A stretch of 43,672 nucleotides of DNA from Planctomycetaceae bacterium (GTDB taxonomy: Bacteria; Planctomycetota; Planctomycetia; Pirellulales; PALSA-1355), in NCBI GenBank assembly GCA_003153375.1, contig PLYM01000218.1, positions 1 through 43,672 on the forward strand, read 5' to 3'. The notes beneath the pieces were generated by a model. The model searched no databases, was not told the DNA's origin, and worked only from the letters and a program-made list of their open reading frames with translations. The position numbers were made by a program, and so were the translations under genes. Below, piece after piece: positions 1 through 43,672 of the stretch. Each line of letters starts with the position of its first letter. Within the stretch, counting starts at the first letter, position 1.

Positions 1-309
1 AAGCAATTTCGGTGGTTGGTATAAGAATACCAAGCCAGAATTAGCGGTTCGGCGGCTATTTCACGGGATGGGCTATCGATATCGGCTACATGGCCGATTG
101 CCTGGGCGGCCGGATATGGTCTTTGCGGGGCGGCATAAGGTCATTTTCGTTCACGGCTGCTTTTGGCACCGCCACAAGGGGTGTCCTACTGCCGATTGCC
201 GAAGTCTCGGCTGGGTTTTTGGAAGCCCAAGCTGGAATCGAAGGGCTGGCGACACGACGAACCGAGAAGCGACTGCGGCGGCTTGGCTTCCAAGTCATGG
301 AGGTGAAAC
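1..309 (+). pseudogene. vsr: Broken very-short-patch-repair endonuclease (Vsr), 5' end outside the window
   Basis: Vsr endonucleases nick beside T:G mismatches left by deamination of 5-methylcytosine. Frame 2 from the first base reads KNTKPELAVRRLFHGMGYRY, then RLPGRPDMVF and VIFVHGCFWHRHKGCP. These are the N-terminal and central Vsr motifs, with the FVHGCFWH metal-site core. Near base 195 the homology moves to frame 1 (LPKSRLGFWKPKLE). Near base 245 it moves again to frame 0 (TRRTEKRLRRLGFQVMEV), the usual C-terminal strand. At least two frameshifts therefore separate the three parts and no single frame gives a complete protein. The usual final tryptophan-rich WECE motif is not seen; the frame runs into the next gene instead. 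A dcm-type cytosine methyltransferase normally sits beside vsr and would lie upstream of the window. The family call is solid; decay rather than sequencing error is inferred from the similar damage in the neighbouring endonuclease gene. Confidence 0.8.
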
Positions 310-495
310 ATGGTGGAGTTCACGGTTGTTGGCTTTTACCCAGATACGCTACAACGTTTTGCAACTTCCCTTGAAGCCAAGGGGCCAGACGAGGCCGAAA
401 ATTTATGCACTCAGCGCTATCCTGGAGTCGTCGTTTGTGGTGTCTTTGTTGGGTGCCATCAGGCCGTTGACACAGCGGAATTCATCGAAGACTAG
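310..495 (+). CDS. Small protein of unknown function (61 aa) between two broken defence genes
   Basis: I do not recognise a named family. The start ATG at 310 follows a perfect Shine-Dalgarno, GGAGGTGA at 299-306, which makes this a well supported gene despite its size. The product is 61 residues, mildly acidic, with a regular alternation that suggests strands and one helix: EFTVVGFYPDT, then RFATSLEAKGPDEAENLC, then GVVVCGVFVGCHQ. Three cysteines (C37, C47, C53 approximately) and one histidine next to the last cysteine are present. There is no signal peptide or membrane segment. The gene overlaps or abuts the end of the broken vsr reading frame and ends 30 bases before the SRA-Mrr pseudogene, so the three were probably one transcription unit. 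Unlike both neighbours it has no frameshift. The sequence looks like a soluble alpha/beta domain under selection; no function can be given. Confidence 0.65.
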   Translation: MVEFTVVGFYPDTLQRFATSLEAKGPDEAENLCTQRYPGVVVCGVFVGCHQAVDTAEFIED

Positions 496-525
496 CCGGA
501 GTGATCGCAACCAGAGTTTCCTCGC

Positions 526-1531
526 ATGAACGAGGTCCAAAGCTCCTTCCAGGTATCCAGACTCTATTCCAACGAGGAAATCTACAGATCGTTGTCCATT
601 GGAAATGCGGGCGGCGTTCGCGTTAAAACGAGTGCCTCGGGTGCAGTGGAGCGTGTGGTGATCTTCACGTCATTGCCCACCGCACGACAACTTGCCGAGA
701 ACCCCTATCACGACCGCATGGAAGGGGACGTGTTGATCTACACTGGTGCGGGGCTAGAGGGTGACCAGTCTGTCACCGGAGTAAATGCGAGGATTGTGCA
801 ACAGCAGGATACTCCATTTCCAATTTACGGCTTTTTGCAAATTGGGAGTCGTCGCGATCCATCGATTGGTAACAAAGATGGGCATTTCTCGGTTTGCTTG
901 AGTATCTGCGCGGGTATCGTGAACGACAAGTGGATTCCCAGGGTGCGTTACGAAACGCCTGGGTATTTGAATTGAGGGTGCATTCCACCCCATCGTCGAT
1001 CGACAAAGCATTCGACTGGCGCATCATGAGCGACATTCTTGCGAATCGCCCGAAGGACATGATCCTCGACGACCGTGAAGTAGTGACCCCAGAAGCAACG
1101 GCGGATACACCGCTGGACATTGCGCAACTCGAACCGATTCGGCGGCAGTTGCTTGCATTCGAGCCGCAACAATTCGAGCACGTAATCCATGACTTGCTTG
1201 AGCAATCTGGATTCGAGCAAGTCGAAGTAACAAATACAGTCAAGACGGGGGTATTGACGTCAATGCGCGACCTGGAAAGCGGTCGTGGCCACTACGTCAT
1301 CTCTTGATCCAACTCCAGGCCAAGCGATGGTTGCACACCGTCGGCTGAAAGGAAGTCGCGGAACTGAGGGGAAGTCTTCAGCCACACGCGGCGGGTTGTA
1401 TTGTTACAACAAGTCACTTTTCCCGTGCTGCGATCAGCGAGTCGACCGCTCCCGGAAAGGTTCCAATATCGGTAATTGACGGCTATGAACTTGCCAGTGT
1501 TGTGACAACGCTCAATTTGCGACTGAAATGA
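526..1531 (+). pseudogene. Broken SRA-Mrr type modification-dependent restriction endonuclease
   Basis: The N-terminal part (526 to about 874, frame 1) looks like an SRA/YDG-type modified-base reader as found in McrA-like enzymes: SIGNAGGVRV, then GDVLIYTGAGLEGDQS. Near 870-876 (aacaaagatgg) the reading shifts to frame 0, where RWAFLGLLEYLRGYRERQVD and RNAWVFELRVH complete that domain. After a linker, FEHVIHDLLEQSGFEQVEV opens an Mrr-type nuclease domain. A second shift near 1248 leads to frame 2: GIDVNARPGK, then LLIQLQAKRW, the D...QxK catalytic core. A TGA at 1346-1348 interrupts the QAKRWLHTVG-KEVAELRG stretch, and the frame then continues cleanly through GCIVTTSHFSRAA and PISVIDGYELA to TGA at 1529-1531. 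Two frameshifts and one nonsense codon show a dead gene. Such enzymes cut DNA carrying modified cytosine. That pairs logically with a Vsr that repairs deaminated 5-methylcytosine. The exact SRA subfamily is uncertain. Confidence 0.8.
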
Positions 1532-2225
1532 CTCGTTGCTCCTCGAATCACAGAGCAGAATAGGGAAAATAAATCCGCTGGGCATTTTGCGTTCGCAACG
1601 CCCCCCTAAACGTAGTGCGGTGGAAATCCCACTTTTGGCGCTGCCATAGGCCTCAGATTCGCTCGGGGCCATGGTGGCGAGTCGCCCGAACCTTTGTCCC
1701 TCTCGGTTCGTCCGCCGGGCGGCCTGCTCGCCTAGCAAATCGTGTTGCTGGCGACGGCTCACACTTTGCAAGTGTCGGGCAACCCGCGCGGTGAAATCGT
1801 GATCGCACACGTGGGCGGAAATTGCTCGTCGCTGCGCGCTGTTTGCAAGAGTCGCGCGAAGCGCGCTGGCATCTCGTGCCGCAGCGGACTCCGTGCTGGG
1901 CGTAGAATGGCGAGACATGGACCTGCGGATACTCGTTGCAACGACTGACGTGTCGAATGGCGCTGCGGAGCAATGGAGAAGTCATCCTGGTCGTCAAACG
2001 ACCGGTGGCAGCGCCGGTCGCGCACTACTCGGGTACGCAACACCCAAATCCCTGCGGCGACTTGAATCGGTTTCTTTAACTTTTTTGGCCCGTAATTTGC
2101 AATCCTCCCAGATTGCCGTTGGGCACGACGGGAACAGCGTTTGAACCTGACTTGGGGCGTGTGACGGCTGAGGGCCGTGTGACGACGCGCGGGGTCGCAA
2201 AGTTTTCCTCACGTGCATTCTCGGA
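1532..2225. other. Gene-free stretch after the defence remnant
   Basis: About 700 bases between the end of the restriction pseudogene and the candidate promoter of the DUF1573 gene. Open frames exist on both strands (for example 1742-1948 plus and 1653-1997 minus), but their translations are rich in Arg, Ser and Cys, show no domain, and lack convincing ribosome sites. Base composition is mixed. I see no tRNA cloverleaf, no insertion-sequence ends and no CRISPR spacing. It may be further decayed sequence of the island or a long intergenic region. Confidence 0.5.
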
Positions 2226-2229
2226 ATGT

Positions 2230-2257
2230 TTGACTTTCTTTCGTTGACAGGTAAACT
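2230..2257 (+). promoter_or_regulatory. Candidate sigma-70-like promoter upstream of the DUF1573 gene
   Basis: TTGACT at 2230-2235 and TAAACT at 2252-2257 are separated by 16 bases. This resembles a vegetative promoter, pointing at the gene that starts at 2413 and leaving a 5' leader of roughly 150 bases. Planctomycete promoters are poorly defined, so this is a pattern match only. Confidence 0.35.
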
Positions 2258-2302
2258 CGATCATGTTCACGACGATTCACAAAAGTTGTCGCTTCTTGCA
2301 GG

Positions 2303-2336
2303 CCCGTCGCGCGGACTCGCGGCGTGGTCTTTTTTT
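2303..2336 (+). terminator. GC hairpin plus T-run in the leader of the DUF1573 gene
   Basis: GTCGCG (2306-2311) can pair with CGCGGC (2318-2323) around a 6-base loop. TGG follows, then a run of seven T (2330-2336). This has the form of an intrinsic terminator. Because it lies between the candidate promoter at 2230 and the start codon at 2413, it could be a leader attenuator; alternatively it ends transcription coming from the upstream island. The stem is short and includes a G-T pair. Confidence 0.35.
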
Positions 2337-2412
2337 ATTGGCATGAGGGTGGTCGCCGCGGCAGCCATCACTGCCGCTGGTCGACCCTGGTTTCGTTTAG
2401 CAGGGGCTCACC

Positions 2413-3411
2413 ATGTTTCGTAGCGGCGTCACGTTCGCAATTTCTCTGTGTTGTTTAGGCTCGACGGCGTCGGCTCAGCAATGGGCGGAGAAGATGTTCT
2501 CCGAGCGCAATCACGACTTCGGCCAGGTGCCGCGTTCGGCCAAGGTCGAGTTTCCCTTCGTGCTCACGAATCTCTATGCCGCCGACGTACACATCGCCGG
2601 CGTGCGGGCCAGCTGCGGTTGCACTCAGCCGCGCATTGAGAAGGACACGCTGAAGGCGAACGAAAAAGGCGCGATCATCGCGGCCTTCAACACCCGCACC
2701 TTCAGCGGCCAACACGGCGCCCGCGTGACGGTGACGATCGACAAGCCCCAATGGGCCGAGGTCGTGCTCGACGTCAAAGGCTTCATCCGCACCGACCTGA
2801 CGGTCGATCCGGGCCAGGTCAGCCTCGGTTCGGTGCCCGTCGGCCAGGGCGTCGAGAAGAAGATCCGCGTCAGCCACGTCGGCAGCAACGATTGGAAAAT
2901 CACGGGCGTGACGAGCGATTCGCCGTTCGTGACCGCCTCGACCAAGGAAATCTCGCGCAATGGCGGCCAGGTTGCTTATGAGCTCGACGTCCAATTGCAG
3001 GACGGCGCTCCGGTCGGCTATCTGAAAGACCAGTTGCAACTGACGACCAACGACAACAACGCGAAGCAGTTTCCCGTGATGGTCGAAGGCCTGATTCTGT
3101 CGGACCTGACCGTGAGCCCGGCGGCCCTGCTGCTGGGCAACGTGCAACCGGGCCAGAAGATCACGAAGCAAATCGTGGTCAAAGGGCTGAAACCGTTCAA
3201 GATCATCGACATCCACAGCGACAACCCGGCCCTCACTTTCCAGCCGTCGACCGACACGAAACAGGTGCACCTGGTGCCGGTGACCTTCGAGGCGGGCCGC
3301 GAGGCGGGCAAGATCGCGGGCAAGATCGAGATCATCACCGATCTGGGCGACCACAAGACGGCCGAGCTGAACGTGATCGGACAGATCACCGAGCCCCTGG
3401 CCGGCAAGTAA
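2413..3411 (+). CDS. Secreted DUF1573 domain protein
   Basis: 332-residue exported protein. Residues 1-21 form a signal peptide (hydrophobic SGVTFAISLCCLG, cleavage likely after TASA). The mature part opens with a DUF1573 domain (residues about 27-110) of immunoglobulin-like beta structure, with HDFGQVPRSAKVEFPFVLTN and the characteristic ASCGCTQP turn. Two further beta repeats of similar plan follow (about 115-215 and 220-325), each starting with a D-L-T-V-x-P motif: DLTVDPGQVSLGSVPVGQ and DLTVSPAALLLGNVQPGQ. This suggests three stacked Ig-like modules. The start ATG has AGGGGC upstream. Such proteins are common in planctomycetes and Bacteroidetes, and their function is unknown; a role in cell-surface adhesion or scaffolding is only a guess. 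It is a single gene with its own candidate promoter and terminator. Confidence 0.88.
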   Translation: MFRSGVTFAISLCCLGSTASAQQWAEKMFSERNHDFGQVPRSAKVEFPFVLTNLYAADVHIAGVRASCGCTQPRIEKDTLKANEKGAIIAAFNTRTFSGQHGARVTVTIDKPQWAEVVLDVKGFIRTDLTVDPGQVSLGSVPVGQGVEKKIRVSHVGSNDWKITGVTSDSPFVTASTKEISRNGGQVAYELDVQLQDGAPVGYLKDQLQLTTNDNNAKQFPVMVEGLILSDLTVSPAALLLGNVQPGQKITKQIVVKGLKPFKIIDIHSDNPALTFQPSTDTKQVHLVPVTFEAGREAGKIAGKIEIITDLGDHKTAELNVIGQITEPLAGK

Positions 3412-3463
3412 GCTGACGGCTCAGGCGAGGCCGAATGAGTACGTTGTAATTGGCAGGACTTTG

Positions 3464-3500
3464 ATGGGGTCGACGGAAATTCCGCCAGCCCCATTTCTTT
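3464..3500 (+). terminator. Putative terminator after the DUF1573 gene
   Basis: ATGGGG (3464-3469) pairs with CCCCAT (3489-3494), with an inner CGGAA/TTCCG pairing between them. TTTCTTT follows. The position, 53 bases after the stop codon, suits an intrinsic terminator. The T-tract is interrupted by one C. Confidence 0.45.
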
Positions 3501-3569
3501 GCGCGCGGGCCGTCTGGCTGTCACACCGCGCGCGTGTTAATCCCTGCGGGTGCGCGAAGCGGTAGGGGC

Positions 3570-3613
3570 AAACGTCAGACGTTTCATGCCAGGTGCGTAA
3601 ACGTCCGAAGTTT
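3570..3613. promoter_or_regulatory. Two copies of a 15-bp palindrome: candidate operator or centromere-like site
   Basis: AAACGTCAGACGTTT at 3570-3584 is a perfect inverted repeat (7-1-7). AAACGTCCGAAGTTT at 3599-3613 is the same sequence with two changes. The repeats are 29 bases apart start to start and lie about 105 bases upstream of a gene for a ribbon-helix-helix DNA-binding protein. RHH proteins bind such repeated short sites and often control their own operon. The sites are seen directly; binding by the adjacent protein is inference. Confidence 0.5.
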
Positions 3614-3716
3614 GCTGATGAAGGCGCCAACCCCGGCGCCGCGCTGGTGGTGGCCCAAGATCGCACCGCCCCAGCCCAGTCGCGGCAGAGAAATTGAACC
3701 CTCAGGAACGAAAACC

Positions 3717-3965
3717 ATGCGGCCTCGACGCGCGAGCGAACCGCCGAAGGTCCGAGCCACGCTCTACCTGTCCGCCGAAGTGCTCAACGAAGCCCGCAAC
3801 GCGGCCGTCCACCTGGCCGGCTACCCGGCTCGCATGACGCTGACGAAGTTGGCCGAAGAGGCCCTGCGGCGTGAGCTGGAGCGACTGCAAGAGCGCTACA
3901 ACGGGGGCCAGCCTTTTCCGGACCGTGGCGAGGACTTGCGGGGCGGCCGGCCCATTGCTGCTTGA
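3717..3965 (+). CDS. Ribbon-helix-helix DNA-binding protein, similar to plasmid centromere-binding ParB C-terminal domain
   Basis: 82-residue protein, starting at the ATG at 3717 (AGGA at about 3704); the open frame continues upstream without a better start. After a short basic tail (MRPRRASEPP) the pattern RATLYLSAEVLNEARNAAVHL fits an RHH beta strand followed by helix 1. MTLTKLAEEALRRELERLQE fits helix 2. The ending, NGGQPFPDR...LRGGRP, is one I associate with the RHH centromere-binding proteins of some actinobacterial plasmid partition systems. No ParA ATPase gene is adjacent, so a classical partition cassette is not present here. The gene is followed 12 bases later by a 42-aa gene and then a protease gene, with tight coupling, indicating an operon. 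It probably represses its own operon through the palindromes at 3570-3613 (inference). Fold call fairly sure, role unsure. Confidence 0.75.
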   Translation: MRPRRASEPPKVRATLYLSAEVLNEARNAAVHLAGYPARMTLTKLAEEALRRELERLQERYNGGQPFPDRGEDLRGGRPIAA

Positions 3966-3977
3966 GCGAGGTGAGTT

Positions 3978-4106
3978 ATGGCTCGAAGTGTCACGAATTC
4001 CGCCGGCCCGGCCGTCGACCGCGAACAATTGCGGCAGGAGCTGTTGAAGCTCATCGTCCGCAGCGAGGCCAGCCGTCGCGATCAAACCAAGGCGACCGGT
4101 AAGTGA
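3978..4106 (+). CDS. 42-aa protein of unknown function, coupled to the protease gene
   Basis: Short gene with a near-perfect Shine-Dalgarno, GAGGTGA at 3968-3974, three bases before the ATG at 3978. The product begins MARSVTNSAGPAVD and continues with an amphipathic helix, REQLRQELLKLIVRSEASRR, ending DQTKATGK. It is charged, has no membrane segment and no cysteine. Its stop TGA (4104-4106) overlaps the GTG start (4103-4105) of the protease gene in the arrangement GTGA, so the two are translationally coupled. The position between an RHH regulator and a protease suggests a partner or adaptor of one of them, but no family is recognised. Confidence comes from the ribosome site and the overlaps, not from homology. 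Confidence 0.6.
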   Translation: MARSVTNSAGPAVDREQLRQELLKLIVRSEASRRDQTKATGK

Positions 4107-5200
4107 AGTGTCTGTTGGCAATCGGCGCCTGCCTGCTGGCCGCGCTGCCCGCCGCTGCGCAAAACGCGGGTCGCGGACAGGTGGGCAGTTCGCTGCAATC
4201 ACTGAGTCAATTCGCGCCGACCACGAGTCTTCAACCCCTCGGCAATGTTCACCCGGCCGTGGCCCGCATCGTGGCCCCCGGCAACGGCAGCATCTCCTAT
4301 GGCTCGGGGACGCTGGTCTACACCGACTCCCAATACGGATTGGTGATCACGAACTGGCACGTCATCAACGAGGCCACGGGGCCGATCTCGGTCCATTTTC
4401 CCGACGGTTTCTATTCGCTGGGCGCCGTGCAGCGTGTGGACCGTGACTGGGACCTGGCGGCCATCGCGATTCGCCGGCCCAACGCTTCGCCCGTGCGACT
4501 GGCCACGGTGCCGGCCCGTCCCGGCGAGTTGCTGACGATTGCCGGCTATGGCTCGGGCACCTACCGCGCGGCGAGCGGACCGTGTACGCAGTATGTGGCC
4601 CCCGGTTCGACGTTCCCGTTCGAAATGGTTGAAGTGGCCGTGAAGGCGCGACAGGGTGACTCGGGGGGACCGATCTTCAATGGTCGCGGCGAATTGGCCG
4701 GCGTGTTGTTTGGCGAGGGAGAGGGTCGCACATCGGGCAGCTATTGCGGTCGCGTGCGCTGGTTTCTGGCGAACATCGTGCCCGATCCGACGCTTGGTGC
4801 CGGCATGATCGCGGCCGCCGGCTTGAAACCGATTCCGCCCCGGCCCCCAGCGGTCGAAACGGCGCCAGCAGCGAACGCGACGATCGAGGTCGCGCAGACG
4901 CCGGCGATTCCGATCAGCCGGCCGAGGTCGATCGTCAGCGCCGAGCCGGCCGAGGAGACCTCGACAGCCACGACGATTCCAATCGCCGAAGTGGCGGCCG
5001 GCAACAAGCCGCCGGTGGTGATGGCCAGCACGCAGGCGGGCGAACCCGAAGTGGCCATGGTGCAAACCATTGGTTGGGAGGATTTCGCCGGCCATAGCAC
5101 GGGCGAGCAGGCGAAAACCGTGCTGGCGATTATCGGGGTTTTGGCGATCGTGGTGCATGCCCTGAGTTGGCTGAGCCGCGAGCGTCCGGCGGCCAAATAG
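4103..5200 (+). CDS. Exported trypsin-like serine protease with C-terminal membrane anchor
   Basis: 365 residues starting at GTG 4103, which overlaps the stop of the preceding gene. A signal peptide (residues 1-19, CLLAIGACLLAALPAAA) is followed by a trypsin-like domain (about 45-230). The catalytic triad is intact: H86 in ITNWHVIN, D117 in DWDLAAI and S187 in RQGDSGGPIF. Residues about 245-330 are a proline/alanine-rich low-complexity linker. A single hydrophobic segment near the C-terminus (about 336-355, TVLAIIGVLAIVVHALSWL), followed by basic residues, should anchor the protein in the membrane with the protease domain outside the cytoplasm. There is no PDZ domain, so it is not a standard DegP. 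It is the last gene of the RHH / 42-aa / protease operon. The substrate is unknown. A proteolytic role is well supported by the triad; its link to the RHH protein is inferred only from gene order. Confidence 0.85.
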   Translation: MKCLLAIGACLLAALPAAAQNAGRGQVGSSLQSLSQFAPTTSLQPLGNVHPAVARIVAPGNGSISYGSGTLVYTDSQYGLVITNWHVINEATGPISVHFPDGFYSLGAVQRVDRDWDLAAIAIRRPNASPVRLATVPARPGELLTIAGYGSGTYRAASGPCTQYVAPGSTFPFEMVEVAVKARQGDSGGPIFNGRGELAGVLFGEGEGRTSGSYCGRVRWFLANIVPDPTLGAGMIAAAGLKPIPPRPPAVETAPAANATIEVAQTPAIPISRPRSIVSAEPAEETSTATTIPIAEVAAGNKPPVVMASTQAGEPEVAMVQTIGWEDFAGHSTGEQAKTVLAIIGVLAIVVHALSWLSRERPAAK

Positions 5201-5333
5201 CCGCCCGTCGAGCGAATTGCGCGATTTTGCAGCCTCAAGCCCTGCTTCCCCTCGCCCGCCGCACTCTCAGATTGACCCTTGCCGGCCGCGAGTCTACGAT
5301 CGTGGTAGTCTTGTGCCAGGGGACATTTGCCGC

Positions 5334-5708
5334 ATGTTTGCTCGCGCGTTCTGGGTAGCCTGTTTGTCGACCGTGTTGCTCGTGCGTACGGCGCATTGCC
5401 TGTACGTCGAGGCCACGCTTTGCGAGCACGCCGTCGAGGCCGCCTCGGCGGATCCTCCCCTGTCGGACCCGTGCGAGTCGGACCCGAATGAGTCCGGCTG
5501 TATTTGCCGGGGTGCGATTTTCATCGCCCCCTGCGAGGTTCCCACGCTCGAGCGCCAGGGCGACCTGCTGCGGCCACTGGACCAGTGCCCGATCGCAGTT
5601 GCGGGCACCCAATGCGCCCAGCGCGAGCCCACGAGGGCCGGTCTCTTCCTACCTCCGCGGCTTTCTGCAAGAGCGGTGCGCGCGTGGTTTGCCTGTTGGC
5701 AGATCTGA
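5334..5708 (+). CDS. Small secreted Cys-rich protein preceding a metal-efflux cluster
   Basis: 124 residues from the ATG at 5334. The N-terminus (MFARAFWVACLSTVLLVRTAHC) is a signal peptide, possibly ending at a lipobox-like cysteine although LVRTAHC is not a canonical lipobox. The mature part is acidic (DPPLSDPCESDPNESGC) with clustered cysteines: CLYVEATLC, then CESDPNESGCICRGAIFIAPC, and further cysteines later. It has no recognised domain. It ends 93 bases before an RND adaptor gene and reads in the same direction, so it may be the first gene of the efflux operon and might bind or sense metal in the periplasm; that is inference from Cys content and position. An overlapping open frame in another phase (5504-5920) has no comparable features. 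Confidence 0.55.
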   Translation: MFARAFWVACLSTVLLVRTAHCLYVEATLCEHAVEAASADPPLSDPCESDPNESGCICRGAIFIAPCEVPTLERQGDLLRPLDQCPIAVAGTQCAQREPTRAGLFLPPRLSARAVRAWFACWQI

Positions 5709-5801
5709 GCGCCTCTCTCGACGTGCCGAAGGTGCGATTGCGATGCATTTGCGTGGCGATCGGATTCGTTTCCGCGTTCCACACTGGGGAGAGTTCTGAC
5801 G

Positions 5802-7019
5802 ATGGCCGATTTTTCCGACAAGCGCCTGCCGGAAGGCAAACTCATAGCCGCCGTGGCGGTCGTTTCGCTGGCCGCCGTGTTGCTGGTGTGGTTCGCGGCT
5901 CGCGCCCATCGCCCCGTTGAGGAGGCGGAACAGGCCGACAAGGAGACCGCCGCCGAGGCGGAGTCGGCCAGCGTTCAGCTCGACCGGCCCGAGCTGGTCA
6001 AGGCGGCCGGTATTCAAGTCGAACCGGTCGAAACCCGCACGGTCGAAAACATGCTGACCTGCAACGGCAGCGCGGGTTTTAACCAGAACCAATACGTCAA
6101 GGTGCCGCCCAAGGCCGACGGCATTCTGGCCAAGATCAACGTCGACGTCGGGGCGCGCGTTCGCGCGGGCGACGTCCTGGCCACGGTCAACTCGCAGCCT
6201 TTGGGCGACCTGAAGGCCTCGTATATCAAGGCCCTGGTGCACCAGGAGCACTTGCGCTGGCAAATCGAACGCTACCAGGCGGCCGCCGAGGGCGTGGCGG
6301 CCAAGAACCTGATCGAAGCCAGGCATCTGCTGGAAGAGGAGTTGGCCGACACGGCGCGTATCAAGAATCGGCTTGAGAATTTTGGGCTGAGCGGCCAGCA
6401 GATTGACGTGATTCCCAAACAGCGCGACTTGAGCACGCTGTTGCCGGTGCTAGCCCCACGCGACGGCGTGGTCGTGTTGCGGCAAGCCGTCGAAGGAGAG
6501 CCGGTGCAAACCGCGGTGCCGCTATTCGCGATCGCGGATCTGGAAACGATGTGGGTCCATCTGTACGTCTATGAAAGCCAGTTGCGCTCCGTGCGCATCG
6601 GGCAACTCGTAACGTTTTATCCCGATGGACTGGGCGGACAAGGTTTTGACGGCACGATCGATTGGAGCAGCCCCGAGGTCGATGCCGCGACGCGGACGAT
6701 TCAACTGCGGGCCCAGGTCGCGAATCGCGAGGGGGCGCTGCGGGCTAACATGTTCGGCAAGGCCGTGCTGCACGTCGAGAATGCCCAGCCACGACTGGTC
6801 GTGCCCCAGGCAGCGGTGCAGTCGCACCTGGGAAAACACGTGGTGTTCGTGCAGCAGCCGAACAACGCCTTTGAGATGCGGCCGATCTCCCTGGGGATCA
6901 AGGACGGCCCGTTTTGGGAAGTCACGGCCGGGCTCGCGGCCGGTGAAAAGGTGGCCACGATAGGCAGCTTCCTGTTGAAGGCGAATCTGGAAAACCCCGA
7001 TTTCGGCAAAGTCGAGTAA
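5802..7019 (+). CDS. RND efflux periplasmic adaptor subunit (HlyD/CzcB-CusB family)
   Basis: 405-residue membrane-fusion protein. It starts at ATG 5802 with GGGGAG about ten bases upstream. An N-terminal membrane segment (residues about 12-30, AAVAVVSLAAVLLVWFA) anchors it. The barrel-sandwich (lipoyl-like) half motifs are visible as VPPKADGILAKINVDVGARVRAGD and VLAPRDGVVVLRQAVEGEPV, on either side of a helical hairpin (about 130-210). A beta-barrel region follows (ETMWVHLYVYESQLRSVRIGQ), then a membrane-proximal domain. Adaptors of this type connect an inner-membrane RND pump to an outer-membrane channel. The gene ends 12 bases before the pump gene at 7032, so the two form an operon. No histidine- or methionine-rich metal-binding extension is seen at the N-terminus. 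Confidence 0.93.
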   Translation: MADFSDKRLPEGKLIAAVAVVSLAAVLLVWFAARAHRPVEEAEQADKETAAEAESASVQLDRPELVKAAGIQVEPVETRTVENMLTCNGSAGFNQNQYVKVPPKADGILAKINVDVGARVRAGDVLATVNSQPLGDLKASYIKALVHQEHLRWQIERYQAAAEGVAAKNLIEARHLLEEELADTARIKNRLENFGLSGQQIDVIPKQRDLSTLLPVLAPRDGVVVLRQAVEGEPVQTAVPLFAIADLETMWVHLYVYESQLRSVRIGQLVTFYPDGLGGQGFDGTIDWSSPEVDAATRTIQLRAQVANREGALRANMFGKAVLHVENAQPRLVVPQAAVQSHLGKHVVFVQQPNNAFEMRPISLGIKDGPFWEVTAGLAAGEKVATIGSFLLKANLENPDFGKVE

Positions 7020-7031
7020 CGAGACCCGAAC

Positions 7032-10000
7032 ATGCTCAATCAGATCATCAAATTCAGCCTCGAGCAGCGGCTCCTGATGCTGCTGTTGGCCCTGGTGCTG
7101 GTGTTTGGCGGCGTCGCGGCGTTTCGGGCGCTGCCGATCGACGCCTTTCCCGACACCACGCCGGTGATGGTGCAGGTCAACACCATGGCTCCGGCCCTGG
7201 GACCGACGGACATCGAGATGCAAATCACGTATCCGCTGGAGCAGGTGATCGCCGGCCTGCCCGGTTTGCAGGAAGTGCGTTCGATCTCGAAGACGGGCCT
7301 GTCGCAGATCACGACCATCTTTTCTGGCGGCACCGACATTCTGCGGGCCCGGCAGCTCGTCGGCGAGCGCATCGCCAGTGCCGAGTTGCCCGACATCGGC
7401 GGAGTGAACAAGCCCACGTTGGGGCCCATCGCGACCGGCTTGGGCGAGGTGTATCACTATCTGATGACCAGCGACCGTCACGACCTGACCGAGCTGCGCA
7501 CGCTGCACCATTGGATGGTCAAGTCGCAATTGCGCACCGTGCCGGGCGTGGCCGAGGTGAATACCTGGGGCGGCTACGAAAAGCAGTTTCACGTCCTGTT
7601 CGATCCGGCACGGCTGCTCAAGTATGACCTGACCCTGACCGACGTCGTCGAGGCGCTCAAGACCAACAACGCCAACGTCGGGGGCGGCGGCATCTCACGC
7701 AGCGGCGAGTTGCAACTGATTCAGGGCGTCGGCCGCTTGACCAGCCTCAGCGACATCTCGAGCGTCGTGCTCAAACAGCACGACGGCCAGAGCGTGCGCA
7801 TCCACGACGTGGCCGACGTCGAAATCGATCACGAAATTCCCACCGGCGCCGTGACCGCCGAGGGCCGCGGCGAAGTGATCCTGGGCATGGGCTTCATGCT
7901 GATGGGAGAGAATAGCCGCGAAGTCACCGAACGGCTGCGGGCCAAAATGGCCGAGATCGAACCCACGCTGCCCGCCGGCGTCCACATCCAAGAAGTGCTG
8001 GCCCGCACGGACCTGGTCGACGAAGTGCTGGCCACGGCCAAACACAACCTGCTGTTCGGAGCGATTCTGGTCGTCGCGGCCTTGTTTGCCTTGGGTGGCG
8101 GGCTGCGGGCCGGTCTGATCGTGGCCATGGCGATCCCCCTGTCGTTCATGGCGGCCGGCAGCCTGATGCTGCAAGCGGGCATCGCCGGCAGCCTGATGAG
8201 CCTGGGCGCGATCGACTTTGGCATCGTCGTCGACAGCTCGGTGATCATGATCGAAAACTCGGTGCGACACCTGTCCGAGAATCGCACCGGGCGGCCCACG
8301 GCCGACGTGGTGCGCGATGCGTGCTTGGAGGTGCGCAAGCCGACGATGTTCGGCGAGTTGATCATCATGATTGTCTACCTGCCGATCCTGACACTGGAAG
8401 GCATCGAGGGTAAATTATTCCGGCCGATGGCGCTGACGGTGCTGTTTGCCCTGGCCGGCTCGCTGATCCTGTCGCTGACGCTGATGCCGGCGCTGGCGGC
8501 CACGGTGCTGCCGAATCGGATGTCGGAGAAGGAGCCGCTGCTGGTGCGCTGGGCCCATTGGCTCTATCGGCCCGTGCTCAACCGAGTGCTCCGGCATCGG
8601 CTGCCCGTGCTCGTGATGGCCCTGGCGGTCATGGTCAGCGCCGCGATCCTGGGCCTGGAATTGGGCACGGAGTTTATCCCACGGCTGAGCGAAGGCTCGG
8701 TGGTGATCGCCACGCAGCGGCTGGCTAGCGTCTCGCTCGAGGAGTCGGTCCGCTATGGCACGCAACTCGAGAAGCTGTTGCTGGAGAAATTTCCCGACGA
8801 GATCAACCACATCTGGAGCCGCACGGGCACGGCCGAGGTGGCCACCGATCCGATGGGCCTGGACCAAACCGACGTCTTTATCACGTTACGGCCCCGCGAG
8901 GAGTGGAAACGTGGTGGCACCCAAGATGAGTTGGTGACACAGATGAAAGAGGTCGTCAACGGCCTGCCGGGCATGTCGATGCTCTTCACGCAACCCATCG
9001 AACAGCGCATCAATGAAATGATCGCCGGCATCCGCGGCGACCTGGGCATCAAGGTCGTGGGCGAGGATTACAATAAGCTGATCGAGTATGCCGAACAAAT
9101 CGCGCACACCGTGAAGGCCATCCCCGGCGCCAAGGACGTCGTGCCCGACCAGTTGACGATGACCTCGGTGGTGCGGATCACGGTCGACGAAGAGGCCCTG
9201 TCGCGCTATGGCATCCCTCGCCGCGACGTGTTGGCGATCGTGCAGGCGGTGGGCACGCCGCGCGTGGGCGAGGTTTATGAAGGCCAGCGCCGTTTTCCGC
9301 TGGTGGTGCGGCTGGCCAAACGCTATCGCGAAGATCCCGAAGCGATCGGCCAGATCCTGGTGGCGGCCCCCAACGGCATGCGTCTGCCGCTGTCGCGTTT
9401 GACGACGATCGAGCAGGTCCAAACGCCGACGGTCATCTCGCGCGAATGGGCCAAACGCCGCATGCTCGTGCAGTGCAACATCCGCGGTCGCGACACCGGC
9501 TCGTTCGTCGAAGAGGCCAAACGACGGGTGGCAGCGTTGACCAAGACCTGGACGCCCGGCTATCACGTCGTCTGGGGTGGCCAATTCGACCACATGCAGC
9601 GGGCCTATCAGCGGCTGCTCATCGTGGTGCCTCTGGCGGCCGTGCTGATCTTCATCTTGCTCTATGCCACGTTCAACAATGTTCGCGATGCCTTGTTGAT
9701 CTTCAGCGGCGTGCCATTCGCCGTGGTCGGAGGCGTGATCTCGTTGTATGTCGCCGGGCTGCCTTTCTCCATCTCGGCGGCCGTGGGGTTCGTGGCCGTG
9801 TTCGGCATTGCCGTGCTCAATGGACTGGTGCTGGTTTCCTATATCCACAAGCTGCGCGACGCGGGGCACTCGCTGGATCAGGCCGTGTTCGATGCGGGCA
9901 TGCTGCGGCTGCGGCCGGTGCTGATGACGTCGGCCACGGCCGCTTTGGGGTTCGTGCCGATGATGCTGGCCACGGCGGTCGGGGCCGAAGTGCAGCGTCC

Positions 10001-10109
10001 GCTGGCCACGGTTGTCGTGGGCGGCATCATCAGTTCGCTGCTGCTGACCCTGCTGGTGCTGCCGGTGCTCTATTCGTTGTTTGGTCCGCCGGCCAGCCAG
10101 TCGGCCTGA
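7032..10109 (+). CDS. Heavy-metal efflux RND pump, CzcA-like
   Basis: 1025-residue inner-membrane proton-driven pump with the usual RND plan: TM1 at about 10-30, a large periplasmic loop, TM2-6 (about 335-500), a second loop, and TM7-12 (about 855-1015). In TM4 the motif DFGIVVDSSVIMIEN carries D395, D401 and E408. The spacing and sequence match the DFG...D...E proton-relay motif of CzcA-type divalent-cation pumps, while CusA-type copper pumps have different residues there. The loop motif FPDTTPVMVQVNT and the EFIPRLSEGS region also fit heavy-metal RND pumps. Length is normal for the family. It follows its adaptor by 12 bases. No outer-membrane factor gene is found downstream; the partner must be encoded elsewhere. 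Substrate is probably Co/Zn/Cd or Ni; this is inference from the motif. Confidence 0.93.
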   Translation: MLNQIIKFSLEQRLLMLLLALVLVFGGVAAFRALPIDAFPDTTPVMVQVNTMAPALGPTDIEMQITYPLEQVIAGLPGLQEVRSISKTGLSQITTIFSGGTDILRARQLVGERIASAELPDIGGVNKPTLGPIATGLGEVYHYLMTSDRHDLTELRTLHHWMVKSQLRTVPGVAEVNTWGGYEKQFHVLFDPARLLKYDLTLTDVVEALKTNNANVGGGGISRSGELQLIQGVGRLTSLSDISSVVLKQHDGQSVRIHDVADVEIDHEIPTGAVTAEGRGEVILGMGFMLMGENSREVTERLRAKMAEIEPTLPAGVHIQEVLARTDLVDEVLATAKHNLLFGAILVVAALFALGGGLRAGLIVAMAIPLSFMAAGSLMLQAGIAGSLMSLGAIDFGIVVDSSVIMIENSVRHLSENRTGRPTADVVRDACLEVRKPTMFGELIIMIVYLPILTLEGIEGKLFRPMALTVLFALAGSLILSLTLMPALAATVLPNRMSEKEPLLVRWAHWLYRPVLNRVLRHRLPVLVMALAVMVSAAILGLELGTEFIPRLSEGSVVIATQRLASVSLEESVRYGTQLEKLLLEKFPDEINHIWSRTGTAEVATDPMGLDQTDVFITLRPREEWKRGGTQDELVTQMKEVVNGLPGMSMLFTQPIEQRINEMIAGIRGDLGIKVVGEDYNKLIEYAEQIAHTVKAIPGAKDVVPDQLTMTSVVRITVDEEALSRYGIPRRDVLAIVQAVGTPRVGEVYEGQRRFPLVVRLAKRYREDPEAIGQILVAAPNGMRLPLSRLTTIEQVQTPTVISREWAKRRMLVQCNIRGRDTGSFVEEAKRRVAALTKTWTPGYHVVWGGQFDHMQRAYQRLLIVVPLAAVLIFILLYATFNNVRDALLIFSGVPFAVVGGVISLYVAGLPFSISAAVGFVAVFGIAVLNGLVLVSYIHKLRDAGHSLDQAVFDAGMLRLRPVLMTSATAALGFVPMMLATAVGAEVQRPLATVVVGGIISSLLLTLLVLPVLYSLFGPPASQSA

Positions 10110-10247
10110 CGCGCCCCGGCCGCGCCCGAGCACCTCTCCTGGGGGCCGGCTTTATTGTAGAATGAAAAGTGCCGCGCCCCGAGGCCGGCCGTGGCGGCGA
10201 TCCGCGGCGACGGATTGCCCCGCCGTGCCTTCAGGACGAAGCGTTTC

Positions 10248-13200
10248 ATGGCTCGACTTTTGCAAAACACGCCGGTTCGGCACCAAGGCGAACCGTTGAC
10301 ACCGGCCCAATTGGCCGAGGCCTTGCGCGCGGCCGACCCGGCGGCATTCCTGGTCAGCCCGCGCATCCTGCGCCGCGTGATCAAGCAGCACACCGGCGTC
10401 GGCGGCATCGGCTTGCGTGTGCCGCATCGCAAGACCTACGTCATTGGGCGTGGCGACTTGTTGACGATTGCCGATCCGACGGATCTCGATCTGGATGCCG
10501 GATTCGGGCTGCCCGACCCCGTGATCTTGATTGCGCGGCCGACGGCCGAAGCCCTCTCGGAGCTGCGCCCGGCCGAGGCGCTGGTGAAGTTTTGGCGGCA
10601 ATTGTTTCATGCCCGCGTGCATCTGGCGCTCGACGAGTTGCACGCCGAAGGCAAGCTGACCGACAACGACATCCGGCATCGTATCCAGCAGATCGGCGCC
10701 ACCGAGTTCGAGGAGATCCGCGCGGTCCTGCGGCAGGAAGATCATTTGCTGCCGCCGAAGGACGACCGAACGGTGTACGTCGAGTTCGTGGCCGTGTACC
10801 TGGAGCTGCGGCACTTTCTGCCGAGCTTCCTGCGCAGTTATTTTCCCTCGCTCGAGGGCTCGCCCGTCATCGACGAGTTGGTGAAGCAGGACATCGACGG
10901 TGAAGGCCTGATGGCCGCAACGCGTCTGGCCGGCGCTTCGGATCGCGAAGTGCGCGCCGATGCGGCCAGCCTTGAACCCCACGGCTGGCGCGAGCGGGTC
11001 GATGAGCCGCAAGCGGCGCCGCGGCGGCTGCCCGCACGGCAACGATCGGACCGTACGGCCGAGGCTCTGCTGCGCAAGGCCGATCACGTCAGCAAGCTGG
11101 GCAACCTGGTTCGCGCCGCGATTCTGCGCACGCGGGCGGCCCGCCATGCCTCGCCCGAGCTAGCGCACGTGGCCCGCGACAAGGCCCGCGTCGAACTGGG
11201 CCGATTGAGCCGCCGGCTGCAAGCCGCGCTGGGATTCACGAATAACGAAGCGGACGAGTGGTCCAGGTCGCTGTTTTCGCTGTTGGAACAATCGGACCGC
11301 GGAATCTGGACCGCCGAAGCGCGGCTGCTCTACGACCTGCAAAAAGTGTGCGTCGATCACGAACGGGGAATTTATTCGCTCGACATCCTCGGCTGGGTGA
11401 CCTCGCTGGGCCGCAAGAGCATCAAACGGTTTTTGCCGGGCCAGCGCGACGTGCTGGTCTCGAAACATCTGCGCAGCGCCCTGCGCCGGCTCGCCGCGGC
11501 CCGCGTCAGCCAGCGCACGCGCAGCCGGCTGGCGGCATTGCTGCACGCGGCGGTGCACCGGGCCGAAGGGAACCTACGGGCGCGGTTCAAACCGGTGATC
11601 GACAACGTGCTGGACCAGGTGAAGTTGCTGCCGCAGAATCCGCCCGAGCGCGTCGCGCGCAAGAAGCTGGTCGATGAGATCCTGGATCGCATTGTCGACC
11701 GCGGCTTTCTGTCGATGGGCGACTTGCGCGACGCCCTGTCGCGCAACAATCTCAAGTTGCCGGATCTGAGCAATTTTCAGCAGTTCATGCGGGGCGATCA
11801 GTTGTTGCGGGCCGACTCGGAATTATCGGAGCGTCTGGATGGCGTCTATCGCGGCGGCGAGATCTATTTGCGCTGGCCGCAGCGGCTCAGTTCGCTGGCC
11901 TTTGGCACGCCCGCGGGCCGGGCCTTCACGCGCTACATCGCCCTGCCCTTCGGCGGCGCGTATGTCGTGCTCGAATTCTTGCAACACGTCATCGCGCCAG
12001 TAGCCCGCATCGGGTGGAATTACAAACACGTGAACTTGATGGGCTGGCACACGCCCGAGGCCAAAATTCGCACGACCCTGCTGGTGCTGGGGCTCGGCAT
12101 TTTCATGCTGGGATTGCTGCAGTCGGCCCCCTTCCGTTCGTTGTGCGTGTCGCTGGTGGTGCATGCCGGTCAACTCGTGCGCCACGCCGTGGTTGATTTG
12201 CCGGCCTGGATGTTGCGAATGCCGTGGCTGCGGCGCATCGTCGGCAGTTGGCCGTTTCAGCTTTGCAAGCGCTATCTCTTCAGGCCGCTGGTCGTCTCGC
12301 TGCTCGTGGCCCCTCTGATCGCGGCCCTGACCGACGGAAAGCTGACCTGGAAGTTCTGGGGCGCGACGTTCCTGGTCATCAATTTCGTGCTCAACTCACG
12401 CTTCGGGCGGAACGTCGACGAGATGGTCACCGATTGGGTCGTGCTGACCTGGCATCGCATTCGCATCTATGTCGTGGCCGCCATGTTTCGGCTGATCATG
12501 GACGTCTTCAACCGCATTCTGGAGAGTATCGAACGGTTGCTCTATACGGTGGACGAGTGGCTGCGGTTTCGCGCCGGCGAACGCCCCGCGGCCACGGCGG
12601 CCAAGGCGGTGCTGGGCTTCGTCTGGTTCTTCGTCAATTACGTCGTACGCTTTTGCGTGACGCTGATCATCGAGCCGCAAGTGAACCCGATCAAGCACTT
12701 TCCGGTGGTCACGGTGTCGCACAAGGTCATGTTCCCGATGATCCTGGCCTTGCAGACGATGTTGGAAGGCCCGCTGGGCAACTTTTGGGCGTGGGGCATC
12801 GCGCTATTTGCCCAGTTCTTGTTTCCAGGCATCGCCGGTTTTTTGGTGTGGGAGCTGAAGGGAAACTGGCGGTTGTATGCCGCCAATCGTCCCCGCGATC
12901 TGCGGCCGGTCGTGATCGGCCATCATGGCGAGACGCTGGTGCAGTTTCTGCGGCCCGGCTTTCACTCGGGCACGCTGCCCAAGCTCTACGCCCGACTGCG
13001 CAAGGCCAGCCGCAAAGCCTACTGGACCGAAAATTGGAAATCGAGCAGCAAACAGCTCGACGGCTTGCACCACGCCAGCGAATCGCTGCGGCGGTTCGTC
13101 GACCGCGAGTTGTTGGCGCTGCTGCACGAGAGCCGCAGTTGGGCCGATCGTTCGATCACCACTGGCGAAATCAGGCTGGGAGTCAACCGCATCCTGATCG

Positions 13201-13676
13201 AGCTGTATTGCCCGGCCTTGGGTGAGGACAGCATGTGGCTGGCCTTCGAGGAACAGGCCGGCTGGCTCGTGGCCGGCGTCTATCGCCGCGGCTGGTGCGA
13301 CGCCCTCTCCCAGCCGCGCCGCCACACACTGAATAGCGCCCTGGCCGGGTTCTACAAGATGGCCGGCGTGAACCTGGTGCGCGAGCAGATCGAAGCCGGG
13401 CTCGATCCCACGGCGCCCTGGTATGAGATCACGGACGTGGCGCTGATCGTTTGGCCATCGCGCGACGGTCCGCGGCACGAGTATCCACTGGGTGATTGGC
13501 CGGCGCTCGAGGCACGCGTCGAGCCCAATCGCTCGCCGTGGGGCGATCGCGATCACTGGGTGTTTGCCGCCGCGCCGATTTCGTGGCGACGCTGGGTCGT
13601 CACCTGGGAGTTGGACCAGCTCGGAGGGTTTTCCAAGCATCAGGTGCTGGAAAATCTTGCCATGCTGCCCAATTGA
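10248..13676 (+). CDS. Large multi-pass membrane protein of unknown function (1142 aa)
   Basis: I recognise no named family. The start at ATG 10248 is chosen because MARLLQNTPVRHQGEP is a plausible N-terminus; an in-frame GTG at 10191 is an alternative. Residues 1-555 are soluble, helical and Arg-rich. They include a segment PAAFLVSPRILRRVIKQHTG and long charged helices (about 270-530) with a pattern that suggests coiled bundles. Residues about 560-870 hold roughly six to seven hydrophobic segments: IALPFGGAYVVLEF, TTLLVLGLGIFMLGLL, PLVVSLLVAPLIAAL, FWGATFLVINFVLN, AVLGFVWFFVNYVVRF and WAWGIALFAQFLFPGIAGFLVW. A soluble C-terminal domain (about 875-1142) ends with a beta-rich, Trp-rich part. 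The gene stands alone, with about 140 bases to the RND gene upstream and a convergent neighbour downstream. It is probably an inner-membrane protein with large cytoplasmic ends; the function is unknown. Confidence 0.8.
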   Translation: MARLLQNTPVRHQGEPLTPAQLAEALRAADPAAFLVSPRILRRVIKQHTGVGGIGLRVPHRKTYVIGRGDLLTIADPTDLDLDAGFGLPDPVILIARPTAEALSELRPAEALVKFWRQLFHARVHLALDELHAEGKLTDNDIRHRIQQIGATEFEEIRAVLRQEDHLLPPKDDRTVYVEFVAVYLELRHFLPSFLRSYFPSLEGSPVIDELVKQDIDGEGLMAATRLAGASDREVRADAASLEPHGWRERVDEPQAAPRRLPARQRSDRTAEALLRKADHVSKLGNLVRAAILRTRAARHASPELAHVARDKARVELGRLSRRLQAALGFTNNEADEWSRSLFSLLEQSDRGIWTAEARLLYDLQKVCVDHERGIYSLDILGWVTSLGRKSIKRFLPGQRDVLVSKHLRSALRRLAAARVSQRTRSRLAALLHAAVHRAEGNLRARFKPVIDNVLDQVKLLPQNPPERVARKKLVDEILDRIVDRGFLSMGDLRDALSRNNLKLPDLSNFQQFMRGDQLLRADSELSERLDGVYRGGEIYLRWPQRLSSLAFGTPAGRAFTRYIALPFGGAYVVLEFLQHVIAPVARIGWNYKHVNLMGWHTPEAKIRTTLLVLGLGIFMLGLLQSAPFRSLCVSLVVHAGQLVRHAVVDLPAWMLRMPWLRRIVGSWPFQLCKRYLFRPLVVSLLVAPLIAALTDGKLTWKFWGATFLVINFVLNSRFGRNVDEMVTDWVVLTWHRIRIYVVAAMFRLIMDVFNRILESIERLLYTVDEWLRFRAGERPAATAAKAVLGFVWFFVNYVVRFCVTLIIEPQVNPIKHFPVVTVSHKVMFPMILALQTMLEGPLGNFWAWGIALFAQFLFPGIAGFLVWELKGNWRLYAANRPRDLRPVVIGHHGETLVQFLRPGFHSGTLPKLYARLRKASRKAYWTENWKSSSKQLDGLHHASESLRRFVDRELLALLHESRSWADRSITTGEIRLGVNRILIELYCPALGEDSMWLAFEEQAGWLVAGVYRRGWCDALSQPRRHTLNSALAGFYKMAGVNLVREQIEAGLDPTAPWYEITDVALIVWPSRDGPRHEYPLGDWPALEARVEPNRSPWGDRDHWVFAAAPISWRRWVVTWELDQLGGFSKHQVLENLAMLPN

Positions 13677-13679
13677 TTG

Positions 13680-13713
13680 CTGGCGTGCCGGCCCGCAGTG
13701 CCAGTTATTGTTT
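13680..13713 (+). terminator. Weak putative terminator after the 1142-aa gene
   Basis: CTGGC-G-TGC (13680-13688) can pair with GCA-GT-GCCAG (13695-13704) with a small internal bulge. It is followed by TTATTGTTT. It lies four bases after the stop codon, in the short gap between two convergent genes. Confidence 0.35.
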
Positions 13714-13724
13714 CTACGGCTGCA

Positions 13725-16700
13725 CTATTTGAGCGACTGCAAATAGGCGATCACGTCGGCCAACTCGCCGGTTGACAGGATCTTATCCATGCCTTGCGGC
13801 ATGATTGACGTGCGGCTGGGGGCGAGCTCGTCGATCTGGCCCCGTTCGACGCGCACCTCGGCGCGATCGGTCGTGCGCAGAAAGACGGCCGCCGCGGTTT
13901 CGCGGCTCAGCAAGCCGCTATGCACCTGGCCGTCCTTGGTCACGACATTGAAACTCTCGTAGCCGCGTGCCAGGCTGGCGCTGGGAAACGTGATGGCCTC
14001 GAGCAGATCGCGGCGGTTGCGGACCTCGCCGATTTTCGACAAGTCGGGACCGATCTTCTCGCCGCGGCAGGCGACGCGATGGCAGGCCGAACACGCGGCG
14101 CGGGAACCGAAGAACACATCCTCACCCCGCGCCGAATCGCCCGCCGACATCGCGGTCTCGAGCGTCTTGAGTTGCTCGGCACGCTGGCGGTCGTCTGGAG
14201 CGGCTTTATCCAGCAAAGGCCGCGCGGCCTCGAGCACTTCCGGCGGATAGCTCTCGAACGCGTCGCGCAGCCGGTCGGGCGAAAGGCTGGCCAATGCCGG
14301 CGAGCGGGTGAGCGAGGCGGCCAGCGTGCGGCCCGTGCTGACGCTGGCGTCGTGCTCAAAAGCCCGCAGCAGCCAGGAGAGTTCCAACGGCCCGCAATGC
14401 TCGGTCAATCGAGCGGCGGCCGAGCGTTGCTCGCCGCTGAGATCGAACCGGCCGATGGCTTCGGCGGCCGCCAGCCGATCGCGCAAATCGCCCGGAGTTT
14501 TAAGTTGGCTAACGAGAAGCGACCAGGCAGGTTCCGTGACCTTCGCGTGGGCCTGCGCAGCGGCACGCAAGGCTGCCACGCGCACGCCGGTGGATTGTTT
14601 CTCGTCGAGGCCGATTTCGCTGAAGCGCGCCGCAAACTCCTGGGCATCGAGGGCCGCGGCCGTGGCGATCGCCTGGCGCAAGACATCGGAGTCGCGCGAC
14701 GCAAGCTGCGCCCGCACGGCGGCCGTCCAGGCGGGCTTCGAGTTCTCGTCGGCGCTGGACGCGATCAAATCGAGCAACATGACTCGCGTGTCCTTGGCGG
14801 TGCTCGCCCGCGTCAGAGCCTGGGCGACCGATTTCTGCACGGCAGGCCGAGCGAGCAAGGCGCTGATCGCCCCGCGTGCCATGGCCATTTGCTCGGCGGA
14901 GGGATTGGCCTCGGCGAGCCAGGCGTCGACCGTGGTGGCTAACTCGTCGCCCCAGTCGGGGTGCTGAGAGATTACGTCGACGAGCGTGCGTAGCAGGGCC
15001 GGATCGTCGGTGGACAACAGCGGCGCGACGACCGCGCGAGTCAGCGGCGCGGAGTCTATCTGGTCCAACGCAATCAAGGCGCCGCGTCGCACGCTCGGGT
15101 TCGTGTGGGCCAGACCGGACAGCGTTTTGGCGGGGTCGTTGATTTCGATCAGGGCGTAGATGAGCGCATGCTCGACGAATCGGCCGTTGGTTTTGGCGAG
15201 GGCCCCCAGAATAGTGGGCACTGCGGCCCCCTGGCCCAGGCGTCCCAAGGCCGTGGCCACCTCGCGCCGCACCGCCGGATCCTCGTCGCCCGAGAGCATG
15301 TCGATCAGCGGTTGCAGGCTCTCGGCGTCGCGCAGGTCGGAAACCGCGTGTACGGCGGCCTGGCGCACCAGCGGCTCGTCATCGCCCAGCGCCTGGCGCA
15401 ACAGCGGCATGGCACTCGACGAGGCGATGCGGGCGAGCGCCCACACGGAATTCTGGCGAGCCCGATAGTCGGGATCATCGAACAGCGGGGTGACGATCGC
15501 GCCGGTCGCGCCGTCGCCGCGCCGGGTCAATTCCTCGATGGCCCGCTCGGCCACCGCCGGTCGTGGATCGGCCAGCAAGTCGGCCAGCTTGATATTCGAC
15601 GTCGCGGACCAATCGATGTGCAGCCCGCGGGGGTCGGCAATCGAGGCGGCGTTGCGGCGGCGAATGCGATAAATGCCGCCGCCGATTTCTGGCTTGGCAA
15701 TCTGCGACGTCGGGCAACCGATGCGAAACCAACCACCGGTGTCGATCACGAGCAAGCTACCGTCGGCGTCGCCCAGCACGTCGGTGGGATGGAAATCGGC
15801 ATTGCTGGAAATCAGGAAGTCCTCGTCCGTCGCGCGAAAGGTGCCGTCCTGGCGGGCCAGCACGTGACGGATCACCTTGTGCGTGTTGAATTGCACGGAG
15901 TAGAAGTTATCGCGATAGGCTTCGCCCCAGGCCTCGCCCGCATGGCGAGTAAGACCCGAGGGGGCCACGACGCCAAAGCGACTGAGTGCCGGCATCAACT
16001 CGCCGGTACGTTTGAATTCGCTGGTGCAAGGATGCTTGCGCGGATAGACCCCGCCGTAGACAAAATGCACCAGGGCATCGTGCCGGGCGTCGTCGGGATT
16101 ATAGAACGTCATGGTGCCGATCGTTTCGCCTTCGGGCGTGAAGGCCACCTCGACCGGGTTGTCCATGCCGCCCCCGCAGAAGACTTCGACATTGCTGCCG
16201 TCAGGACGGCAAGAAAAGACACGCGCCGCCAGGCCCTTGCTGGTCGCGCGGCCGTCGCCGTCCTTGAACTCGTGACCGTGCCGGCCATCGCACCAGGCAA
16301 TGCGGCCCGTGGGCGTGACGAAGCAACCGTGAATGTCGGCGGCGTTGCCGATGAAACCAAACTTCTGCACGATTTCCTCGCGACGGTCGGCCCGGCCGTC
16401 GCCATCGGTGTCCTCGAGCCGCCAGATGCTCGGCGGGCTGGCGACATAGAGCGCGCCGCGAAACCACACGACCCCCTGCGGAAATGTCATCTTGTCGGCA
16501 AAGACCGTGCTGCGATCAAAACGGCCATCGCCGTCGGTGTCTTCCAACATGCGGATCATGTTGGGAGTTTGCTTGAGCAGTTCCTCGGCCGGCAAGTTCA
16601 GCCCGGCGTTGTCGGCCACGAACAGCCGCCCTCGGTCGTCGAATCCGGCCATTAGCGGGTGCTCGACCAAGGGCGCCGCCGCTACGAGTTCGACGGTGAA

Positions 16701-16823
16701 TCCCTCGGGCACCTTGATCGAACCCAGCGTCGCGGGCTCGGCGGCCGATACTGCGGCGGCCGATGCCACGGCGGTGACAGCGCACAACCACCAACAGACC
16801 GTCCAGGGGCCGAGCCGATTCAT
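13725..16823 (-). CDS. PVC-type membrane-bound dehydrogenase / HEAT-repeat / haem-binding C-terminal protein
   Basis: 1032 residues with a signal peptide (about 1-27, WLCAVTAVASAAAVSAAEP). Residues about 30-390 form a beta-propeller related to quinoprotein dehydrogenases: LGSIKVPEGFTVELVAAAPLVEHP, repeated DTDGDGRFDRS / DTDGDGRADRR Ca-like loops, and HGCFVTPTGRIAWCDGRHGHE. Residues about 410-860 are HEAT-like helical repeats (DPDYRARQNSVWALARIAS, DDEPLVRQAAVHAVSDLRD, DEDPAVRREVATALGRLG). The C-terminal part is a class I cytochrome c-like domain with CSACH at C911, C914, H915, and a methionine-containing end (SIMPQGMDKILSTGELADVIAYLQSLK). The layout matches the TIGR02604 plus TIGR02603 architecture found in planctomycetes and verrucomicrobia. 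It likely oxidises a sugar or alcohol outside the cytoplasm and passes electrons to the haem; the substrate is unknown. It stands alone and is divergent from the acetamidase gene. Confidence 0.92.
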   Translation of the reverse strand: MNRLGPWTVCWWLCAVTAVASAAAVSAAEPATLGSIKVPEGFTVELVAAAPLVEHPLMAGFDDRGRLFVADNAGLNLPAEELLKQTPNMIRMLEDTDGDGRFDRSTVFADKMTFPQGVVWFRGALYVASPPSIWRLEDTDGDGRADRREEIVQKFGFIGNAADIHGCFVTPTGRIAWCDGRHGHEFKDGDGRATSKGLAARVFSCRPDGSNVEVFCGGGMDNPVEVAFTPEGETIGTMTFYNPDDARHDALVHFVYGGVYPRKHPCTSEFKRTGELMPALSRFGVVAPSGLTRHAGEAWGEAYRDNFYSVQFNTHKVIRHVLARQDGTFRATDEDFLISSNADFHPTDVLGDADGSLLVIDTGGWFRIGCPTSQIAKPEIGGGIYRIRRRNAASIADPRGLHIDWSATSNIKLADLLADPRPAVAERAIEELTRRGDGATGAIVTPLFDDPDYRARQNSVWALARIASSSAMPLLRQALGDDEPLVRQAAVHAVSDLRDAESLQPLIDMLSGDEDPAVRREVATALGRLGQGAAVPTILGALAKTNGRFVEHALIYALIEINDPAKTLSGLAHTNPSVRRGALIALDQIDSAPLTRAVVAPLLSTDDPALLRTLVDVISQHPDWGDELATTVDAWLAEANPSAEQMAMARGAISALLARPAVQKSVAQALTRASTAKDTRVMLLDLIASSADENSKPAWTAAVRAQLASRDSDVLRQAIATAAALDAQEFAARFSEIGLDEKQSTGVRVAALRAAAQAHAKVTEPAWSLLVSQLKTPGDLRDRLAAAEAIGRFDLSGEQRSAAARLTEHCGPLELSWLLRAFEHDASVSTGRTLAASLTRSPALASLSPDRLRDAFESYPPEVLEAARPLLDKAAPDDRQRAEQLKTLETAMSAGDSARGEDVFFGSRAACSACHRVACRGEKIGPDLSKIGEVRNRRDLLEAITFPSASLARGYESFNVVTKDGQVHSGLLSRETAAAVFLRTTDRAEVRVERGQIDELAPSRTSIMPQGMDKILSTGELADVIAYLQSLK

Positions 16824-16984
16824 CCGCGACGTTCCTCAGGATGCTGCCGTTTCAGGGGCGAACGATGGGGCTATTATCCGCAGGCCGCCGGCCGTTGTAC
16901 AGCGTTGCTCGCGCGGCCGGCGCGGCGTTAGACTGAGACCGCAATAGGGCAATCTTCAGAAAATCCTTGGCCGGGAAGCAGCGC

Positions 16985-17875
16985 ATGAAACGTCTGGCAT
17001 TGGGTCCGCTGGTTTACGAATTCAGCCGGCACGTCGAGCCACGGCTGCGCATCGAGCCCGGCGAAACAATCGTGGTGGAAACCGAGGACGCCTTTTCGGG
17101 CCAGATTCGCAGCGACGCCGATCGCCGCGACAAGACGACGATGCCCTTCAGCAATCCGCAAACGGGGCCGATTTTTGTTGACGGCGCCAAACCGGGCGAC
17201 GCGCTGGCCGTGAAGATCGAGTCGATCACGCCCACGCGTGGGCAATGCGTGACGCGCACGAGTGATCCGAATCAGTTGGCGCAGTGGCTGGGCGACGATT
17301 GCCCGCATGGCACGCACGTCTGTCCGATCCGCGACGGTCAGATCCTGTGGACCGACAGGTTGTCGATTCCCTACACGCCCATGCTGGGCTGCATTGGCAC
17401 GGCGCCGCAGTGGGGCGTGCCCACCACGCTGCCGGCCGGTCCGCATGGCGGCAACATGGACATCGTCGAGACCTGCCCCGGCAGCACGATCTATCTGCCA
17501 GTCACCGTGCCGGGCGGCTACCTCTACCTGGGCGACGCACACGCCGCGATGGGACACGGCGAGCTCTCGGCCAGCGGACTCGAGATGGCCGCCGAAACCG
17601 TCCTCACGGTCGACGTGCTCAAGAGCCGCCGCATTCCGGGACCGCGTATCGAGACGGCCAGCCAGATCATGACCGTGACCAGCGGCTGCCCGATGGAGCG
17701 GTCGTGCGCGCAAGGCTTCGCGCAACTCATCCTGTGGATGGAGTCCGACTTCGGTTGGAACCGCTGGCGGGCCTATGATCTGTTGACCCACGTCGCTCAG
17801 TTGTCGATCGGCTATTACGGCATTGGGACCGTGGCCGTGAAGATCGACAAGCGGTATTTGAGCCTGGCGAGTTAG
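16985..17875 (+). CDS. Acetamidase/formamidase family protein
   Basis: 296 residues from the ATG at 16985; an in-frame TTG at 16967 is less likely. The FmdA/AmdA family hydrolyses short amides such as formamide or acetamide to ammonia and the acid. Family features are visible: an early beta domain (RLRIEPGETIVVETEDAFSG), the central PTTLPAGPHGGNMDIVETCPG with conserved glycines, histidine and aspartate, and the metal/active-site strand YLYLGDAHAAMGHGELSASGLE. The length matches the family (about 300). No signal peptide is seen, so it should be cytoplasmic. It is divergent from the haem-binding gene upstream; the PhoPQ-related gene follows in the same direction after about 130 bases and probably has its own promoter. 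The precise amide substrate cannot be read from the sequence. Confidence 0.9.
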   Translation: MKRLALGPLVYEFSRHVEPRLRIEPGETIVVETEDAFSGQIRSDADRRDKTTMPFSNPQTGPIFVDGAKPGDALAVKIESITPTRGQCVTRTSDPNQLAQWLGDDCPHGTHVCPIRDGQILWTDRLSIPYTPMLGCIGTAPQWGVPTTLPAGPHGGNMDIVETCPGSTIYLPVTVPGGYLYLGDAHAAMGHGELSASGLEMAAETVLTVDVLKSRRIPGPRIETASQIMTVTSGCPMERSCAQGFAQLILWMESDFGWNRWRAYDLLTHVAQLSIGYYGIGTVAVKIDKRYLSLAS

Positions 17876-18004
17876 CAGCCTCGCTCTTGCCGATCGGGCG
17901 ATTGTCACGCGGCCCCATCAAAAATTTGCAGGCCGTGGCGGACGTCGTTAGAATCGGCCTGCGTTCCCGACCACGATGGCCTCGCAGCTTGAGGGGATTT
18001 TGCC

Positions 18005-19399
18005 ATGCGCCGAGCCGTGCTGTTGACGTTGTGCATTGCCTTACTGGCGACCGGCACCGTTGTGGCCGCGGGGCCTGACGAAACGGCGCTGGACCGTTAC
18101 ATCGCCCAGCCTGACGCGGTTTATGCCTGGAAGCTGGCCAGCACGATCAAGGGGTCGGGCTACACGACATACATGCTTGATCTGACGTCGCAAACCTGGC
18201 GCACGGCGGCCGACGTCGATCGGCCGGTTTGGAAACACTGGTTGTCGATCGTCAAGCCGGATGGGGCCAAGCATTCGACGGCGTTTCTGTTCATTGGCGG
18301 TGGCAAAAACAAAGCCGAGCCGCCGCAAGCGGCCAACGAACGGACGATCGAATTGGCGATGGATACCGGCAGCGTGGTCGCCGAATTGGGCACCGTGCCC
18401 AATCAGCCGTTGACGTTCACCGACTCGCAGGACAATCACCGCGAAGAGGATGACCTGATCGCCTACACGCGCGTCAAGTACATGGCCACGCGCGACCCGA
18501 ACTGGCTGGTGCGGCTGGCCATGGTCAAAAGCGGCGTGCGGGCGATGGACGCCATGCAAGAATTCCAGGCATCCGAGGCCGGCGGAAAATTGAAGGTCGA
18601 CCACTTTGTCGTGGCCGGTGGATCGAAACGGGGCTGGACGACCTGGTTGATCGGCGTGGTCGACCAGCGGGTCGTGGCAATCGTGCCGATGGTCATCGAC
18701 GCGCTCAACTCCGAAGTCATCACGCGGCATCATTTCGAAGCTTACGGATTCTTCTCGCCGGCCTTGAAGGATTATGTGCGACACGGGCTGTTTCCCGACA
18801 AGGTCGGCACGCCGCTGTATCGCGAGATTCTGGCGATCGAGGATCCCTACAACTATCGCCACCGCGAGCGGTTGAAGATGCCGAAGTTCATCATTAATGC
18901 CTCGGGCGATCAGTTTTTCCTGCCCGATAACTCGCAGTTCTATTACGACGAGCTGCCCGAGGAAAAGCACTTGCGATACGTGCCCAACGCCAAGCACGAT
19001 CTGAAAGGGAGCGACGCGCGAGAAAGCCTGGCGGCGTTCTATCAATCGATTCTCGACGGCACGCCGCGCCCCAAGTTTTCCTGGAAGAAACAGCCCGACG
19101 GTTCGCTGTTGGTGATGGTGAAAGACAAGCCGGCGCAAGTGAACCTGTGGCAAGCCAAGAACCCGGCAGCTCGCGATTTCCGGGTCGACACGATCGGCCA
19201 CGCGTATACGAGCTCGTCGCTCAGCCCGCGCGCCGATGGGACCTATTTGGGCAAGGTCGACAAGCCGGCCCAGGGTTTCACGGCTTTCTTCGTCGAGCTG
19301 GTTTATCCCAGCGGCAAGAAGTATCCCTTCAAGTTCACGACCGAAGTGAGCGTCGTGCCGGACATCTTGCCGTTCAAGATGCCGACGGCCGGCAAGTAG
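18005..19399 (+). CDS. PhoPQ-activated pathogenicity-related family protein (secreted alpha/beta hydrolase-like)
   Basis: 464 residues with a signal peptide (about 1-21, AVLLTLCIALLATGTVVAAG). The family (PhoPQ_related, which includes Dictyostelium AprA) has an alpha/beta-hydrolase-like core. Typical blocks are ALDRYIAQPDAVYAWKLAST near the N-terminus, HWLSIVKPDG, VAELGTVPNQPLTF, and the nucleophile-elbow-like VVAGGSKRGWTTW with S207. These are followed by GDQFFLPDNSQFYYDELP and the NAKHDLKGS histidine region. The name of the family comes from Salmonella gene regulation and says little about function. A secreted hydrolase or surface protein is the safest description. It ends in a convergent gap shared with the PEP-CTERM gene. 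Confidence 0.88.
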   Translation: MRRAVLLTLCIALLATGTVVAAGPDETALDRYIAQPDAVYAWKLASTIKGSGYTTYMLDLTSQTWRTAADVDRPVWKHWLSIVKPDGAKHSTAFLFIGGGKNKAEPPQAANERTIELAMDTGSVVAELGTVPNQPLTFTDSQDNHREEDDLIAYTRVKYMATRDPNWLVRLAMVKSGVRAMDAMQEFQASEAGGKLKVDHFVVAGGSKRGWTTWLIGVVDQRVVAIVPMVIDALNSEVITRHHFEAYGFFSPALKDYVRHGLFPDKVGTPLYREILAIEDPYNYRHRERLKMPKFIINASGDQFFLPDNSQFYYDELPEEKHLRYVPNAKHDLKGSDARESLAAFYQSILDGTPRPKFSWKKQPDGSLLVMVKDKPAQVNLWQAKNPAARDFRVDTIGHAYTSSSLSPRADGTYLGKVDKPAQGFTAFFVELVYPSGKKYPFKFTTEVSVVPDILPFKMPTAGK

Positions 19400-19434
19400 C
19401 GTCGCTCGGCGCGGCCTGAAGCAATCTCCAGCGC

Positions 19435-19474
19435 AAAAAAGAGACCTTCTCGGATCTTGCGACCCGAGAAGGCC
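19435..19474 (-). terminator. Rho-independent terminator of the PEP-CTERM gene
   Basis: On the minus strand a perfect 9-bp stem CCTTCTCGG/CCGAGAAGG (19472-19464 with 19453-19445), with a 10-base loop, is followed by a T-rich tail (A-run at 19435-19440 on the plus strand). It lies about 43 bases after the stop codon of the minus-strand gene. This is the clearest terminator in the window. Confidence 0.8.
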
Positions 19475-19516
19475 ATGGCGTGCGTCGTGGGCGACAAATC
19501 AGACGGTGTGTGGCTG

Positions 19517-20659
19517 TTACGACTTGCCGCGACGACGGAGGGCGAAAACGATCGCGGCACCCAAGCCGGCAAGCACCAGGGCACTGGGCTCCGGAGTGGC
19601 CACGGTGGGCGCGAAAGCGACGCCGGCGAAGGCCGATTGGCCGGTCGCCGTGGCCAGCGTAGTGGCCAAGCCGAAGGTACCGGCGCCGGTGGCTCCGCTG
19701 GTAAACGTGAACGGAATGGAAACCAAGGAGTTGTCCGGAGCCGAGCCAGCCGCGACGCCCGTCGTGGCATAGAGGCTGACGGTGCCGCCGCTTTGCACTC
19801 CGGTCAATCCGACGAATGCGCCGGCGAGGGTGGCGACTTTCGACCACGTGCTGGCACTGCTGATCCACTCCTGGATTCCAAGGGTGGAATCGGCGACGAA
19901 CAGCGTAGTGGGATTGGCAAAGAAAAAGGCATAGGAACTGGGGGCTGCGGCGGGAGTCATTCCGCTGAGCACCGACCCAGTCGTGGTCGCGGTCGGAAGG
20001 TTCGTGGCAAACTGCACCACGCCCGGAGCCGGTTTGGTAGCGTTGTTCGACGAGCCAAACAACTGATCGAGGCCACTGGGAGAAACGGATGCCGGGGTGA
20101 CCTGCACGGTGCGGAGGTTCACTGTGGTGGCAATGTTGGTGCCGCCCGAGGCCCCATCGGCGATGTACACCAAGCCAGCGGGGCCGGTCACCCACACGTG
20201 GCTGCCGTCGATGGATGCCGCCGCGCGGGTATTGTTGCCAGTCAATAGGGTGGTGGTCGTCGAGGTGTCGATATTGCCGCTCGCATCGACAAGGCCGACG
20301 GTGGAACCGGTTTGCGTCGTCGCGCCAACGGCAACATTGTAACCCGCCGCAACCAGGTAGTGACCGTCGCCCGAGAGCGAGAGCGCGCCTTCGGAGGCTG
20401 CGGTGCCGCTGACCGTCAAGGGGTTATTGAGGCCGCTCGCGGTCGTCGGCAGTGCCAGGGTCTGGCCGACGGTGCCTGTTGTCGAGAACTCGCGAAGGAA
20501 GGACGCGGTGCCCTTGCTTGTCAGTGTCGTCGCACTGCCGGTCGCTCCGACCTGCAAGACGACCAGATCACCGGCGGTGAATGAACCGGCTTGGGCACCG
20601 GCGGCCATCAATGTCAGCAGGAGCGGCGCAAGTGCTTTCGACGGATTGTTCAACTTCAT
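19517..20659 (-). CDS. Exported PEP-CTERM sorting-domain protein
   Basis: 380 residues from the ATG at 20659, preceded by GAGGAGAT about seven bases upstream; a longer frame upstream (to 20746) is not needed. A signal peptide (about 1-21, LAPLLLTLMAAGAQA) leads into a Ser/Thr/Gly/Ala-rich beta-repeat body with blocks resembling propeller or parallel-strand repeats (GDLVVLQVGATG, GHYLVAAGYNVAVG, HVWVTGPAGLVYIAD, LFVADSTLGIQEWIS). The C-terminus is a classic PEP-CTERM signal: TPEPSALVLAGLG, a hydrophobic stretch, then RRRG. Such proteins are exported and processed by an exosortase, often in organisms that make exopolysaccharide; no exosortase is encoded in this window. The body is composed almost entirely of small uncharged residues, which suggests an extracellular structural protein. 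Confidence 0.9.
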   Translation of the reverse strand: MKLNNPSKALAPLLLTLMAAGAQAGSFTAGDLVVLQVGATGSATTLTSKGTASFLREFSTTGTVGQTLALPTTASGLNNPLTVSGTAASEGALSLSGDGHYLVAAGYNVAVGATTQTGSTVGLVDASGNIDTSTTTTLLTGNNTRAAASIDGSHVWVTGPAGLVYIADGASGGTNIATTVNLRTVQVTPASVSPSGLDQLFGSSNNATKPAPGVVQFATNLPTATTTGSVLSGMTPAAAPSSYAFFFANPTTLFVADSTLGIQEWISSASTWSKVATLAGAFVGLTGVQSGGTVSLYATTGVAAGSAPDNSLVSIPFTFTSGATGAGTFGLATTLATATGQSAFAGVAFAPTVATPEPSALVLAGLGAAIVFALRRRGKS

Positions 20660-20968
20660 TAGCGTGATCTCCTCGGTCAGCCCACGACAATTGCTCGGCC
20701 AACGCTCGGTGCGTCGGAACGATTTCCTAATAAACGACGCCGGCAATCTAGCTAGCTTGTCTTAGGAATTGGTTAGCGACGTGTGTGGACCTGCTGAGTT
20801 TCTCGTGTCGCCTTCGTGTGAGCGGTCCTCACCCAGACTGCGTGGGGATCTCCCGGCGGTGACGCGGCCCGAGAAATCAACGCGAAACACCGTCACCTGG
20901 GGCTCCAAGAGAGGCTGATCGACGCTTGCGAGCGTCCAAGCAGGGCCAGGCTGGCGCTTGAGATACGG
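20660..20968. other. Intergenic region upstream of the PEP-CTERM gene
   Basis: About 310 bases between two minus-strand genes. It must contain the promoter of the PEP-CTERM gene, but I cannot fix -35 and -10 boxes with confidence. A short AT-richer patch around 20728-20775, including the palindrome CTAGCTAG, is the most promoter-like part. No gene, tRNA or repeat was recognised. Confidence 0.4.
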
Positions 20969-21364
20969 CTAAGGGGATGATCCGAAACCGTGCTGGCCGC
21001 CATTGTTCGAAATGCCGACGGCCTGTTGGCGTAGATCGGGCAATTGCACGTTCAAGCCCTTGGCGCGGGCTTGCAGCGCAAACTGAAAGTACTGCAACTG
21101 CCTCGTCGAACGCCCACGGGCCCAGCCAAACGTACTGACAACCAGATCGCGCGGCAGAGCACCGGACTCGACCAACTTAATGATCTGGGCGATGTAGGCA
21201 AATTCCACGGGCCGGCGAGCTCGCAGACCTTTTTCGAGCTGCGTTTGCAAATCGAGCCCGGTCACCCCTCCGGCCGAGACCGGCGGCGGCGGGCTGGCGG
21301 CCGGCGAATTGAGCGAGCCAACGAGCAAAACCAGCAGCGCAAGCAACAACGAGCGGCGCATCAT
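20969..21364 (-). CDS. Small secreted protein of unknown function
   Basis: 131 residues from the ATG at 21364 (two consecutive Met codons; the frame also extends to 21388). Residues 1-24 are a signal peptide (MMRRSLLLALLVLLVGSLNSPAA). The mature part starts with a Pro-rich piece. Helical segments follow: GLDLQTQLEKGLRARRPVEFAYIAQIIKLVESGALPRDLVVSTFGWARGR, with family-like regularity, and then RQLQYFQFALQARAKGLNVQLP. The pattern resembles planctomycete proteins of unknown function with a conserved F-x-Y-I-x-x-I...LP..LV...F.WA core. No catalytic motif or cysteine is present. It is divergent from the MATE gene. Confidence 0.7.
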   Translation of the reverse strand: MMRRSLLLALLVLLVGSLNSPAASPPPPVSAGGVTGLDLQTQLEKGLRARRPVEFAYIAQIIKLVESGALPRDLVVSTFGWARGRSTRQLQYFQFALQARAKGLNVQLPDLRQQAVGISNNGGQHGFGSSP

Positions 21365-21387
21365 GATCGGCCTGATTGGGGGACGCA

Positions 21388-21401
21388 CGACCGAACGGTC
21401 G
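21388..21401. promoter_or_regulatory. Palindrome CGACCG-AA-CGGTCG in a divergent intergenic region
   Basis: A perfect 6-2-6 inverted repeat sits 24 bases upstream of the start of the small secreted protein gene and about 240 bases upstream of the MATE gene. It could be an operator or a leader hairpin. No second copy was seen, so this is a weak call. Confidence 0.25.
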
Positions 21402-21639
21402 AAAGATGGGAGCGAAAGCCGCTCAGCTTGTAGCCGAGACCTCGCCGACTCACAATAGCGGTTTGGCCGCTAGCTGGCGCGTCAGGCCGATTCAGCAGAA
21501 ACGCCAGCATCCCGCGGACCCGCACCTTGGAACAGGGCTTTTCAGTCGCCCCGACGCTCATTCGGCGACTTCGCGCTCCCTATTCAGCAGATAAGTCGGT
21601 GAACCCGCGACGAACTGGCGGGGTCTGGTCAGGACAGCC

Positions 21640-23058
21640 ATGAAAACCGACGCCCCAAAACCCGACAAGGCCGGCACGCTCCGCGAATTGCTGGTGGTGG
21701 CACTGCCGCTGATCGTCAGCTCCGGCTCGACCGCGATGATGTACGTCGTCGACCGGATTTTTCTGACGTGGGATTCGGTCGACGCCATGGCCGCCGCGCT
21801 GCCGGCCGGCGTGCTGCACTGGAACCTGGCCGCGCTGGCTATCGGCACAGTCGCCTATTGCAGTGCGTTCGTCGGCCAGTATGAAGGCGCGGGCCAGCAC
21901 GATCGCGTGGGTCCGGTGCTGTGGCAGGGAGCTTATATTTCGCTCTTCGCCGCCGTGCTGGTGGGCCTCTGCGTGCCTTTTGCGCCGCAAATCTTTGCCT
22001 GGTTCGGCCACGAAGGTTCGATCCAAGAGCTCGAAGTGCGGTTCTTCAAGATTTTGTGCTGGGGCACGTTTCCGCTGCTGCTGGATTCGACGTTGTCGTG
22101 CTTCTACAGCGGACGCGGCAAGACCACGACGATCATGATCGTCAACACGCTGGGCATGCTGATCAACATTGGCCTCGATTACCTCTTGATCTTCGGCAAC
22201 TTCGGCTTTCCGCGAATGGGCATCGAGGGGGCAGCGCTGGCCACCGTGATCGCGTTCTCCTCGATCTCGGTGATGTACCTGGGCAATCTGCTCTGGACGC
22301 AGCGTCACAGCGGCTATCGGCTGTGGTCGGGGCGGCGCTTTGATCGCGCGCTGTTTCTGCGCTTGCTGCGGTTCGGCTTGCCCAGCGGCGTACAACAGTT
22401 CTTGGATATCGCCTGTTGGAACGTTTTCGTGCAGCTCGTCGGCGGCTTGGGCAAGGAGCAACTGTCGGCTGCCAGCCTGGTGTTCAATCTGAACGCGATC
22501 GTGTTCATTCCCTTGCTGGGCCTGGGCACGGCCGTGATGGTGCTCACCGGACATCGGATCGGCGAAGGACGACCGCGGCTGGCGGTGCGCACCACGTGGC
22601 TGGCACTCGCGCTGGCCAGCGTGTATGTCGCGGCGTTCAGTACCCTATTCCTGGTGGCGCCGGAACTGATTCTCAGCCCCTACGGGCTGGCCGATCATCC
22701 CGAAGTGCGCGACCTGGTGATCGTTCTGCTGCGCTTCGTGGCGGTCTATGCGATGTTCGACGCCATGGCCGTGGTGTTCAACTCGGCGATTCGCGGAGCC
22801 GGCGATACACGATTCTCGCTGGTCTTTTCGTTTTCATCGGGCCTGCTGTTGCTGGTGTTGCCCACCTGCATCGCTTCGCGCTATGGCGCCGAGGGGTTCA
22901 AGGCCGCCTGGTATGCCGTCACCGTGTTCATCGCGGTGCTGGGACTGGGCTTCATGGCCCGATTTCAACAAGGCCGCTGGATGTCGATGAAGGTGATCGA
23001 GCACACGGCGTCCGAGTTGGCGCTCGAGGCCGAGGCCCAGCCGGTCCCGATCTTGTAG
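21640..23058 (+). CDS. MATE family multidrug efflux transporter
   Basis: 472 residues, start ATG 21640. The protein has the twelve-helix MATE plan in two homologous halves. The first half begins LRELLVVALPLIVSSGSTAMMYVVDRIFLTWDS, where the usual N-terminal motif places the transporter among cation- or proton-coupled drug exporters. The second half begins FLRLLRFGLPSGVQQFLDIACWNVFVQLVGGLG, repeating the same pattern. Conserved turns such as GRGKTTTIMIVNTLGMLINIGLDYLLIFG and GAALATVIAFSSISVMYL are clear. It exports organic cations or other compounds from the cytoplasm; the substrate is unknown. It is convergent with the POT transporter gene, with only about 50 bases between them, and no regulator is adjacent. 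Confidence 0.93.
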   Translation: MKTDAPKPDKAGTLRELLVVALPLIVSSGSTAMMYVVDRIFLTWDSVDAMAAALPAGVLHWNLAALAIGTVAYCSAFVGQYEGAGQHDRVGPVLWQGAYISLFAAVLVGLCVPFAPQIFAWFGHEGSIQELEVRFFKILCWGTFPLLLDSTLSCFYSGRGKTTTIMIVNTLGMLINIGLDYLLIFGNFGFPRMGIEGAALATVIAFSSISVMYLGNLLWTQRHSGYRLWSGRRFDRALFLRLLRFGLPSGVQQFLDIACWNVFVQLVGGLGKEQLSAASLVFNLNAIVFIPLLGLGTAVMVLTGHRIGEGRPRLAVRTTWLALALASVYVAAFSTLFLVAPELILSPYGLADHPEVRDLVIVLLRFVAVYAMFDAMAVVFNSAIRGAGDTRFSLVFSFSSGLLLLVLPTCIASRYGAEGFKAAWYAVTVFIAVLGLGFMARFQQGRWMSMKVIEHTASELALEAEAQPVPIL

Positions 23059-23110
23059 TTCGATCGAGCTGTGGTGCCCGCAGCCCCGCGTAGCTGCTTC
23101 GCCATGTTCA

Positions 23111-25093
23111 TCAGCTTTTCGCGGCGTGCTGCAAGTACGTTTTGCCGCGATAGAAGCTGGCCAACACCAGAAAGATGGCCGCGGCCGCGGCCATCAGGGC
23201 CGCAAACAGCCAAAAGAAACTCGACAGAGCGACAGTTTTTTGCAACGGCGCCAAAAACGCCACGAGCAGGTTACCGAACGTCACGCACAGCAGCCAGAAG
23301 CTCATGATCGTCGACTTCATCGCCCGCGGCGCCTGGGTGTAGGCAAACTCAAGGCCCGTGATCGAAACCAGCACCTCGGCCACGGTCATGATGAAATAGG
23401 GAATGACTTGCCACAGCGCGTGTACCTGGCCCAGGCCGGAGGTCTGAATGGCTCCTTGCAGCACCGCCGCGGCGGCGAACGCGCCGGCGGCCAAAAACAT
23501 GCCCGCGGTCATCCGTTGCAACGGCTTGATTTCGATCCCTCGGGCCCGCAGCGGCCCGTAGACCAGCAAATTGAGCGCGGGAATGACGATCATCACGAAC
23601 AACGGGTTGAGCGCCGACAACTGGGCGGCCTCCATCTTGATATCCAACATTCGCTGGCGTACCGGTTCGCCGGTTGCCCCCGCGACTTCGCTGCCCAAGG
23701 GTGGCCCTACGGCGTCGCACACGGCGGCGACCAAGCCCAAGGCAAGAACCACGCCAACAACGCCGAGCGTCACCGCTCGCGGCGGCTGCGCATTGGCGAT
23801 CCAGGTGAACAGCCAGACGCCACCGAACAGCGACAACACGAGCGTGGCGCCAAACGCCCAATAGGCCAGATACGCTGGCAACGAGACGCCGAGCGCCATC
23901 TGTTGCGCCTGGTCGACCCAGGTCGAGGCGTGCTGATCAAAAAGCGCCCAAAAGACGCTGACCATCGAGAACACGACCATGATCTTGAGCACGGCGGGCG
24001 GGCCATCGCCGGCCTCTTCGCCAAACTTGGTGCGGCCGACGTCGAAGAAGCTCATGCCCGGCCGGCGCTCGGCCTGGTGCGTCACGTTATACAGCAGGAC
24101 CGGCAGGAAGCCCGTGCTGGCCTCGATCCGCTGCCGCATGCGGAACAAGACAACACCCACGGTGACGGCCACGGCCGTGGCCGCCCACAGCCACCAATAG
24201 GTTCCCAGGAACTTCCCGATTAAGGCGCCGGTCACACCCGTGAACTCGACCCCGGCGTGCTTGGCTGCGTCTTCTTGCAGGCCGACAAAGGTTTCCCAAA
24301 GCATGAAATAGCCGACGATGATGGCGAACAATGGCGTGAAGAGCAACGTGGTCACTAGAGCATCAAAGAACCCCAGCCGGCCGCCGGGACTGGCAGGCAC
24401 GCGGACAAACTTGTCGCGCCCCAACCAGAAGATGAACGTGGCGACTGCCATCAGGATGCCCGGCACGCCGAAGGCCACCTCAGCACCAAACTTGCGGAGC
24501 AACAGCGGCGTGAGCAACGTCGAGAAGAACGAGCCGTAATTGATCATGAAATAGAAAACTTGGAACACCTTGGGCACCAGGTGCGAATTGGCGGCCGTGA
24601 ATTGATCTCCGACATTCGCCGAGACGCACGGTTTGATGCCGCCGGAGGCGACCGCGATCAAGCCCAGGCCCAGGAACATCGAAGCTTCGGCGGCCTCGAA
24701 CTCACCGAGCGCGCCCATGCGTCCGGCAACGGCCAGCACGGCGTGTCCCGCGCAGTAAATCAGCGAAACCCAGAAAATCGTGCGATATTTACCCAGCAGT
24801 CGGTCGGCAATAATCGCGCCGAACAGCGGAAAGGCATAGACGCCAGCGACGAACAGGTGAACGATCTCGGTGCTGCGCGCCCGGGCATCGGACATCGCTG
24901 CCTCGGACACGCCCGCCTGGTCAACAAACCGCACGAACAGCGCGATCAGGTAGATCTTCAGGATCGCCTTCATGCCGTAGAAGCTGAACCGCTCGGCCCC
25001 CTCGTTGCCGACGATGTAGGGGACGCCGGGCGGCATGGTGTCGACGTGCTTCGAGGTCGCGGGCGCCGGCGGCGCCGAAGTGAGCTGTGCCAT
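23111..25093 (-). CDS. POT/PTR family proton-dependent oligopeptide transporter
   Basis: 660 residues, start ATG 25093. The protein belongs to the POT (PTR2) branch of the major facilitator superfamily, which imports di- and tripeptides with protons. The signature ExxERFxYYG-like motif is present as EGAERFSFYG (E31, E34, R35, F36). The FPLFGAIIADRLLGKYRTIFW segment after TM2 and the ASGGIKPCVSANVGDQF motif (PTR2 signature) are also clear. Around fourteen hydrophobic segments are seen, more than the twelve of the core fold, with a loop between about 470 and 520. At 660 residues it is longer than typical bacterial POTs of about 500. The N-terminal 25 residues are Pro/Thr-rich. It is convergent with the MATE gene. 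Confidence 0.93.
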   Translation of the reverse strand: MAQLTSAPPAPATSKHVDTMPPGVPYIVGNEGAERFSFYGMKAILKIYLIALFVRFVDQAGVSEAAMSDARARSTEIVHLFVAGVYAFPLFGAIIADRLLGKYRTIFWVSLIYCAGHAVLAVAGRMGALGEFEAAEASMFLGLGLIAVASGGIKPCVSANVGDQFTAANSHLVPKVFQVFYFMINYGSFFSTLLTPLLLRKFGAEVAFGVPGILMAVATFIFWLGRDKFVRVPASPGGRLGFFDALVTTLLFTPLFAIIVGYFMLWETFVGLQEDAAKHAGVEFTGVTGALIGKFLGTYWWLWAATAVAVTVGVVLFRMRQRIEASTGFLPVLLYNVTHQAERRPGMSFFDVGRTKFGEEAGDGPPAVLKIMVVFSMVSVFWALFDQHASTWVDQAQQMALGVSLPAYLAYWAFGATLVLSLFGGVWLFTWIANAQPPRAVTLGVVGVVLALGLVAAVCDAVGPPLGSEVAGATGEPVRQRMLDIKMEAAQLSALNPLFVMIVIPALNLLVYGPLRARGIEIKPLQRMTAGMFLAAGAFAAAAVLQGAIQTSGLGQVHALWQVIPYFIMTVAEVLVSITGLEFAYTQAPRAMKSTIMSFWLLCVTFGNLLVAFLAPLQKTVALSSFFWLFAALMAAAAAIFLVLASFYRGKTYLQHAAKS

Positions 25094-25277
25094 CGTTGGT
25101 TCGCTGGGTTTTTCGCGGCTAAAACCAGTGGCCAGGATACCAGTCTCGGCGGAGACCAGCCATATCGGCTCCGCACGGTGAGCCCCACCCGGCGGCCGGT
25201 GGGCAAGCTGTGGACCGCGCGCCTAGAATGCACTAGATGCCGTTTGAGCGCACCGCTGCGACCTTGAGAGCCGTTTC

Positions 25278-27230
25278 ATGCCCCGCGAGAGAAGCCGCCA
25301 AAAATTCACCGAATATCAACGGCTCTTGCGCGAGAAACGCCGCCGGGGTCCGGATTCCAAGGACGACAAGTCACGTGGCAAGGATCGCCAGCCACGTTCC
25401 TTCTGGCGGCTGCTGGTCGAATTCTGGCGGATGCTGGCCGGGCACCACGTGGCGGTCGTCTTCTCCCTGGCCACGGTCACAGTCGCTACGCTGCTGGCCC
25501 TGGTGCCGCCAGCGGCCACGAAACTGATGATCGACAACGTGCTGGCCGACAAGCCGCTGGGGCGCCCCTGGTCCGACTTTTTTCCCAGCGCGCTCGACCG
25601 CTGGCAACTGCTGGGTTGTCTGGCCGGCGGGGTGCTCGCGATTTCGCTAATCGAGACCGCAGTACGGCTGGTGGGGCGATGGTTTGCCACGCGCACGGTC
25701 GCCCGAGTGCAGATCACGACGCGACGCAAGGCATTTGAGCATGCCGTGCGGCTGCCGCTACATCGGGTGCAGCAAATCAAGAGCGGCGGCGTGGCCAGCA
25801 TCCTGCGCGATGACGCCGGCAGCATTCCCGAACTGATCTTCAGCATGCTCTACAACCCCTGGCGGGCGGTCGTCCAATTGCTGGGCAGCCTCGCCATCCT
25901 GATGCTGGTCGATTGGCGGTTGCTGCTGGGCTCGCTGATTTTGCTGCCGGTGATCTACCTGACGCATCGCACCTGGATCGGACGCATCCGACCGCTCTAT
26001 CGCGACATTCGCATCCAGCGCCAGGACATCGACAGCACCACCACCGAAGCCTTCGCGGGCATGCGCGTCGTGCGGGCCTTTGGTCGCCAGCGCAGCGAGA
26101 GCAGCCGCTTTACGTTTGGCAACCACTACATGGCCCGGCAGCAACTGCACGTTTGGTGGTGGGCCCGCATCGTCGAGGTCATCTGGGAGATCGTCATTCC
26201 CACTGCTTCGGCGGCCTTGCTGCTCTATGGCGGCGCGCGGGTGCTCGAGGGCGATTTGTCGCTGGGCGACTTGATGATGTTCCTGGTCTACCTGGTGATG
26301 CTGCTGGGCCCGATCGCCACGCTGGCCAATAGTGCGGCCGCGTTCCAAAGCAGCCTGGCCGGGCTCGAACGCGTGCTCGACCTGATGGACGAGCGCCAGG
26401 AGATGGACGACAACCCCGAGGCCATGTCGATCAAGAAGGACGAGGTCGAGGGACGGATCATACTGCGCTCGGTTAGCTTTCGCTATCCTGGGTCGAGCGA
26501 CCTGGTGCTGGGCGACGTCGAACTCGACGTGCCGGCCGGTCAGACGATCGCGCTGGTGGGCCGCAGCGGCGCGGGAAAAACGACGCTCACGAATCTCGTG
26601 GCGCGATTTTATGACCCCACCGAGGGCGCGGTGGAGCTCGACGGCATGGACTTGCGGCAGATCGACGTCGAGAGCTATCGCCGGGTGTTGGGTATCGTCG
26701 AGCAGGATGTCTTCCTGTTCGATGGCACCGTGGCCGACAACATCGCCTATGCGGTGCGCGGCGCCACGGCCGCGCAAATTGAAGACGCGGCCCGCGCGGC
26801 CAATGCGCACGAGTTTATCGTCGCGCTCGATAAGGGCTATCAGACCATCATCGGCGAGCGAGGCGTGCGGCTGAGCGGCGGGCAGCGCCAACGGCTGGCC
26901 ATCGCTCGGGCGCTGTTGGCCGATCCGCGGATCCTGATCCTGGACGAAGCCACCAGCAATCTGGACAGTGAAAGCGAGCGGTTGATTCAACAGAGCCTGG
27001 TAACGCTGATGCGGGGCCGCACCTGCTTTGTCATTGCCCATCGGCTGAGCACGATCAGCCATGCCGATCGCATCGTGGTGCTGCAAGCGGGCCACATCGT
27101 CGAGGTCGGCACGCACGACGAGCTGTTGGCCCAGAGCGGCCCCTATCGGCAAATGGTCGATATCCAGACCCTCGGCGACGGCCCGCTGTGGTCGCCCGAA
27201 CCTGCTGGCCCTGCATTCGGGCCGAGCTAA
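25278..27230 (+). CDS. ABC exporter, fused permease and ATPase (MsbA-like)
   Basis: 650 residues, start ATG 25278. A basic N-terminal tail (residues 1-40, Arg/Lys-rich) is followed by a six-helix transmembrane domain (about 50-360) with the usual exporter coupling-helix pattern, and an ATPase domain (about 390-625). The Walker A motif is GRSGAGKTT (K434). The signature LSGGQ lies at 532-536, and Walker B is ILILDEATSNLD, followed by the H-loop IAHRLSTI. All catalytic motifs are intact, so the pump should be active as a homodimer. The family exports lipids, peptides or drugs; an MsbA-like lipid A-core flippase is only one possibility. It stands as a single gene; the next gene starts about 150 bases later and belongs to a different group. 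Confidence 0.93.
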   Translation: MPRERSRQKFTEYQRLLREKRRRGPDSKDDKSRGKDRQPRSFWRLLVEFWRMLAGHHVAVVFSLATVTVATLLALVPPAATKLMIDNVLADKPLGRPWSDFFPSALDRWQLLGCLAGGVLAISLIETAVRLVGRWFATRTVARVQITTRRKAFEHAVRLPLHRVQQIKSGGVASILRDDAGSIPELIFSMLYNPWRAVVQLLGSLAILMLVDWRLLLGSLILLPVIYLTHRTWIGRIRPLYRDIRIQRQDIDSTTTEAFAGMRVVRAFGRQRSESSRFTFGNHYMARQQLHVWWWARIVEVIWEIVIPTASAALLLYGGARVLEGDLSLGDLMMFLVYLVMLLGPIATLANSAAAFQSSLAGLERVLDLMDERQEMDDNPEAMSIKKDEVEGRIILRSVSFRYPGSSDLVLGDVELDVPAGQTIALVGRSGAGKTTLTNLVARFYDPTEGAVELDGMDLRQIDVESYRRVLGIVEQDVFLFDGTVADNIAYAVRGATAAQIEDAARAANAHEFIVALDKGYQTIIGERGVRLSGGQRQRLAIARALLADPRILILDEATSNLDSESERLIQQSLVTLMRGRTCFVIAHRLSTISHADRIVVLQAGHIVEVGTHDELLAQSGPYRQMVDIQTLGDGPLWSPEPAGPAFGPS

Positions 27231-27382
27231 GCCGGCCGGCCCAGCGACGAACTTGATCGACGTCTGGCCGCAAGGCTATGATGACCTGCTGACGACTCGC
27301 GCTGGGGGGAAATCCTCCGAGAGTTGCGAGCGGCGAGGCGGCTGTCTTCAACAGGGGCCGCCAATCAAGTTTCGGGGGCGCG

Positions 27383-29710
27383 ATGCGATTGCTGCGATAC
27401 TCGAGCGACGGGCGGCAGAGCGTGCGGCGCCACGGTCGTTGGCTGGGGCTGCTGGCCACCGTGGCCTGCCTGACGTGGTCGGCCCGTGCTGAAGAGGCCC
27501 GTGTCGGGGAGGTCCGCCCGCAGCGGTCGTCGTGGGCCTTCACCGCGCCTCGCCCCCCCACGGTCCCCGCGGTGCAAAACGCCGGCTGGGTGGCAACACC
27601 GATCGACGCGTTTATTCTGCAAGGGCTCGAAGAGAAGGGACTCGAGCCCAGTCCGCCGGCCGACAAATTGACGCTGTTGCGGCGCGTGACGTTCGATCTG
27701 ACCGGCCTGCCCCCTTCTCCCGCCGAGCAGCAAGCGTTCTTGGCCGATGACGCGGCGGATGCATATCCCCGATTGGTCGATCGGCTGCTCGACTCGCCCC
27801 GCTATGGCGAGCGGTGGGCCCAGCATTGGTTGGACATCGTGCGCTACGCCGAGACTGACGGTTTCAAGGAAGACGCCTTTCGCCCCAACGCACACAAGTA
27901 TCGCGACTACGTGATTCGGGCGTTGAACGCCGACCTGCCCTATGACCGCTTCATCCGCCAGCAACTGGCCGGCGACGAACTGGAGTGTGACAACCCCGAA
28001 GCGCTGATCGCCACGGGGCTCAATCGACTTTACCCCGACGAATACAACGCGGCCAACGTGCGGCAGCGGCGGCAGGAAATTCAGGACGACCTGACCGACA
28101 CAACCAGCCTGGCTTTCTTGGGACTGACGGTCGGTTGTGCTCAGTGTCACGATCACAAGTTCGATCCGATTTCGCAGGTCGACTACTACCGACTGCAAGC
28201 CTTCTTTGCCGGGCTGTTGCCGCGCGACGACGTGGCCGTGGCCAGCAGCGAACAAAAGCAAAAATACGCCGAGCAACTCGCGGCCTGGGAGCAGGCCACG
28301 CAAAAGATTCGCGACGAAATCGAAGCGATCGTGGCCCCCAAGCGGCAGGCGGCGCTCAAAGACGCGCTCTTAAAATTCGAGCCGGACATTCGCCAGGCCG
28401 TCGAAACGCCGCTCGATCAACGGACCACGTTGGACGAGCAACTGGCCGTGCAGGCCATGAAGTATGTTACCCCCAAATTGCGCGAGGTGCCCGGCAAGGC
28501 CCTCAAGGGGGACGAGAAGCAGCGCTACGAGGAGCTGCAAAAGGAGTTGGCCGCGTTCGATGCCTTGAAGCCCGCGCCGCTGCCGACGGCAATGGCCGTT
28601 GTCGATGGCGCCAGCCGTTTGCCGGCGACGTTTCGTCTGGTCTTGGGCAATTATCGGAAGCCCTTGGAAGAAGTGCAGCCCGGTTTTCCTGGTTGTCTCG
28701 GGGAGCCGGAGCCCAGCATTGTGCCCCCCTCGGGCAACACGACTTCGTCGGGTCGTCGCGCGGCGCTGGCCAATTGGCTGGCAAGTCGCGAGCATCCCCT
28801 GACGTCGCGAGTGATGGTGAACCGCATCTGGCAGCACCATTTCGGCGGCGGCATCGTGGCCACGCCGAACGACTTTGGCTCGATGGGCGAAGCGCCGTCG
28901 CATCCCGAGCTGCTCGATTGGCTGGCCGTCGAGTTCATGGACCGGGGCTGGAGCATGAAGGCCATGCACCGGCTGATGCTGCTGTCGGCCGCCTATCAGC
29001 AATCGTCGCAGGTGGATCTCGACAAGCCGGCCCACGCCCGGGCGCTAGATCGCGACGGCGGCAATCGGCTGTGGTGGCACGCCCGGCGGCAGCGACTTGA
29101 AGGCGAGGCGATTCGCGACGCAATGTTGAGCGTGTCGGGGCAACTCAACGACGCGATGTTCGGTCCCAGCGCCAAGCCGGAATTGCCCCAGGGCATCGAT
29201 GGCAAGCTGGCCTGGAAGCCCGACGCCAACGCCGCTGAGCGCAATCGCCGCTCAATCTACGTGATCGCCAAACGCAACCTGCGCTATCCGCTGCTCGAGA
29301 TGTTCGACCTGCCCGACATGCACAATAGCTGTGCGCAGCGTAGCACCACGACCACCGCGCCGCAGGCCCTGGCGCTGCTGAACAGCGATTTCGCGCTGGC
29401 GCAGGCGCAGCACTGGACCGGCCGGCTACTGGCCGAACAAGGCGGCAAGCAGAATCCACCCGATCTGTCGGCGGTGGTGCGAGCGGCCCTGGGCGAAGCG
29501 TTCTCGCGGCCAGCCAGCGACGAGCAATTGCAAGTCGCGGCGGAGTTTCTGGCGCGGCAAACCGCGGCGATTGCCCGCTCGGGCGACGCCACCGCTTCGG
29601 CCGTGCTGCCGACGCCCATGCCGGCCGGGATCGATCCGGCGCAGGCGGCGGCGCTGGTTGACTTTTGCCACGCGCTGCTCAACTCGAACGAATTCCTGTA
29701 CGTCGACTAG
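27383..29710 (+). CDS. DUF1549/DUF1553 protein (Planctomycetes cytochrome-like)
   Basis: 775 residues, start ATG 27383. A signal peptide (about 15-36, RWLGLLATVACLTWSARAEE) targets it outside the cytoplasm. The N-terminal DUF1549 domain (about 60-290) has TPIDAFILQGLEEKGLEPSP, then YGERWAQHWLDIVRYAETDGF and GCAQCHDHKFDP, a single CxxCH motif (C252, C255, H256). The C-terminal DUF1553 domain (about 450-770) has NPLTSRVMVNRIWQHHFG-like and APQALALLNSDFALAQA blocks. The middle part (about 295-400) contains charged helices. There is no separate N-terminal PSCyt1 cytochrome domain, unlike many relatives. Pairs of this protein with DUF1501 are very abundant in planctomycetes, where they are suspected of acting in degradation of complex polymers; no function is proven. 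It is the first gene of a three-gene operon. Confidence 0.92.
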   Translation: MRLLRYSSDGRQSVRRHGRWLGLLATVACLTWSARAEEARVGEVRPQRSSWAFTAPRPPTVPAVQNAGWVATPIDAFILQGLEEKGLEPSPPADKLTLLRRVTFDLTGLPPSPAEQQAFLADDAADAYPRLVDRLLDSPRYGERWAQHWLDIVRYAETDGFKEDAFRPNAHKYRDYVIRALNADLPYDRFIRQQLAGDELECDNPEALIATGLNRLYPDEYNAANVRQRRQEIQDDLTDTTSLAFLGLTVGCAQCHDHKFDPISQVDYYRLQAFFAGLLPRDDVAVASSEQKQKYAEQLAAWEQATQKIRDEIEAIVAPKRQAALKDALLKFEPDIRQAVETPLDQRTTLDEQLAVQAMKYVTPKLREVPGKALKGDEKQRYEELQKELAAFDALKPAPLPTAMAVVDGASRLPATFRLVLGNYRKPLEEVQPGFPGCLGEPEPSIVPPSGNTTSSGRRAALANWLASREHPLTSRVMVNRIWQHHFGGGIVATPNDFGSMGEAPSHPELLDWLAVEFMDRGWSMKAMHRLMLLSAAYQQSSQVDLDKPAHARALDRDGGNRLWWHARRQRLEGEAIRDAMLSVSGQLNDAMFGPSAKPELPQGIDGKLAWKPDANAAERNRRSIYVIAKRNLRYPLLEMFDLPDMHNSCAQRSTTTTAPQALALLNSDFALAQAQHWTGRLLAEQGGKQNPPDLSAVVRAALGEAFSRPASDEQLQVAAEFLARQTAAIARSGDATASAVLPTPMPAGIDPAQAAALVDFCHALLNSNEFLYVD

Positions 29711-29747
29711 CCCCCCCTGCCCTGCCTGCCAACGCCGAGAGCGCACG

Positions 29748-31205
29748 ATGTCGATATCACGCCAGCCGATCCGGCAACCCCACGTCGAGTGCCCCTCGTC
29801 GCGGCGCGATTTTTTGGCGCGTGCCGGCGGCGGCTTCGGCGGCCTGGCGCTGGCGTCGTTGCTGGCGAGCGAATCGCGCGGCGCGAGCCAGCCGGCGGAG
29901 AGCCGCAACGTGCTGGCGGCCCGATTGCCTCACTTTGCGCCGACGGCAACCAGCGTGATCTGGTGCTTTCTCGATGGCGGCGCCAGTCACATCGACTTGT
30001 TCGATCCGAAGCCCGCGCTTGACAAGCTCGATGGCCAGCCTCTGCCCGACAGCTTCGAACGCCCGGTGACGGCGATGGGCCGCACGGCCTACACGCCGCT
30101 GATGGCCTCGCGACGCAAGTTTGCCCAGCATGGCCAAGCGGGATTGTGGGTCAGCGATTGGTATCCCGAGATCGCCCAGTGCGCCGACGACCTGGCGGTG
30201 ATTCGCAGTTGCCACGCCGACGCCTTGAATCACGTGGGCGGCATCTGCCAGATGAACACCGGCAGCATCCTGGGCGGCCGTCCTTCGCTGGGCTCGTGGT
30301 GCTTGTATGGCCTTGGCAGTGAGTGTGACGATCTGCCGGGTTATGTGGTGCTGGCCGACGGTGGCGACAATCCACCCGGGGGAAACCGCAATTGGGGCAC
30401 CGGTTTCATGCCGGCCGCGTATCAGGGCACGAAGTTTCGCGATGGAAAGCTGCCCATTCTGCACGTGGCGCCGCCCGATGCCTCGGCCGACCCGCGTCAG
30501 CGGGGCAAGCTCGACTTCTTGCAGCAGCTCAACCGCCAGCATCTGCGCGGCCGTGAGGACGACAGCCGGCTGGAAGCCCGCATCGCCAGCTACGAGCTGG
30601 CCTTCCGCATGCAAGCCGCGGCGCCCGAGGCCATCGACCTGGCCAGCGAAACGGCCGTGACACGCGAGCTTTATGGGCTGGACCAGAAAGAGACCGCCCG
30701 CAATGGGCGAAACTGCCTGCTGGCCCGCCGGCTGGTGGAGCGCGGCGTGCGCTGCGTGCAGCTCTATATGGGCTCGGGCAGCAAGTGGGACGCGCACACG
30801 GATCTTGAAGACAACCACACACAGCATTGCCGAGAGAGCGATCGGCCGATCGCCGGATTGCTGCGAGATCTGAAACAGCGCGGGCTGCTGGAGAGCACGC
30901 TGGTGATCTGGGCTGGCGAGTTCGGTCGCACGCCAATGAGCGAAAGTGGCAACGGCCGCGACCACAACCCCTACGGCTTTTCGATCTGGATGGCCGGGGG
31001 CGGCGTGAAAGGGGGCGTCGCTTACGGCGCCACCGACGAGATCGGACTCTATGCCGTGGAGAACAAGGCCCACGTCAACGATCTGCACGCCACGATTCTA
31101 CACCTGCTGGGCATCGATCACGAACAACTGACGCTGCTGCACAACGGCCGGGCCGAGCGGCTGACCATTGTCGCCGGGCGCGTCATCCACGACATCCTGG
31201 CCTGA
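29748..31205 (+). CDS. DUF1501 protein, Tat-exported (sulfatase/phosphatase-like fold)
   Basis: 485 residues from the ATG at 29748. The N-terminus holds a twin-arginine signal, RRDFLARAGGGFGGLALASLLA (R19-R20), so the protein should be exported folded. The DUF1501 body belongs to the alkaline phosphatase/sulfatase-like group: VIWCFLDGGASHIDLFDPKP, RSCHADALNHVGGICQMNTGS, GEFGRTPMSESGNGRDHNPYGFSIWMAGGGVKGGVAYGATDE, and NDLHATILHLLGIDH. The GRDH and DLHATIL histidines are typical metal-site residues. It begins 37 bases after the DUF1549/DUF1553 gene and ends 11 bases before the aminotransferase gene, so the three are almost surely cotranscribed. Substrate is unknown; the DUF1549/1553 partner suggests that both act together outside the cytoplasm. 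Confidence 0.92.
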   Translation: MSISRQPIRQPHVECPSSRRDFLARAGGGFGGLALASLLASESRGASQPAESRNVLAARLPHFAPTATSVIWCFLDGGASHIDLFDPKPALDKLDGQPLPDSFERPVTAMGRTAYTPLMASRRKFAQHGQAGLWVSDWYPEIAQCADDLAVIRSCHADALNHVGGICQMNTGSILGGRPSLGSWCLYGLGSECDDLPGYVVLADGGDNPPGGNRNWGTGFMPAAYQGTKFRDGKLPILHVAPPDASADPRQRGKLDFLQQLNRQHLRGREDDSRLEARIASYELAFRMQAAAPEAIDLASETAVTRELYGLDQKETARNGRNCLLARRLVERGVRCVQLYMGSGSKWDAHTDLEDNHTQHCRESDRPIAGLLRDLKQRGLLESTLVIWAGEFGRTPMSESGNGRDHNPYGFSIWMAGGGVKGGVAYGATDEIGLYAVENKAHVNDLHATILHLLGIDHEQLTLLHNGRAERLTIVAGRVIHDILA

Positions 31206-31216
31206 AGCGACCCGCG

Positions 31217-32587
31217 ATGCCCTGCGACTCCACGATCTTTTCCAGATATCAGGCCAAGACGCCCAGTTCGGCACGGCTCTATCAACGGGCCGTCAACGTA
31301 CTGCCGGGCGGCGTGACGCACGACACGCGTTATCTGCACCCTCATCCGCTCTACATCAAGCGGGCGAGCGGCGCGCGCAAGTGGGATGTCGACGGCAACG
31401 AGTACGTCGACTACATCGGTGGCCACGGCGCGTTGCTGCTGGGACACAACGACCCGTTCGTGGTGCAGGCCGTGCAGGAGCAACTGGCCAAGGGCAGCCA
31501 TTTTGGCGCCGCCCACGAGATCGAAGTGCAATGGGGCGAGCAGGTGCAGAAGATGGTGCCCTGCGCCCAAAAGGTCCGCTTCACCGGCTCGGGCACGGAA
31601 TCGACCCTGCTGGCGATTCGGCTGGCGCGGGCCTTTACTGAAAAGCCAAAAATCGTGCGGTTTGCCGGGCACTTCCACGGCTGGCACGACCAGGTGGCCT
31701 TCGGCGTCACCTCACACTTCGACGGCACGGCCCCGCCGGGCGTGCTGGACGACGTCGCCAAGGGGGCGATCATTTGCCCCGCGAACGACATCGAAGCCCT
31801 GACGCGCGTGCTGGACGACCGCAACGACGTGGCCGCGGTGATCATTGAGCCATCGGGCGCCTCATTCGGGCTGGTGCCCGTGATGAAGGGCTTTTTGTCG
31901 CGGTTGCGCGAACTGACTCAGCGCAAGAACGTGCTATTGATTTTCGATGAAGTGATCACCGGGTTTCGCGTGGCTCCCGGCGGCGCCCAGGAGTTTTATG
32001 GCGTGACGCCCGACCTGGCGACGTTCGCCAAGATCCTGGCCGGCGGTTTTCCGGGCGGCGCGGTGGCGGGCCGGCGCGACGTGATGGACGTGATGACCCT
32101 GCGCGACGATCGCCGCTGGAATCTCGAGCACCGCGTGCCGCACCAGGGGACCTTCAACGCCAATCCGATTACGGCCGCCGCCGGCTTGGCCACGCTCAAG
32201 CTCATCGCCGGCAGCGACGCGATCGCGCGTGCCAATCGCACGGCCGAGATGCTGCGCGGACGGTTGAACGATGTGCTGCGTGAGGCGGGATCTCGCTGGC
32301 TGGCATACGGCGAGTTTTCCGGATTCCACCTGTTTCTCAACCCCGCGGGTCGCGACGCGCGGATCGAGGATATTTATGGCGGCAAGGTTCCGCAGGCTGA
32401 ACTCAAGGGCGCCGCGCCTGCGGCGCTGGTACACCAGTTGCGTTGCGGGCTGATATTGGGCGGTGCCGACATTTTCCCCTGGCCTGGCGGCTGCGTCTCC
32501 TCGGTTCACAATCAGCAGGACATCGAAACGACCGCCGCGGCGCTTGCCGAGTGCTTGAAGCTGATGGAAATCGAACGTCGGGGGTGA
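31217..32587 (+). CDS. Class III pyridoxal-phosphate aminotransferase (glutamate-1-semialdehyde aminomutase-like)
   Basis: 456 residues from the ATG at 31217. The fold-type I PLP enzyme shows NVLPGGVTHDTR near the start, WDVDGNEYVDYIGGHGALLLGH, VRFTGSGTESTLLAIRLARA, VIIEPSGA, FDEVITGFRV (Asp that contacts the PLP ring nitrogen), and FAKILAGGFPGGAVAGR, with K272 as the probable Schiff-base lysine. These match the aspartate aminotransferase family group that includes HemL. Placement in an operon with DUF1549/1553 and DUF1501, and deviations from HemL (for example AGGFPGG), argue against a tetrapyrrole role and for an aminotransferase or mutase acting on a keto or semialdehyde product of the exported pair's pathway. 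That is inference. No signal peptide is seen; it is cytoplasmic. The next gene is convergent. Confidence 0.9.
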   Translation: MPCDSTIFSRYQAKTPSSARLYQRAVNVLPGGVTHDTRYLHPHPLYIKRASGARKWDVDGNEYVDYIGGHGALLLGHNDPFVVQAVQEQLAKGSHFGAAHEIEVQWGEQVQKMVPCAQKVRFTGSGTESTLLAIRLARAFTEKPKIVRFAGHFHGWHDQVAFGVTSHFDGTAPPGVLDDVAKGAIICPANDIEALTRVLDDRNDVAAVIIEPSGASFGLVPVMKGFLSRLRELTQRKNVLLIFDEVITGFRVAPGGAQEFYGVTPDLATFAKILAGGFPGGAVAGRRDVMDVMTLRDDRRWNLEHRVPHQGTFNANPITAAAGLATLKLIAGSDAIARANRTAEMLRGRLNDVLREAGSRWLAYGEFSGFHLFLNPAGRDARIEDIYGGKVPQAELKGAAPAALVHQLRCGLILGGADIFPWPGGCVSSVHNQQDIETTAAALAECLKLMEIERRG

Positions 32588-32608
32588 CGTCCGTCAGTGA
32601 CACCGGCT

Positions 32609-34834
32609 CTACTGGTGTTGCAGAATCTGCTGCAACTGCTCGACGCGTTCCAGGTCGACGCCGGCGGGTTTGTGGTCGGTCAGCCAGGCCAGGTCCTCGA
32701 GCGCTTCGTCGCGGCGGTCGAGTCGCGAGCGGACGACGGCGCGGATCCAATGGAACTGGCCGTTTTCCGGGTCAATCGCCAGGATGGCGTTGACGTAACG
32801 ATGCGCCGCGCGGGGCTCGTTGCCCGACGTGTTGAGCAGATTTCCCAACATGCGGACGATGATGGCCCGCTTGGTCATGGCGGCGAAGTGTTCGGGGGTT
32901 GGCTCGCGATCGATGGCGGCTTTCACACGGCGTTCGGCTTCGGCACGCGTCAGCAGTTTGGCTCCCTCATAGACGTCGATCAATTGCCCTTCGCCTTTCG
33001 CGGGCCGGTGTTCCACGACGAAGTGCCCCGGCAGGCCGATGCCGACCACATGCAGACCGAGTCGATGGGCCAGTTCCATGTAGACGATCGAGAGCGTGAT
33101 CGGCAAACCTTCGCGGTCGTCTAGCACCTCGTTGAGATAGCTGTTCGAGCGGCTGTCGTAATCGCCTCGGCTGCCATGAAAACCGTTCTCTTCGAACAGA
33201 TACTTGCGCAGCGTTTCGAGACGTGTTGGCTCATCGGCTTCCGCCGGCACCTTGGCCGATATTTCATGGGCTAGGCGATTGATCTCTTCGCAATAGCCGT
33301 CGACGTCGACCTCTTCGTTGTCGAGCCGGGCCACGAGCAGCCCGGCGCGGAACAGGTCGATCTTGTCGTCATCACCCGACAGGGTTTGCGCGAGACTCGT
33401 CGTCACGCGCTCTTCATGCGTGGCCTGAGCCAACTCGCGCAGCCGGGCAGCCTGGGCGTCGAGTGCCGCCGCGCGATCGCGCAGCACGGTGGTGGCATAG
33501 GCTGCGTCGCCGGCCAGCGCGCTGACGATCTTCGGATTGATCGCGCTCGGCGAGGCGCCGTCGCCGACGAGTTTTTCGATGCGCTGGGCCTCGGATGCCG
33601 GAACGGTCACACGCGTCACTTCGCGGCCGACTTTAAAGCCTTTGAACTGGGCCTGCGTCTGGCGAAATTTCACCAGGCCCGCCTTGCCGCCAGTCAAGCC
33701 GGAGTCGGCCACTTCGACCACCGGTTGATCGTTGACGAAGCAGAGGATCTTGCCTTCCTCGAGCCGCACCCGCAAGGTGTTCCAACTGCCGGCGACATAG
33801 TGCCGGCTGGGCTGATCATAGAGAATCGTCCACGAGGCCACATCGGGGCCCTCGAACCGCGTGAGTCGCAGATGGCCATTGGTGGGATAGAAGCCATAGT
33901 GCTTGTCGCCCTCGGCACAAAACGCCAGACCGGCCGCGCCGGCCTCGTCGTTCATTTGCACGGTGACCGTCATCTCACAGGGGCGATCGGGCACCGCCGC
34001 TTCCGAAAGACACAACGAGCGTCCGCCGAAGCCCTGGCCTTGTCCCTCGACCGTAATGTGCCCCGACCGCTGCCGCCAGCGAGCGCCGAACGTCGGCTTC
34101 CACTCGTGCGGATCGAGCGCGCCGATCGTCAGCCAGCGCGACATCAAGATCGGATTCGGCTTTTCCAACAGCGGCTTGAGCAGATTGATCGTGAGCGCGA
34201 AGCCGAGATTCGGCGTGACCAGCGACTTCATGGTCAGTACGCCGTGTACGCGACCCTGCATGTCGATCAGCGGGCCGCCACTGTTGCCGGGCTCGATGGG
34301 AATGGCCAATTGCACCATCGGCCGGCCGTCCATCTCGCGCACGCCCGAGACCAAGCCGGCTACGACGCTGTTCTTCAGGCCGCGGGGATTGCCCAAGGCC
34401 AGCACGCTCTGGCCTTGCTTCAACTCGTCGGAGTTACCCAGTTCGAGCACGGGCAAGTCCGAGGCATCGATGCGCAAAATGGCCAGATCGAGCGCGCGGT
34501 CCGAAGCATGGATGGCCGTGGCTTCGAACTCGCGGCCGTCGGCCAATTGCACGCGCACGCCGCGGCCTTCGCCGATGACGTGGAAGTTCGTGGCGATCAG
34601 CCCATCGGCGACGACAAAGCCGGAGCCCAGCCCCTCGCGCTGGCCATTGCGACCGTCGGAAACGATGACAGCCACCGACTTGCGCACGCGTTCGGTGAGC
34701 TGCTCAACCGATGGCGACACGGCCGGCGGCGTGACTGTGGGCGAAGCTGCAGGCGCTGCCTCATCCGCCAACACCAGGGGCGTCAGGATCAACCAGGCCG
34801 CGCTCATCGCGGCAATTCGACGCAAGGCGCTCAT
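32609..34834 (-). CDS. Fusion of HtrA-like serine protease, lectin-like domain and SirB1/transglutaminase-like domain
   Basis: 741 residues from the ATG at 34834 (GGGAGC upstream); an in-frame ATG at 34858 is possible. A signal peptide (about 1-24) is followed by an S1C-type protease domain (about 45-235) with an intact triad: H85 in ATNFHVIG, D116 in ALDLAIL and S185 in PGNSGGPL. There is no PDZ domain. Residues about 245-405 form a beta-rich domain resembling a DUF1080/LamG-like lectin fold (WRQRSGHITVEGQGQGFGG, YHYVAGSWNTLRVRLEEGK-like strands). Residues about 475-690 are a SirB1/transglutaminase-like domain (EVDVDGYCEEINRLAHEI, FLEENGFHGSRGDYDSRSNSYLNEVL-like, GLPITLSIVYMELAHRLGL, GIGLPGHFVVEHR), in which the transglutaminase cysteine position is not cysteine. 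A TPR-like tail ends the protein. It follows the VOC gene by 35 bases. Confidence 0.85.
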   Translation of the reverse strand: MSALRRIAAMSAAWLILTPLVLADEAAPAASPTVTPPAVSPSVEQLTERVRKSVAVIVSDGRNGQREGLGSGFVVADGLIATNFHVIGEGRGVRVQLADGREFEATAIHASDRALDLAILRIDASDLPVLELGNSDELKQGQSVLALGNPRGLKNSVVAGLVSGVREMDGRPMVQLAIPIEPGNSGGPLIDMQGRVHGVLTMKSLVTPNLGFALTINLLKPLLEKPNPILMSRWLTIGALDPHEWKPTFGARWRQRSGHITVEGQGQGFGGRSLCLSEAAVPDRPCEMTVTVQMNDEAGAAGLAFCAEGDKHYGFYPTNGHLRLTRFEGPDVASWTILYDQPSRHYVAGSWNTLRVRLEEGKILCFVNDQPVVEVADSGLTGGKAGLVKFRQTQAQFKGFKVGREVTRVTVPASEAQRIEKLVGDGASPSAINPKIVSALAGDAAYATTVLRDRAAALDAQAARLRELAQATHEERVTTSLAQTLSGDDDKIDLFRAGLLVARLDNEEVDVDGYCEEINRLAHEISAKVPAEADEPTRLETLRKYLFEENGFHGSRGDYDSRSNSYLNEVLDDREGLPITLSIVYMELAHRLGLHVVGIGLPGHFVVEHRPAKGEGQLIDVYEGAKLLTRAEAERRVKAAIDREPTPEHFAAMTKRAIIVRMLGNLLNTSGNEPRAAHRYVNAILAIDPENGQFHWIRAVVRSRLDRRDEALEDLAWLTDHKPAGVDLERVEQLQQILQHQ

Positions 34835-34869
34835 CTCAACTGCTCCCGAGCTGTTCAACCGACACCGAA

Positions 34870-35427
34870 TTACTTTTTCGGTCCCACGAGTTCCACCAGG
34901 TTGCCATCCGGGTCGCGAACCACGGTCAAGGCATTGCCGGCCGGCAAGCCCGCGGGCAGGGGCACGGGGCCTTTGGCCAAAGGCTTGACGCCGGCCTTCT
35001 TCAGTCGGGCCAAGGCCGCGTCGCCGTCGGTCACGTGGATGGTCAGATAGCGATAGCCGAGTTGCGAGGGCACGAAGGCGTTGTCCGACGGCTTGCTGTT
35101 GGCGCCGGGCACCGACATCAGCTTGAGTTTCGTCGCCTTGGGGTCGTCACTCAGGCTCAACACTCGAATCGTCAGCGGCTGCTTGTCGGTCAGGCCGGCG
35201 TCGGCGCAGAAATCGCCCGGCACCGAAAAGCCGGGCAGTTCCTTGAGGCCGATCACTTCGGTGTAGAACTTGACCGATTTTTCGACGTTCGTGACCACCA
35301 CTCCCAAGTCGATCGTGCCGCTGGTAAAATCGCTCTTGGCATCAGCCGCCGCGGCCGACCGCAGAGCGGCGGTCGCCAGTAGACCCAAAACGATTGCACA
35401 CCACGCACCACGGTTGGCAAAGCTCAT
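34870..35427 (-). CDS. Secreted VOC (glyoxalase/dioxygenase-like) family protein
   Basis: 185 residues, start ATG 35427. The N-terminus (about 1-27, WCAIVLGLLATAALRSAAAA) is a signal peptide, so the protein is likely exported, which is unusual for this fold. The VOC domain (about 35-182) has two beta-alpha-beta-beta-beta modules: IDLGVVVTNVEKSVKFYTEVIGL in the first, and YRYLTIHVTDGDAALARLKKAG with VVRDPDGNLVELV in the second. The final glutamate (NLVELV) is at the usual metal-ligand position. The first module lacks an obvious histidine ligand at the usual place, so metal binding is uncertain. The gene lies between TIGR03067 (75 bases upstream) and the protease-SirB1 gene (35 bases downstream), on the same strand. 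Confidence 0.85.
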   Translation of the reverse strand: MSFANRGAWCAIVLGLLATAALRSAAAADAKSDFTSGTIDLGVVVTNVEKSVKFYTEVIGLKELPGFSVPGDFCADAGLTDKQPLTIRVLSLSDDPKATKLKLMSVPGANSKPSDNAFVPSQLGYRYLTIHVTDGDAALARLKKAGVKPLAKGPVPLPAGLPAGNALTVVRDPDGNLVELVGPKK

Positions 35428-35502
35428 GTCGATTACTCCTGGTGAATTGAATCTGGTTGATTGGTTTACGAAGTCATTTCCACATGCGGGTGACGAACTC
35501 GA

Positions 35503-35949
35503 TCAGAGCCGTGCCCGCTGCCAGGTTTCCAACACGCAACCGCTGCCGGCCTTGCCGGTGAACTCGCGCGGGCGATGCTGGTTGTCCTTTTCGAGACAGA
35601 TTGTGAGCCGATCGCCCTCGACATGGTAAATCACGCGATAGATCTTGCCCTTGTCGGCTCCGTCACCGACGACGATATCGAGCTCTTGGGGGCTCTTGCT
35701 GGCCGCAAACCGGTAGCTACCGTGCTCGCTGAAGTCGCCGTTCTGAAAATGATAGCCGGTGCCGCTGACGGTGAGCTTGATCTTCTTCAAGTCGTCCGCC
35801 GGGGTGGGCTTGCCGTCCGTTTCGAAGGAGATGGCCGTCCACGAGCCTTGCCACTTCTCGATGTCGCGCTCGTTGGCCTTGTCAGCGAAGGCGGAGACAG
35901 CCGCCAACAGGCAAGCGACCATCGCGACGCAGAGAACGTGCCACTTCAT
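35503..35949 (-). CDS. Secreted TIGR03067 domain protein
   Basis: 148 residues, start ATG 35949. A signal peptide (about 1-22, VLCVAMVACLLAAVSAFA) is followed by the TIGR03067 beta-barrel-like domain: DIEKWQGSWTAISFETDGKPTP, then KIKLTVSGTGYHF, a strand-rich middle (PQELDIVV) and YHVEGDRLTICLEKDN, finishing with a conserved tail CVLETWQRA. This family is typical of planctomycetes and has many paralogues; its function is unknown, and a periplasmic binding or structural role is plausible. The ATG overlaps the stop of the MsrB frame as ATGA (35946-35949), so the two are translationally coupled. Confidence 0.88.
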   Translation of the reverse strand: MKWHVLCVAMVACLLAAVSAFADKANERDIEKWQGSWTAISFETDGKPTPADDLKKIKLTVSGTGYHFQNGDFSEHGSYRFAASKSPQELDIVVGDGADKGKIYRVIYHVEGDRLTICLEKDNQHRPREFTGKAGSGCVLETWQRARL

Positions 35950-36662
35950 GCGAAAAGCCCCAGGAACCCACGTTTGTGCGGCAACTTAAGCGCCGTAGTA
36001 TGGCTGCGACGGCAGCGGGTGTAAAGCGAATCGAGGTCGGGCGACCGCGTTCCGAGGGACCGTAAAAAACCGCACTTAGGCGATGATTTGGGCGCCGGGC
36101 CGGCTGCGGGGCGAGTGGCCGGTGGAGTGGCCGGCGTGAAGTTCAGGGCCGCCGAGTTCAGGCAGTAGCGCAAACCGGTCGGCGGCGGGCCGTCGCGAAA
36201 GACGTGGCCCAGGTGCGCTTCGCAACGGGCGCACAGCACTTCGACGCGCAGTTCGTCGGGGTCGCTGGTGTCCTGTTCGAAGTGCAACCGCCGCACTTTC
36301 TTGGCATCCCAAAAACTGGGCCAGCCGGTTTGCGAATCGAATTTGGTTTCCGAACCGAACAACTCCAGATCGCAGCACACGCAATGATAGGTGCCCGGGC
36401 GATGGTTGTTCCAAAGTTTGCCCGAATAGGCCGGCTCGGTTTCCTTGAGCCGCGTGACGCTGAACTGCTTGCGAGTGAGCTGGTGTTTCCAGTCGGTGTC
36501 CGACTTATGAATCGGCTCGATCTTCTCCTCGTCGTCGGCAAGCGAACGTCCGGTTGCGGCTGGCGGCGCGGGCTCGGCCGCACGACCGAGGGGGCGGGTG
36601 ATACTCGATGCTGCTAAAAAGCAGCAGCCAAGTGAGACAGCCAACGGGCGTCGCAGAAACAT
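35946..36662 (-). CDS. msrB: Peptide-methionine (R)-S-oxide reductase, exported form
   Basis: 238 residues when started at the ATG at 36662 (MFLRRPLAVSLGCCFLAASS, a signal peptide); the frame continues upstream to 36761. MsrB reduces methionine-R-sulfoxide in proteins. All hallmarks are visible: WNNHRPGTYHCVCCDLELFGSETKFDS with the first zinc CxxC pair, QTGWPSFWD, then VEVLCARCEAHLGHVFRDGPPPTGLRYCLNSAAL, with the second CxxC pair and the catalytic cysteine in RYCLNS. After NSAALNFTPAT the family normally ends. Here about 60 more residues follow, first Pro/Ala-rich and then Arg/Ser/Leu-rich (LRSLGTRSPDLDSLYTRCRR), with no domain; this tail may result from a lost stop or a frameshift. It would act in the periplasm, repairing oxidised exported proteins. 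It is downstream of the DUF1501 gene on the same strand. Confidence 0.88.
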   Translation of the reverse strand: MFLRRPLAVSLGCCFLAASSITRPLGRAAEPAPPAATGRSLADDEEKIEPIHKSDTDWKHQLTRKQFSVTRLKETEPAYSGKLWNNHRPGTYHCVCCDLELFGSETKFDSQTGWPSFWDAKKVRRLHFEQDTSDPDELRVEVLCARCEAHLGHVFRDGPPPTGLRYCLNSAALNFTPATPPATRPAAGPAPKSSPKCGFLRSLGTRSPDLDSLYTRCRRSHTTALKLPHKRGFLGLFA

Positions 36663-36744
36663 CGTTCGCGCGCTCCAGCAGTTCACGTTCGAGCGAGAGC
36701 AGTCACGGCGAGAGCCGCCGGGCAAGAAGTCCGCTTGCGGCCCT

Positions 36745-38247
36745 TTAGGCGATGATATCACGAATCACGTTGCCGAACACGTCGGTCAGCCGTTCGTCGC
36801 GTCCCTGGTGGAAGTAGGTCAATCGTTCGTGGTCCATGCCCAGTAGGGCCAGGATCGTGGCGTGCAGGTCGTGCAAGTGGACCTTGTTCTCCACGGCGGC
36901 GAAACCGAATTCATCAGTTTCTCCATAGGAGATACCGCCTTTCACGCCGCCCCCGGCCATCCACATGGTGAAACCGTAGGGATTGTGGTTGCGGCCCGGC
37001 GCGCCTTCGCCCTCGGCAAACGGCATGCGTCCGAACTCGCCACCCCACACCACCAGCGTGCTGCCGAGCAGGCCCCGGCGTTCCAGATCGGTGAGCAGGG
37101 CCGCGATCGGTTGGTCGACTTCGGCGCCGTGGCGGCCGTGGTTTTTCTCGACGCTCTCATGGGCGTCCCAGGTGTCTTCCAGGTGGCCGCCGCCGGAATA
37201 AAGCTGCACGAAGCGGACGCCGCGCTCGACCAGCCGCCGGGCCACGAGACAATTGCGGCCGAACTCATCCGTCGGCTGCCCGCCCACGCCATATAAGTCG
37301 AGCGTTGCCTGGTCTTCCTTGGTCAGATCGACCGCCTCGGGCGCCTCGGACTGCATGCGATAGGCCAGCTCGTAGCTTTCAATGCGGGCGGCCAATTCAG
37401 CGCTGCCGGTGCGCTGCTCGAGATGCTGCTGATTCAAGCGGCCCAGCAGGTCGAGTTGCTCGCGCTGGGCGGTGCGATCCAACGGCCCGCGGAGGTCGAG
37501 CACGGGCTCGCCCACGGGCCGAAAGAGCGTGCCTTGAAAACTGGCCGGCATGAAGCCGCTCGACCAGTTGGGCTGGCCGCTGATCGGTCCGCCGCGCTTG
37601 TCCATGATGGCCACATAGCCGGGCAGATTTTGATTCTTGGTGCCCAGCCCATAAACGGCCCAGGAGCCCAGCGAGGGGCGGCCGATGAAGGTGCTGCCGG
37701 TGTTCATCGCCACCAGGGCCGACCCGTGGGCGTGGCTGTCGGTGTGGCAGGAGCGAATCAGGGCCAGCTTGTCGGCGTGCTCGCGAATACGGGGAAAATA
37801 ATCGGAGATCATCAGCCCGCTCTGGCCGCCGGGCGAAAACGGACGCCAGGCCGGCGTCAGAAAGCCCATCTTGCGATTGCCCGAGTTGGTGAATTGTTTG
37901 TCGGGCGGCAGCGTCTGGCCGGCATACTTGGCTAGGCTGGGCTTATAGTCGAACGTGTCGACGTGGCTCGGTCCGCCGTTCATCAGCAGAAAGATGCACG
38001 ACTTGGCCTGGGCGGTGAAGTGCGACCGCTTGGGCGCCAAAGGGCCTTCGGCGGCCGCTCGCGTCGCAGACTGCGCGTGGCGCGTGAAGAAACCGTCGTC
38101 GCCCAGCAGGCTCGACAGCGCCACGCCGACAAAGCCGGCACCCATCTCCCACACGAACTCGCGGCGCGTCTGGCCGCAGGGGAACAGTCGCGCGGCCGAG
38201 CGAGGGCGAGCTGAGAAGCCAGATGGTTCTGCCGGCTGATGGGCCAT
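36745..38247 (-). CDS. DUF1501 protein, Tat-exported
   Basis: 500 residues, start ATG 38247. Residues about 26-48 carry a twin-arginine signal, TRREFVWEMGAGFVGVALSSLL (R28-R29). The body has the DUF1501 blocks CIFLLMNGGPSHVDTFDYKPSL, LIRSCHTDSHAHGSALVAMNTGS, GRNHNPYGFTMWMAGGGVKGGISYGETDEFGF, and HDLHATILALLGMDHERLT. The likely metal-site histidines in RNHNPYG and HDLHATI match the relative encoded at 29748-31205, with which it shares order and motifs but clearly differs in sequence, so these are paralogues. It starts 5 bases after the DUF1549/DUF1553 stop at 38253, indicating one operon. Substrate is unknown. Confidence 0.92.
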   Translation of the reverse strand: MAHQPAEPSGFSARPRSAARLFPCGQTRREFVWEMGAGFVGVALSSLLGDDGFFTRHAQSATRAAAEGPLAPKRSHFTAQAKSCIFLLMNGGPSHVDTFDYKPSLAKYAGQTLPPDKQFTNSGNRKMGFLTPAWRPFSPGGQSGLMISDYFPRIREHADKLALIRSCHTDSHAHGSALVAMNTGSTFIGRPSLGSWAVYGLGTKNQNLPGYVAIMDKRGGPISGQPNWSSGFMPASFQGTLFRPVGEPVLDLRGPLDRTAQREQLDLLGRLNQQHLEQRTGSAELAARIESYELAYRMQSEAPEAVDLTKEDQATLDLYGVGGQPTDEFGRNCLVARRLVERGVRFVQLYSGGGHLEDTWDAHESVEKNHGRHGAEVDQPIAALLTDLERRGLLGSTLVVWGGEFGRMPFAEGEGAPGRNHNPYGFTMWMAGGGVKGGISYGETDEFGFAAVENKVHLHDLHATILALLGMDHERLTYFHQGRDERLTDVFGNVIRDIIA

Positions 38248-38252
38248 GATCG

Positions 38253-40154
38253 TTAATCGACGTAGATGAATTCGTTCAAGTTAAACAGCACGTGGCACAA
38301 CGAGGCCAAGGCTTGCCGGGCGGCTTGCTGGTCATCGAGCACGGCACCACCCTCGACCGCGCGGGCGGCGAAGTTGCGACGCTGTGATTCCAAGTGGGCC
38401 AATGCCTCTTGGCGTTCGCTGTCGGATGGTTCGCGGCCGAGCGCCAGCCGCCAGGCGCGATCAATCTGCGATTTCGCGTCGGAGCCGGCATCTGCCGCCA
38501 CGCGGGCGGCGAAGGCCTTGCTCTGGGCGTGGACGAATTCGTTGTTCAATAGCGCCAGGGCCTGCGGCGCGACCGTCGAAACGTTGCGCTGACTGCACGG
38601 TTGCGTGGTGTCGCTGAAGTCGAAGGTGGTCATCAGCGGCGAGAGCAACGAACGCTTGGTCATCATGTAGATGCTGCGGCGCTGTTGTTCGTGTAGCGGC
38701 GAGTTGCCCCACTCGGCGCCTTTCTTCGACAGGCCCTCGAGCGATTCTTTGTTGGCCGGCGGAAAGAAGCTCGGTCCCGCGGCAACCGGGTTCAACTGAC
38801 CGCTCACCGCCAGCATCGCGTCGCGCAGCGGCTCGGATTCAAGCCGCTGCCGCATGGCCTTCCAGTGCAGGTTGTTGGCAAAATCGACCTGCGAATACTC
38901 GGCTTCGCGGGCGTGCGTCGAGTCCATTTGATAGGTGGCCGAGAGCATCATCTGCTTGTGCAGCCGCTTGATCCGCCAGCCGCCATCCATCAGTTGGCCG
39001 GCCAACCAGTCGAGCAATTCGGGGTGCGTCGGCGGACTGGAGAGCGAGCCAAAGTTGTCGGGCGTGCGCACCAGGCCTTCGCCAAAGTGATGCTGCCAGA
39101 GACGATTGACCATCACCCTTGCGGTGAGCGGATTGGCCCGATCGGTGATCCACTGGGCGAGTTGCGTGCGACGACCGCTGGATCGAGCCTGGGCCGGCGG
39201 GTCGTGTACCGGACGGGAGAGGGCCGACACCATCGACAGGTAACCCGGCGAGACCTTCTCGCCCAGGTGCGTCGGATCGCCACCCTGGAGCAATTGCACT
39301 GGCGGCGGCTCGCGTCCCGCGTCGGCATAGGCCAACAGCGGCCCTTCGGCGGCCCGGCCACCCATGAAAAAGTTGAGGATCGCGTAATAGTCGACCTGCG
39401 GAATCGGATCGAACTTGTGATCGTGGCAGCGAGCGCAACGCAGCGTGACAGCCAGAAACGCGGTGCTCGTGGCATGAATCAAATCGTCGAGTTGTTCGTA
39501 CTTGTACTTGAGCGGGTCGTTCGGCTCGTCGTCGAACGTGCCCACGCGCAAAAAACCGGTGGCGATGCGCGTCTGATCGGTGGCATCGGGCAACTCGTCG
39601 CCGGCCAACTGCTCGAGCACGAATCGATCGTAAGGCTTATCGTCGTTGAGCGACTGAATCACCCAATCTCGATACTGCCAGGCCCCGGGCTTGAGCGCGT
39701 CGCGCTCATAGCCGTTGGTCTCGGCAAAGCGAACCAGGTCTAACCAATAGCGGGCCCAGCGTTCGCCGTAGTGCGGGCTCGCCAAGAGCCGATCGATCAG
39801 CCGTTCATAGGCGTCGGGCCGCAGGTCGGCGACGAACTCTTGCACCTCGGCCGGCGAGGGGGGCAGACCCCAGAGATCGAAATAGGCCCGGCGGATCAGC
39901 TTGGCGCGTGAGATGCTCGCAGCCGGCTGCCAGCCCTTGGCCTCCAGGCCGGCGAGGATGAAGTTATCGACGGGCGATTGGGCCCAATCGCCTGCGGAAA
40001 CCCTCGGCAGCGCCGGACGAGCGACCGGCGTCAGGGACCAGAGTTTCGCGGCGTCACTCGGCGTGCCCGCCTGGGCCGCTGGAAATCCGTTCCCAAGCTG
40101 CCCCACCAGGGCGAGACCGCCAACGATCAGCCAGACTCGTGGGGGACTTGGCAT
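38253..40154 (-). CDS. DUF1549/DUF1553 protein (Planctomycetes cytochrome-like), short form
   Basis: 633 residues, start ATG 40154. A signal peptide (about 1-29, VWLIVGGLALVGQLGNGFPAAQA) leads into DUF1549 (about 55-270): SPVDNFILAGLEAKGWQPA, YGERWARYWLDLVRFAETNGYERDA, and LRCARCHDHKFDPIPQVDYYA with one CxxCH. DUF1553 (about 315-625) carries NPLTARVMVNRLWQHHFGEGLVRTPDNFG and APQALALLNNEFVHAQ. It is about 140 residues shorter than the relative at 27383, mainly because the charged helical spacer between the two domains is missing. It heads the minus-strand gene row that continues with DUF1501 five bases later. The function is unknown and is assumed to be shared with the DUF1501 partner. Confidence 0.92.
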   Translation of the reverse strand: MPSPPRVWLIVGGLALVGQLGNGFPAAQAGTPSDAAKLWSLTPVARPALPRVSAGDWAQSPVDNFILAGLEAKGWQPAASISRAKLIRRAYFDLWGLPPSPAEVQEFVADLRPDAYERLIDRLLASPHYGERWARYWLDLVRFAETNGYERDALKPGAWQYRDWVIQSLNDDKPYDRFVLEQLAGDELPDATDQTRIATGFLRVGTFDDEPNDPLKYKYEQLDDLIHATSTAFLAVTLRCARCHDHKFDPIPQVDYYAILNFFMGGRAAEGPLLAYADAGREPPPVQLLQGGDPTHLGEKVSPGYLSMVSALSRPVHDPPAQARSSGRRTQLAQWITDRANPLTARVMVNRLWQHHFGEGLVRTPDNFGSLSSPPTHPELLDWLAGQLMDGGWRIKRLHKQMMLSATYQMDSTHAREAEYSQVDFANNLHWKAMRQRLESEPLRDAMLAVSGQLNPVAAGPSFFPPANKESLEGLSKKGAEWGNSPLHEQQRRSIYMMTKRSLLSPLMTTFDFSDTTQPCSQRNVSTVAPQALALLNNEFVHAQSKAFAARVAADAGSDAKSQIDRAWRLALGREPSDSERQEALAHLESQRRNFAARAVEGGAVLDDQQAARQALASLCHVLFNLNEFIYVD

Positions 40155-40261
40155 GGGTAGGTGTCGTGCAACCGTGCGAGTGGTCGAGCCTGGGGCGCAA
40201 TTGTCCCGACAACCAGTCTAAGCCAGGCGCAACAGGCGTTCAATCCGCTGGAGTGGGCGAC

Positions 40262-41656
40262 TTACTCGTCATCCGGCGCGACGGCAGGCTGCCGTTCGTC
40301 GTGGGTTCCGGCAATCGGCACGGTGGGGTCGATCGCGAGCCAACACAACATGCCGGAGAAGTAGGCTCCGGTCGACAACAGAAACGATGACGACCAGCCG
40401 AAATACTCTGCTAGCCGCGCGATGACTGACGCGGCCAGGGCGGCGCCAATGTTGCCGAACATGTTGGCGGTACCGAACACGGTGCCGGCCAACGGGCCGC
40501 CAATGTCCTGGCAGGTGGCCCACATCGAGCCCAGGGCGAAGTCGCCAAAGAACGAGGCCACGATCAAAAGTGCTACGATCGCGCGGGCATCGTCCAGGTT
40601 CCACACGATGAAGTAGACGGTGGCCGCGCCGCCGCAGCAGATCAGTCCCGGCACGCGTCGACCCCAGCGCAGCCCGAGACGTTTGACGAGCCCATCAGTG
40701 GCCAACCCTCCGCTGAGCGAACCGGCCATGCCGGCCGCCGCGGTACAACTGGCGGCCAGTCCGGCATCGACTTCGCTGAAGTCGTGGATCTTGATCAAGT
40801 AGGTCGGCAGCAACGTGCCCACGAAAATCCAGCCGACGTTGACGACAAAGTTGACCAACGCCAACAACTGCAAGCCGCGATGCGTGAGCATGGCCCGTAG
40901 CGGGAAGGCGGCGGCGCGCTGGTCGCGGGCCTCGATCGGCTCATCGCTCTGAATCTGGGCATCGCCACGGATGAGGTCGATCTCGGCCTGATTGCAACCA
41001 GCGTGTAGGCGGGGCTCGTCACGAAACCAGCACCAGAATAGTACCGCCCAAATCAGGCCGATGATTCCGTAGCCGAGAAAGACTGGCCGCCAACGATCCG
41101 CTTCCATGCCAGCCGTGGCGGCCAAGCGCATCAGGAGCGACGTGAGCGTCGGCGCCAACACGTTGCCGGCACGACCGCCGAGCGAGACGGCGCTGGTGGC
41201 GAAGCCGCGCCGAGCCTGCGGCGACCAGCGGCGCAACAGACTGGCCGACGTGGCGTAGGCGCCGGCCTGTCCGATTCCCAGCAGGCCACGCATCAGCATT
41301 AGCGAGAGCAGACCGCCGACCAGGCCCATGCCGGAGATGGCCAGCGACCAGGCGACGACATAAAGCGCCAATGCCCGACGGCCACCCCAGCGATCGCCCA
41401 ACCACCCGGCCGGAATCTGGAACAGCGCGTAGCACCAAAAGAACACAGCGACCGAATCGGCCAGCTCACTGAGGTCGAGGTTCAAGTCGCGCGCGATTGC
41501 CGGCAACGCCACCGAGATCGCCATGCGGTCGAGATAGAGAATGACCGCCATCGCCACGACAAACCCAAGCACGCCGTAGCGGGCATGCGTCGGTTGCGCC
41601 GACGGCACCGGCGTCAGAGGCAAGATGGCAGCGGGCTGTGAGTCGGATTTCGGCAC
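40262..41656 (-). CDS. MFS transporter (anion:cation symporter / sugar-acid type)
   Basis: 464 residues from a GTG at 41656, chosen because AAGGGAC lies just upstream and the MFS domain begins shortly after; a TTG at 41659 is equivalent, and the open frame to 42265 runs antisense over the next gene and is not coding. Twelve hydrophobic segments form the MFS fold. Visible motifs include LYLDRMAISVALPAIARDLNL in TM1, GWLGDRWGGRRALALYVVAWSL (the loop 2-3 motif), GIGQAGAYATSASLLRRWSPQARRGFATSAVSLGGRAG, and a second-half loop LATDGLVKRLGLRWGRRVPG. This resembles the ACS family that imports hexuronates, glucarate and similar acids. It is divergent from the isomerase-like gene at 41891, suggesting a shared sugar pathway, but the substrate is not readable from the sequence. 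Confidence 0.9.
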   Translation of the reverse strand: MPKSDSQPAAILPLTPVPSAQPTHARYGVLGFVVAMAVILYLDRMAISVALPAIARDLNLDLSELADSVAVFFWCYALFQIPAGWLGDRWGGRRALALYVVAWSLAISGMGLVGGLLSLMLMRGLLGIGQAGAYATSASLLRRWSPQARRGFATSAVSLGGRAGNVLAPTLTSLLMRLAATAGMEADRWRPVFLGYGIIGLIWAVLFWCWFRDEPRLHAGCNQAEIDLIRGDAQIQSDEPIEARDQRAAAFPLRAMLTHRGLQLLALVNFVVNVGWIFVGTLLPTYLIKIHDFSEVDAGLAASCTAAAGMAGSLSGGLATDGLVKRLGLRWGRRVPGLICCGGAATVYFIVWNLDDARAIVALLIVASFFGDFALGSMWATCQDIGGPLAGTVFGTANMFGNIGAALAASVIARLAEYFGWSSSFLLSTGAYFSGMLCWLAIDPTVPIAGTHDERQPAVAPDDE

Positions 41657-41890
41657 CAACAGTCCCTTGGGTGGGGCGGCGCGATTCGATGGCCGGCGGT
41701 CGCGAACTTGGCGATGACGGCTCCGAGGGGGGCCGGGTCCAGAATATCCGCTGGGTTCACCGTTAGGAACAGGCTGCGACTGCACGGCATTTGGCTCTTG
41801 GTTGCAAACGTCTTTTACAGCGGGCAAAATGGCGGGGCATCGTGATCCGGCCCCGCCAAGAATCTTCCGACCAGCCAGGAGTCTCGCGCC

Positions 41891-42820
41891 ATGTCGCATC
41901 GCTCGAATCGTCGTCGCTTTTTGCAAACCTGCGCCCTGGCTTCGGCCGGCGCGGCGACCGCCGGCTGGAATGCCAACGCGGCGCGGGCGATTGAGCCGAT
42001 CGTGCGCACCGGCAAAAGCCTGTTCAAATACAGCCTGGCCGCTTATAGCTATCGCGATCTGCTCAACGCCAAGCCGCCGAAGACCCAACTGACGCTCGAC
42101 GATTTCATCACCGATTGCGCCAAGATGGGGCTGCAAGGCACCGAGCTGACGTCCTACTACTTTCCCAAGGACTTTACGCCCGAGTATCTGCGGCACCTCA
42201 AGCAGCTTTGCTTTCGCTTGGGGCTCGACGTCTCGGGCACGGCCGTGGGCAACGACTTCTGTCATCCGGCCGGCGAAAAGCGCGATCAGGAAATCAAGAA
42301 CGTCAAGCAGTGGGTCGACAACGCCGAGATCCTGGGCGCTCCGGTGATCCGCATCTTTTCAGGCCATCCGCACGACACCAGCCCCGAAGAAGCCCACAAG
42401 CTGGCGGTGGCGGGCATGGAAGAGTGCTGCGAGTATGCGGGGAAGCACGGCGTGTTTCTGGCCCTGGAGAATCATGGCGGGCTAACGACCCGGCCCGAGG
42501 GACTGCTGGCGCTGGTGCGCGACGTGAAGAGCCCCTGGTTCGGCGTCAACCTGGACACCGGCAATTTCCACGGCCCGGATTTATATGCCGACATCGCGCA
42601 GTTGGCACCCTACGCGATCAACGTGCAAGTGAAGGTCTCGGTGTCGGGGCCCGACGGCAAACGCCAGCATGGCGATTTTCGCCGCCTGGCTCGCATCCTG
42701 GCCGACGCCGGCTATCGCGGCTACATCGTGCTCGAATTCGAAGAGCCGGAAGATCCCTTGGCCAACTGCCCGCGCTATGTCGACGAGATGCGGGCCGCGT
42801 TCATGGCCGAGTCCACGTGA
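41891..42820 (+). CDS. Tat-exported sugar-phosphate isomerase/epimerase-like TIM-barrel protein
   Basis: 309 residues, start ATG 41891. The N-terminus has a Tat signal, NRRRFLQTCALASAGAATAGW (R7-R9), so the enzyme should work outside the cytoplasm, a pattern frequent in planctomycetes. The AP-endonuclease-2/xylose isomerase-like TIM barrel shows FKYSLAAYSYRDLL, DCAKMGLQGTELTSYYFP, IRIFSGHPHDTSPEEAHK, GVFLALENHGGLTTRPEGLLALVR, FGVNLDTGNFHGPDLYADI, and GYRGYIVLEFEEPEDP. The glutamate in LALENHGG, the aspartate in NLDTGNFHG, the histidine that follows and the final glutamate in VLEFE are at the usual metal-ligand positions. It likely isomerises or epimerises a sugar or a related polyol; the substrate is unknown. 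It is divergent from the MFS gene. Confidence 0.9.
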   Translation: MSHRSNRRRFLQTCALASAGAATAGWNANAARAIEPIVRTGKSLFKYSLAAYSYRDLLNAKPPKTQLTLDDFITDCAKMGLQGTELTSYYFPKDFTPEYLRHLKQLCFRLGLDVSGTAVGNDFCHPAGEKRDQEIKNVKQWVDNAEILGAPVIRIFSGHPHDTSPEEAHKLAVAGMEECCEYAGKHGVFLALENHGGLTTRPEGLLALVRDVKSPWFGVNLDTGNFHGPDLYADIAQLAPYAINVQVKVSVSGPDGKRQHGDFRRLARILADAGYRGYIVLEFEEPEDPLANCPRYVDEMRAAFMAEST

Positions 42821-42854
42821 CACGCGCGGAAAACGATCGCGACTGTTGGCCGAA

Positions 42855-42914
42855 AGCCTGGGGACAAAACGTCCGCGGAGAGGGGGACAGTCCCCGACGT
42901 TTTGTCCCCAGGCT
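42855..42914. repeat. Long hairpin element with nested palindrome (REP-like)
   Basis: AGCCTGGGGACAAAACGTC (42855-42873) is perfectly complementary to GACGTTTTGTCCCCAGGCT (42896-42914): 19 bp without mismatch. The 22-base loop contains GGGGAC-A-GTCCCC (42883-42895), a second palindrome that reuses the GGGGAC motif of the arms. It fills the gap between two convergent genes and ends one base before the stop codon of the minus-strand gene. It has the look of a repetitive extragenic palindrome handled by REP-associated transposases; only one copy was noticed here, so the repeat status is inference. It could also act as a terminator for both genes. Confidence 0.6.
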
Positions 42915-42915
42915 C

Positions 42916-43170
42916 TTAGAAGCCGATGCCCGTGGCGTCGTAGCTGTGCGGGTAGCCATAGAACCACATGGCCGGGACCGGAAATTTGGCGGTCGCGCCA
43001 TTGTAGGTCTTTTGCACCGCCGGCTGACCCTGCCGCGTGATGGCACGATACTCGACGTAGCTGCCGCGGGTGTAGCGCGGCGGGTTGCGCTTCTGGCCGG
43101 CCTGGACTTCGTGTGTGCAGACGGCCACGGTCGACGCGAACAGCAAGAGTCCGAGTGTCCAACGTTTCAT
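42916..43170 (-). CDS. Small secreted protein of unknown function (84 aa)
   Basis: 84 residues, start ATG 43170 with AAGGATC upstream. Residues 1-24 form a signal peptide (WTLGLLLFASTVAVCTHEVQA). The mature part is basic and rich in Tyr, Pro and Gly: NPPRYTRGSYVEYRAITR, then FPVPAMWFYGYPHSYDATGIGF at the end. No domain is recognised. The aromatic, Pro/Gly-rich ending suggests a surface or envelope protein. The stop codon lies directly beside the long hairpin at 42855-42914, which could end its transcript. It reads in the same direction as the sigma-54 regulator upstream, with about 185 bases between them. Confidence 0.65.
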   Translation of the reverse strand: MKRWTLGLLLFASTVAVCTHEVQAGQKRNPPRYTRGSYVEYRAITRQGQPAVQKTYNGATAKFPVPAMWFYGYPHSYDATGIGF

Positions 43171-43355
43171 CGCGCGATCCTTCCCACGGGTGGAACGATT
43201 CGTTGCCGCGCTATCCCGATGCGGTGTTGCCTCGGGGGGCGTGTGGCCGGCGACAGGTGCGGCCTACTGCAATTGTCGACCACCGCGCCGGCGGCTTGCA
43301 AGCCTTCTCGGCGCAAAGCGTCAACTCCGGAGCAATTGGCCTGCCGGGGCGCGAC

Positions 43356-43672
43356 TTATTCCGCCTTTGCCGAGTATCGGTCTTCTTCCAGCCCCAGCCG
43401 TTTCATCTTCTTATACAGCGTGGTGCGGTTGATGCCCAACAGCTCGGCGGTGGCAAAGCGATTCCATTGCTGAGCCTCGAGCACTTCGAGAATGATCTGC
43501 CGCTCGGGGCCTTCCAGGGCTTCCTTGAGCGTGCGGGTGCCGATCGGTTCGACGCTGGGGGGGCCGACCGAGGCCACCTGCCGCGGCAGATCTTCCAGGC
43601 CGATCGTGGATGATTTGCCCAGCAGCACGGCCCGTTCGATCACGTTTTGCAGCTCGCGGACATTGCCCGGCC
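43356..43672 (-). CDS. Sigma-54-dependent transcriptional regulator, C-terminal part (5' end outside the window)
   Basis: Only the C-terminal 105 codons are inside the window; the gene continues past the right edge on the minus strand. The visible part begins with PGNVRELQNVIERAVLLG, the conserved end of the AAA+ domain of NtrC-type activators (PGNVRELxN). A linker follows, then a Fis-type helix-turn-helix: RQIILEVLEAQQWNRFATAELLGINRTTLYKKMKRLGL. Such proteins bind upstream activating sequences and use ATP to open sigma-54 promoters, usually as response regulators of a two-component pair. Whether a receiver domain is present cannot be seen. Confidence 0.92.
   Translation of the reverse strand, partial: PGNVRELQNVIERAVLLGKSSTIGLEDLPRQVASVGPPSVEPIGTRTLKEALEGPERQIILEVLEAQQWNRFATAELLGINRTTLYKKMKRLGLEEDRYSAKAE

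Follow-up and report, generated by a model that had tools for sequence, protein, structure and literature searches.

Type Ib centromere-binding proteins recognize repeats that lie ahead of the par operon and also act as repressors, and in this type of partition the N-terminal tail of the centromere-binding protein drives ParA (PMC5016525). In this study, we analyzed a 43,672-nucleotide stretch of DNA (contig PLYM01000218.1, hereafter the window) from a 6.7-Mb planctomycete genome, whose relatives in the databases are labelled Pirellulales, and focused on a gene cluster in which a protein of this ancestry is encoded ahead of a small protein and a putative exported protease. To our knowledge, hardly anything is known of how envelope proteolysis is regulated in Planctomycetes.

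Organization of the Operon

The cluster consists of three plus-strand genes in tandem. The first encodes an 82-amino acid ribbon-helix-helix (RHH) protein related to the centromere-binding ParB of type Ib plasmid partition (positions 3717..3965; ATG at 3717 and stop at 3963–3965), the second a charged, helical 42-amino acid protein with the motif LRxxLLxxI (3978..4106; ATG at 3978), and the third a 365-amino acid trypsin-like (S1) protease, predicted to be exported, with an HtrA/MarP-type catalytic domain, a proline-rich linker, and a candidate C-terminal membrane anchor (4103..5200). Exactly 12 bases separate the RHH stop codon from the next ATG, which is preceded by GAGGTGA at 3968–3974, and the TGA stop of the 42-amino acid gene falls within a GTGA (4103–4106) that also contains the GTG start of the protease gene. 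A preliminary description of this DNA had reported the same gene coordinates and coupling (12 bases, then a GTGA overlap), which were confirmed when the window was read again. A longer RHH frame reaching back to GTG 3534 was rejected as the gene because relatives begin at the position equivalent to ATG 3717. Comparison with the nearest relatives suggested purifying selection on all three genes (dN/dS about 0.1–0.4 where dS could be estimated). An Rfam scan of the window gave zero matches, that is, no known riboswitch or leader.

Partition Ancestry of the RHH Protein

The only convincing relatives of the RHH protein are type Ib plasmid partition proteins. When its profile was compared with solved structures, one credible relative was found, the ParB of pCXC100 (3no7, E-value 1.2e-4), and the match covers positions 12–81, including the C-terminal tail. 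The same structure was the sole confident Foldseek match of the predicted fold (probability 1.00, TM 0.75 on the target, E-value 0.023) and was also ranked first by VIA-align (Z 6.1, 60 residues, rmsd 2.8 Å). The beta strand is unformed in the model, as a monomer was modelled and the ribbon of the RHH fold is made between two chains. The corresponding Pfam family (CB_ParB_C, PF18064) scored 14.5 bits against the window protein, under the gathering cut-off of 27, and weakly matched 9 of 23 RHH members (best E-value 0.0046). Thus, the ParB-like assignment that had been made from the single sequence, itself below the Pfam cut-off, is made firm by profile and fold.

More distant RHH relatives (E-value about 1e-7) were detected in other orders of the class, several of them directly downstream of a ParA gene, and one of these ParA-linked loci of other planctomycetes also contains a TrwC relaxase. 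The ParA-linked homologs have roughly 45–115 residues ahead of the RHH domain and end in GGRPIK or GGRPIR, whereas most members of the operon family have about 10 residues there, which are unconserved except for Met1. ParA was not seen among the genes neighboring RHH, either in the window or in its relatives. By sequence comparison, the operon RHH is a partition protein cut down to its regulatory half, in which the RHH domain and the tail are kept and both ParA and the N-terminal region are gone. No RHH relatives were found among PLSDB plasmids, INPHARED phages, or IMG/VR, so that the gene as such is not cargo of a phage or plasmid.

Several other RHH genes were observed during these searches. 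One genus has a second, shorter RHH paralog (L068, G011:C142; L069, G028:C692) which lacks the GGRPIAA tail and after which neither the small gene nor the protease was detected. Two plasmid-like stretches from other planctomycete orders encode a ParB-like RHH protein, one together with ParA, the TrwC relaxase and an uncharacterized protein of ~420 amino acids (L105, G267) and the other with an ArdC-like protein (L100, G242); only two plasmid matches to this ParB were found, both weak.

A Conserved Palindrome Upstream of the RHH Gene

Two palindrome copies had been described ahead of the operon, and both are present. The first, AAACGTCAGACGTTT (3570..3584, unstranded), is a perfect inverted repeat around its own center and is the proposed RHH operator; the second, AAACGTCCGAAGTTT (3599..3613, unstranded), lies 29 bp from it and is imperfect, with one mismatch. 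When the window was shuffled 100 times with dinucleotides preserved, the observed number of palindrome matches was never reached.

Examination of related genomes, which had been suggested as a check, revealed that the palindromes are kept. In 57 of 58 RHH loci, a sequence agreeing with AAACGTCnGACGTTT at 12 or more of 14 positions precedes the RHH start, but this holds for only 1 of 39 protease loci that lack RHH (P-value = 1e-24, Fisher's test; owing to the relatedness of the loci, the probability is not a truly independent one). A match of at least 12/14 occurred in 5 of 2000 shuffled sequences (first set of loci). The sole RHH locus with a degraded operator (11/14), in genome G013, is also the RHH locus without the protease. 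A weaker second site is common in relatives, and good second sites are mostly 29–30 or 19–20 bp away, close to three or two whole helical turns, and sometimes 37–39 bp.

In ten whole genomes, eight operator sites with at most one mismatch were found outside the operon, compared with 11 for a reversed-pattern control, so that no additional regulon sites were detected above control. A second 13-base site in the window's own genome (C224) falls within what appears to be coding sequence and was taken as a chance occurrence. No sigma-70-like promoter was found beside the operator. Near the ParA-linked homologs, the best scores of an operator search were at shuffle level; two ParA-linked loci contain, close to parA, palindromes whose half-sites read AAACGC or AACGCC. 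There appears to be one private operator per genome which tracks the RHH gene, and it is very probable that the palindrome AAACGTCnGACGTTT is the RHH protein's own operator. The preliminary description had also raised the idea that a partition regulator was captured and given a new use. This idea is well supported by the ParB-type RHH with the C-terminal tail of that family, and further evidence comes from the absence of an adjacent ParA and of a ParA-type N-terminal tail as well as from the conserved operator.

Distribution and Probable Loss of the RHH Gene

The RHH gene was found in 24 of 57 relatives searched, and a profile search covering 246 genomes of the window's order detected it in 60; in a search of 397 genomes of the class, the close RHH family was limited to this order. 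Among 59 RHH loci, the protease follows wherever the contig permits, with one exception. This is the G013 locus (L059, G013:C157), in which RHH and the small protein are kept and a precorrin-methylase-like gene (identified by eye) takes the place of the protease; it offers a natural test of what RHH and the small gene do alone. All other breaks in the order RHH, small gene, protease among the fetched loci are contig ends. A cultured bacterium, Adhaeretor mobilis HG15A2 (L037), is among those with all three genes. Over the aligned set, identity to the window proteins is 63–83% for RHH and 39–63% for the protease.

Flanking genes differ between families. In the window, the neighbors include a DUF1573 gene and CzcA-like efflux genes, whereas one large family shares genes resembling cobA/hemD and coaD (names by sequence inspection), indicating that the three-gene unit itself is what is conserved.

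The surroundings of the operon in the window were also inspected by eye. CzcB/CzcA-like metal efflux genes follow the operon at 5802–10109; the CzcA-like gene also lies behind the operon in the same-genus relative but not in most other families. The first part of the window (1–2300) appears to hold a fragment of a Vsr-type endonuclease together with reading frames that look broken, and may be the remains of a defence or mobile region.

The preliminary description had treated the three genes as one linked unit, perhaps a module for regulated proteolysis or stress. Their order is indeed conserved, as its proposed examination of related genomes revealed, but an obligatory three-part module is less well supported: the protease family is present in 170 of the 246 genomes of the order (E-value ≤ 1e-30), many more than contain RHH, and many RHH-less loci retain the small protein together with the protease. 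Decayed relics are visible in some of these. Remnants of the RHH tail were detected in two RHH-less loci with small protein and protease (L123, RQDFPQCKEDLKGGRPIAA; L128, FGGTDFPH*QAVPEGGRPIAA), and one such locus (L124) has an operator remnant. The protease tree is unrooted and has weak support; on it, 17 changes of the RHH label are required, at least 4 of which are forced by strongly supported branches; together with the relics, repeated loss of RHH appears to be the simplest reading.

The small protein was detected in 57 of the 59 RHH loci and precedes the protease in 18 of 39 RHH-less loci. About half of the RHH-less protease loci have no recognizable small protein, so that its link to the protease is not absolute. 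Because the two genes persist together where RHH has decayed, they are likely to be the core of the system, and RHH, which is missing or decayed in many genomes that retain the protease (often with the small protein), is likely an accessory and dispensable switch.

This pattern also bears on the question of whether RHH could still be a partition or DNA-anchoring protein that marks a unique chromosomal site, with ParA encoded elsewhere in the genome and the neighbors as passengers. Both its ParB ancestry and the uniqueness of the operator site in the genome would agree with such a role. However, a gene that is absent or decayed in many relatives, and that is strictly linked to the same two downstream genes where it occurs, is hard to reconcile with it, as are the lack of an adjacent ParA, the short N-terminal region, and the single strong palindrome, often with a second but without further genomic sites above control, in place of a repeat array that could serve as a centromere. 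We consider a remaining partition function very improbable and favor a local regulator of the operon.

The C-Terminal End of the RHH Protein

The RHH protein of the window ends in GGRPIAA (3942..3962, plus strand), in which the ancestral GGRPI is followed by a new Ala-Ala end. This end is found in all 59 loci (GGRP[IL]AA), and the invariant Ala-Ala stands where ParA-linked homologs have lysine or arginine. For comparison, 16 of 484 long open reading frames of the fetched loci have an Ala-Ala end. The host genome's own tmRNA tag is AEDSFALAA. It is known that the terminal Ala-Ala is the weightiest element of the ssrA tag for ClpXP and that similar ends make other cellular proteins targets (PMC7652416). 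With its C-terminal Ala-Ala, the RHH regulator can be placed, from sequence alone, among putative ssrA-like substrates, and we infer by analogy that it is degraded by ClpXP, although the Ile-Ala-Ala that follows GGRP may be inaccessible to ClpX. Turnover by ClpXP would be a second possible layer of control, which was absent from the preliminary description.

Alternatively, the tail could be a partner-binding site, which would suit a reading in which RHH does not work as a simple autorepressor under regulated turnover but as an activator, or as a sensor of a ligand or of a partner such as the small protein. The co-occurrence of RHH and operator is independent of the sign of control, and G013 retains RHH and the small protein without the protease. 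On the other hand, type Ib partition proteins have been reported as repressors (PMC5016525), and the small protein persists with the protease after RHH has been lost. An activator or sensor therefore seems rather unlikely to us, and autorepression is preferred.

The Protease and the Small Protein

The protease matches Trypsin_2 of Pfam (E-value 3e-16; 60.8 bits, above the cut-off of 27.6) with an intact catalytic triad spanning 4358..4663 on the plus strand (His86, 4358–4360; Asp117, 4451–4453; Ser187, 4661–4663), and the triad is invariant among aligned relatives. Its N-terminus looks signal-peptide-like by eye. In the predicted structure, a confident protease domain is followed by a proline-rich linker, predicted with low confidence, and near the C-terminus by a hydrophobic helix (residues 333–359; 5099..5179, plus strand) with a short tail behind it, a candidate membrane anchor; a hydrophobic C-terminal segment with a short tail is present in nearly all complete relatives. 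Thus, Trypsin_2 match, triad, and predicted helix agree with the exported, anchored, trypsin-like protease originally proposed. The nearest solved structures are the catalytic domains of HtrA/DegS, DegP, and MarP. The protease scored 46.6 bits in the NCBIfam equivalog test for MarP (cut-off 250) and 34.2 bits in that for the HtrA/DegP/DegS family (cut-off 416), and no PDZ domain was matched after the protease domain.

A conserved cysteine at residue 161 is often without a partner cysteine in the protease of several loci (L058, L063, L039, and others); in other families the partner is present, in SGSYCGRV.

The small protein keeps only the helix motif LRxxLLxxI, of which Arg19, Leu22, and Ile26 do not vary within the aligned set.

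Many toxin–antitoxin operons are led by RHH autoregulators. An addiction unit, in which RHH and/or the small protein would neutralize a harmful protease, might likewise use a short-lived regulator of the kind proposed here and coupled small and protease genes. Nevertheless, the protease is predicted to be exported and is present in many genomes without RHH, often without a recognizable small protein; the flanks are conserved within one large family, phage or plasmid copies were not found, and no toxin family reached a meaningful score in Pfam, NCBIfam, or PADLOC. A toxin–antitoxin role is thus very unlikely. A defence system likewise found no support: PHROGs gave nothing, and PADLOC gave only protease-domain matches (RT-Protease and others), a consequence of the S1 fold.

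A Model of the Operon

The best overall explanation, to which we assign a probability of roughly 0.72, is that a ParB-type RHH protein split from ParA and is now a dedicated local regulator of its operon, most likely an autorepressor, with the proposed turnover. RHH dimers would occupy the palindrome, with cooperative binding to the second site where present, and so keep transcription of all three genes low. The Ala-Ala end would make RHH short-lived via ClpXP, and the operon would be released if turnover rises or synthesis falls. The small, presumably cytoplasmic helix protein, whose translation would be coupled to that of the protease, may be a partner of the latter, perhaps in assembly, insertion, or restraint, and the protease may trim envelope proteins outside the inner membrane.

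A more elaborate version is quite improbable in our opinion: a membrane complex of the small protein with the protease's short inner tail might also hold RHH at its unique site, such that the state of the protease is read onto operon transcription, with the ssrA-like end triggering removal of RHH. If true, this would be a one-operon signal path from envelope to DNA made from a plasmid partition protein.

A literature search for the combination of RHH, small protein, and protease found nothing relevant; the arrangement looks new as a combination, whose parts are of known kinds. Under the autorepressor reading, it would be a clear case in which the chromosome took over a plasmid partition protein as a one-operon regulator, and comparison reveals the family, the type of ancestor, the private operator, the losses, and the relics. 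It also predicts a protein–DNA pair, points to the protease as the likely partner of a conserved small protein, and provides a way into the study of envelope proteolysis in Planctomycetes.

Comparison with Known Systems

By NCBIfam, PDB sequence, and fold, the protease is nearest to MarP (Rv3671c) and HtrA/DegS-type proteases, with which it shares a membrane-anchored S1 catalytic domain outside the membrane (predicted here). It differs from them in having a C-terminal anchor instead of N-terminal membrane helices and no PDZ domain, and it scores far under their family cut-offs.

The ParA–ParB elements of other planctomycete orders (L103–L106) have ParA upstream, the longer region before RHH, and lysine or arginine at the end; they lack the protease, and a matching operator was not found; one of them (L105) has the relaxase. 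Their RHH proteins are homologous to that of the operon: the strand predicted to face the DNA has similar residues (K/R, T, H/Y), and the GGRPI tail is shared.

Unlike type Ib proteins such as pCXC100 ParB, TP228 ParG, and pSM19035 omega, the operon RHH has neither a ParA gene nor the long flexible N-terminal tail whose arginine finger acts on ParA, and it is distinguished by the Ala-Ala end, the linkage to a protease, and a target made up of one or two palindromes rather than an array of repeats. It shares with them the RHH fold and a target upstream of its own operon and, with pCXC100 ParB, the C-terminal tail NxG..F....GRP; the repressor role of the known proteins (PMC5016525) is the one proposed for it here.
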